Part shown: one piece after another, positions 1 through 38,123 of the stretch | How positions within the stretch are numbered: the first letter of the stretch is position 1 | How the letters are laid out: each line of letters starts with the position of its first letter | Source of the DNA: Clostridiales bacterium | GTDB taxonomy: Bacteria; Bacillota; Clostridia; Tissierellales; GPF-1 | NCBI GenBank assembly: GCA_013619125.1 | Contig: JABXKS010000006.1 | Location: 1 to 38,123, forward strand | Length of the DNA stretch: 38,123 bases | Direction of reading: 5' to 3' | Translations under genes and position numbers: made by a program | Notes under the pieces: generated by a model | Database searches by the model: none | What the model saw: only the letters and a program-made list of their open reading frames with translations | Told to the model about the DNA's origin: nothing

Positions 1-769
1 CGTTTTGAAAGGCAGCTTTTGTCAAGATATCTCGCGGTTTGATTTGTTTTTCAACAAGGTTCATCACCCGCATTCCGGCTTCCTTCGCCAATCGCTTTCT
101 AGCAGCATACACTGCTGGAATCGTTCCATTGCCTGAAAGACCCATCCCCAGCGCTTCCGTCATGCAGTTCATCGAGTTTGCCGTAAACATCCCCGAGCAA
201 GATCCGCAAGTTGGACAAGCGTCATCCTCCAGCTCCACCAGAGATTCTAAGGACATCTTGCCCATGGCTTCCATGCCTACACCCTCGAAGACCGTGATCA
301 AATCCACATCCTTGTTTTTGTGTCGGCCTTTCAGCATCGGACCACCGCTGACAACCATCGTCGGGATATTCACCCGCGCCGCCGCCATCAACATCCCCGG
401 TACCACCTTGTCGCAGTTGGGAATTAAGACCAATCCGTCAAGACCATGGGCTTTCGCCATAATTTCGATGCTATCAGCAATAATCTCTCGACTCGCCAAG
501 GAGTATTTCATCCCTTCATGGTTCATGGCAATCCCGTCACAAACAGCGATCGCCGGAAACTCAAGGGGGGTTCCCCCAGCCATTAAGACGCCCCGTTTGA
601 CCGCATCCGCAATCTGTCGAAGCTCCACATGGCCCGGAACAATTTCATTGAATGAATTGGCAACCCCAATCAAGGGTCGGCTGATTTCCGCATCCGTCAG
701 CCCTGTTGCCTTCAATAGCGAGCGATGGGGTGCGCGTCCCGCACCCGCCTTCACTCTGTCACTACGCAT
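1..769 (-). CDS. ilvD: Dihydroxy-acid dehydratase, N-terminal part (cut by window edge)
   Basis: Converts 2,3-dihydroxy-isovalerate (or -methylvalerate) to the 2-keto acid, the third common step of valine and isoleucine synthesis. About 256 codons are visible of a family length near 555, so the C-terminal half lies beyond position 1. The translation starts [20 protein letters not shown] and shows the family iron-sulfur and signature motifs: [22 protein letters not shown] and [20 protein letters not shown]. The ATG lies inside the last codons of ilvC, giving an 8-base overlap, so the two genes are translationally coupled and share a transcript. It belongs to the operon led by the tandem attenuators. 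Identity is secure; only the end is missing. Confidence 0.96.
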
Positions 770-1763
770 CTTGTCCGCCGATCCAGCTCATCATGGATCG
801 AAGTTTTTTACCAACTGCTACAATCGGATGCGCGTTTTGCATGCGACGTGCCGCGGAGAAAGTTGGTTGGTTAATTCTATTTTCCATGATCCAGTTTTTT
901 GCGAAGGTTCCGTCTTGAATCTCTGCAAGAACCTGCTTCATCTCTGCTCTTGTATCATCATTGATAATTCGCTTGCCTGTTACGTAATCGCCATACTCGG
1001 CCGTGTTGCTGATTGAGTCTCGCATCTTCTCAAATCCGCCTTCGTAGAAAAGATCCACGATCAACTTCATCTCATGAAGACACTCGAAGTATGCAATTTC
1101 TTCTTGATATCCCGCTTCCACCAAGGTGTCGAAGCCAGCCTTAATCAATTCTGTCGCACCGCCGCAAAGGACTGCCTGCTCGCCGAAAAGATCCGTTTCT
1201 GTTTCTTCCTCAAAGCTTGTCTCCAAGATTCCCGCTCTCATCGCGCCGATTCCTTTGGCATATGCCATGGCGATCTCTCTCGCTTGACCCGTTGCATCCT
1301 GGTAGATCGCGAAAAGTGCTGGAACCCCTTTGCCGTCTTGGTAAACTCGTCGAACCAAGTGACCCGGTCCCTTTGGCGCTACCATAAATACGTCGATATC
1401 TTTTGGTGGACGAATTTGATTGTAATGAATGTTGAATCCATGGGCAAAAGCAATCGCTTTACCGGCTGTCAAATAGGGAGCAACTTCAGTTTCATACACC
1501 TGTGCTTGGCGTGTATCCGGCAATAACATCATAATCACGTCCGACGCCTTCGTCGCTTCCGCTACCGTCATAACCGTCAATCCCATTTCCTCAGCCTTGG
1601 GCCAAGATCGGCTGCCCTCGTACAATCCTACAATGACAGAAGCACCACTCTCTTTCAAGTTCAGCGCGTGAGCGTGTCCCTGGCTTCCAAAGCCTAGAAT
1701 CGCTACTGTCTTTCCTGCAATTACCTCAAAGTTCGCATCCTTATCATAATACATTGTCGCCAT
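762..1763 (-). CDS. ilvC: Ketol-acid reductoisomerase
   Basis: NAD(P)H-dependent isomeroreductase that turns 2-acetolactate into 2,3-dihydroxy-isovalerate, needing two Mg2+. The 333-aa product matches class I enzymes (about 330-340 aa). The dinucleotide fold is seen near the N-terminus in [21 protein letters not shown] (around residues 20-40), followed by the C-terminal knotted helical domain with acidic metal ligands ([12 protein letters not shown], and EC...E in the [17 protein letters not shown] stretch). The ribosome site AAGGAGG overlaps the end of the upstream ACT gene, whose stop is one base before the ATG, so the genes are tightly coupled. The 3' end overlaps ilvD by 8 bases. Assignment is secure. 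Confidence 0.97.
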
Positions 1764-1764
1764 T

Positions 1765-2010
1765 TTATACTTCCTCCTTAATTAATTGAATTGAATTTAC
1801 ATCAACAAGCTTTGCTAATTGCCGCATCGCTCGATTGGCTGTCATAGGGTTGGTTCCATTTAAATAGATATGCATTTCATGGCTGCCTGATTTAGAGGGG
1901 ATCGCCTGCAAGTTCATACCAGAGATTTCAAATTCTTTCCTTCTCAATGTGTTGGAAACACGAACAAAACTATCCATTCCTTTTTCTAATTTCGCGTATA
2001 TGGTTTGCAT
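1765..2010 (-). CDS. Short ACT-domain protein, IlvM/IlvN-like, second copy
   Basis: An 81-aa protein that is one ACT domain ([20 protein letters not shown]... ending [10 protein letters not shown]), the size of the short acetolactate-synthase regulatory subunit IlvM. ACT domains bind amino acids; here the likely ligand is valine, leucine or isoleucine. It is a tandem paralogue of the gene just upstream (2023-2265): the first 35 or so residues are almost identical, and the copies diverge in the middle ([14 protein letters not shown] against SEPGKHEMQITLHG). No acetolactate synthase large subunit (IlvB) is in the window; it may lie past ilvD. The function is inferred from the ACT fold and the operon, so the symbol is left blank. 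Confidence 0.85.
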
Positions 2011-2022
2011 CTCTTTCCCTCC

Positions 2023-2265
2023 TTAGGCTTCCTGGATTAATTGAATCGAATTGACATCAATCAACTTTGCTAATTGCCGCATTGCTCGATTGGCTATCAT
2101 AGGGTTAGTTCCATGTAAGGTGATCTGCATTTCATGTTTGCCTGGTTCAGAAGGAATCACCTGCAAATTCATTCCGGAAATTTCAAATTCTTTTCTTCTC
2201 AATGTATTAGATACGCGGATAAAACTATCCATTCCTTTTTCTAATTTCGCATAAATTGTTTGCAT
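2023..2265 (-). CDS. Short ACT-domain protein, IlvM/IlvN-like, first copy
   Basis: An 80-aa single ACT domain beginning [20 protein letters not shown] and ending NSIQLIQEA. A longer open frame reaches 2349, but the start at 2265 is chosen because it has AAAGGAGG just before it, aligns exactly with the start of the neighbouring paralogue, and because the upstream part would run through a transcription terminator. It is the first gene after the second attenuator terminator (2294-2323), so its expression depends on read-through there. Probable role: branched-chain amino acid sensing subunit of acetolactate synthase. Two near-identical ACT genes in a row are unusual; they might form a heterodimer or serve two synthases. 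Confidence 0.85.
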   Translation of the reverse strand: MQTIYAKLEKGMDSFIRVSNTLRRKEFEISGMNLQVIPSEPGKHEMQITLHGTNPMIANRAMRQLAKLIDVNSIQLIQEA

Positions 2266-2286
2266 TGTTTTTCCTCCTTTGGCTTC

Positions 2287-2323
2287 ATAAAAAAAACGGG
2301 ACGTTCCGAAGAACGTCCCGTTT
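2287..2323 (-). terminator. Attenuator terminator 1 (downstream copy)
   Basis: On the minus-strand RNA a perfect 13-bp stem (AAACGGGACGTTC with GAACGTCCCGTTT, 2294-2323) is capped by a UUCG tetraloop and followed by a run of about eight U. It lies between the stop of leader peptide 1 (2346) and the first ACT gene (start 2265). Its place and strength make it the regulated terminator of an attenuator rather than an operon end. Confidence 0.93.
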
Positions 2324-2345
2324 AGTAATATTGACTTAATCAACA

Positions 2346-2549
2346 TCAATACAATGGGTTCACTCTTTCGAAATCACTTTGAAATTGTTTGCTCAAGACG
2401 ACGACTAGGCCGACGAGAATGAGGTTTACGAGCACGACGACGAGACCCACGAGTACGACGAGTACTGGGACCAAGAGAAGTGCGAGTGTGCCCAAGATCG
2501 GGGCAACCATATTCACGTTGTTTGAGAAATGCGATTTCATTGTATTCAT
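2346..2549 (-). CDS. Leader peptide 1 of the ilv attenuator (67 aa, Leu/Val/Ile-rich)
   Basis: A 67-codon ORF starting MNTMKSHFSNNVNM, preceded by GGAGTGAAAATC. Of residues 15-52, 29 of 38 are Leu, Val or Ile, with runs such as LALLLVPVLVVLVGLVVVL. It ends SDFERVNPLY at a TGA just before terminator 1. Known ilv leader peptides work by ribosome stalling at these codons when charged tRNA is scarce, allowing transcription past the terminator; this role is inferred here from composition and position. Leader 2 upstream matches it at both ends (FSNNxNM near the start, ERxNPLY near the end), so both ORFs are under selection or recently duplicated. It could also be read as a one-pass membrane peptide, but near exclusion of Phe and Ala argues for a codon sensor. 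An upstream in-frame extension to 2603 is rejected because it starts next to terminator 2. Confidence 0.85.
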   Translation of the reverse strand: MNTMKSHFSNNVNMVAPILGTLALLLVPVLVVLVGLVVVLVNLILVGLVVVLSKQFQSDFERVNPLY

Positions 2550-2600
2550 GATTTTCACTCCAATTTCAATTCCTTCAGAATAGTGGGATCGAACCTTTTC

Positions 2601-2637
2601 CATAAAAAAAACGGGCCGTTCCGAAGAACGCCCCGTT
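2601..2637 (-). terminator. Attenuator terminator 2 (upstream copy)
   Basis: Second hairpin of the same design: 13-bp arms (2609-2621 and 2626-2637/8) around a UUCG loop, with one G-G mismatch in the stem, then a run of eight U. It follows the stop of leader peptide 2 (2655) and precedes the ribosome site of leader peptide 1. Sequence similarity with terminator 1 shows the whole leader-terminator unit is duplicated. Confidence 0.92.
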
Positions 2638-2654
2638 TGGTAATTTTCACCAAA

Positions 2655-2807
2655 TTAACACAGATACAATGGGTTCGATCTTTCGCAACAATTTTGAATT
2701 TTATTTTCGACCACGACGACTAGGCCCACGAGTGCGACGAGCACAGGGACCAAGATGAGGACGAGCATATTCAAATTGTTTGAAAAGATTGTGTTCATTG
2801 CATTCAT
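2655..2807 (-). CDS. Leader peptide 2 of the ilv attenuator (50 aa, Leu/Val/Ile-rich)
   Basis: A 50-codon ORF, MNAMNTIFSNNLNM followed by a block in which 16 of 19 residues (15-33) are Leu, Val or Ile, then ending ERSNPLYLC and TAA. The start has GGAGTGAAGATC before the ATG, nearly the same as leader 1. The codons used in the block are mainly CTC, GTC, GTG, TTG and ATC. It is the first translated unit after the strong promoter at 2878-2906 and is followed by terminator 2. Compared with leader 1 it lacks about 17 residues within the hydrophobic block. Role by analogy with ilv/leu leader peptides: senses supply of charged Leu, Val and Ile tRNAs. No protein function beyond this is expected. Confidence 0.85.
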   Translation of the reverse strand: MNAMNTIFSNNLNMLVLILVPVLVALVGLVVVVENKIQNCCERSNPLYLC

Positions 2808-2877
2808 GATCTTCACTCCAATTTTAGACTGCTTTCAGAAAGTTCGGTTTCGTTAATCAATTCGTAATATTAATCTG

Positions 2878-2906
2878 ATTATAAGGGCCGGGAAGCTCCC
2901 TGTCAA
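2878..2906 (-). promoter_or_regulatory. Strong sigma-A promoter of the attenuator-ACT-ilvCD operon
   Basis: Minus strand: consensus -35 TTGACA (2901-2906), 17-base spacer, consensus -10 TATAAT (2878-2883). The spacer holds a small palindrome (GGGAGCTTCCC). It lies 45 bases past the leuB stop; no terminator is visible between, so leu transcripts may also read into it. Confidence 0.93.
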
Positions 2907-2951
2907 CACCTTTTATTGCATTTACTTAACATTTCGGTAAAGTATGACGTT

Positions 2952-4010
2952 TTACTTCGCGATCTCACGGACAATTGCCTCTGTCAGCTGTTCAGTCGTT
3001 CGGATTTCACATCCCGGCTGCATCAAATCACCGGTGCGCTCTCCCCGTTCCAATACCACAGAAACAGCTTTTTCAATTTGTTCCGCTAGATCTTTTCGCT
3101 TCAGGCTATGGATGCAAAGCATGGCCATGGACAGAATCGCCGCAACAGGATTCGCCTTGCCCTGTCCCGCAATATCCGGTGCCGATCCGTGGATTGGTTC
3201 GTACAACGCCTTGCTCTCCCCAATGGAAGCAGAGGGCAACAGGCCGATGGACCCAACCAATACACTCGCCTCATCGGACAAGATGTCTCCAAAAATATTA
3301 TTCGTTACCATCACATCAAATTGACCCGGATCCCGAATCAATTGCATGGCGGCATTGTCCACATATAGATGATCCAATGCAACATCTGGATACTCCAAAG
3401 CCACCTCTTCCATCACACGTCTCCATAGCCGAGAACTGGCCAAGACATTGGCTTTGTCCACACTGGTGACACGCTTATCTCTTGTTTGCGCCGTATGAAA
3501 CGCCACATGAGCAATACGAGTAACCTCTTTCCGTGAATATTTCTCCTCGTCTGAGGCAACATTATCGCCTTCTTGACGAGCGCCGAAATAGATGCCACCA
3601 GTCAACTCCCGTACAATCACCATATCAATACCATTTTTCATACGATCCGCCTTCAATGGCGACATGTCCTCCAGTCCGGCAAACATTCGAACCGGTCGAA
3701 GATTCGCATAGGTCTCTAGGGTTGAGCGCAGGGCCAACAGACCTCGTTCTGGACGAAGGGAAACAGGCATTTCATTCCATTTCTCGCCCCCGACCGCACC
3801 TAAGAAAACCGCATCCGATTTCATTGCCGTTACTTTTGACGCCTCCGGGAAGGGTTCCCCCGTCGCATCGATGGCAGCGCCGCCGATTAATGCCTCATTG
3901 ATTTCATACTCGATTCCCGCTTGCTTCGCGATCGTTTCAAAAACAGCAAGGGCAGATTTTGTGACCTCTGGCCCAATCCCATCCCCGGGACAAACACATA
4001 ATTTAAACAT
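2952..4010 (-). CDS. leuB: 3-isopropylmalate dehydrogenase
   Basis: NAD-dependent oxidative decarboxylation of 3-isopropylmalate to 2-ketoisocaproate, step three of leucine synthesis. The 352-aa length fits the family. Visible motifs: CPGDGIGPEV at the N-terminus, LLALRSTLETYANLRP with the substrate-binding arginines, IVRELTGGIYFG, and the metal-binding/NAD region around NNIFGDILSDEASVLVGSIGLLPSASIG and YEPIHGSAPDIAGQGKANP. The ATG lies within the last codons of leuD (8-base overlap), so it is the last gene of the leuACDB unit. No clear terminator follows it before the next promoter. Confidence 0.97.
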   Translation of the reverse strand: MFKLCVCPGDGIGPEVTKSALAVFETIAKQAGIEYEINEALIGGAAIDATGEPFPEASKVTAMKSDAVFLGAVGGEKWNEMPVSLRPERGLLALRSTLETYANLRPVRMFAGLEDMSPLKADRMKNGIDMVIVRELTGGIYFGARQEGDNVASDEEKYSRKEVTRIAHVAFHTAQTRDKRVTSVDKANVLASSRLWRRVMEEVALEYPDVALDHLYVDNAAMQLIRDPGQFDVMVTNNIFGDILSDEASVLVGSIGLLPSASIGESKALYEPIHGSAPDIAGQGKANPVAAILSMAMLCIHSLKRKDLAEQIEKAVSVVLERGERTGDLMQPGCEIRTTEQLTEAIVREIAK

Positions 4011-4497
4011 TTTGCTTCTCCTTTTGCTGCTTCACGTAATTCTCCAATCCACCCATATCAATCATATCTTGCAAGAACGGCGGATAAGGAGCCATCTCCC
4101 ACTCGCATCCCTTGGTTTCATTCTTGATGATGCCAGCTGTCAGATCCACAGAAATTGAATCTCCAGACTCGATACCTTCCACAGCTTCTGGACACGCCAC
4201 AATAGGAAGCCCCACATTGATGGCATTTCTAAAGAAGATCCGCGCAAAGCTCTTGGCGATCACAACAGTGACTCCCGCGCCACGAATAGCCAATGGCGCA
4301 TGCTCGCGAGACGATCCGCAGCCAAAGTTTTCACCCGCTACGATCATATCTCCCGGGTTGACCTTCTCAACAAAACTTGGATCCAAATCCATCATGCAAT
4401 ATCCGCCCAATACCTTTGCATCGCTTGTATCTAAAAAACGAGCGGGGATAATCACATCCGTATCGATATGATCCCCGTAACAAAATGCTTGATTCAT
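4003..4497 (-). CDS. leuD: 3-isopropylmalate dehydratase small subunit
   Basis: Small (swivelling) subunit of isopropylmalate isomerase, which pairs with LeuC to interconvert 2- and 3-isopropylmalate. The 164-aa product has [14 protein letters not shown] near the start and the substrate-binding loop [12 protein letters not shown], both typical of the short LeuD type found with clostridial and archaeal LeuC. The start at 4497 is chosen because the ATG overlaps the leuC stop in ATGA and has GGAGGAACG before it; a frame extending to 4518 would lie inside leuC without its own ribosome site. Overlaps leuB by 8 bases. Confidence 0.96.
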
Positions 4498-5771
4498 GAT
4501 CGTTCCTCCTTCGTCCAAGTGCCTGGTGCCGCGATGATTCCTTGAATCGCGGATTCCGCTGCAACTGCCGGACTAGCCAAATATACCTCGGACTCCACAT
4601 GACCCATGCGGCCGACAAAATTTCGATTGGTTGTGGCAACAGCGCGTTCGCCCTTTGCCAATACTCCCATATGCCCGCCCAAACATGGACCACAGGTTGG
4701 CGGACTGATAACCGCTCCCGCATCCAAAAAGACATCAAAGTATCCGGCGTGCATGGCCTGGCGATAGATTTTCTGGGTTGCCGGGAAGATCAAAACCCGA
4801 ACCCCCTTCTTCACCTTACGCCCCTTGAATACCTCGGCAGCAATGCGAAGGTCATCCAATCTGCCGTTGGTGCAGGACCCAATCACCACTTGATCAATGA
4901 CGATCTCCTCCACATCTTCAATCCGTTTCGTATTCTCCGGCAGATGCGGGAAGGCTACTGTCGGCGACAAGGTTGCCAGATCGATCTTAACTTCACGCAC
5001 ATATTCCGCGTCGCTGTCCGCTTCGAAAATCTTCGGCTCCTTGGCGCCCGATTCTTTCAAGTATGCCAAAGTCTGCTCGTCTACAGGGAATATCCCATTT
5101 TTTGCGCCCGCTTCAATGGCCATATTTGCGATGGTGAATCGATCGTCCATGGTAAGGTTTTTAATGCCGTCTCCCACAAACTCCAGGGACTGATAGGTTG
5201 CCCCATCGACACCCAACTCACCGATCAGGGTTAAAATCACATCCTTGCCCGACACCCATTTCGGCATCTTGCCCGTCAATTCCACCCGAATGGCTTCCGG
5301 TACACGAAACCAGGTTTTGCCCATGGCCATGCCAGCTGCCATATCGGTACTGCCAACGCCGGTGGCGAAGGCGCCCAATGCACCGTATGTACAGGTATGA
5401 GAATCGGCTCCGATAATCACCTGACCAGCACTGACCAATCCTTTTTCAGGAAGCAGCGCATGCTCAATGCCGACTTCCCCCACCTCAAAGTAATTGGTAA
5501 TCTCTTGATCAAGAGCGAAATTTCGCACCTTTTGACATTGCATGGCCGCACGAATGTCGCGGTTCGGCGTAAAGTGATCCGGTACGATGACGACTTTGTC
5601 CTTATCAAACACGGTAACTGCTTCCATTCGTTCAAAGGCATCTTGGGCAACTGGGGTGGTGATGTCATTGCCTAAGACAATATCTAAATTGGCTAAGATA
5701 AACTCTCCCGCTTCCACCTCCGACTTTCCGCAAGCTTGTGCAAAAATTTTCTGTGTCATGGTCATTTTCAT
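4494..5771 (-). CDS. leuC: 3-isopropylmalate dehydratase large subunit
   Basis: Aconitase-family large subunit carrying a [4Fe-4S] cluster. The 425-aa length is that of the shorter LeuC subtype paired with a free LeuD. Cluster cysteines are seen in [12 protein letters not shown] and in [15 protein letters not shown]; other family marks are DHFTPNRDI and [24 protein letters not shown]. The start at 5771 is chosen because it forms an ATGA overlap with the leuA stop and has AAAGGAG upstream; an open frame reaching 5798 has no better site. [16 protein letters not shown] beginning fits the family. Confidence 0.96.
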
Positions 5772-7285
5772 GCTTGACGCTCCTTTCGCTGCTCCCATCG
5801 ATTCACTCCATGCAAGAATGCCTGGATACTACTCTCGATAATATCGGTGCTGACCCCGCGACCCGAAATTGGTTCGCCATTAATTTCCAACTTCAATCGA
5901 ACTTCCCCTTGGGCATCTCCGCCGTCGGTTACCGCCTCGATCTTATAATCGATCAATCGAATCTCTGCGTCCACCGCTTTGCGCATGGCTTGATACGCCG
6001 CATCAATTGGTCCATCGCCAATGGCAACTGTCTCAATGTCTTCGCCATCGTGATCAATAACCACAACCGCTGTTGATGTCATCTCATTTCCTGTATTGAT
6101 GACGAATCGCTTTAAGCGATATTTCACATTCTCCTCGCCGACCTTACTTGCCAACAACGCTTCCAAGTCCTCGTCATAGATCGTCTTCTTGCGATCGCAA
6201 AGATCTTTGAACTGCTTGAAGATATTCTCAAACTCATCTGGCTCGATCTCATAGCCCATCTCAACAATGCGGTCCTTCAAGGCATGTTTCCCAGAGTGCT
6301 TGCCCAAGACCAATCTTGTTTGGCGAATCCCAACACTCTCCGGTGTCATAATTTCATAGGTCGTACGCTCGTTCAACATCCCATGCTGATGAATCCCCGA
6401 CTCATGGGCAAAGGCGTTGGCGCCGACAATCGCCTTATGGGGCTGTACCTTCACCCCGGTGATCGTTGTTAATAATTCACTGGATCTAGCGATCTCTGTG
6501 GTGACAATCCCACATTCCACCTGCATCTTATCGCGTCGTGTGTGCATCGCCATCACGATTTCTTCCAAGGCGGCATTCCCTGCCCGCTCGCCGATTCCAT
6601 TCACGGTGCATTCCACCTGGTCGGCACCGGCACGAATAGCTGCCCAGCTATTGGCCACGCCCATGCCTAAATCATTGTGACAATGAACCGAAATTCTTGC
6701 TCGCTCGATATTCGGCACGGTGTTTTTCAAATGACTGATCAATTCAAAATATTCTTCCGGCGTCGTATAACCAACGGTGTCTGGAATATTGACAGTGGTT
6801 GCCCCCGCATGAATCACTGCCTGAACGATCTGAGTCAAGTAATTCCAATCGGAACGCGTCGCGTCCTCTGCGGAGAACTCCACATCCGATAAGTAATGCT
6901 TCGCATGTTTGACGGCTGCTACAGCCGATTCAATCGCTTGTTCTCGGCTCATGCGCAATTTGTGCTGTAAATGGATATCCGATGTGGCAATAAAGGTATG
7001 AATCCGTGGAGCCACACCCCCTTTAACCGCTTCGTATGCCCGATCAATATCACGCGGCAATGAACGAGCCAAGGAAGCCACCGATGTATTTTTCATTGCA
7101 TTGGCAATGGTTTGTATCGCTTGAAAATCTCCTTCGGAGGCAATCGCAAATCCCGCCTCGAGAACATCAACACCCATTTTTTCCAATTGGCGAGCCATTC
7201 GTAATTTTTCCTGAATCGTCATGCTGCAACCTGGAGATTGTTCTCCGTCTCGTAACGTTGTATCAAAAATCATAATTTTTCTCAT
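5768..7285 (-). CDS. leuA: 2-isopropylmalate synthase
   Basis: Condenses acetyl-CoA with 2-ketoisovalerate, the committed step of leucine synthesis. The 505-aa product has the DRE-TIM barrel signature [13 protein letters not shown] near the N-terminus, the metal-binding HxH in [15 protein letters not shown], and [18 protein letters not shown]-terminal allosteric (LeuA dimer/leucine-binding) domain follows from about residue 370, so feedback by leucine is likely. The start at 7285 has GGGAGGAG before it; a longer frame to 7336 runs back through the T-box terminator and is rejected. Expression is governed by the T-box leader just upstream. Citramalate synthase is a possible alternative activity, but the leuCDB context favours LeuA. 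Confidence 0.95.
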
Positions 7286-7320
7286 GCCATCACTCCTCCC
7301 AAATTTAAAAAAATATATAA

Positions 7321-7348
7321 AAATAGCCCGTCCCAAAAGGGACGGACT
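7321..7348 (-). terminator. T-box regulated terminator upstream of leuA
   Basis: Minus-strand hairpin formed by AGTCCGTCCC and GGGACGGGCT (7325-7348) with a UUUU loop, then a U-rich tract. It directly follows the T-box sequence, which would otherwise pair into the antiterminator. Confidence 0.92.
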
Positions 7349-7531
7349 TACTCCGCGGTACCACCCTAGTTGCCCGATTGGGCCACTCGTGTTTTCTTAA
7401 CGGGAATTCCCGGGATCCTCTACTTCATTCAAGAATCCAGCTCCGGAGGGAGTACTAAGTGCAAGAACTGTCGATTTCCACCACCCATCGACTCTCTGTG
7501 AGTTCTTTTGCCCTTAGGCTCTCCATCTACG
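7321..7531 (-). promoter_or_regulatory. T-box leader, probably leucine-specific, for leuACDB
   Basis: The minus strand holds a full T-box: the conserved AGGGTGGTACCGCG (within 7353-7367), a terminator (7325-7348), and a Stem I region near 7448-7525 with the AGAGAG and GGTGGTGGAA elements in a hairpin closed by GTCGAT/ATCGAC and AGAACT/AGTTCT. T-boxes bind a specific uncharged tRNA and switch off the terminator. The best candidate specifier is CUU (Leu, 7457-7459), followed by A, but the specifier loop was folded by eye and this is not certain. Stem I starts about 15 bases after the ilvA stop codon, so the leader sits inside what may be one ilvA-leu transcript. Confidence 0.92.
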
Positions 7532-7532
7532 C

Positions 7533-8735
7533 TTAATATACGCGCTGCAAGGAATATCCTTGCGCTTCTAATTTTCCAATCACATTGGCGATATGGTCAT
7601 GACCATTGGTTTCAACCGTCAATTCCAACGCCACCCGCATCAATCGATCGAGTGCTTTAAACTGATTGTGTTCAATTTTGACGATATTGGCGTTTGCTTC
7701 AGCGAGGATCTTCGAAATATTCAACAGCTCCCCCGGCTTGTCCGGCAACTCCAACGTAAAGCAAAAGAGTCTGCCCCGACTGATCAGGGAACGATTGATC
7801 ATCTCTGAAACACTTACCACATCGATATTGCCGCCGCTGACGACACATACGATCTTCTTTCCCCAAACCTTGAGTTTCTTCAAGGCAGCCAGGGGAAGAA
7901 TTCCGGCTGATTCTGCAATCATCTTATGCTTTTCTATCAAGATTGTAAAGATCTCCAGCAATTCTCTATCGTCAATGGTAATAATTTCATCGACATATTT
8001 CTGCACGATTGTAAAGGCTTTTTCTCCCGGTGTTCGCACCGCGACACCCTCTGCAACCGTTGATACCACTTCCAATTGCACAATGGATTTCTTTCGAATG
8101 GAGTGCCCCAGGGTCTGCGCCCCTTCCGGCTCAACACCAATAATCCGCACATTGGGATTTTTCTCCTTGATCGCGAGGCAAATGCCACTGATCAATCCAC
8201 CGCCGCCTACAGGAACCAGTATGATATCCACATCTTCCACTTCTTCAAGGATCTCAAGACCGATAGTACCTTGGCCATAAATCACATCCCAATCATCAAA
8301 TGGATGAATAAAAACAGCGCCCGTCTCTTTCTGGATCCGCCTCGCCTCCGCATAAGCATCGTCGTAGACTTCTCCATGCAATATGACTTCCGCACCATAA
8401 TTGCGGGTCGCTTCGATTTTAATCAATGGTGTCACATTAGGCATCACGATGGTTGCCTTTACACCCAATTGCTGCGCCGCATAAGCGACACCCTGCGCAT
8501 GATTCCCTGCTGATGAGCAAATAACACCGCAAGCGCGTTCCTCTTCTGTCAATTTCGAGATCCGATGATAGGCGCCTCGAATCTTAAACGCACCGGTTTT
8601 TTGGTAGTTTTCCGGCTTGATATAGACCTCATTGCCACTCATCTGACTGAAGTACTCACTGTAGATGACAGGTGTCGGATGAATAATGCCGCGTAAATTT
8701 TTTCTTGCTTCTTCTATCTGTTTTACTGAATCCAA
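7533..8735 (-). CDS. ilvA: Threonine ammonia-lyase (threonine dehydratase) with ACT domain
   Basis: PLP enzyme deaminating threonine to 2-ketobutyrate, entry to isoleucine synthesis. The 400-aa product matches the shorter form: a catalytic domain with the PLP lysine in KTGAFKIRGA (Lys51), SSAGNHAQGVA and the phosphate-binding VPVGGGGLISG, then a single ACT domain from about residue 325 (RLFCFTLELPDKPGELLNIS). The start is TTG at 8735, preceded by GGGGGAAGG; no ATG fits better. A consensus promoter lies about 40 bases upstream. Its stop is only some 15 bases before the T-box Stem I, so leu genes could be co-transcribed. A catabolic role (TdcB-like) is possible, but biosynthetic neighbours favour ilvA. 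Confidence 0.93.
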   Translation of the reverse strand: MDSVKQIEEARKNLRGIIHPTPVIYSEYFSQMSGNEVYIKPENYQKTGAFKIRGAYHRISKLTEEERACGVICSSAGNHAQGVAYAAQQLGVKATIVMPNVTPLIKIEATRNYGAEVILHGEVYDDAYAEARRIQKETGAVFIHPFDDWDVIYGQGTIGLEILEEVEDVDIILVPVGGGGLISGICLAIKEKNPNVRIIGVEPEGAQTLGHSIRKKSIVQLEVVSTVAEGVAVRTPGEKAFTIVQKYVDEIITIDDRELLEIFTILIEKHKMIAESAGILPLAALKKLKVWGKKIVCVVSGGNIDVVSVSEMINRSLISRGRLFCFTLELPDKPGELLNISKILAEANANIVKIEHNQFKALDRLMRVALELTVETNGHDHIANVIGKLEAQGYSLQRVY

Positions 8736-8771
8736 ACGCCTTCCCCCTCATTCACAGGAATTTTAAATGCA

Positions 8772-8800
8772 ATTATAACCAAGGAACCGCTACCTGTCAA
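8772..8800 (-). promoter_or_regulatory. Consensus sigma-A promoter of ilvA
   Basis: Minus strand TTGACA (8795-8800), exactly 17 bases, TATAAT (8772-8777). It sits between the terminator of the sbcDC unit and the ilvA TTG start, so ilvA begins a new transcription unit. Confidence 0.93.
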
Positions 8801-8802
8801 AC

Positions 8803-8838
8803 AAAAAAAAGAGGGAAATCGCTTTTCGATTTCCCTCT
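8803..8838 (-). terminator. Terminator after the sbcD-sbcC-FAH operon
   Basis: Minus strand GAGGGAAATCG/CGATTTCCCTC stem (8811-8837) with a short A-rich loop and a following run of eight T. It is placed just past the stop of the hydrolase-family gene and just upstream of the ilvA promoter. Confidence 0.93.
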
Positions 8839-8844
8839 TCTGGA

Positions 8845-9720
8845 TTATATTCCCTGAATTAGATTCTTTAGCCATCCGATACCTTCAATCTCACAATCAA
8901 CACAATCGCCTGAATTCAATGTCTTCGGCGGTGTGAATCCCATGCCTACCCCGGCTGGCGTACCCGTTAAAATAATATCTCCAGGAAAGAGCGTGAAATT
9001 TTTCGACAAATCAGATAAAGTCGTTTCAACGGAGAAAATCAGGTTGTCCGTCTCCGATTCTTGACGCAACTCTCCATTGACAAACGAACGAATTTTTCGC
9101 TTCAAAGGAAACTCCACAGCGTCTGCCAACACCCAAAATGCGCCCATGGGGAAGGTATTGTCGATGGATTTTCCCTTCAGCCATTGCTGATGGCGTCGCT
9201 GCGCCGCGCGATCTGTCAAATCATTCACCACCGTATAGGCAAAGATATGAGACTTAGCATCCTCTGGAGCGATATTACTTCCCTCTTTTCCAATAATCAA
9301 AGCCAATTCCACTTCATAGTCCAACTCGCATCCCGAAGACAAATCCACCCGCAGGGTCTCTGCCGGTCCCATAATACGGTTCACCATCTTCCCAAAATAG
9401 ATGGGCGCAGTCGGCACTCCGTTGGCTTGCCCAGGCAATGATTTCACCTCATTGGCATGATCTGCATAGTTTTTCCCCAGACAGAGAATTCTCCGCGGCG
9501 GCTGATCAACGGGTGCCAAAAAATCTACACTCTCCAATAAATCATCTCCGGCCTCATCCAGTGCCGATTCCACTTGATCCCATGCCGAAAACGTCTCCAT
9601 TACGCCTGCTAGAGAGTCGCCTTCCATCCCGAAACGCGAGAGCCGTATGAGTCCCGTTTCCGCTTTGTTCACAACCCCCAAGAAAATTCCCTCACTCGTT
9701 CGATACCGACATAGCTTCAT
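8845..9720 (-). CDS. Fumarylacetoacetate hydrolase family protein
   Basis: A 291-aa member of the FAH/2-hydroxyhepta-2,4-diene-1,7-dioate isomerase superfamily: a short N-terminal domain (to about residue 70) and a catalytic domain with ILCLGKNYADHANEV, the acidic metal ligands in SGCELDYEVELALIIGKEG, and GDIILTGTPAGVGMGFTPPK. These enzymes cleave C-C bonds, hydrate or decarboxylate 2-keto acids with Mg2+; the exact substrate cannot be read here. The ATG lies 29 bases inside sbcC, with GGAGGAGGAG within sbcC as ribosome site, so it is translated from the sbcDC transcript. Pairing with DNA-repair genes seems positional rather than functional. Confidence 0.9.
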   Translation of the reverse strand: MKLCRYRTSEGIFLGVVNKAETGLIRLSRFGMEGDSLAGVMETFSAWDQVESALDEAGDDLLESVDFLAPVDQPPRRILCLGKNYADHANEVKSLPGQANGVPTAPIYFGKMVNRIMGPAETLRVDLSSGCELDYEVELALIIGKEGSNIAPEDAKSHIFAYTVVNDLTDRAAQRRHQQWLKGKSIDNTFPMGAFWVLADAVEFPLKRKIRSFVNGELRQESETDNLIFSVETTLSDLSKNFTLFPGDIILTGTPAGVGMGFTPPKTLNSGDCVDCEIEGIGWLKNLIQGI

Positions 9721-12331
9721 ATTCTCCTCCTCCTGGAAGATGGATGCGAATCCGACTTCCTTGTTTTCCTTTATTTTTCACGACTTCAATCCGATTGTCA
9801 ATCCGTTCTTTTAATTCCGGCACGTGGGAGATAATTCCCACCAGTCGATTTTGTTGCTTTAAATCCACCAAAACATCCACCGCTTGATCCAACGAAGCCG
9901 GATCGAGGGTACCGAAACCTTCGTCGATAAAGAGCGTCTCTAATTCAATGCCGCCGGAAAAGGCGCGCACCACATCGGAGAGAGCCAAAGCCAGAGCGAG
10001 ACTTGCCTTGAAGCTTTCTCCCCCCGACAAAGAACCCACCGGTCGTCGGTCCCCCGTGTAGAAATCAAAAACATCCAGATCCAGACCAAAACGCTTGCGT
10101 TTGTCCCTCCGCTCCTGTTGCATATGGAGTTCAAATCGCCCGTCAGTTAGCACTTGAAGCCTTTGATTGGCTACCAGCAACACCTCCTGCAGATAACGTC
10201 TAAGGACATATTGTTCAAAATCCATCCCCTTCGCATTCCGCCCCGAGGCAACATCTGACATCCAAGCCAGGGATCCGAATTCCGTTTCGATTTGTTCCAA
10301 CTCTGACGATGCAGTCTCCAGCCGTGCCAAAATCTGTTGCTCATCCTTCCAGCGGGCCATTTTTTCCGTCAAAATTCGTGTTTTTTCCTCCACAACCTGG
10401 GTCCACTCTTCCACAATCGCTTCCTGCTCAACCACGCTAATCGGCTGCGAAAATTTCGTCTTCACCTCTTCGAGGAGCAAGGCAACTTTCCGATTTGCTT
10501 CTGCCAGATCCAATTGGTATTGCTGTAATTTTCGATTCATCTTCTGGAGCGCCCCATACGATTGTTCCGCCTCCTCGTATGCCGCTACCGTAGCAAATCC
10601 GCTTTCCTTCAGTGCCTCGTCCCAAGCCTGCTGAAGACGCATGACTTCCTCCGTCAATTCCTTTTGCTGAATCTCGATTGCTTCCACTTGTCCCTTGATC
10701 CTCGCCCATTTTTCATCCATAATACGTACCATTTTCATTTTCTGCTGACCGAGTTGTTCTTCCGCCTCTAGTTCCGCGACCGAGTGTGACCCAGAATCTT
10801 CCAATCCATCCAACTGGATTTGAATTCCTTCTTCTTGGCCCTGGCACTTGGCAATTTGCTCGATCAAGGCGTGATATTCTTCCTTTATGCGATCCAAAGC
10901 CAACTCACTTTCACGAACACTTCTTTGTGCCCGCGCTTCTTCCGCGGGATCTATGGTTTGTGGCTTGGCCACATTCGGATGATGCAGACTTCCACAGACC
11001 GGACAAGGCTGATCCGCCTCAAGATCCTTGGCCAAGTGATAAGCTTTCTCCTGTTTCATAGTCTCAAGAACCAGGTTCAAATTCTTGTCAGCTTCATTTT
11101 TCCGTCTCTCGTGAACAACCATTTTTTCCTTGCTCTCTTCTATTTTCTCGCGAAGGGTTCTACTTTTCTTTTGATTCTTCGCGAATCGTTCTTCCAGTCC
11201 TTCTCTTTCCAATCGCGCTCTAAGTTTTCTCTGCACATCCTCAATGGATTGCTGGATCACATTCTGTGTCAAAAGACTCTTTCGATTCTCACGAATCTCT
11301 TCAAACTCCAGTTGAATTGCTTGAAGCCTGATTTCCACTTCTTTTTTTCTCATTTTCTCACGTGTCAGAGCTTCCTTGTTTTTTTGAATTTCCAAAGCCA
11401 TTTCTCCACGGTCGCGAACAACCGTCAGTGCTTCAATCTCTTCTCGTTTCTCCAGCAGGATTCCTTGCTGCTTTTCCCAGTTTTCCAACTCTTTTCTTAC
11501 GTGTTCCGCTTGAATCGCCAAATCACGCAGTGCTCGACTTCCCTTTAGCGTATCTCGCTCGCGGACAAGCTCTTCTTCTAGTTCATTCAAGTGATGTCGC
11601 TGCTTTTCCACATGCTCTCGAATCAGCTCCAGAGAATCCATTTCCCCTTCAGCGGCAATATCCGTTTTGCTGGATTGAATCTGCCCGAAAAGTTCCTCCA
11701 GTCGAATTTTTCTCGTCTCAATTTCTTTTCGCATTTTCGCCGTATCTTCCCGCAGTCTCCATTGAATCCATTCCATCTCGCCAGTTCGAAATAATTGCCT
11801 GAAGATATCCCGACGCTGGGTGCTGTCGGCTATTAACATCTGTCGAAACTTACCTTGCGGTAGAATCAATACTTGGGTAAACTGCTCATAAGAAAATCCC
11901 AACTTCTCTTCAACCGCCTGATTCACGCCCTGAGTCCTTGTCACTTTCGGCACCCAATGATCCGACTCCCAGACCTCAAAAACGGCTTTCGCACTTTCCA
12001 TGACCCACCCGTCTCCGCGCTTTTTTCTTCTTCTATATTCCGGACTTCGCCCTACTCGATATCGTTGGTTGTCAAGTTCAAATATCAATTGTACCTCGGT
12101 CTCTTCCGTCTCTTCTATCAGATGGCTTCTGAGGGTGTCCGGCGTTCGCCCGTCCATTCCGCTGGCCCGACCGTAAAATGCATAGGTGATCGCATCGAGA
12201 ACGCTCGTTTTCCCCGCACCGGTCGTTCCGTGAATCAACAGAATCGGTGCCGCTTGAAAGGGCTGAAAATCAATTTTCGTTCGCTTTGCAAAAGGTCCGA
12301 ATCCAATCATGTCCAGTTCAATCAGCTTCAT
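9692..12331 (-). CDS. sbcC: Exonuclease SbcC (Rad50-like ATPase)
   Basis: ATPase subunit of the SbcCD nuclease that opens hairpins and blocked DNA ends. The 879-aa chain has the N-terminal Walker A GTTGAGKTS (residues 35-43), two long coiled-coil arms, a zinc-hook CPVC at 443-446 (followed by GSLHHP), and a C-terminal lobe with the ABC signature SLSGGESFKASLALALALSD and Walker B LFIDEGFGTLD. It is shorter than E. coli SbcC (about 1048) because the coiled coil is shorter. The ATG overlaps the sbcD stop in ATGA; the 3' end overlaps the FAH gene. Assignment is secure. Confidence 0.96.
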   Translation of the reverse strand: MKLIELDMIGFGPFAKRTKIDFQPFQAAPILLIHGTTGAGKTSVLDAITYAFYGRASGMDGRTPDTLRSHLIEETEETEVQLIFELDNQRYRVGRSPEYRRRKKRGDGWVMESAKAVFEVWESDHWVPKVTRTQGVNQAVEEKLGFSYEQFTQVLILPQGKFRQMLIADSTQRRDIFRQLFRTGEMEWIQWRLREDTAKMRKEIETRKIRLEELFGQIQSSKTDIAAEGEMDSLELIREHVEKQRHHLNELEEELVRERDTLKGSRALRDLAIQAEHVRKELENWEKQQGILLEKREEIEALTVVRDRGEMALEIQKNKEALTREKMRKKEVEIRLQAIQLEFEEIRENRKSLLTQNVIQQSIEDVQRKLRARLEREGLEERFAKNQKKSRTLREKIEESKEKMVVHERRKNEADKNLNLVLETMKQEKAYHLAKDLEADQPCPVCGSLHHPNVAKPQTIDPAEEARAQRSVRESELALDRIKEEYHALIEQIAKCQGQEEGIQIQLDGLEDSGSHSVAELEAEEQLGQQKMKMVRIMDEKWARIKGQVEAIEIQQKELTEEVMRLQQAWDEALKESGFATVAAYEEAEQSYGALQKMNRKLQQYQLDLAEANRKVALLLEEVKTKFSQPISVVEQEAIVEEWTQVVEEKTRILTEKMARWKDEQQILARLETASSELEQIETEFGSLAWMSDVASGRNAKGMDFEQYVLRRYLQEVLLVANQRLQVLTDGRFELHMQQERRDKRKRFGLDLDVFDFYTGDRRPVGSLSGGESFKASLALALALSDVVRAFSGGIELETLFIDEGFGTLDPASLDQAVDVLVDLKQQNRLVGIISHVPELKERIDNRIEVVKNKGKQGSRIRIHLPGGGEYEAMSVSNE

Positions 12332-13461
12332 GCCTTTTCCTCCCCTTCTCGACGTTCCAAAAGCTTCTGCAGATACGTAGCTTGCGGTTCTAACAATTCT
12401 TCCCCCGTCATATCCGTAAAGAAGGAAGTAAACAAGTCATAAGGCGTTTCTGTTTTTCTCAAGGTCGTCTCCGAGTCCTCGAATTTAGTTTCTCCGACTT
12501 GTGCCCGCTCTACCCGCAGGGTGTTGGGGAATCGTTCCCGCAGTTTTCCCATCAAATCTAAAATCACTTCCCTGTTTTGTATCCGAACGCACAGGTAATC
12601 GTCCGAAGGAGGAAGAGCCAATACTTCCTCTAATCTTCCCTCAATCACACGCAAGGTTTTCTCCGGTTTGATCTCCCTTCGCTCTCGCTCGAAAGAACCA
12701 TGATCCCCAAGATACAAGATCTCAACCGAAGGCACACGTCCCGCTTCCGAAAAAGAATAGGGATATAAGGCTCCGGAATATCGGATATGATCGTTCCCGA
12801 TTCGCTGCGCGCGATGCAGATGCCCCAAAGCGACATAATCAAAGTCCTCAAATACTTCATAGGGAATCGCCTGACTCCCGCCGACACTTAAAGGCCGTTC
12901 GGAATCACTGACGGATCCCCCCAATAAAAACTCATGCGCCAACAATAAATGAAAGGCTTTTGGATTCCATTCTTTTTGAATCTGTTCCACCGCCTGGCGT
13001 AATAGAACTTCTCTTGACCGTTCCTCGGGTTGTTTTAATATTTCACGTAAAAAAGCCGTATCCAAGTACGGCAAAAAATACACTTGAATCCCTTCTTCAC
13101 CATGGATGAGTTCCAAAGGGTCAAAAAAACGAGAAAAATCTCCCAATATACTCACTCGCTGTTTTTCCAAGAATCGATTCCCAAAAGACAGGCGAACTGC
13201 GCTGTCATGGTTACCCGCAATAACAAAAACCTGAATCCCCAGGTCCTCTACCCATTCTTCCAAAACAGATTCCCATACGACAATTGCTTCCACAGGGGGA
13301 ATGGCTCGATCAAAAAGATCCCCGCTGATCATGACAAAATCAATGGATTCCTCTTTAATCAATTGCGTGATTCCTTCAATCTGTTTTCGCTGTTCCGGTA
13401 AAAAAGAGTGCCCGTGCACCATCTTGCCTAAATGCCAATCCGCTGTATGTATGCCCTTCAT
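12328..13461 (-). CDS. sbcD: Exonuclease SbcD (Mre11-like phosphoesterase)
   Basis: Nuclease subunit that pairs with SbcC. Metallophosphoesterase motifs are all present: HTADWHLGK near the N-terminus, SGDLFDR, AGNHDS and, further on, LLAHEFLLGG and VALGHLHRAQ. About 377 aa, normal for SbcD, with a C-terminal capping domain. Two nearby ATGs are possible (13467 and 13461); 13461 is preferred because GGAGGG is then about seven bases upstream, while at 13467 it would touch the start codon. A -10 box TATAAT (13483-13488, minus) lies just upstream. Overlaps sbcC by ATGA. Confidence 0.95.
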   Translation of the reverse strand: MKGIHTADWHLGKMVHGHSFLPEQRKQIEGITQLIKEESIDFVMISGDLFDRAIPPVEAIVVWESVLEEWVEDLGIQVFVIAGNHDSAVRLSFGNRFLEKQRVSILGDFSRFFDPLELIHGEEGIQVYFLPYLDTAFLREILKQPEERSREVLLRQAVEQIQKEWNPKAFHLLLAHEFLLGGSVSDSERPLSVGGSQAIPYEVFEDFDYVALGHLHRAQRIGNDHIRYSGALYPYSFSEAGRVPSVEILYLGDHGSFERERREIKPEKTLRVIEGRLEEVLALPPSDDYLCVRIQNREVILDLMGKLRERFPNTLRVERAQVGETKFEDSETTLRKTETPYDLFTSFFTDMTGEELLEPQATYLQKLLERREGEEKA

Positions 13462-13482
13462 GCTCATCCCTCCATACCATTT

Positions 13483-13522
13483 ATTATAGCCTATTGCGAA
13501 AGAAAGTGGGATGGATTATAAT
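13483..13522. promoter_or_regulatory. Divergent promoter region of sbcD and the HTH-PsuK gene
   Basis: Plus strand: TTGCGA (13494-13499), 17-base spacer, TATAAT (13517-13522), reading toward the kinase. Minus strand: TATAAT (13483-13488) reading toward sbcD with a poor -35. The two promoters face away and their regions overlap, so they may interfere. Confidence 0.75.
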
Positions 13523-13538
13523 AAAAGCATCTAGTCAC

Positions 13539-13557
13539 ATGTTTATAGACTAAACAT
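13539..13557. promoter_or_regulatory. Inverted repeat downstream of the psuK promoter, candidate operator
   Basis: Perfect 7-bp arms ATGTTTA and TAAACAT separated by TAGAC, placed 17 bases after the -10 and just before the ribosome site. A similar TATGTTTATA sits at the same place before the second, broken kinase gene. The kinase carries an HTH, so self-regulation is possible. Confidence 0.5.
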
Positions 13558-13576
13558 CTTATAAGGAGGCAACGTT

Positions 13577-14674
13577 TTGACGAAACGAGAAAGGCAAATT
13601 CTAAAACTGATTGAAGAGAATCCTATGATTATGCAAAAAGATTTGGCACAGCGATTGCAGATCACACGATCCTCTGTAGCAGTCCATATCCGCAACCTCA
13701 CAATAAAAGGGTATGTAAAAGGAAAAGGCTATGTCTTGGAGCAGGATCATTATGTAACAATTGTCGGTTCTTCCAATGTAGACATTCAAGGTTTTTCCAA
13801 TCACAAAGTCGTCAACAGCGACTCAAACATCGGACAAATTCGGTTAAGCATGGGTGGCGTAGGGCGTAATGTAACGGAAAACTTGATCCGTTTGGGTCAA
13901 GAGGCGAAACTGATCTCTGTAACGGGTGGAGATCAAAACAGCAGCTATCTACTCAATGAATGCAATCAAATCGGTATCGACACCAGTCATTTTCTGATTG
14001 TGGAAAACAAGAACGCTTCTACTTATATGGCGATCTTGAATGAACAAAGAGAAATGTTGCTGGCTGTCAATGATATGAGCGTGATGGATGAAATGACGCC
14101 GGAATTTATTCGAAGCAAAACGAGTTATATCAAACATTCCAATATTCTCTTTCTGGATACGGGGCTTTCTTCAACAATTATTGATATGCTCTTTGCTGAA
14201 TATCCCACAAGCAACTTTTTTGTGGATGCCGTAAGCGTCAATCGCGCGCCTCGAATCATCAAGCACCTAAGCAAGATTCACACCCTGAAGTGCAATGCTT
14301 TGGAGGCTGCCTTTTTGGCGGATATGACCATTCGAACCATGAAGGACGCACAAAAAGCCGCAGACATCATTCTTGAAAAAGGGGTGAAGCGTGTCTTTAT
14401 CACCTTCGGAGCCAAGGGCGTATTCAGAAAAGCCAGCTACGATGATCTGCAGCTTGGATGGGTACGCGCCAAGGCGGAACATATCGGGAGTGTCACCGGT
14501 GCTGGAGATGCCTTTATGGCGGGTGTCATCTATGGTACAATCAAATGCATGCGCGAAGATCAGATCCCAAAATTTGCAACCGCGCTATCTGTTCTGACCC
14601 TAGAAGCAGAGCAAACAGTCAACCCACAAGTCACGTACGACAGAACCTATCAAAAAATGAGAGAATTATTTTAA
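13577..14674 (+). CDS. psuK: Pseudouridine kinase with N-terminal HTH domain
   Basis: PfkB-family kinase that phosphorylates pseudouridine to its 5'-phosphate, the substrate of PsuG encoded next. 365 aa: residues 1-55 form a winged helix-turn-helix (QKDLAQRLQITRSSVAVHIRNL), then the kinase domain starting VTIVGSSNVDIQGFSN, with SDSNIGQIRLSMGGVGRNVTENLIRLG, the substrate-site block of PsuK, and the catalytic GAGDAFMAGVIYG near the C-terminus. The HTH suggests it also binds DNA, perhaps its own operator. Start is TTG at 13577 with TAAGGAGG upstream; it gives the same MTxRERQ beginning as the second copy at 15804. psuG starts 12 bases after its stop. Confidence 0.9.
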   Translation: MTKRERQILKLIEENPMIMQKDLAQRLQITRSSVAVHIRNLTIKGYVKGKGYVLEQDHYVTIVGSSNVDIQGFSNHKVVNSDSNIGQIRLSMGGVGRNVTENLIRLGQEAKLISVTGGDQNSSYLLNECNQIGIDTSHFLIVENKNASTYMAILNEQREMLLAVNDMSVMDEMTPEFIRSKTSYIKHSNILFLDTGLSSTIIDMLFAEYPTSNFFVDAVSVNRAPRIIKHLSKIHTLKCNALEAAFLADMTIRTMKDAQKAADIILEKGVKRVFITFGAKGVFRKASYDDLQLGWVRAKAEHIGSVTGAGDAFMAGVIYGTIKCMREDQIPKFATALSVLTLEAEQTVNPQVTYDRTYQKMRELF

Positions 14675-14686
14675 GGAGAGAAAAAA

Positions 14687-15607
14687 ATGAATGAAAAACT
14701 TATGAAATACATCGATATCCTTCCGGAGATCCAAGAAGCCCTAAATGAAGGCAAACCGGTCGTTGCTCTTGAATCAACGATCATTTCCCACGGAATGGAA
14801 TACCCGCAAAACGTGGAATGTGCACGCCGCTGCGAAGAAATTATCCGAGAAGAAGGCGCCGTTCCCGCAACCATTGCCATTATCCAAGGTCGAATTAAGG
14901 TAGGTCTTTCCTATGATGAGCTGGAGTACTTCGGCACAGAAAAAGGAATCCGCAAAGTAAGTCGCCGCGATCTCGCCATGGTTGTTGCCAACGGAAAAGA
15001 CGGCGCCACAACGGTAGCCGGCACCATGATCATCAGTGAAATGGTGGGCATTTCAATTTTCGCAACCGGAGGCGTTGGCGGCGTACACCGCAAGGCGCAA
15101 GAAACCTTTGATATTTCAGCCGATTTGGAAGAGTTGTCAAAAACAAGCGTTGCAGTTGTCTGCGCGGGTGTAAAATCCATCCTCGACATCGGTCTTACCT
15201 TGGAGGTATTGGAAACAAAAGGCGTGCCGGTCATCGGATATGGCACAGACGATTTCCCAGCCTTCTATACTCGTTCCAGTGGATTTGGGGTCGACGAGCG
15301 TATGGATGATCCAGAAACCGTTGCCACTTTTCTTTCAGCCAAATGGAATTTAGGAATCAACGGTGGCGTCATTGTCGCCAATCCAATCCCGGTTGCCGCT
15401 GAAATGGATGAAGCCTATATCGCTGCCGAGATCGAAAAAGCCTTGGTAAAGTCCGAGAATGATGGAATCAAAGGCAAGGATGTAACACCATATCTTTTGA
15501 AGCATTTATTTGGAGCAACCGAGGGGAAAAGCCTGGCTTCCAATTTGGAATTGGTCTACAACAATGCGCGCATTGGCGCTAAGATTGCAAAAGCATTCTC
15601 AAAATAA
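14687..15607 (+). CDS. psuG: Pseudouridine-5'-phosphate glycosidase
   Basis: Splits the C-C glycosidic bond of pseudouridine 5'-phosphate to uracil and ribose 5-phosphate, using Mn2+ and a catalytic lysine. 306 aa, the usual size. Motifs: VALESTIISHGMEYPQN, ATIAIIQGRIKVGL, GATTVAGTM, IFATGGVGGVHR, VVCAGVKSILDIGLTLEVLET (catalytic lysine region) and GYGTDDFPAFY. It follows the HTH-PsuK gene closely with TAAGGAG as ribosome site, forming a two-gene pseudouridine salvage operon closed by a terminator at 15625-15654. Confidence 0.97.
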   Translation: MNEKLMKYIDILPEIQEALNEGKPVVALESTIISHGMEYPQNVECARRCEEIIREEGAVPATIAIIQGRIKVGLSYDELEYFGTEKGIRKVSRRDLAMVVANGKDGATTVAGTMIISEMVGISIFATGGVGGVHRKAQETFDISADLEELSKTSVAVVCAGVKSILDIGLTLEVLETKGVPVIGYGTDDFPAFYTRSSGFGVDERMDDPETVATFLSAKWNLGINGGVIVANPIPVAAEMDEAYIAAEIEKALVKSENDGIKGKDVTPYLLKHLFGATEGKSLASNLELVYNNARIGAKIAKAFSK

Positions 15608-15624
15608 GAGCATTGAGCGTTCAC

Positions 15625-15654
15625 CAAGAGCCCGCTAGGGCTCTTGTTTTTTTG
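15625..15654 (+). terminator. Terminator after psuG
   Basis: Stem CAAGAGCCC/GGGCTCTTG (15625-15646) with loop GCTA, followed by eight T. Confidence 0.93.
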
Positions 15655-15688
15655 TTTAGAAGTTTTCCCCTGTATTTGGTTTAGATAA

Positions 15689-15749
15689 ATATGAATAATT
15701 CAAAAACATATTCATATTCCTTGCACGAATTTATTCGGTGGGGTATAAT
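15689..15749 (+). promoter_or_regulatory. Promoter and upstream inverted repeat of the second HTH-kinase gene
   Basis: TTGCAC (15721-15726), 17-base spacer, TATAAT (15744-15749). Just upstream a perfect inverted repeat, ATATGAATA (15689-15697) and TATTCATAT (15709-15717), could be a regulator site. The promoter looks intact although the gene it serves is broken. Confidence 0.75.
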
Positions 15750-15803
15750 AATAACAGAAAATAAATAAAAACAAAAATATGTTTATAAAGAAAGAGGTGT
15801 CCT

Positions 15804-16818
15804 ATGACTAATCGTGAACGTCAATTACTTCAGTTAATTGAACAGAATCCGATGATCAAGCAGAAGGATCTCGCAGAAAAATTGGGAATCACACGATCCT
15901 CCGTTGCTGTTCATATTCGTAACCTAATGTTAAAAGGCTATATCAAGGGAAAAGGGTATGTTTTGGATGACAATATCTATGTTGCTGTCATCGGTGCGAC
16001 CAACTTTGATGTGCAGGGCTTCAGCAACACAGACGTCAGCTGCGGTGGCTTCAATTTTGGACAGATCAAAGAATCTGCCGGCGGTGTGGGCCGTCATCAT
16101 GGATCATTGCCACAAAGTTGGCATCTCCACTGATGATTTCCTAATCGTAGAGAACGGTCGTGCTTCTACCTATATGGCGATTTTAGATCAAAGAAATCAC
16201 CAGGTTCATGCATTTGCCGATATGAAGATCTTAGAAGAAATGACACCGGAATTTATCAATTCAAAATCACAAATTCTTCGAAATGCAAAAATCATTTCAT
16301 TGGATACCGGTTTTGATGATGGCGTGATCGACTATATCTTCCAAAACTACAAACGCAAAGAGATCTATATGTCACCAATCTCCACAGATGTTCATCAGAT
16401 CGCCGATCACTTAAATCAAATTCACACCCTTCGCATCAACGCGCGGGAAGCAGGATTGATTTTGGATCGTGAGCTGAAGACAAGAAAAGACATTATCGCC
16501 GGCGGAAAAGAAATCATCGAAAAAGGCGTTCGCCGCGTATATATCACCCATGCAGGCAAAGGCGTTTACTTCAACGACAGCCGCGCGAAAATGGAAGGAT
16601 ATATCAAAACGAATATGCTGGTTTCCAAAAGCATCAGCGGAACTGCTGACGCCTTTATGGCAGGCATCATCTTCGGTACCATCAAGGATATGAAACCTGA
16701 ATTGCTAACAAAATTTGCCATTGCCATGGCAGACTCGACAGCCAATTCGCGTGAATCCGTTAATCCGCTTCTCACCTATGACTTCGTCATGGATGCGTTG
16801 AAAGAAACCAATCTATAA
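15804..16818 (+). pseudogene. Second HTH-pseudouridine kinase, broken by internal deletion and frameshift
   Basis: Paralogue of the psuK gene at 13577. The HTH (residues 1-55) and the start of the kinase domain are intact to SAGGVGR (near 16095). The frame then changes: the rest of the kinase (HCHKVGISTDDFLIVENGRASTYMAIL onward) continues in another frame to 16818. Aligned with the intact copy, about 28-30 codons are missing at the junction (the segment matching NVTENLIRLG to SSYLLN), and the loss is not a multiple of three. The C-terminal motif reads GTADAFMAG where the intact copy has GAGDAFMAG, so the second glycine is changed as well. No active kinase is expected, but the N-terminal HTH peptide of about 109 aa could still be made. 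Confidence 0.85.
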
Positions 16819-16825
16819 AATACAA

Positions 16826-16857
16826 GCTGCTATCCGACTTTGGATAGCAGCTTTTTT
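16826..16857 (+). terminator. Terminator after the broken kinase gene
   Basis: Stem GCTGCTATCC/GGATAGCAGC (16826-16851) with a six-base loop, followed by TTTTTT. Confidence 0.93.
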
Positions 16858-16921
16858 ATAAAACGTTTATACTAATAAGTAAGAGGTTCGAACGATAATT
16901 CACACTTTAAGGGAGGGTTTT

Positions 16922-18445
16922 ATGACTTATTCACCAAAATTAAGCTCCGGATTCACCTTCGCCAAGAATCGCAGCCAGTTTATCTCACCGCAGTCCGGCA
17001 TGTGTTCTTTCTGTACAGAAGACTGTGCGGGCACCTGCGAGTTGGCACAAGCGGCCGTACTGGGCGCCCGAACGGTTTATCCCACCACAACTGGGACAAA
17101 CCAAATCGCATCAGAAAAGGACTACCCCATCGATTATTCCCACTTCAACATCAACGGACGCGTTTTTGGCGCTTTGGGAACCGATGAAACCTACGAAGCT
17201 GCAACCATCTTTAATGTGAATTTGAAACAGAGCTATGGATTTTTTCATCCGGTGAAATTGGCTATTCCCATTGTATTACCAGCCCTGATCAAGTTGAATT
17301 GGCGTGATTATTTCTCCGGCGCAGCCATGGCCGGGGTTACCTGCTTTATTGGCGAGGGTGCTATACATAACGACAAGGAAGCCGTCATTAAAAACGGAAA
17401 AGCCCTCGAATCTCCCTTGATCAAGGAAGCCCTTGATTGCTTCCGCCGATACGATCGTGGCTATGGGCAGATCGTGCTACAATCCAATCTGGAAGATGAT
17501 CAAATGGGTATCCCCGAACTTGCAATTCAAAAATATCAAGCCGAAGCCATTGAAATCAAATTTGGACAGGCCGCAAAAGGCACACAGCCCGTTGTACTGA
17601 TCAAAGATTTGGAAACCGCCCTCGCCAAACAACAAATGGGCATACTGGTTCATCCAGATCCCAGTGATCCCGAAATCCAGCAGAAATACGCCAAGGGCGT
17701 TTGTCCAAATTTTTATTCCTATGGACGACTCCCCCTTTGGACCGAAGATTCTATTTCCGCGCGAATCTCTGCACTACGCGACATGGGTGCAAAAAACATC
17801 TACTTCAAGATGGCCGGCTATGACACCAAGGATATCGAAAGGGTATTGCGGATTGCCTGTACAGAGAAAGTCGACATGGTCACCTTCGACGGAGCCGGAG
17901 GCGGATCCGGTTACAGTCCCTCCAAAATGATGAACGAGTGGTGCTTGCCCACTGTCTGTTTGGAAGATGCGGTTCTTCGCATCTGCGAGACACTCGAAGC
18001 CGAGGGATTTCAATTGCCCGCTCTCGTTATCACTGGCGGATTTGCCAGCGAAGATCAAGCCTTCAAGGCCCTTGCCTATGGCAATGGGAAAATCCAGGCT
18101 GTCGGCTATTGCCGCGCCACTATGGCGGCAGCCATGTCTGGTAAAACCATCGGGACTCAGATTAATGCCGGTCAAGTGCCGGAGCGATTCAAAGCCTATG
18201 GAACAACCATCGAAGAGATCTTCACGGACCTTGCAGACCTGAGAGCCTTGTATGGCATTGAGGCGAATCATTTCGCTCCAGGAGCCATCGGCGTTTTTTC
18301 CTACCTGAATAAGCTGGCCTTTGGCATTCGCCACTTCGCCGCCTTGAACCGCAAATTCGATCTTTCGCTTTTCAATCAAAGCGACTTGATTCCCCTCACC
18401 TCGGAAGCAAGAAATTTAATGAAAAACCAATGGTTTATGAAATAA
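16922..18445 (+). CDS. FMN-binding glutamate synthase-like protein
   Basis: A 507-aa protein with the FMN-binding TIM barrel of glutamate synthase but no glutamine amidotransferase domain. The N-terminus carries four close cysteines, C28, C31, C35 and C39 (GMCSFCTEDCAGTC), that could bind an Fe-S cluster. The barrel has VDMVTFDGAGGGSGYSPSKM, resembling the flavin/substrate loop of GltB, and LVITGGFASEDQAFKALAYGNG. This family is widespread in anaerobes, and its substrate is not established. The gene stands alone between two terminators, with GGGAGGG before the ATG. It might make glutamate from free ammonia, but without the partner genes this is a guess. Confidence 0.82.
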   Translation: MTYSPKLSSGFTFAKNRSQFISPQSGMCSFCTEDCAGTCELAQAAVLGARTVYPTTTGTNQIASEKDYPIDYSHFNINGRVFGALGTDETYEAATIFNVNLKQSYGFFHPVKLAIPIVLPALIKLNWRDYFSGAAMAGVTCFIGEGAIHNDKEAVIKNGKALESPLIKEALDCFRRYDRGYGQIVLQSNLEDDQMGIPELAIQKYQAEAIEIKFGQAAKGTQPVVLIKDLETALAKQQMGILVHPDPSDPEIQQKYAKGVCPNFYSYGRLPLWTEDSISARISALRDMGAKNIYFKMAGYDTKDIERVLRIACTEKVDMVTFDGAGGGSGYSPSKMMNEWCLPTVCLEDAVLRICETLEAEGFQLPALVITGGFASEDQAFKALAYGNGKIQAVGYCRATMAAAMSGKTIGTQINAGQVPERFKAYGTTIEEIFTDLADLRALYGIEANHFAPGAIGVFSYLNKLAFGIRHFAALNRKFDLSLFNQSDLIPLTSEARNLMKNQWFMK

Positions 18446-18450
18446 ATCAA

Positions 18451-18497
18451 AACGCCCCTTCCGGCACAAGCAATTATTGCTCACCGGAAGGGGCGTT
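18451..18497. terminator. Bidirectional terminator between convergent genes
   Basis: Long perfect stem with 14-bp arms AACGCCCCTTCCGG (18451-18464) and its complement (18484-18497); the loop itself can form a small GCAAT/ATTGC stem. It separates the plus-strand glutamate synthase-like gene from the minus-strand reductase. Confidence 0.9.
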
Positions 18498-18517
18498 CTC
18501 TATGCTACTGATTCTGT

Positions 18518-20998
18518 TTATACAAAGATGTTATGGTTCGCCGTATCGACTGCGCCCAAGTATGATGCAACTCCACCATACTCGATTCCATCCACCAGTT
18601 CTTCTTTCGTCAATCCCATGATATCCATAGACATGGTGCACGCAACCATTTTAACTCCATTGCGTTTCGCCTCAGCGATCAATTCGTCCAAAGTATTCAC
18701 GTTCTTGTCGTTCATGACTTTTTTCATCATGGCAGAACCCATGCCACCCATGTTCATGTTTGACAACCCAAGTTTTTGTGTGCCCTGGGGCATCATCATT
18801 CCGAACATCTTCTCTATCAATCCTTTTTTCACTGGAACCGGATCATGCTTTCTCAAAACGTTCAATCCCCAGAAAGTAAAGAACATCGTCACTTCTCTGC
18901 CCATTGCTGACGCGCCATTGGCGATGATAAACGCGGCCAATGCTTTATCCAAATCTTGAGAGAAAACAACCATGGTGCTGTCGTTATAAACTTGACCCGC
19001 TTTTTGTGGAGCCGGTTGTCCCTTTTGGATATACGTCACAAAGTTCTTTCCTTGCATTTCCTCTTTAAGAAATTGACTCCCGGTCTTCTTGCACCATGCT
19101 TTCGCATCTACCGGAAAACCTGGATCCGATGCATGCACCGCAAAGATCTCACCATCCTTGGCTTCCGCCAAACGATGTGCCAATTGAAGAATCGGTCCTG
19201 GACATTGAAGTCCAACTGCATTTAACTTAATGGCTTGTGATAGATCTGCGGCCTCCGGCCTATGAGAATCCCCGCTGTCCTCAATGGACTCATCATTGCC
19301 ACATGTGCAATCAATGTTTCCACCAAGGCTGCCTTCATGCTTGCAATGTACACAACCGTAATGGTTGTATCCACCTGCATAGTTTTTCACTTCAAATCCA
19401 TTGGCTTTCAAGATCCGTGTCGCGATATACGCACGAATACCCACAGCGCAATAAACCACAATTTCTTTTTTCTTATCCAATTCGTTTAAACGGTCCCGTA
19501 GATCGTCTACTGGAATATGAGAAGAGTTCGGAATAAAGCCAAGCTCTCGCTCTGCAGAAGTACGAACATCCAAGATCGTTGTCTTCGCCATATCAAGATC
19601 ATCCATCTCATGGTATAGAATATTATCCATGTCGTTTCGAAGAATATTCTCAGCCGAGAAACCAGCCATATTCACTGGATCTTTCGCTGATGAGAATGGA
19701 GGCGCGTAAGCCAATTCCAATTCTTTTAAGTCATAAACGCTTGCACCAAATTTCATAGCCGTTGCAATTACATCAATTCGCTTGTCAACGCCATCATAAC
19801 CAACGATTTGCGCGCCCAACACCTTGCCATCAAGATCAAAGAGCGCTTTTAAGAACATTGGTCGTGCGCCTGGATAGTAACCAGCATGAGATTTCGGCAT
19901 AATAATCGTTGCTCGGTAGTCTTCACGATGCTTTTTGCCCATCTTCCACAAGGTTTTTTCGTTTAATCCTGTTGAAGCAACAGTCATATCAAATACCTTG
20001 GCAATAGACGTTCCCATCGTTCCCTTATATGGCTCGTCCCATCCGCAGATGTTATTTGCTACAATACGTCCCTGCTTGTTGGCAGGTCCCGCCAAAGGCA
20101 CCATGGTTTGCTCTTTGGTGTTAAAATCGATGACTTCAACCGCATCACCCAAGGCGTAAACGCTCTTGTCTGCTGTGCGCATAAATTCATCTACCACGAT
20201 TCCGCCGCGTCGGTTGGTTTCAAGGCCAGCAATTTTAGCCAATTCGCCGTTTGGACGAATTCCGATGGAAAGAATAACCAAATCCGCTTCCACTACCTTG
20301 CCGCTTTTCAAAACAATATTGGTTGCATCGCCGTTTTGCTCGAAGTGATCAACGCCGTCGCCCAAGTGCAAACGAACACCTTTTTGATCAATATGACGAT
20401 GAAGATGTTGTGCCATGTCATAATCCACTGGCGCCATTACTTGATCAGCCATTTCAACAACCGCTACATCAATGCCACGCTCATGAAGGTTCTCTGCCAT
20501 TTCGATTCCGATGAACCCGCCGCCGATTACTGCTGCGCGAGCAGGCTTCTTCTCATCAATAAAGGCTTTAATCTGATCCGTATCAGGAATATTCCACAAT
20601 GACAGAATGTTTGGTGCGTCGATTCCAGGTATTGGCGGACGCAAAGGCGTAGAGCCCGGAGACAAAACAAGAACATCATAACTTTCCGTGTAGGACTCGC
20701 CTGTTTGGACCTTTTTGACGGTTACTTCTTTTTTCTCGCGATCAATTCCTGTTACTTCATTCCAAACTCGAACGTCGATTTCGAAACGATTTTTCATTGC
20801 CTCTGGTGTCTGCAGCAAAAGAGCTGAACGCTCTTCAATCGCTCCCCCAATAAAGTAAGGCAAACCACAGTTTGCAAAGGAGATAAATTCTCCTCTTTCA
20901 AACATAATAATTTCCGCTTGTTCATCCATTCGTCGAAGTCGTGCAGCTGTACTTGCGCCGCCGGCAACTCCGCCAACAATTAATACTTTTTTCGCCAT
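18518..20998 (-). CDS. CoA-disulfide/persulfide reductase fused to rhodanese, TusA and DsrE domains
   Basis: An 826-aa fusion. Residues 1-450: FAD/NAD(P)H oxidoreductase of the CoA-disulfide reductase type, with VLIVGGVAGGASTAAR, the active cysteine C44 in SFANCGLPYFIGG, and a second nucleotide site AAVIGGGFIGIEMAENL. Residues about 465-545: rhodanese domain with C517 in VVYCAVGIRAY. Residues 549-566: a linker with cysteines and histidines (CVHCKHEG, CTC). Residues about 590-660: TusA-like domain with C599 in GLQCPGPIL. Residues about 673-826: DsrE/F-like domain with C787. The parts together suggest reduction and relay of persulfide sulfur in the cytoplasm. It follows the ArsR gene by 24 bases and so is probably controlled by it. 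The physiological substrate (CoA persulfide, polysulfide or S0) is not readable. Confidence 0.9.
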   Translation of the reverse strand: MAKKVLIVGGVAGGASTAARLRRMDEQAEIIMFERGEFISFANCGLPYFIGGAIEERSALLLQTPEAMKNRFEIDVRVWNEVTGIDREKKEVTVKKVQTGESYTESYDVLVLSPGSTPLRPPIPGIDAPNILSLWNIPDTDQIKAFIDEKKPARAAVIGGGFIGIEMAENLHERGIDVAVVEMADQVMAPVDYDMAQHLHRHIDQKGVRLHLGDGVDHFEQNGDATNIVLKSGKVVEADLVILSIGIRPNGELAKIAGLETNRRGGIVVDEFMRTADKSVYALGDAVEVIDFNTKEQTMVPLAGPANKQGRIVANNICGWDEPYKGTMGTSIAKVFDMTVASTGLNEKTLWKMGKKHREDYRATIIMPKSHAGYYPGARPMFLKALFDLDGKVLGAQIVGYDGVDKRIDVIATAMKFGASVYDLKELELAYAPPFSSAKDPVNMAGFSAENILRNDMDNILYHEMDDLDMAKTTILDVRTSAERELGFIPNSSHIPVDDLRDRLNELDKKKEIVVYCAVGIRAYIATRILKANGFEVKNYAGGYNHYGCVHCKHEGSLGGNIDCTCGNDESIEDSGDSHRPEAADLSQAIKLNAVGLQCPGPILQLAHRLAEAKDGEIFAVHASDPGFPVDAKAWCKKTGSQFLKEEMQGKNFVTYIQKGQPAPQKAGQVYNDSTMVVFSQDLDKALAAFIIANGASAMGREVTMFFTFWGLNVLRKHDPVPVKKGLIEKMFGMMMPQGTQKLGLSNMNMGGMGSAMMKKVMNDKNVNTLDELIAEAKRNGVKMVACTMSMDIMGLTKEELVDGIEYGGVASYLGAVDTANHNIFV

Positions 20999-21022
20999 GA
21001 TGGTTCCTCCTTATTTGGTTGA

Positions 21023-21313
21023 TTACTTTTCATCGAATAAAATTTCCACAATGCGACAAACTTCTGCATTTGTCACATAATAAAACATCTCCTTGCCTTC
21101 CCGTCTTGCCTCTACAATCTTTAACGCCCTCAGCTTCGCCAGATGCTGCGAGACCGAAGATTGGGATGCTCCTAGACAGCCCTGAATTGTCGAGACATTT
21201 GCGCCATGATTCTCAATCAAATTCTTCACCATGCACAAACGGATCGGATGGGCGATCGCTTTAATTAGTTCCGCTTTTTCCACAACCACGTTCTGGTCGG
21301 TGACATCAATCAT
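21023..21313 (-). CDS. ArsR-family repressor upstream of the sulfur reductase
   Basis: A 96-aa winged-helix protein: IKAIAHPIRLCMVKNLIE, then the recognition helix ASQSSVSQHLAKLRALKIVEARREGKEMFYYV. It has three cysteines (C27, C46, C86), with no typical arsenic-site CVC. Some ArsR relatives (BigR/SqrR) sense persulfides through two cysteines; gene context makes a sulfur-sensing role plausible, but this is an inference. The start at 21313 has GAAGGAGG upstream. It is the first gene of a two-gene operon with the CoA-disulfide reductase fusion. Confidence 0.9.
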   Translation of the reverse strand: MIDVTDQNVVVEKAELIKAIAHPIRLCMVKNLIENHGANVSTIQGCLGASQSSVSQHLAKLRALKIVEARREGKEMFYYVTNAEVCRIVEILFDEK

Positions 21314-21333
21314 CGAATTCCTCCTTCGACTTT

Positions 21334-21389
21334 GTTAACTGCTTAACACACTATCATATTATTATATTATAATATGTTGATGGGTTTTG
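21334..21389 (-). promoter_or_regulatory. Promoter and inverted repeats of the arsR-reductase operon
   Basis: Minus strand TTGCAA (about 21384-21389) upstream of an AT-rich stretch with TATAAT/TAATAT as -10. A perfect repeat, CATATTA (21355-21361) and TAATATG (21370-21376), lies over the -10. A second, GTTAA-CTGC-TTAAC (21334-21347), lies between promoter and gene. Either could be the ArsR operator. Confidence 0.6.
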
Positions 21390-21401
21390 CAACCCCTAAA
21401 T

Positions 21402-21430
21402 AAAAAAAAACGACAGACTTTCGTCTGCCG
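21402..21430 (-). terminator. Terminator of the serine cluster
   Basis: Minus strand stem CGGCAGAC/GTCTGTCG with GAAA loop (21411-21430), followed by a run of nine T; it is just past the DUF1015 gene stop. Confidence 0.92.
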
Positions 21431-21439
21431 TTCCAACTT

Positions 21440-22690
21440 CTATTCACTTAGCTTGTGTACAAATAGCCCACTTCGCAGTTTTGGTTCAAACCACGTTGAT
21501 TTCGGAGGCATCACACGTCCTGCGTCCGCCACGTCAATCAAGTCTTCAATGGTTGTTGGGTACATCGCGAATCCAACGACCATATCCGTTGCCACGCGCT
21601 TCTCCAATTCTTTCAAACCGCGAATCCCACCAATAAATTGGATGCGATTGCTGGTTCTTGGATCTTCAATACCTAAAATCGGTTGCAAAAGATTGTCTTG
21701 CAAGATTGCGCAGTCCAAGCTTCCCACCGGATCGGCGGCATCAAAGCTGCCATCCTTCATGGTTAATCGATACCATTTACCATCCAAGATCATCCCTACT
21801 TCATGCTTTTTCTTCGGATGATACGGGCCATCTTTCTCAACCGCTTCTACTGCGAAGTCTTTCTCGATAGCCGCCAGGAACTCATCCTTGCTTGCACCGT
21901 TCAAGTCTTCCACCACGCGATTATAATCCATGATAAAGAGGTCCTCATCCGGGAAGATCACACTCATAAAGAAGTTAAACTCCTCTTCGCCTGTGAAATT
22001 CGGGAATTGCTCTCTGCGCTTCATGCCCACTTTTACAGATGACGCGGAACGATGATGACCATCTGCGATATACAGGTATTCCACCTCGTTGAAGGCTTCT
22101 TGAATCTCAGCAACAACAGTCGGCTCGTCAATCTTCCACACAATATGTTGAATATCGTCTTCAGATGTAAATTGATAAACTGGTCGGTTGAACTTGATCC
22201 ATTCATTGGTTGCCCGATGAATTGCCTCATGACGTCGATACGTCAAAAAGATCGGTGCTGTATTGGCATCACAGGTATCAAAGTTACGAATACGATCTTG
22301 CTCTTTTTCCGGTCGTGTAAATTCATGCTTTTTAATGGTTTCATTCATATACTCATCAATGGAAGTACATGCTACAATCCCAGTTTGCACACGGCCGAAC
22401 ATCAATTGGCGATAGATATAATAAACTGGCGCTTCATCTTGAATCAAGACGCCTTCTGTTTGAAACAACTCAAGATTTTCTCTTGCCTTTGCATAGGCGG
22501 AATCGTCATGCAGATCCACCTCGTCCGGCAAATCTATCTCAGGACGAACGACATGAAGGAAAGACCAGTCTTTGCCTTTTGCCATTGCCTTTGCTTCTTC
22601 ACGGTTCATTACGTCATACGGTAGGCTTGCTACCTCTTCCACTTTACTACCTTCGGGACGAAGCCCTTTGAATGGTTTTACAATTGCCAT
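21440..22690 (-). CDS. DUF1015-family protein
   Basis: A 416-aa soluble protein beginning MAIVKPFKGLRPEGSKVEEV, with the family block ASLPYDVMNREEA and the later IADGHHRSASSVKVG. The family is common in bacteria but its reaction is not established to my knowledge. Here it is the last gene of a cluster with an aminotransferase and serA, 12 bases after serA, which ties it to serine synthesis or to a side-product of it. No signal peptide or membrane segment is seen. Conserved histidines and acidic residues in the ADGHHR segment suggest a catalytic or metal-binding role, but this is only suggestive. Confidence 0.85.
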   Translation of the reverse strand: MAIVKPFKGLRPEGSKVEEVASLPYDVMNREEAKAMAKGKDWSFLHVVRPEIDLPDEVDLHDDSAYAKARENLELFQTEGVLIQDEAPVYYIYRQLMFGRVQTGIVACTSIDEYMNETIKKHEFTRPEKEQDRIRNFDTCDANTAPIFLTYRRHEAIHRATNEWIKFNRPVYQFTSEDDIQHIVWKIDEPTVVAEIQEAFNEVEYLYIADGHHRSASSVKVGMKRREQFPNFTGEEEFNFFMSVIFPDEDLFIMDYNRVVEDLNGASKDEFLAAIEKDFAVEAVEKDGPYHPKKKHEVGMILDGKWYRLTMKDGSFDAADPVGSLDCAILQDNLLQPILGIEDPRTSNRIQFIGGIRGLKELEKRVATDMVVGFAMYPTTIEDLIDVADAGRVMPPKSTWFEPKLRSGLFVHKLSE

Positions 22691-22702
22691 AGCTTCCTCC
22701 TC

Positions 22703-23605
22703 TTATAGCACTTCTGTTACAACATCCACAATCTCTTCGCCAATGCGCTTTTGCGCTTCAGCAGTTGATGCGCCAATATGTGGCGTCATAGATACCTTTG
22801 GATGTGTGTAAAGCGCTTCGTTCTTTGTTGGTTCCGCTTCAAATACGTCCACTGCCGCTGCCGCTACCTTGCCTGAATCCAAAGCCGCTATCAAAGCCGC
22901 CTCATCAACAACACCGCCGCGTGCACAGTTCACTAGGTATACGCCGTCTTTCATCTGCGCGAATTCCGCTTCCCCAATGGTTGCGCCTTCCGCTTTGATA
23001 AATGGGATATGTAAAGAGATAAAGTCGGATTGCGCCAACAGCTCTTCCTTGCTAACCAAGGTATAAGGACCTTCAACCGTGTGCTGATTATGATTGATAT
23101 AGATGACCTTCATGCCCAGAGCATAAGCGCGTTTTGCCGTTTCCAAGCCGATACGGCCAGAACCAATCAAACCCAACGTCTTGCCGCCCAATTCGATTCC
23201 CTTGTATTGCTTCTTGTTCCACTCGCCGTTTCTCATGGTTACATTGGAGATATACAAATGGCGAGCCAAGCTGAACATATGGCCAATAGCCAATTCTGCT
23301 ACAGACGCGCTGCTGGCTTTTGGAGTGTTGCGCACTTTAATGCCTTTGCTCTCCGCGTATTTCACGTCAATATTGTCAACACCAACACCACCGCGAATGA
23401 TCAACTTCAAGTTGCCTTCCGCCGCGATATCAATCAATGCTTCCCGCACTTTTGTCGCAGATCGAACGATGATGCAGTCGTACTCGCCGATCTTTTCTTT
23501 CAGTGCGTCCAACTCGTAAAATTGTTCGTCTACAGTATGTCCAAGGGCTTTCAGGGTTTCAACGCCCGTCTTGTCCATACCGTCCGTTACTAAGATCTTA
23601 GCCAT
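22703..23605 (-). CDS. serA: D-3-phosphoglycerate dehydrogenase, short form
   Basis: NAD-dependent 2-hydroxyacid dehydrogenase of 300 aa. It has the dinucleotide motif LGLIGSGRIGLETAKRA in mid-chain and the catalytic residues in VNCARGGVVDEAAL (Arg), a Glu further on, and MTPHIGASTAEAQ (His). It lacks the C-terminal ACT and ASB domains of longer SerA proteins, so serine feedback through those is absent. It is 12 bases downstream of the class V aminotransferase, which would supply the next step, so the pair likely makes phosphoserine or serine. Other 2-hydroxyacid dehydrogenase activities are possible, but the context supports SerA. Confidence 0.9.
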   Translation of the reverse strand: MAKILVTDGMDKTGVETLKALGHTVDEQFYELDALKEKIGEYDCIIVRSATKVREALIDIAAEGNLKLIIRGGVGVDNIDVKYAESKGIKVRNTPKASSASVAELAIGHMFSLARHLYISNVTMRNGEWNKKQYKGIELGGKTLGLIGSGRIGLETAKRAYALGMKVIYINHNQHTVEGPYTLVSKEELLAQSDFISLHIPFIKAEGATIGEAEFAQMKDGVYLVNCARGGVVDEAALIAALDSGKVAAAAVDVFEAEPTKNEALYTHPKVSMTPHIGASTAEAQKRIGEEIVDVVTEVL

Positions 23606-23617
23606 GTAGCGTCCTCC

Positions 23618-24691
23618 TTATAGTCCCAATATATCGTCGATTTGTTTAATCAATTCTTGCAAATCTTGAATCTTGTAGTCTGCCATATGGGCGATTCGGA
23701 ATGTTTTTTCCTTCATCTTTCCATAACCGTTTGAAACTGCATAGCCGCGACGTGCCAATTCCTTATTCAAGCCGCCAACAGAAATCTCTTTGGTGTTTTT
23801 AATGGCAGTAACCGTATTGGAACGGAATCCTTCCGGTGCGAATAATTCAAAGTTCTTCTCCGCCCAAGCACGTACATAATCAGCCATTTCAGCATGTCGT
23901 GCAAATCGTTGATCCAAGCCTTCTTCCATAATGCATCCCAATTGATAATCCAAAGCATACATATGAGAAAGTGATGGTGTTGACGGATACTGATAATCTT
24001 TCTTTTGAATCGTATCGTACAATTTTACCAAATCAAGATAGAAGCCACGGAACTTTACTTGCTTCGCAGATTCATATGCTTTTTTGCTAAATGTACAAAT
24101 CGCCAATCCTGGTGGTAATCCCAAGGCTTTTTGCGTAGATGTAATACATACGTCAATTCCCCAGGCGTCGACTTCGATCTTATAGCCGGCTGCAGAGGAT
24201 ACTGCATCCACACAGAATACTATTTCTGGATATTTTTCTTTTAGTAATACGCCAATTTCAGCTACCGGGTTCATGATCCCAGTCGATGTTTCATTATGTG
24301 TCACCGTAATCAGATCATATTTGCCTGTTGCCAAGGCTTTGTCTACCATTTCAACCGTTGTCGGTTGGCCTAGTTCTGCCTCATACAAGTCTGCCGGAAT
24401 ATTATTGGCAATTGCCATGTCATACCAGCGAGTTCCAAAAGCGCCAACAGAAAAACAAGCCGCTCGTTTTTTGGTGCAGGAACGAATGGAACCTTCCATC
24501 AATCCACTACCTGATGTTGTGGATAAAAGGATCTCATTCTCTGTGTAAAAGAGTTTACGTAAATTGTCTGAAATTCGTCGTTGCAAATGGGAAGCTTCTT
24601 TCGAACGATGACCAATCATCGGCTTCGACATTTGTTCTAACACCTCAGGTCGTACATCAACTGGTCCAGGAATAAATAATTTTGTGTGCAT
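23618..24691 (-). CDS. Class V aminotransferase (serine/phosphoserine-type)
   Basis: A 357-aa PLP aminotransferase starting MHTKLFIPGPVDVRPEVLEQM, of the alanine-glyoxylate/serine-pyruvate group. The PLP lysine is in CITSTQKALGLPPG; other marks are TTSGSGLMEGSIRS, THNETSTGIMNP and FCVDAVSSAAG. In many clostridia and archaea this type replaces SerC, converting 3-phosphohydroxypyruvate to phosphoserine; being directly upstream of serA supports that here. It differs clearly from classical SerC, so no symbol is given. It starts the serine operon under the promoter at 24743-24771 and has AAAGGAGG before the ATG. Confidence 0.88.
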   Translation of the reverse strand: MHTKLFIPGPVDVRPEVLEQMSKPMIGHRSKEASHLQRRISDNLRKLFYTENEILLSTTSGSGLMEGSIRSCTKKRAACFSVGAFGTRWYDMAIANNIPADLYEAELGQPTTVEMVDKALATGKYDLITVTHNETSTGIMNPVAEIGVLLKEKYPEIVFCVDAVSSAAGYKIEVDAWGIDVCITSTQKALGLPPGLAICTFSKKAYESAKQVKFRGFYLDLVKLYDTIQKKDYQYPSTPSLSHMYALDYQLGCIMEEGLDQRFARHAEMADYVRAWAEKNFELFAPEGFRSNTVTAIKNTKEISVGGLNKELARRGYAVSNGYGKMKEKTFRIAHMADYKIQDLQELIKQIDDILGL

Positions 24692-24742
24692 GGACGTTTC
24701 CTCCTTTTAACATATCGCTAATTTGATATTTCCTACGGGTCC

Positions 24743-24771
24743 AGTCTACCATAGGAAAATTTGTCTGACAA
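24743..24771 (-). promoter_or_regulatory. Promoter of the serine cluster
   Basis: Minus strand TTGTCA (24766-24771), 17-base spacer, TAGACT (24743-24748), about 50 bases upstream of the aminotransferase start. Confidence 0.7.
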
Positions 24772-24880
24772 TTACGAAAAGCGCCTATTAACAAAATAGA
24801 ACGTTTTCCTGTTACTTTTTTTTAACAAACCTTCCGCATCGCCGTCATGCAAACGTTTGACCGCCTGGAACGGATTTCCA

Positions 24881-24909
24881 TTTACTTCTCGGGCTCACCC
24901 TACTATGAT
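24881..24909 (+). promoter_or_regulatory. Promoter of galM
   Basis: TTTACT (24881-24886), 17-base spacer, TATGAT (24904-24909), 45 bases before the ATG at 24955. Confidence 0.55.
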
Positions 24910-24954
24910 ATACTGATCCTAGTTTGTTTAATCAATCAAGAAAGTGGTGAGTAC

Positions 24955-26004
24955 ATGCAAATACTAGTCAATTCATTCGGAATGACTGAAAATGGCGAAT
25001 CCATTCAGGCCTATCAATTAATCGGTAAAAACCTTTTTTCGGTCACAGTTTTATCCTTTGGCGGGATCATCTCAGAGATCCAAGCACCTGATCGAAATGG
25101 TGACTGCCAGAACGTCGTTCTAGGCTACAATTACCTTCGCCCTTATGAAACCTTTTCGCCCTACTTCGGCGCCCTAATAGGACGCGTGGCGGGCAGAATC
25201 AGTCAAGGAAACTTCACGCTAGGCGACAGTTCCTACTCCTTAGCGCAAAACAATAACCTGTCCTGTCTTCATGGCGGCACCCGTGGCTTTGCTTTCAAGA
25301 TCTACGATGTAGAACCCTTCGAGACCGAGAAAACCTGCGGCGTCATTCTGAGACGCAGAAGTCCCCATATGGAAGAGGGCTTCCCGGGCAACTTGGATCT
25401 GGAAGTTATTTATACCATCACCGATGAAAATGCGCTGATTATCAACTATCATGCGACGACGGACCAGGCGACGCCCGTTACCCTGACCAACCACAGCTAC
25501 TTCAACCTATCAGGGAAACCCAACACAACCATCGAAAATCATCTTCTGACCATTCGGGCGGACCATTACGGCCAGATCGATGAAGATGTCGTCCCCACAG
25601 AAATTCGACCCGTCGACAACACACCCTTCGATTTCAGAGTCGAGCGAAGAATCGGAGATGCCCTGCAAGAAGAAAACCAGCAACTTGCATACGGCAAGGG
25701 CTTCGATCATCCATTCTGTTTAATAGAAGGAAAACCGCACGTTACAATCACCGATCCTGAAAGTGGAAGATCGATGGCCATTACCACGACAGAGAAGACC
25801 GTTGTTGTATACGCTGGCAATTATCTGGGCGATCTGCCCGACGAGCCTTTAACCCACGGGCAACGACCCCATGATTACGAAGGCATTTGCTTTGAAACAC
25901 AAGCCTTCCCGGATGCGGTTCACAATAGAGACGTGGATTCCATCATCCTTACACCCGAACAGACCTATGAAAGCAAAACCACTTACCAATTTGGCATTGT
26001 TTAA
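24955..26004 (+). CDS. galM: Aldose 1-epimerase (mutarotase)
   Basis: Interconverts alpha and beta anomers of hexoses such as galactose and glucose in the cytoplasm. 349 aa, the usual length. Active-site motifs: SCLHGGTRGF, the catalytic histidine in VTLTNHSYFNLSG, FDHPFCL, and the catalytic glutamate in YEGICFETQAFPDAVH. The open frame runs back to 24847, but the start at 24955 is chosen because it has GGTGAG before it, aligns with family N-termini, and because the promoter lies inside the longer frame. It is a single gene, closed by the terminator at 26011-26057. No galactose-pathway genes are nearby. Confidence 0.93.
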   Translation: MQILVNSFGMTENGESIQAYQLIGKNLFSVTVLSFGGIISEIQAPDRNGDCQNVVLGYNYLRPYETFSPYFGALIGRVAGRISQGNFTLGDSSYSLAQNNNLSCLHGGTRGFAFKIYDVEPFETEKTCGVILRRRSPHMEEGFPGNLDLEVIYTITDENALIINYHATTDQATPVTLTNHSYFNLSGKPNTTIENHLLTIRADHYGQIDEDVVPTEIRPVDNTPFDFRVERRIGDALQEENQQLAYGKGFDHPFCLIEGKPHVTITDPESGRSMAITTTEKTVVVYAGNYLGDLPDEPLTHGQRPHDYEGICFETQAFPDAVHNRDVDSIILTPEQTYESKTTYQFGIV

Positions 26005-26010
26005 GATCGT

Positions 26011-26057
26011 AAAAAAGGCCGCACCATTCAAAAAATGAATGATGCGGCCTTTTTTTA
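26011..26057. terminator. Bidirectional terminator between galM and the AOR operon
   Basis: Stem GGCCGCA-C-CATTCA with its complement (one mismatch), a short A loop, flanked by an A run on one side and a T run on the other, so it works for both converging units. Confidence 0.92.
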
Positions 26058-26069
26058 TTCACTGCTCTT

Positions 26070-26318
26070 TTATCCGCCACCAAGTACAGTCAAAAGCAAA
26101 ATCTTGTCGTCATCGTGCAAAACTCGTTTGCATTCCGATTTTTCTCCATTGACCATAATGGTGCATCTCTTCAAATATCCCTTCGAAAGCGCAGGATATT
26201 TCGTCGTCAGCTGATCCACAAAAGCCTGAATATTCGCTCCGTCGGCTACCTCTATTTGATGTTTTCCCGCCTCCAATCCCGGTAAGGGAATCCCCATGTA
26301 GATATAACTGACAATCAC
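26070..26318 (-). CDS. MoaD/ThiS-like ubiquitin-fold sulfur carrier
   Basis: An 82-aa beta-grasp protein ending LTVLGGG. The terminal Gly-Gly is the part adenylated and thiocarboxylated in MoaD and ThiS. The middle reads GANIQAFVDQLTTKYPALSKG, then IMVNGEKSECKRVLHDDDKI, the usual MoaD pattern. Lying last in the aldehyde oxidoreductase operon, it probably supplies sulfur for the dithiolene of the tungsto/molybdopterin cofactor. The start is GTG at 26318, overlapping the SDR stop in GTGA; an ATG at 26297 is less likely because it removes the first beta strand. Confidence 0.85.
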   Translation of the reverse strand: MIVSYIYMGIPLPGLEAGKHQIEVADGANIQAFVDQLTTKYPALSKGYLKRCTIMVNGEKSECKRVLHDDDKILLLTVLGGG

Positions 26319-27178
26319 CCCAACACCTCGTCAACAGCCGCCTGGAATTTCTTTACAAATTCAGGAAACGGCGTATTTTGATAGTGCAAAAGAACTTCCG
26401 CCTCTTCCGTATCGTACCAGTCCGAGTAATGGGAGACTTCTGCATACTCCGCATCCTCAAATGGAATATCCAACACCTTAAAAAATTCACGGACAAAATC
26501 GTTGGACATCATCTGCCAGGACTTGCCGCCCGCAACGATCAAGGTCTTGCCGACCGATTCCTTCGCCTCGACAGCACCAAGAATCGCATCCACCACATCA
26601 TCTCGAAAGACCAGTTCGATTCGCTGATTCTCAACAAACGGCCACTCCGGCGGATCCAGCAATGCAGCAAGCACAACACCGGAGACCCGCAGAATCGTAT
26701 AGTCGATCCCCGCGTCACGAACCAAGGCTTCCGCCGAAATCTTAGTCGTTGCGTAATTGGAAGTTCCATTTTGCGCCGTAAGGGCGGTCACTAGCGGCTT
26801 GCAAGCCGTCGTATCCCCATAGGTCGCCACAGTGGATGTAAAGATCAGCCGAATCGGGTTGTCGCTTGCCACGATAGCCGAAATCAATTTCCCGGTTCCC
26901 TCTACATTGACAGCCTGGGCCAGTTCTGGCTTCATCTCGCTGAGCGGCGGCAGGATCGCCGCCAAGTGAACAACCGTGTCAACCTCTGCCAAGGATTTCA
27001 TAACAGAAGCGACGTCTGTGATATCTCCTTTGAATACCTCAATTCCGTTCTCTTCCAGTCCTTCAAAGTTAGCTTTTGGAATATCGAAAGCCCGAACTCG
27101 ATACCCCTTCTCAGCCAGCAACAGGGAAATTTCCTTCCCCATGCTGCCAGCTCCGCCAGTCACTAAAATTCTTTCCAT
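26315..27178 (-). CDS. NAD-dependent epimerase/dehydratase-type SDR protein
   Basis: A 287-aa extended short-chain dehydrogenase/reductase. The N-terminal ERILVTGGAGSMGKEIS is the NAD(P)-binding GxxGxxG motif; VVHLAAILPP follows, and the catalytic pair is in SNYATTKISAEALV (Tyr-x3-Lys) with an upstream Ser/Thr in FTSTVATYG. The substrate is unknown. It lies between the aldehyde oxidoreductase and the MoaD-like gene in one operon, 27 bases after the former, so it may process an alcohol, aldehyde or sugar-type intermediate linked to that enzyme. CACC-type cofactors were not visible; the assignment is only to family level. Confidence 0.87.
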   Translation of the reverse strand: MERILVTGGAGSMGKEISLLLAEKGYRVRAFDIPKANFEGLEENGIEVFKGDITDVASVMKSLAEVDTVVHLAAILPPLSEMKPELAQAVNVEGTGKLISAIVASDNPIRLIFTSTVATYGDTTACKPLVTALTAQNGTSNYATTKISAEALVRDAGIDYTILRVSGVVLAALLDPPEWPFVENQRIELVFRDDVVDAILGAVEAKESVGKTLIVAGGKSWQMMSNDFVREFFKVLDIPFEDAEYAEVSHYSDWYDTEEAEVLLHYQNTPFPEFVKKFQAAVDEVLG

Positions 27179-27205
27179 GGCTTCACCTCCTTAACTAACC
27201 AGATC

Positions 27206-29068
27206 CTATTTTTCACCATAGAAGTCTTCAATCAGGAACTCCATATCCAATCGTTTCAATGTGCTCTTTGTTGGAATACCCGTTTCCCGATCGATTCCCA
27301 TAAAGGCAAAGAAGTTATCACGCAGACGTTCTGTATCAATATTGATGCCTGCATTCGGTCCTTCACTCAACGGAGGATGGCCCGCTGCGCGATCGGACAG
27401 GGTCAGATCTTTCGGTATAATCCCTTCGCGCAGGTTGAACGCATGGCGCATCAAAAAGATCCGCATCCCAACCTCATCAGCATCCTGTCCTTTAAAAGAC
27501 ATGCCTGTTATGGCTTCAATATACTGATTCAACTCACCTTCCATGGCCAGCAAAGAGGCAAAGAGGCAGAACCCACCGCTATTGGTGATTTCTGTGCCCG
27601 CTGTCAACTTAACATCAAGATATCCCGTCGTTCGATAATCATGTTTTGGACCAATTGGCGCACCCATCATCTGAGCCATTCCCAGTCCGCCCTTCACATG
27701 ACGCCCTGGTGTTGGATCATATTGATAGGTTCTTGCATAACCTGGTGCAAAGCGCGGATCATGCATGGGCAATTCAATGCCGGAAGCCGTATTCAGATAT
27801 TCATGTCCTTTGCCAAAATGGTTGGCGGCAGACCTAGAACCGTTCATAAGGATTGCGCCAACACCTTCGCCATCGGCAATCTTTTGGGTTATAGCTACAA
27901 TCGCTTCCGCAGCGCCCCACTTCAATTCAATCCCATCCAATTCTTCAAGACTTAACACACCGTTTTCAAAACACTCGATTGCCCAGGCAATGGTCATACC
28001 CGTAGAAATGGTATCGATGCCGGTTCGGTTGCAAATCTCGTTGCACTTGAAAATGGCATCTGCGTCACTATTCAAAACCAGGCAACCGAAAGCAGCTGCT
28101 GTTTCATATTCCGGTCGCGCCGTCTCTCCAATCGGCCAACGCCCATCATCTACTTTGTACTCAGCACCGCAGCCCAATGGACAATTGGAGCAATGATATT
28201 GCTTTGTTTTATACTTTGAATCCCAAACCGCTGCCGATGTGGCATTGGCTTTTGCCTCGTCAAAATCCTTGACACCCACGCCGCCCCAATTTTTCACCGG
28301 AGAGTCGCCGCCCAAGGCAGATGCCCCCGTTGAGGAACCCGTTCCATAGGCACCAAAGGCTTCAGCCAATGGATTGCCTACCATGCAGGCAGCCAGCTTT
28401 TTATTGATTGCAACAATTCGATCCGCATCTGCTACTTCAACCGGCAGGGTGCCGCGAACCACAACGGCTTTCAATTTTTTCGATCCCATAACTGCACCGC
28501 CGCCACCACGACCTGGTGCCCGGTGTCCATCATTGATCGGACAAGACATCAGAGCAACTCGTTCCCCAGAAGGACCAATTGCGCTGACACAAATTTTATC
28601 ATCGCCCAATTCTTTTTTTAGGGCCGCTTCAGTTTCATTTGTATCCAAGCCCCAAAGCGTGGTTGCGTCCCGAATCTCAGCTTCGCCGTCATGGATCCAC
28701 AAATAGACCGGCTTTTCAGAAATGCCCTTGATAAATACAGCATCAAAGCCCGACTTTTTAAACTCTGGTGCAAAAAATCCTCCTGAGTTCGCATCGTTCC
28801 ATCCGCCCGTTACCGGTGATTTATGAACAATCGTATATCGCCCACCAAAAAACGCCTTGGTTCCGTTTGCGGGGCCCGTAATAAAGCCCAACATATTCTC
28901 TGGACCCAAAGGATCAGCACCCTTAGGCATGCGCTCATAGAGAATCCTCGCTCCAAATCCATAGCCGCCCAAATATTTTTGCGCCATTTCATCCTTCAAT
29001 GGCTCTTCCGTCAATGTCTGATCGGTTAAATTTACAAACAACATCTTACCATTATATCCGCTTAACAT
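27206..29068 (-). CDS. Aldehyde:ferredoxin oxidoreductase (tungsten type)
   Basis: Oxidises aldehydes to carboxylic acids, passing electrons to ferredoxin, or runs in reverse. 620 aa, normal for the family. The N-terminal domain has NLTDQTLTEEPL, KYLGGYGFGARILYE, TGPANGTKAFFGGRYTIVHKSPVTGG and the AOR block around GPSGERVALMSCPINDGHRAPGRGGGGAVMGSKKLKAV (pterin-binding). The [4Fe-4S] cysteines are C293, C296 and C300 (CSNCPLGC) with the distant C501 (SGGFCLF). It needs a tungsto-bispterin cofactor. The downstream MoaD-like gene and upstream Fe-S and CobW-like genes fit a dedicated operon. Ribosome site AAAGGAGGG. Substrate not readable. Confidence 0.93.
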   Translation of the reverse strand: MLSGYNGKMLFVNLTDQTLTEEPLKDEMAQKYLGGYGFGARILYERMPKGADPLGPENMLGFITGPANGTKAFFGGRYTIVHKSPVTGGWNDANSGGFFAPEFKKSGFDAVFIKGISEKPVYLWIHDGEAEIRDATTLWGLDTNETEAALKKELGDDKICVSAIGPSGERVALMSCPINDGHRAPGRGGGGAVMGSKKLKAVVVRGTLPVEVADADRIVAINKKLAACMVGNPLAEAFGAYGTGSSTGASALGGDSPVKNWGGVGVKDFDEAKANATSAAVWDSKYKTKQYHCSNCPLGCGAEYKVDDGRWPIGETARPEYETAAAFGCLVLNSDADAIFKCNEICNRTGIDTISTGMTIAWAIECFENGVLSLEELDGIELKWGAAEAIVAITQKIADGEGVGAILMNGSRSAANHFGKGHEYLNTASGIELPMHDPRFAPGYARTYQYDPTPGRHVKGGLGMAQMMGAPIGPKHDYRTTGYLDVKLTAGTEITNSGGFCLFASLLAMEGELNQYIEAITGMSFKGQDADEVGMRIFLMRHAFNLREGIIPKDLTLSDRAAGHPPLSEGPNAGINIDTERLRDNFFAFMGIDRETGIPTKSTLKRLDMEFLIEDFYGEK

Positions 29069-29092
29069 GATTTTCCCTCCTTTCTTCCGAAA

Positions 29093-30493
29093 TCAATGCT
29101 CTTCATCATATTCTTCTTCATCCAAAATTGATATTTCCTCCACCTTTCCTGGTGGTTTCGTATGCAAATCCGCCAAGGATTGCTTGGGAAATTCAAAGGC
29201 ATAATCGCCAGGATCGTAGTCACCACTTCTCAATTCTTCACGTAGCACCTTCCCCAATACATTGTCGGGACGATAAGGCGGGAACCAGAAATCTTCCTCA
29301 TCTGCCGGTTCAGATTCGACCAGCACATAGTCAGAACTTCCCAGCCCGTTATAGACTGCCGCATTGATTTGCGACCATTGGCTGACCTTCGCCATGCTCG
29401 ATACATTGGTGAATCGCTCGGAGCCTGGCTCTGCAAAGCCGAATTCCGTCGCCTGAGAGTCCGCCATGCCGGATTTTTCCTCTGACATTTCAATACAGGC
29501 CATGTCCACCGCAACCAGGTCCTTGGATGCAAAAACACCCATATTAGGAATCAATGGCTTGTCATGGAAGTTAATGCAGTCACACCATGGGGTAATGTCC
29601 ATCGCATAGCTCACGTAGATAAACTTTTCTTTCCCGATGGCATTGATGTATGCGGATGCCGCGTCGGCAATCGTTGGTGCCCATGTCGCTGTAATTTCAG
29701 GCTTCATGGCCAAAATCCCCGCAAAAAGCGCGCCAGAGAAACAGGCGCCACAGTTTACGCACTTGTCGCGATAGAACTGCAATTGCTCGTCTTTCCACTC
29801 ATACGCGTCAAAAGGACAACCAGAGATCAGACGGTCAAGGGGGTTCGGATGCGGCATTTGAGCAAGTTGAGTAGCCGCTTCCTGATTCAAACCCAGTTTG
29901 TTGATTCCGTAATCAGGATGATTCAGATAGTGGGTCGTTAATTTACCGCGCTTGGAACCCATGCCAATACCAATATTCTTCAGCGCACCACCGTAAACAC
30001 CCATGGGGTGACCCTTGAAATGGCTTACGACAATGACTGCATCCAATTCAAGCAGTTTCTTGCCCATAAAGCTGTGTTTTAAGTAAACACCGTGGGGCAC
30101 CTTTACCTCCACGTCATCAAATCCATATTCTCCGTCACAGATCCAGATTGGACATCCCAGAGTTTCTTCATTGAAACCATGGCGTGAAACGGATCGCAGA
30201 TGATCTTTGGTGACAACCCGCGAGCCGTAATCACTGAATACAATCGTATTGCAATCGATGACGACAGGTTTGCCACCAAGACGCTTAACTTCCTCCACGA
30301 TTGAACCAATCCACTGCGGTCGAAGGTTCAACGAGTTGCCGTATTCACCCATATGTAGCTTGATTCCGACTGTGTCCCCTTTTTTGAACAATGTTTTTAA
30401 CCCAGCGTCTCGCAAAACCTTAACGGCTTTGAAGGGTGTACTTTCCTGTAGGCTGTTTGCCCGGTCATTTAAAAAATATACTTTAGATGGCAT
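29093..30493 (-). CDS. DUF362-family iron-sulfur protein
   Basis: A 466-aa protein of the DUF362 group: KLHMGEYGNSLNLRPQWIG, VVSHFKGHPMGVYGGALKNIGIGMGSKRGK, and a later part with a ferredoxin-like cysteine stretch C245-x2-C248-x2-C251 (KCVNCGACFSG). The fourth cysteine of the usual CxxCxxCxxxCP is missing; C226 (SGCPFD) or C304/C306 (WCDC) might replace it. The C-terminus is acidic (EEEYDEEH). Family members occur beside ferredoxin-dependent oxidoreductases; a role in electron transfer to or from the AOR is a reasonable guess. It is translated 25 bases upstream of the AOR gene, and has AAGGAGAAG as ribosome site. Confidence 0.85.
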   Translation of the reverse strand: MPSKVYFLNDRANSLQESTPFKAVKVLRDAGLKTLFKKGDTVGIKLHMGEYGNSLNLRPQWIGSIVEEVKRLGGKPVVIDCNTIVFSDYGSRVVTKDHLRSVSRHGFNEETLGCPIWICDGEYGFDDVEVKVPHGVYLKHSFMGKKLLELDAVIVVSHFKGHPMGVYGGALKNIGIGMGSKRGKLTTHYLNHPDYGINKLGLNQEAATQLAQMPHPNPLDRLISGCPFDAYEWKDEQLQFYRDKCVNCGACFSGALFAGILAMKPEITATWAPTIADAASAYINAIGKEKFIYVSYAMDITPWCDCINFHDKPLIPNMGVFASKDLVAVDMACIEMSEEKSGMADSQATEFGFAEPGSERFTNVSSMAKVSQWSQINAAVYNGLGSSDYVLVESEPADEEDFWFPPYRPDNVLGKVLREELRSGDYDPGDYAFEFPKQSLADLHTKPPGKVEEISILDEEEYDEEH

Positions 30494-30523
30494 TTGTCTT
30501 CTCCTTCCTTTTATTTTTATCCC

Positions 30524-30862
30524 TTAGGTCATTACAGAAGCTTTGGTGGATATGACTTTGGCCAAAGACTCCAGCTTGAATTTTGCCGTCTCCGCCGCCT
30601 GAAGGCCTTCCGCACCATTCTGTATTTCCGTTTCAATCGCCTCTACGGCATTCAAACATCCTTGGGCCAAATCCGTTCCTTCCTTTGAACGAAGCCACAC
30701 CTTGTTCCGGCATTTCTTTGCCCAGGTAACACATTCTGTGATTTCGATTTTAAAGCTTTCAAATTCCTGGTCCGAAAATTTGCTTCTAACTGCCTCCATG
30801 TTGGTAGAAATTTCTTTCACCGCTTTGTACGTTTGATTGATCACGTCTCGACCATCACTCAT
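30524..30862 (-). CDS. 112-aa helical protein of unknown function
   Basis: Not recognised. The 112 residues (MSDGRDVINQTYKAVKEIS... ending TKASVMT) are predicted by eye to be almost wholly alpha-helical, likely three or four helices, with no membrane segment. It has three cysteines, C44, C51 and C69 (TECVTWAKKC...GC), that could bind a metal or cluster. The start at 30862 is used because AAAGGAG precedes it; a longer frame to 30958 overlaps the CobW gene's end without a ribosome site. It sits between the CobW-like gene and the DUF362 gene, so it is part of the aldehyde oxidoreductase operon. Confidence 0.8.
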   Translation of the reverse strand: MSDGRDVINQTYKAVKEISTNMEAVRSKFSDQEFESFKIEITECVTWAKKCRNKVWLRSKEGTDLAQGCLNAVEAIETEIQNGAEGLQAAETAKFKLESLAKVISTKASVMT

Positions 30863-30902
30863 TTCATCGCTCCTTTCTTCTGTCCTTTTTTGCTCATTTC
30901 CA

Positions 30903-31934
30903 TCACACACAGTTCGCAAATTCAGCCTTGAGCTTCGTCTCATCCATGTTTTCCCCAATCAAGACAACGGTGCTCTTTCTTTGCTCTCCTTCTTGCCACA
31001 ACTCCTCTGCCTTCGAATGAAAGCTAGTTCGTACACCCTGAAATTCGAATTTATAGTCACTTCCCGAAAAGTAGAAAAAGCCCTTGCTTCTCAGCAATTT
31101 CATGCCTTCCTCGTGGAAGACCTCTTCCAGCCACTGGTTAACCTTTCCCTTATCCATGGCCTTCGTTTCCGTTAATACAACCGTTTTGATTGGATCCATC
31201 GATTTTGCCTCCTTTCCCTTCATTTTTGCATCTGCAACCCGCGTGATCTGTTCAAATGCGTTCACTTCCAATATCCTTTCCGGATCAATCCGGCAAAAGC
31301 TTGTCTCATAAATATCCGCCATACCATTGATCCCCCGTAGGCGTTCAATAATCCCACGCACCTCGGTAGGATCAATCAAGTCCGTCTTGTTCAGAAGAAT
31401 CACATCGGCATATGCAATCTGCTCCCGCACGATCGGATATTCGTCCAAATTCAAATGAGCAAATTCCGCGTCGACAAGATTGATATAAGAAGCCAGAGAG
31501 TACTGGTTTCTAAGATTGCCTAACATAAACAACTTCAGCATATACTCCGGCTCATCCAGTCCGCTAGATTCCATGAGTAATTGATCAATCTCATCACTCT
31601 TCTCCTCGTAGAGACGATCCATATACCCGTAAAGCATAATCTGCCGATCAAAATGCATGGACACCCCCGGAAAGACATGCAACCGCTTTGGAGGCAGATG
31701 AATCAACATATCATCGATGGGGATCTCCCCATATTCCCGTACCAGAACATCCATGGAGTTCTCCGGTGAATCAGAGAGAATATGGTTGACCAAAGTCGTT
31801 TTCCCGGAACCGAGAAATCCGCCGATCACCACAACAGGAATTTTCCCGTCTCTTTTCTTATGCTTGTGTTTGTGTTGATGGGCGTGGGTATGACTTGTAC
31901 GCAACAAATTGTAGTACTCAACTTCCCTTTTCAT
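30903..31934 (-). CDS. CobW/COG0523-like GTPase without the CxCC motif
   Basis: A 343-aa P-loop GTPase of the G3E metallochaperone group. Seen: a His-rich tail HTHAHQHKHKHK (residues 15-26, with histidines alternating at 15, 17, 19, 21, 23, 25), Walker A GGFLGSGKTT (38-47), ESSGLDEP (Walker B/switch), and NKTDL (G4). A CobW C-terminal domain follows from about residue 240. The motif usually written GCxCC, which binds metal, is absent: the equivalent place reads VFPGVSMHFD, with only two cysteines in the whole protein, both in the C-terminal half. Start chosen at ATG 31934, with AGGAGG five bases before; a GTG two codons earlier is less likely. First gene of the aldehyde oxidoreductase operon. 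Confidence 0.87.
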   Translation of the reverse strand: MKREVEYYNLLRTSHTHAHQHKHKHKKRDGKIPVVVIGGFLGSGKTTLVNHILSDSPENSMDVLVREYGEIPIDDMLIHLPPKRLHVFPGVSMHFDRQIMLYGYMDRLYEEKSDEIDQLLMESSGLDEPEYMLKLFMLGNLRNQYSLASYINLVDAEFAHLNLDEYPIVREQIAYADVILLNKTDLIDPTEVRGIIERLRGINGMADIYETSFCRIDPERILEVNAFEQITRVADAKMKGKEAKSMDPIKTVVLTETKAMDKGKVNQWLEEVFHEEGMKLLRSKGFFYFSGSDYKFEFQGVRTSFHSKAEELWQEGEQRKSTVVLIGENMDETKLKAEFANCV

Positions 31935-31975
31935 CGCCACCTCCTATTATTCGCAAATTTTATATATTACTACTC

Positions 31976-32005
31976 ATCATAAGTAAATTTTATCACTTCA
32001 ACCAA
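31976..32005 (-). promoter_or_regulatory. Possible promoter of the CobW-AOR operon
   Basis: Minus strand TTGGTT (32000-32005), 18-base spacer, TATGAT (31976-31981). Fair rather than strong match, as expected for an activated promoter. The LysR-type palindrome lies about 40 bases upstream. Confidence 0.5.
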
Positions 32006-32045
32006 TACAACACAACCGATTCACTGGCATCCAGTTATAGATAAA

Positions 32046-32062
32046 ACTTATACAGTATAAGT
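32046..32062. promoter_or_regulatory. LysR-type operator (T-N11-A palindrome)
   Basis: Perfect 17-bp palindrome ACTTATAC-A-GTATAAGT; its core TTATACAGTATAA matches the T-N11-A pattern of LysR binding sites. It lies between the lysR gene (plus) and the aldehyde oxidoreductase operon (minus). Confidence 0.7.
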
Positions 32063-32160
32063 GTTTATTAGTTAAGCTTGTGATAAGGACGTTAATTTCT
32101 ACCGTCCACCGATTGTTTTATGATAGAATAAATTCATATCAAGACAAGGAGCTGATCAGC

Positions 32161-33048
32161 ATGACGTATAAACAGTTGCAGGTTTTTGTGGCTCTCGTCG
32201 AAGAGAATAACTTTTCTGCGGCCGCACAAAAACTGAATGTGACCCAACCGGCAATCAGCTGGCAATTAAAGTCCCTGGAAACCGAACTGGGCGTAACCTT
32301 GCTGGAGCGGGACACCCGGGGCTTTTCCCTGACAGAAGCCGGCATCGCCCTCTATCAAAATGCCTTGACCATTGTCAATCAATTCGCCCTTTTATCCGAT
32401 CATATGGCACCATTTCAGGGTACGGAAACCTTTCGGTGTAGAATTGCCAGCAGTTCAATCCCCGGCGAGTATCTATTGCCCAAATTGATTAAGCCGTTCC
32501 TTGATGCCTATCCCGATCTCTTTATCAAGGTTGAGATCTCCAATTCAACGGCCGTGATCGACAAGGTCTTAAAGGGAGAACTTAGTCTGGGTATTGTCGA
32601 TATCTATCCCAAGGAATCCGAACTGGAAGCGGAACGTATTGCAGGAGATGAATTGATTCCAGTCGCCTCACCAATACTTGAAATTCGAAAAGATATCACC
32701 TTGGAAGAACTCATGCAAACGCAGCTGATCATTTCACATGTTGAGGGTCACCGCATCCATAAGCTTGCTCAAGAGTTTTTTGATGAGGAGAGGATTGTCT
32801 ATTCCAATTCAAAAATTCCTTATGAAACGGGAAGTGTTCAAGCCTCCATTACCGCAGTGCTGCAAGGCGTTGGGATCGCATGGGTTCCGAAAGCCAGCGT
32901 AAGCTCCGCATTGCAGTCCGGCACATTGGTTCAACTGACCTGCGCAAAACCGATATCACTAAGCTATTACCTGATCCACCAGAGCAATAGAAAGCTTTCT
33001 CCCATCGAGACTGCCCTCAAATCGATTTTGACAGGAAAATCGACATAA
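32161..33048 (+). CDS. LysR-family transcriptional regulator
   Basis: 295 aa with the typical N-terminal winged HTH (MTYKQLQVFVALVEENNFSAAAQKLNVTQPAISWQLKSLE, where recognition helix is VTQPAISWQLKSLE) and a C-terminal effector domain of the LysR fold. The start at 32161 has AAGGAG upstream and gives a normal LysR N-terminus; a longer frame to 32080 is rejected. Divergent to the CobW-112aa-DUF362-AOR-SDR-MoaD operon with a LysR-type palindrome between, so it is the likely regulator of that operon. The effector cannot be read. Confidence 0.92.
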   Translation: MTYKQLQVFVALVEENNFSAAAQKLNVTQPAISWQLKSLETELGVTLLERDTRGFSLTEAGIALYQNALTIVNQFALLSDHMAPFQGTETFRCRIASSSIPGEYLLPKLIKPFLDAYPDLFIKVEISNSTAVIDKVLKGELSLGIVDIYPKESELEAERIAGDELIPVASPILEIRKDITLEELMQTQLIISHVEGHRIHKLAQEFFDEERIVYSNSKIPYETGSVQASITAVLQGVGIAWVPKASVSSALQSGTLVQLTCAKPISLSYYLIHQSNRKLSPIETALKSILTGKST

Positions 33049-33092
33049 AAAAAATGCAAGCCTCAACTTTTCAGTTGACGCTTGCATTTTTT
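33049..33092. terminator. Bidirectional terminator between lysR and xpt
   Basis: Outer stem AATGCAAGC/GCTTGCATT, inner stem TCAACT/AGTTGA with loop TTTC, flanked by A and T runs on the two sides (33049-33092). Serves both convergent genes. Confidence 0.92.
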
Positions 33093-33108
33093 TATTCTTC
33101 TTTTATCT

Positions 33109-33690
33109 TTACTCTTCCACAAAAAAGACTTTCCCGTCTTCAAATCCAGCAATCCGTACCAAGGATTCCAAATGAATCCCTTCCTGTTGAATACGGCCCG
33201 CGCCTTCTTGAAAGCTCTTTTCAATTAAAATGCCAATCCCTTCCACAGAAGAACCCGCCTGTCGACACAGTCGAACCAGTCCAAGAGCCGCTTCACCTCT
33301 AGCAAGAAAATCATCCAAAATCAGAATCTTATCGTCAGCTGACAAAAACTTCTTTGCGACTCGAACTTGATACCCTTTTCCTTTTGTATAGGAATAAACA
33401 TCTGTTTCATAAGTGTCTGGATCCAGGTTCAAAGACTCCGTCTTCTTTGCGAAGACAAAGGGAACATCGAAATACTGTGACGCAATGGCTGCAATAGCAA
33501 TCCCGCTTGCCTCAATGGTTAATATCTTCGTAATTCCCGCCTTTTTAAACCGTGCGTAAAACTCTCGCCCCGCCAGGTTTAAAAAAGATGGATCCACCTG
33601 ATGATTAACAAAACTATCTACCTTTAAAATTTCCCCATCCGCGACGACTCCGTCTCGTTGGACCCGAATCTGCAATGCCTTATTCATCAT
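33109..33690 (-). CDS. xpt: Xanthine phosphoribosyltransferase
   Basis: Type I phosphoribosyltransferase that makes XMP from xanthine and PRPP. 193 aa, as in the Bacillus enzyme. The N-terminal ILKVDSFVNHQVDP and the PRPP loop ILILDDFLARGEAALGLV are near those of Xpt, as is the final GIGILIEKSFQEGAGRI...SLVRIAGFEDGKVFFVEE. The ATG lies within the end of the upstream kinase gene (11-base overlap), so the two are co-translated. Guanine-riboswitch control, common for xpt elsewhere, is not seen here. Confidence 0.94.
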   Translation of the reverse strand: MMNKALQIRVQRDGVVADGEILKVDSFVNHQVDPSFLNLAGREFYARFKKAGITKILTIEASGIAIAAIASQYFDVPFVFAKKTESLNLDPDTYETDVYSYTKGKGYQVRVAKKFLSADDKILILDDFLARGEAALGLVRLCRQAGSSVEGIGILIEKSFQEGAGRIQQEGIHLESLVRIAGFEDGKVFFVEE

Positions 33691-34600
33691 CCCATAACTC
33701 CCTTTCCCGTTTCAACACTGCCTCAAAGGACAGAGCCGGATAAATTGTTTCCTCGGACTCAATAGTCAAAGCCGATGCCGCCATGGCAAATCGACAACGC
33801 ATCATCCAATCTTCTCTGCTAAATAAACTCCATACCCAAGCAGCCATAAAGGCATCTCCGGCACCCGTTACATTCACTACCTCAACAGGCTTCACAGGAC
33901 AATGCAATTTCTGATTATCCCCAAAACAATAGACACCATTGCCACCATCCGACAATACCACCTCATCAACCCCTAAGTCAAGCAAGGTTTCTCCCAATAC
34001 CATGGGATCATCGGAATATACACCGGTCAGTACGCCAGCTTCCAATCGATTCGGCTTAATTCCAGCCACCCGAGAGAGAAAAGGCTTGATCTTCTCCGCC
34101 TTGGCGCAAGACACTGGATCCACGAAAACCGGTACCTCTCCCTTGATCGAAAAAAAGGCTTCAATCGCAGGCTCCGAAAGATTCAAATCAATTACACAAA
34201 GATCCGCTGAAGCAATGATCGCTTCCCATCCGCGAATCACCTCCGCCGTCACCGCTTCAATGGGTTCCATTTCATTAATGGCTCCCACCATCTCTCCCTT
34301 TTCATCCAAGATGCAAAGATAGGTCGAGGTTCCGCAATCCGTACGTAGAACATGCTCCAAATTCACCCCAGCCGCCTTCGTGGCTTGTGCCACCAATTGA
34401 CCTTGAGGATCCTGTCCAATCGCTGATAAAAAAACAACTTCCGCGCCCAAACGCGCAAGATTTTCTGCTATATTTCTTCCTACTCCCCCGGGGCTCATTT
34501 TCACATAGCCCGGATTAGAATCCGCAGGGCGATATGCCACACGTGACCGACCCACCAAATCAAGATTGGCGCCGCCAATTACCACAATTCGTTTGCCCAT
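33680..34600 (-). CDS. PfkB-family nucleoside kinase, PsuK-like
   Basis: A 306-aa ribokinase-fold kinase without an HTH domain. The N-terminus VVIGGANLDLVGRSRV and RPADSNPGYVKMSPGGVGRNIAENLARLG closely match pseudouridine kinases, including the DSNPG signature; the C-terminal NVTGAGDAFMAAWVWS holds the catalytic Asp. Identity with the psuK of the plus strand (13577) suggests a third member of this family. Here the partner is xpt rather than psuG, so the substrate may be pseudouridine or another nucleoside. A promoter TTAACA-17-TATACT lies just upstream. Confidence 0.85.
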   Translation of the reverse strand: MGKRIVVIGGANLDLVGRSRVAYRPADSNPGYVKMSPGGVGRNIAENLARLGAEVVFLSAIGQDPQGQLVAQATKAAGVNLEHVLRTDCGTSTYLCILDEKGEMVGAINEMEPIEAVTAEVIRGWEAIIASADLCVIDLNLSEPAIEAFFSIKGEVPVFVDPVSCAKAEKIKPFLSRVAGIKPNRLEAGVLTGVYSDDPMVLGETLLDLGVDEVVLSDGGNGVYCFGDNQKLHCPVKPVEVVNVTGAGDAFMAAWVWSLFSREDWMMRCRFAMAASALTIESEETIYPALSFEAVLKRERELWDDE

Positions 34601-34623
34601 CTCCCGTCTCCTTTGTTTTTCTC

Positions 34624-34652
34624 AGTATACCACGAAAGGCTTTTCATGTTAA
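34624..34652 (-). promoter_or_regulatory. Promoter of the PfkB kinase-xpt operon
   Basis: Minus strand TTAACA (34647-34652), 17-base spacer, TATACT (34624-34629), about 24 bases upstream of the kinase ATG, leaving no space for a purine riboswitch. Confidence 0.75.
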
Positions 34653-34737
34653 TTCACATTTAGGTGATGAAAACGGGGCATATATATGATATAGTTGTCT
34701 GAATTCAGCGAATGATTAACGAAATGGAGATGAGTAC

Positions 34738-37131
34738 ATGAAACTTTGTGAGCGATGCAAGAAAAACGTCGCAGTCGTTTATACGACAAAACTAGAAGCT
34801 GGAAAACAAACCACAATGGGGCTTTGTATTCCATGCGCCAAAGAATTAGGCATTCAACCTATCGATCAAGTGATGGATCAAATGAAAATGTCACCAGAAG
34901 ATTATCAAAACCTTAATGAACAGATGATGCAATTGTTCCAAAATATTGATCAAGATGAACTGCAGGAAGCCATGCAAGGCATGATGACGATGGATCCGGA
35001 ACAGATGGAAAACAATCCGATCTTTCAACAATTCCAAGCCATGATGGGTGACCAAGACATGGAAGCCTTGGAAGGTCCTGAAGATGAATTCGAGGAAGAA
35101 GAACACGTAGAGCATGAAGAGGAAGATCCATCAGCAGAGGACCACGAGCATGCCGATGAATCCGCTCATCAAAAGAGCGGTAAGAAAACAAGAACCAAAC
35201 AACAACGAAAAAAGAAGCGAAAAGCGCTTGAAGCATATGGCACCAATCTAACCGATCTGGCAATTAACCATAAATTGGACCGCGTGATTGGACGCCATCG
35301 CGAAGTCGATCGTTTGATGCAGATCTTAAATAGAAGAAGCAAGAACAACCCGGTTCTCATCGGCGAACCCGGTGTCGGCAAGACTGCCATCGCTGAAGGA
35401 TTAGCCGTGCGGATTGCTGAGAAAAAAGTCCCAGCTAAGCTTCTCAATAGTGAAATTTATCTGCTGGACCTGACAGCTCTCGTTGCCGGAACACAATTTC
35501 GGGGACAATTTGAAAATCGAATGAAGGCCCTTCTTAAGGAAGCGGCATCAGAAGGCAACATTATCCTCGTCATTGACGAGCTTCATAATATAGCTGGAGC
35601 CGGCGAAGCGGAAAGCGGCGCCATGAATGCGGCGAATATCTTGAAACCAGCCCTGGCACGAGGTGAAATTCAAATCATTGGGGCAACCACCCTGGATGAA
35701 TATCGCAAGTATATTGAAAAAGATGCGGCGCTGGAGCGTCGTTTCCAACCGATACTCGTTGAAGAACCCAGCATAGCAGAAACCGTCGAAATCCTTAAGG
35801 GAATCCGCTCGTACTACGAAGACTACCACAAGGTAATTATTCCAGACGAGTTGATTGAAACTGCGGTGGAAATGTCGGAGCGATACATTACCGACCGTTT
35901 CCTACCAGACAAAGCCATCGACGTGATCGACGAGGCCGGTTCCCGCGCTAACCTGAAGAACTTGGGCTTGGTCGAGATTGCCGCCCTTCAAGAAGAACTG
36001 CTCAAGGTTCAAGAAGAAAAAGAAGAAGCTGCCGAAGCTGGGCAATATGAATCAGCAGCGGTGCACAAGTCAGAAGAATTGCGTCTGGTTAAAAAGATCG
36101 ATGAATTGGAAACCCAATTCGGCCAGGTTGCACTTACTCGTGAAGACATTGCCTATGTTATTGAAGCTTGGACGAAGATCCCCGTGCACAAGATCTCGGA
36201 ATTTGAAGCCGACAGGTTGCTTCAACTGGAAGAACGTCTACACAAACGTGTCATCGCACAGAACAAAGCGGTGCAAGCACTTTCAAAAACGATTAGACGA
36301 AAGCGATCCGGTTTCCATCGAGAGCGCAAGCCCGCCTCTTTTATCTTTGTAGGCCCAACTGGTGTCGGTAAAACAGAATTGGCGAAAAGTGTAGCCATTG
36401 AACTCTTTGGCTCCGAAGAAGCCATGGTCCGCTTGGATATGTCTGAGTATATGGAAAAGCACACCGTATCGAAACTGATCGGCGCGCCTCCTGGATATGT
36501 GGGTTATGATCAAGGTGGATTTTTAACAGAAAAGATTAGAAGAAAACCATACTCTCTTGTTCTCCTTGATGAGATCGAGAAGGCGCATCCGGATGTCTTT
36601 CATATGCTGCTTCAGATCCTGGAAGACGGCAGATTAACAGATAGCCAGGGACGCACGGTACACTTTGAAAATACGGTCATTATTATGACCTCTAACGCCG
36701 GCACACAAACCAAAGGCTCAACCCTTGGTTTCGGCAATCAAGGCGAGCAACTCGAATCAGAAGCGTCCAAAGAAGCCCTCAGAAAATTCTTTAGACCAGA
36801 GTTCTTAAACCGGATCGACGAGATCATTGCCTTCCATCGATTGAAGCCCGAGCATCTCCATGAGATCATCGAACTTCAAATCAATGAGATCGCCATGGAA
36901 CTCCATGCGAAGAAGATGAAGTTGGATATCACGGAGGAAGCCAAGAAGCATTTGGTAGAGTTAGGCTATAGCGTTCAATACGGCGCACGCCCACTCCGAA
37001 GAACCCTTCAAAGACTCATTGAAGATGAGCTCGCAGAGAGATTCTTAAGAGGCGAACTTCAAGAAGGCGACACCGCTCACTTCGACCTGGATGAGAAGAA
37101 GATCAAATTGACAATTGAACACGAAGAGTAA
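34738..37131 (+). CDS. clpE: ATP-dependent Clp protease ATPase subunit ClpE
   Basis: AAA+ unfoldase, partner of ClpP. 797 aa. Residues 1-35 are the ClpE zinc finger (C4, C7, C30, C33). A poorly structured linker follows: Met/Gln-rich to about residue 110, then acidic with several histidines (112-145), then strongly basic (146-165). D1 has Walker A GEPGVGKT (209-216), ILVIDELHN and TTLDEYRKYIEKDAALERRF. A UVR-like coiled coil sits around QEEKEEAAEAGQYESA. D2 has GPTGVGKTELAK, LLDEIEKAHPDVF and ARPLRRTLQRLIEDELAE. There is no Clp-N double repeat, so it is not ClpC. The upstream region shows no clear CtsR box. Confidence 0.94.
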   Translation: MKLCERCKKNVAVVYTTKLEAGKQTTMGLCIPCAKELGIQPIDQVMDQMKMSPEDYQNLNEQMMQLFQNIDQDELQEAMQGMMTMDPEQMENNPIFQQFQAMMGDQDMEALEGPEDEFEEEEHVEHEEEDPSAEDHEHADESAHQKSGKKTRTKQQRKKKRKALEAYGTNLTDLAINHKLDRVIGRHREVDRLMQILNRRSKNNPVLIGEPGVGKTAIAEGLAVRIAEKKVPAKLLNSEIYLLDLTALVAGTQFRGQFENRMKALLKEAASEGNIILVIDELHNIAGAGEAESGAMNAANILKPALARGEIQIIGATTLDEYRKYIEKDAALERRFQPILVEEPSIAETVEILKGIRSYYEDYHKVIIPDELIETAVEMSERYITDRFLPDKAIDVIDEAGSRANLKNLGLVEIAALQEELLKVQEEKEEAAEAGQYESAAVHKSEELRLVKKIDELETQFGQVALTREDIAYVIEAWTKIPVHKISEFEADRLLQLEERLHKRVIAQNKAVQALSKTIRRKRSGFHRERKPASFIFVGPTGVGKTELAKSVAIELFGSEEAMVRLDMSEYMEKHTVSKLIGAPPGYVGYDQGGFLTEKIRRKPYSLVLLDEIEKAHPDVFHMLLQILEDGRLTDSQGRTVHFENTVIIMTSNAGTQTKGSTLGFGNQGEQLESEASKEALRKFFRPEFLNRIDEIIAFHRLKPEHLHEIIELQINEIAMELHAKKMKLDITEEAKKHLVELGYSVQYGARPLRRTLQRLIEDELAERFLRGELQEGDTAHFDLDEKKIKLTIEHEE

Positions 37132-37135
37132 AACC

Positions 37136-37161
37136 AACGCCCCGGAGAATTCCGGGGCGTT
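37136..37161 (+). terminator. Terminator after clpE
   Basis: Stem AACGCCCCGGA/TCCGGGGCGTT around GAAT (37136-37161), followed by a short T stretch. Confidence 0.82.
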
Positions 37162-37193
37162 TCATATGCTACAGTTTATGTGTGTTTACTTAT

Positions 37194-37212
37194 GATACGG
37201 TTCACCGTACTT
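37194..37212 (+). repeat. 19-bp direct repeat, left copy
   Basis: GATACGGTTCACCGTACTT, with an internal inverted repeat TACGGT/ACCGTA. The same 19 bases recur at 38068-38086, in the same orientation, with the VOC gene between them. The rest of 37162-37360 shows no ORF or other structure that I can support. Confidence 0.9.
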
Positions 37213-37360
37213 TACCTAACCCTAAAAAGAAATTCGACTTCCTCAATCATGAGAAAATCCAATTCACCTTATACTTGTAAACCCATTCATAGATACCTTG
37301 AAGAATCATTCACTATTGGGGTTAATTAACAGCCAAAGGAAATTACACACTTTAGCGGAC

Positions 37361-37388
37361 TTGACTAGTGGCAGATATGTATTATGAT
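37361..37388 (+). promoter_or_regulatory. Promoter of the VOC-family gene
   Basis: TTGACT (37361-37366), 16-base spacer, TATGAT (37383-37388), with AGGAGG further on before the ATG at 37428. Confidence 0.65.
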
Positions 37389-37427
37389 AAAATCGATGTA
37401 GAAGATATTAAGTAGGAGGTAAAAAAC

Positions 37428-37850
37428 ATGATTCAATCGATTGTACATATAGCAATAGTTGTAGATGATTATGACGATGCTATTGAATTTTATACTAAGA
37501 AATTGAACTTTGAACTAATAGAAGATACATATCAACCCGAGCAAGATAAGCGTTGGGTAGTTGTTTCACCACCTGGATCAGTAGGTACAACATTGCTATT
37601 AGCGAAAGCATCAAAAGAAGAGCAAAAACCATTTATAGGTAATCAGGCAGGTGGTAGAGTATTCTTATTTTTAAATACAGATAATTTCTGGAGAGATTAC
37701 AATGACATGGTTTCCAAGGGGATTAAGTTTGTACGTGAGCCAAAGGAAGCAGACTATGGAACAGTAGCAGTATTTGAGGACTTATACGGAAACAAGTGGG
37801 ATCTATTAGAATTTAATGCGGATCATCCCATCTCTAATAGAATCAAGTAA
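37428..37850 (+). CDS. VOC-family (glyoxalase/bleomycin-resistance-type) protein
   Basis: 140 aa, one VOC domain made of two beta-alpha-beta-beta-beta units: SIVHIAIVVDDYDDAIEFYTKKLNFEL at the start and GTVAVFEDLYGNKWDLLEFN at the end. H7 and the glutamate in DLLEFN are the usual metal ligands. Substrate cannot be read; such proteins detoxify or isomerise small molecules or bind antibiotics. Codons are AT-rich (gta, tta, aat, ata) unlike the GC-balanced codons of the neighbours, and the gene is bracketed by a 19-bp repeat, which points to recent transfer. Start has AGGAGG nine bases upstream. Confidence 0.85.
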   Translation: MIQSIVHIAIVVDDYDDAIEFYTKKLNFELIEDTYQPEQDKRWVVVSPPGSVGTTLLLAKASKEEQKPFIGNQAGGRVFLFLNTDNFWRDYNDMVSKGIKFVREPKEADYGTVAVFEDLYGNKWDLLEFNADHPISNRIK

Positions 37851-38067
37851 TCCCTCAGGGCTATTGTCACTGGGAAAGAAGCTGCAATAACATTCGTATA
37901 ACACGCCAGTTAGCAACATGACTCTCACATAGAGGGGCATTTATTTAGTGAATTAGATGTGGTTGGCATATCGCGAACTGCGGGAACGTTGAGAAGGAGT
38001 CATATATTATGACTCCTTTTATGATATCAACAATTAAATTCATCCCTATGCTTTTGGGTTGTCCATA
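37851..38067 (+). other. AT-rich intergenic stretch after the VOC gene
   Basis: No ORF recognised. It holds one clear hairpin at 37994-38018, AAGGAGTCATA and TATGACTCCTT round TAT, followed by TTTAT, which could end the VOC transcript although it is about 140 bases past the stop. Nothing else supportable. Confidence 0.6.
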
Positions 38068-38086
38068 GATACGGTTCACCGTACTT
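38068..38086 (+). repeat. 19-bp direct repeat, right copy
   Basis: Exact second copy of the repeat at 37194. Bases outside the 19 differ at both copies, so the shared block is sharply bounded. The window ends 37 bases later. Confidence 0.9.
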
Positions 38087-38123
38087 CATCCGAAACGGAC
38101 ATGTCTTATACATTGTTCTCAAT

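Follow-up and report, generated by a model that had tools for sequence, protein, structure and literature searches.

How the ilv genes are controlled is the question raised by the DNA studied here, a window of 38,123 nucleotides from a Clostridiales bacterium (contig JABXKS010000006.1) in which the minus strand runs from a promoter through ORF A, terminator A, ORF B and terminator B before it reaches ACT-ACT-ilvC-ilvD. The first-pass annotation, made from the letters of the window, had read this layout as one perfect promoter followed by two units of leader ORF plus terminator, and every element that it named was located:

2878 to 2906, minus strand: sigma-70-type promoter TTGACA-17-TATAAT, 12/12 match, conserved before A in three genomes
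2655 to 2807, minus strand: leader ORF A, 50 codons, with GGAG at 2819-2816 and codons 15-33 rich in Leu/Val
2604 to 2638, minus strand: terminator A, with a UUCG loop, one G.G mismatch and a U tract
2346 to 2549, minus strand: leader ORF B, 67 codons, with GGAG at 2561-2558 and codons 15-52 rich in Leu/Val
2289 to 2323, minus strand: terminator B, with 13 perfect pairs, a UUCG loop and a U tract
2023 to 2265, minus strand: ACT domain protein 1, the first gene after the putative attenuators (PF13710, ACT_5)
1765 to 2010, minus strand: ACT domain protein 2 (PF13710, ACT_5)
762 to 1763, minus strand: ilvC, ketol-acid reductoisomerase (KARI; PF07991 and PF01450)
1 to 769, minus strand: ilvD, dihydroxy-acid dehydratase, truncated by the contig end (PF00920, ILVD_EDD)

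Transcription would start near position 2871. The promoter scan returned this 12/12 promoter as the sole promoter-like site in 1700-4100 and no second one between A and B in the window, and the two complete units share one transcript with no internal promoter, as expected of attenuators in tandem. An intrinsic terminator lies between leader ORF and first gene, as expected of an attenuator, and the distance between the first base of the stop codon and the terminator arm is 12 to 26 bases. Terminator A is the hairpin of terminator B plus the G.G mismatch, and a loose scan caught only its inner 5 pairs. Since sites at the loose level were no commoner than in shuffled sequences (promoters at 9/12, 1 observed versus an average of 4.3 in shuffles; terminators, 3 versus 2.2), weight was placed only on the 12/12 promoter, the 13-pair stem and their conservation. 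Upstream of the promoter lies leuA-leuC-leuD-leuB, with a T-box on leuA:

7335 to 7538, minus strand: T-box leader of leuA-leuC-leuD-leuB (RF00230 match)

The specifier of this T-box we take to be CUC (Leu), by a position rule. No terminator was found between leuB and the promoter in the terminator scan, so leu transcripts may also enter A and B.

Both leaders can be read as longer open frames with upstream starts; we preferred ATG 2807 and ATG 2549 because the ribosome sites point there, the good site that had been noticed on each ORF being a GGAG 8 bases 5' of its ATG. The reported richness in branched-chain amino acid (BCAA) codons was reproduced exactly, with Ile, Leu or Val at 16 of 19 codons in ORF A (codons 15-33) and 29 of 38 in ORF B (codons 15-52), against a background of 22.6% in the 25 longer genes of the window. 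The corresponding binomial P values, 2e-8 for A and 3e-12 for B, are flattering because the cores were picked after inspection. Codon choice is skewed as well: the three leaders of the window genome (A, B and unit C, described below) use CTC for 14 of their 31 leucines (7.5% in genes) and GTC for 16 of their 30 valines (19.0% in genes), and show no skew among Ile codons.

Three genomes were found for the genus (that of the window, G001 and G002), and all of them carry A, B and a further unit, C. The order A-B was constant where checked, in all three, and the two-unit block stands directly before ACT-ilvC in each. The identical TTGACA-17-TATAAT precedes A and C in 3/3 genomes; for the A-B pair in G001 and G002, a promoter was looked for only before A. 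All nine units have GGAG before the ATG, an open ORF and a terminator with a UUCG loop, and the terminator stems hold their pairing through both-sided changes between species. In the window genome, unit C belongs to a second ilv locus (contig C114, locus L034) with the order ilvB, unit C, ACT, ilvC, ilvD, the last two named by likeness. G001 has a single cluster, leuA-leuC-leuD-leuB-[A][B]-ACT-ACT-ilvC-ilvB-[C]-ACT-ilvC-ilvD-ilvB, in which the first ilvB and ilvD were named by Pfam and the rest by likeness to the window genes; a remnant of a third ACT gene sits between its second ACT gene and ilvC (L035, about 6238-6321, plus strand). Unit C is rich in Ile, its run opening with four AUU codons that are identical in the three species (0/42 differences), and A and B have CUC/GUC runs. 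A and B thus both look directed at Leu/Val, with the Ile-directed unit on the other operon. From ribosome site to ATG, divergence with gap columns excluded was 0.03, 0.16 and 0.03 in A, B and C, versus 0.14, 0.36 and 0.21 in the rest of the 5' UTR. Taking these features together, we hold with fair confidence that A and B act in series as ribosome-mediated transcription attenuators.

The RNA of the units has structure of its own. In the lowest-energy folds of full-length units, 19 to 32 pairs link the initial 42 bases of the ORF to its final 60 in 7 of the 9, forming a stem (P1) that encloses the codon run, and a smaller hairpin (P2) lies within the run:

2679 to 2788, minus strand: P1 enclosing stem of unit A, 2788-2769 with 2699-2679, surrounding the codon run
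2808-2796 with 2671-2659, minus strand: outer extension of P1, unit A
2720 to 2754, minus strand: P2 hairpin in the codon run of unit A, 2751-2747 with 2727-2723 and 2744-2741 with 2735-2732
2441 to 2476, minus strand: P2 hairpin in the codon run of unit B

In unit A, P1 pairs the ORF start (UUUUC..AACAAUUUGAAU) with the ORF end (AUUCAAAAUUGUUGCGAAAGA). The N- and C-terminal sequence that the two ORFs had been said to share is indeed present, and these termini coincide with the arms of P1, whose pairing would explain why both peptide ends are alike across units. The two folds that lack P1 are C of G001 (3 pairs) and the window's own B (none). Across the six A and C units, 96.5% of cells pair in P1 and at most 50.7% when the partners are slid, a score taken on the same sequences from which P1 was derived. 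Its covariation in these six units did not exceed that of shuffles (90 of 500 reach it) because there is too little variation. In P2, both-sided changes occur at 3 of 9 pairs, a level matched by 3 of 500 shuffles (8 distinct rows), and pairing fails in 4 of 72 cells, 3 of which belong to a single pair that the C units accommodate in a slightly shifted register; one of five measures, the number of further pair types in P2, did not go beyond shuffles (159 of 500). Compared with codon-permuted versions that encode an identical peptide, the ORF RNA of A and C was more stable (z -3.4 to -6.4), that of the three B units barely so (z -1.2, -2.9 and -1.5). Against ORFs sampled from codon usage the effect was smaller (A, z -1.6 to -2.5; C, z -2.7 to -3.8), and two of the three B units showed no extra stability.

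These differences between units bear on a variant that overlaps with our preferred reading, in which only A (and C) regulates and B is a decaying duplicate that terminates a constant fraction of transcripts. B is the least constrained unit, it diverges more than the others in most stretches, its RNA is weakly constrained, the window's own copy folds without P1, and its core is diluted in G001. Its frame, ribosome site and terminator are nevertheless intact in three genomes, and its terminator stem and loop have changed at only 2 of 84 positions compared. We regard this variant as unlikely, though the most serious of the alternatives, and B may contribute little beyond basal termination.

The peptides gave a different picture from the RNA. 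A had a pN/pS of 0.10 from 8 pairwise differences, B one of 0.76 and C one of 1.00, and Ile/Leu/Val codons were not retained beyond chance (P 0.13 to 0.80), so that the codon conservation proposed earlier as a check did not emerge. Purifying selection at the peptide level thus appears weak and unproven from these comparisons. In a second alternative, a structured RNA, whether riboswitch-like or bound by protein or tRNA, would control the terminators, and the ORFs would be passive or only partly needed. The covariation of P2 gives RNA structure better support than peptide sequence, and the stability of A and C over synonymous controls and the pN/pS of C point the same way, as does a report that codon changes in the ilvB leader of S. 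coelicolor had no effect (cited in the available text of PMC1262725). Against it, all 9 units retain a ribosome site, a start codon and an open frame, the codon run changes with the operon, being Leu/Val for A and B and Ile for C, and no Rfam family reached its gathering score at any unit, the T-box model RF00230 matching only the leuA leader. We judge such a control improbable. That the ORFs encode functional small membrane or type I toxin-like peptides, with mRNAs ending at the hairpins, is highly improbable despite their hydrophobic stretches, the termini common to the units and the low pN/pS of A on few differences, as the shared termini are the two arms of P1, B and C have a pN/pS of 0.76 and 1.00, the A-B block always lies directly before ACT-ilvC in three genomes, and neither selection on the peptide nor a family match was found, A and B having no Pfam match above the cut-off (B had a single sub-threshold match, E 0.0014, to a flagellar export family).

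Ribosome-mediated attenuation, the reading that we prefer, was also searched for an antiterminator. Codon-permuted ORFs offered the terminator 5' arm partners as good as those in the real ORFs (mean z +0.5 over 9 units). Close to the stop codon, an AGA-N5-CCC element was the strongest partner in 8 of 9 units; its AGA and CCC are invariant in 9/9 units, and its pairing is weak (-6.7 to -8.9 kcal/mol); a search with modelled ribosome positions gave no consistent partner. Complementary 9-mers in the window, GATCGAACC at the end of ORF A and GGTTCGATC after terminator A, were treated as chance, GGTTCGATC being missing from that place in G001 and G002. The stalling mechanism of the first-pass annotation therefore stands in part: it is borne out by conserved units at the position of a T-box and finds no antiterminator beyond controls.

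From the layout we infer translation, stalling, the route of readthrough and the signal as follows. A ribosome would begin to translate the leader ORF before RNA polymerase has left the leader. If charged tRNA is ample, the ribosome would reach the stop codon just 5' of the terminator, and transcription would end. When Leu- or Val-tRNA is short, it would stall in the codon run and open P1, and polymerase would read through the terminator, probably because the downstream arm of P1, now free, pairs with the terminator 5' arm. It is very likely that starved ribosomes switch on the ilv genes via A and B, and unit C would work likewise for Ile on the second ilv operon. Since polymerase must clear A and then B, their effects would multiply, on transcripts from the local promoter and on any that enter from the leu operon. 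The steeper or multi-amino-acid response that had been suggested for two units in series may follow, and serial duplication of an attenuator is a simple route to a sharper or deeper switch.

The same genes are controlled otherwise in related genera. Among 20 ACT loci from 18 genomes of other genera in the same order, 18 have an RF00230 T-box on the strand of the gene, no more than about 340 bases upstream; the remaining two (L017 and L018) have at most about 165 bases between the gene and the contig end. By the same position rule, we take the specifier to be AUC (Ile) in 13 of these 18 T-boxes and CUC in 2, with 3 unread. The T-boxes share position, genes and BCAA signal with the units described here, but they sense tRNA directly and without translation, unlike the proposed leaders. 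The occurrence of the units at the T-box position fits attenuation by ribosome stalling. Because of its spread, we infer that the T-box is ancestral; most likely, this genus swapped it for leader-peptide attenuators and kept a Leu T-box on leuA. The result is a natural pair, the same ACT-ilv genes in one order under a T-box or, apparently, under ribosome stalling.

A wider survey started from the 73 of 249 genomes of the order that have ilvC and covered, with one locus per genome, 60 of the 70 that lie outside the genus, the other ten being left out. Upstream stretches of up to 5.9 kb contained a T-box on the ilvC strand in 44 of 60 loci, and in 35 of these the distance to the estimated ilvC start was no more than about 600 bases. 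Six of the 16 loci without a T-box have <900 bases of upstream DNA; among the other ten, a BCAA-rich ORF with a terminator was present in three (G176, G177 and G007), and a relaxed scan found no leader in the remaining seven. The three leaders are:

L094, 4002 to about 3868, minus strand: single 32-codon ilvL-like leader, Ile/Val-rich, with a strong terminator
L127, 2534 to about 2680, plus strand: single 32-codon ilvL-like leader, Ile/Val-rich, with a strong terminator
L099 (G007), 2113-2346, plus strand: BCAA-rich ORF of 77 codons with a terminator, located upstream of ilvC

The first two belong to G176 and G177, of another family of the order, at loci with no T-box at gathering score, and the gene behind them is presumably acetolactate synthase. 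The ORF behind the G007 leader we take to be the small acetolactate synthase subunit; the run of that leader (LILISVIILVVLGLVVLV) resembles the A, B and C units. Scanner matches in L092, L097 and L133, and extra ones at L127 1382 and L099 1600, were dismissed by eye as not leader-like in position or build. Leader-peptide-like control of ilv is thus not unique to this genus within the order, and the tandem form was seen only in this genus among the order loci surveyed.

Homologous units, which had been suggested as something to look for in related clostridia, were found in the three genomes of the genus and not elsewhere in the order or the class sample: outside the genus, unit A DNA matched only chance-like pieces in the 249 order genomes and a 391-genome class sample. 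These pieces are a 39-base match in G007 around a ribosome site, ahead of a gene that we assume to be phosphofructokinase, and 22 identical terminator bases in G392. The unit C peptide had five weak matches in the class sample outside the window genome (E 2.5e-4 to 0.007); two of them fall in long open frames, and the other three are interrupted by stops.

Among known systems, the ilv and leu attenuators of E. coli and Salmonella have the control-codon run, the terminator and the amino-acid logic of the units described here, but their leaders are shorter, there is one unit per operon, and the antiterminator is well defined. The first-pass annotation had named proteobacteria and actinobacteria as groups with known ilv attenuation, a list that omits Firmicutes, where there are the leader-like units of G176, G177 and G007 and the Leu-rich attenuator peptide of the S. 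aureus ilvD leader (Kaiser 2018, PMC5794164, available text). The latter likewise stands before a Firmicute ilv operon, with a BCAA-rich ORF and ribosome site followed by a terminator; in contrast to our units, it is a single ORF of 26 codons with additional CodY control, and the available text of PMC5794164 mentions neither a tandem copy nor an enclosing stem. Two leader ORFs in series do occur in one leader in Salmonella mgtCBR (Lee and Groisman 2012, PMC3641672), but the signals there are ATP and proline and the operon is unrelated; as described in the available part of that paper, mgtCBR does not have two intrinsic terminator sites, unlike the tandem riboswitch leader of B. clausii metE. 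Exchanges between T-box and leader have been reported for hisS/hisZ in bacilli (Naville 2010, PMC2965389), and Firmicute His leaders likewise stand in for T-boxes or a repressor (PMC2965389; Rodionov 2022, PMC9413887); according to the available text of both papers, these leaders respond to His through short His codon runs and have no tandem units. The earlier remark that no such tandem was known agrees with our search, since no case of two BCAA leader-peptide attenuators in series was described in the open-licence literature searched, including the accessible parts of PMC2494555, PMC8632094, PMC1262725 and PMC7858274. What is new here is the tandem BCAA form, as leader-peptide control of ilv and switches from T-box to leader have already been described in Firmicutes.

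These units make it testable whether attenuation by translation works in Firmicutes, a group in which, judging from B. subtilis, polymerase is thought to leave the ribosome behind. Hairpin terminators start 5-21 bases past the stop codon at 7 of the 27 window genes scanned, two of the seven sharing one hairpin between converging genes; an eighth match, inside leuB, was excluded.

At or near 8845, 15607, 16818, 21440, 26004, 33048 and 33109 of the window: stop codons with close terminators

Of 6 further genes scanned, 3 also have a close terminator, namely ilvB in each of three genomes, at a distance of 8 bases. Such short spacing has been tied in B. subtilis to polymerase outrunning the ribosome (available text of PMC7858274, citing Johnson 2020). 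If uncoupling holds here, attenuation needs synchrony of ribosome and polymerase, and we speculate that P2 could keep the two in step. A fuller scenario, rather unlikely as a whole, would have the T-box replaced by a duplicated leader-peptide ladder, with Leu/Val sensed twice in series on one operon and Ile on the other, together with a codon-run hairpin that keeps polymerase and ribosome in step despite the suggested uncoupling.

Two further observations were made. The contigs of the window and of L034 (positions 1-1763 in each) open at a shared position in ilvD, and identity between their ilvD-ilvC copies is about 87-97% in blocks of 150 bases; the contig ends at ilvD may reflect duplication of ilvD-ilvC. 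In L129, two T-boxes (5093-5329 and 5379-5613, plus strand) stand in tandem upstream of ilvC, a counterpart to the tandem attenuators.
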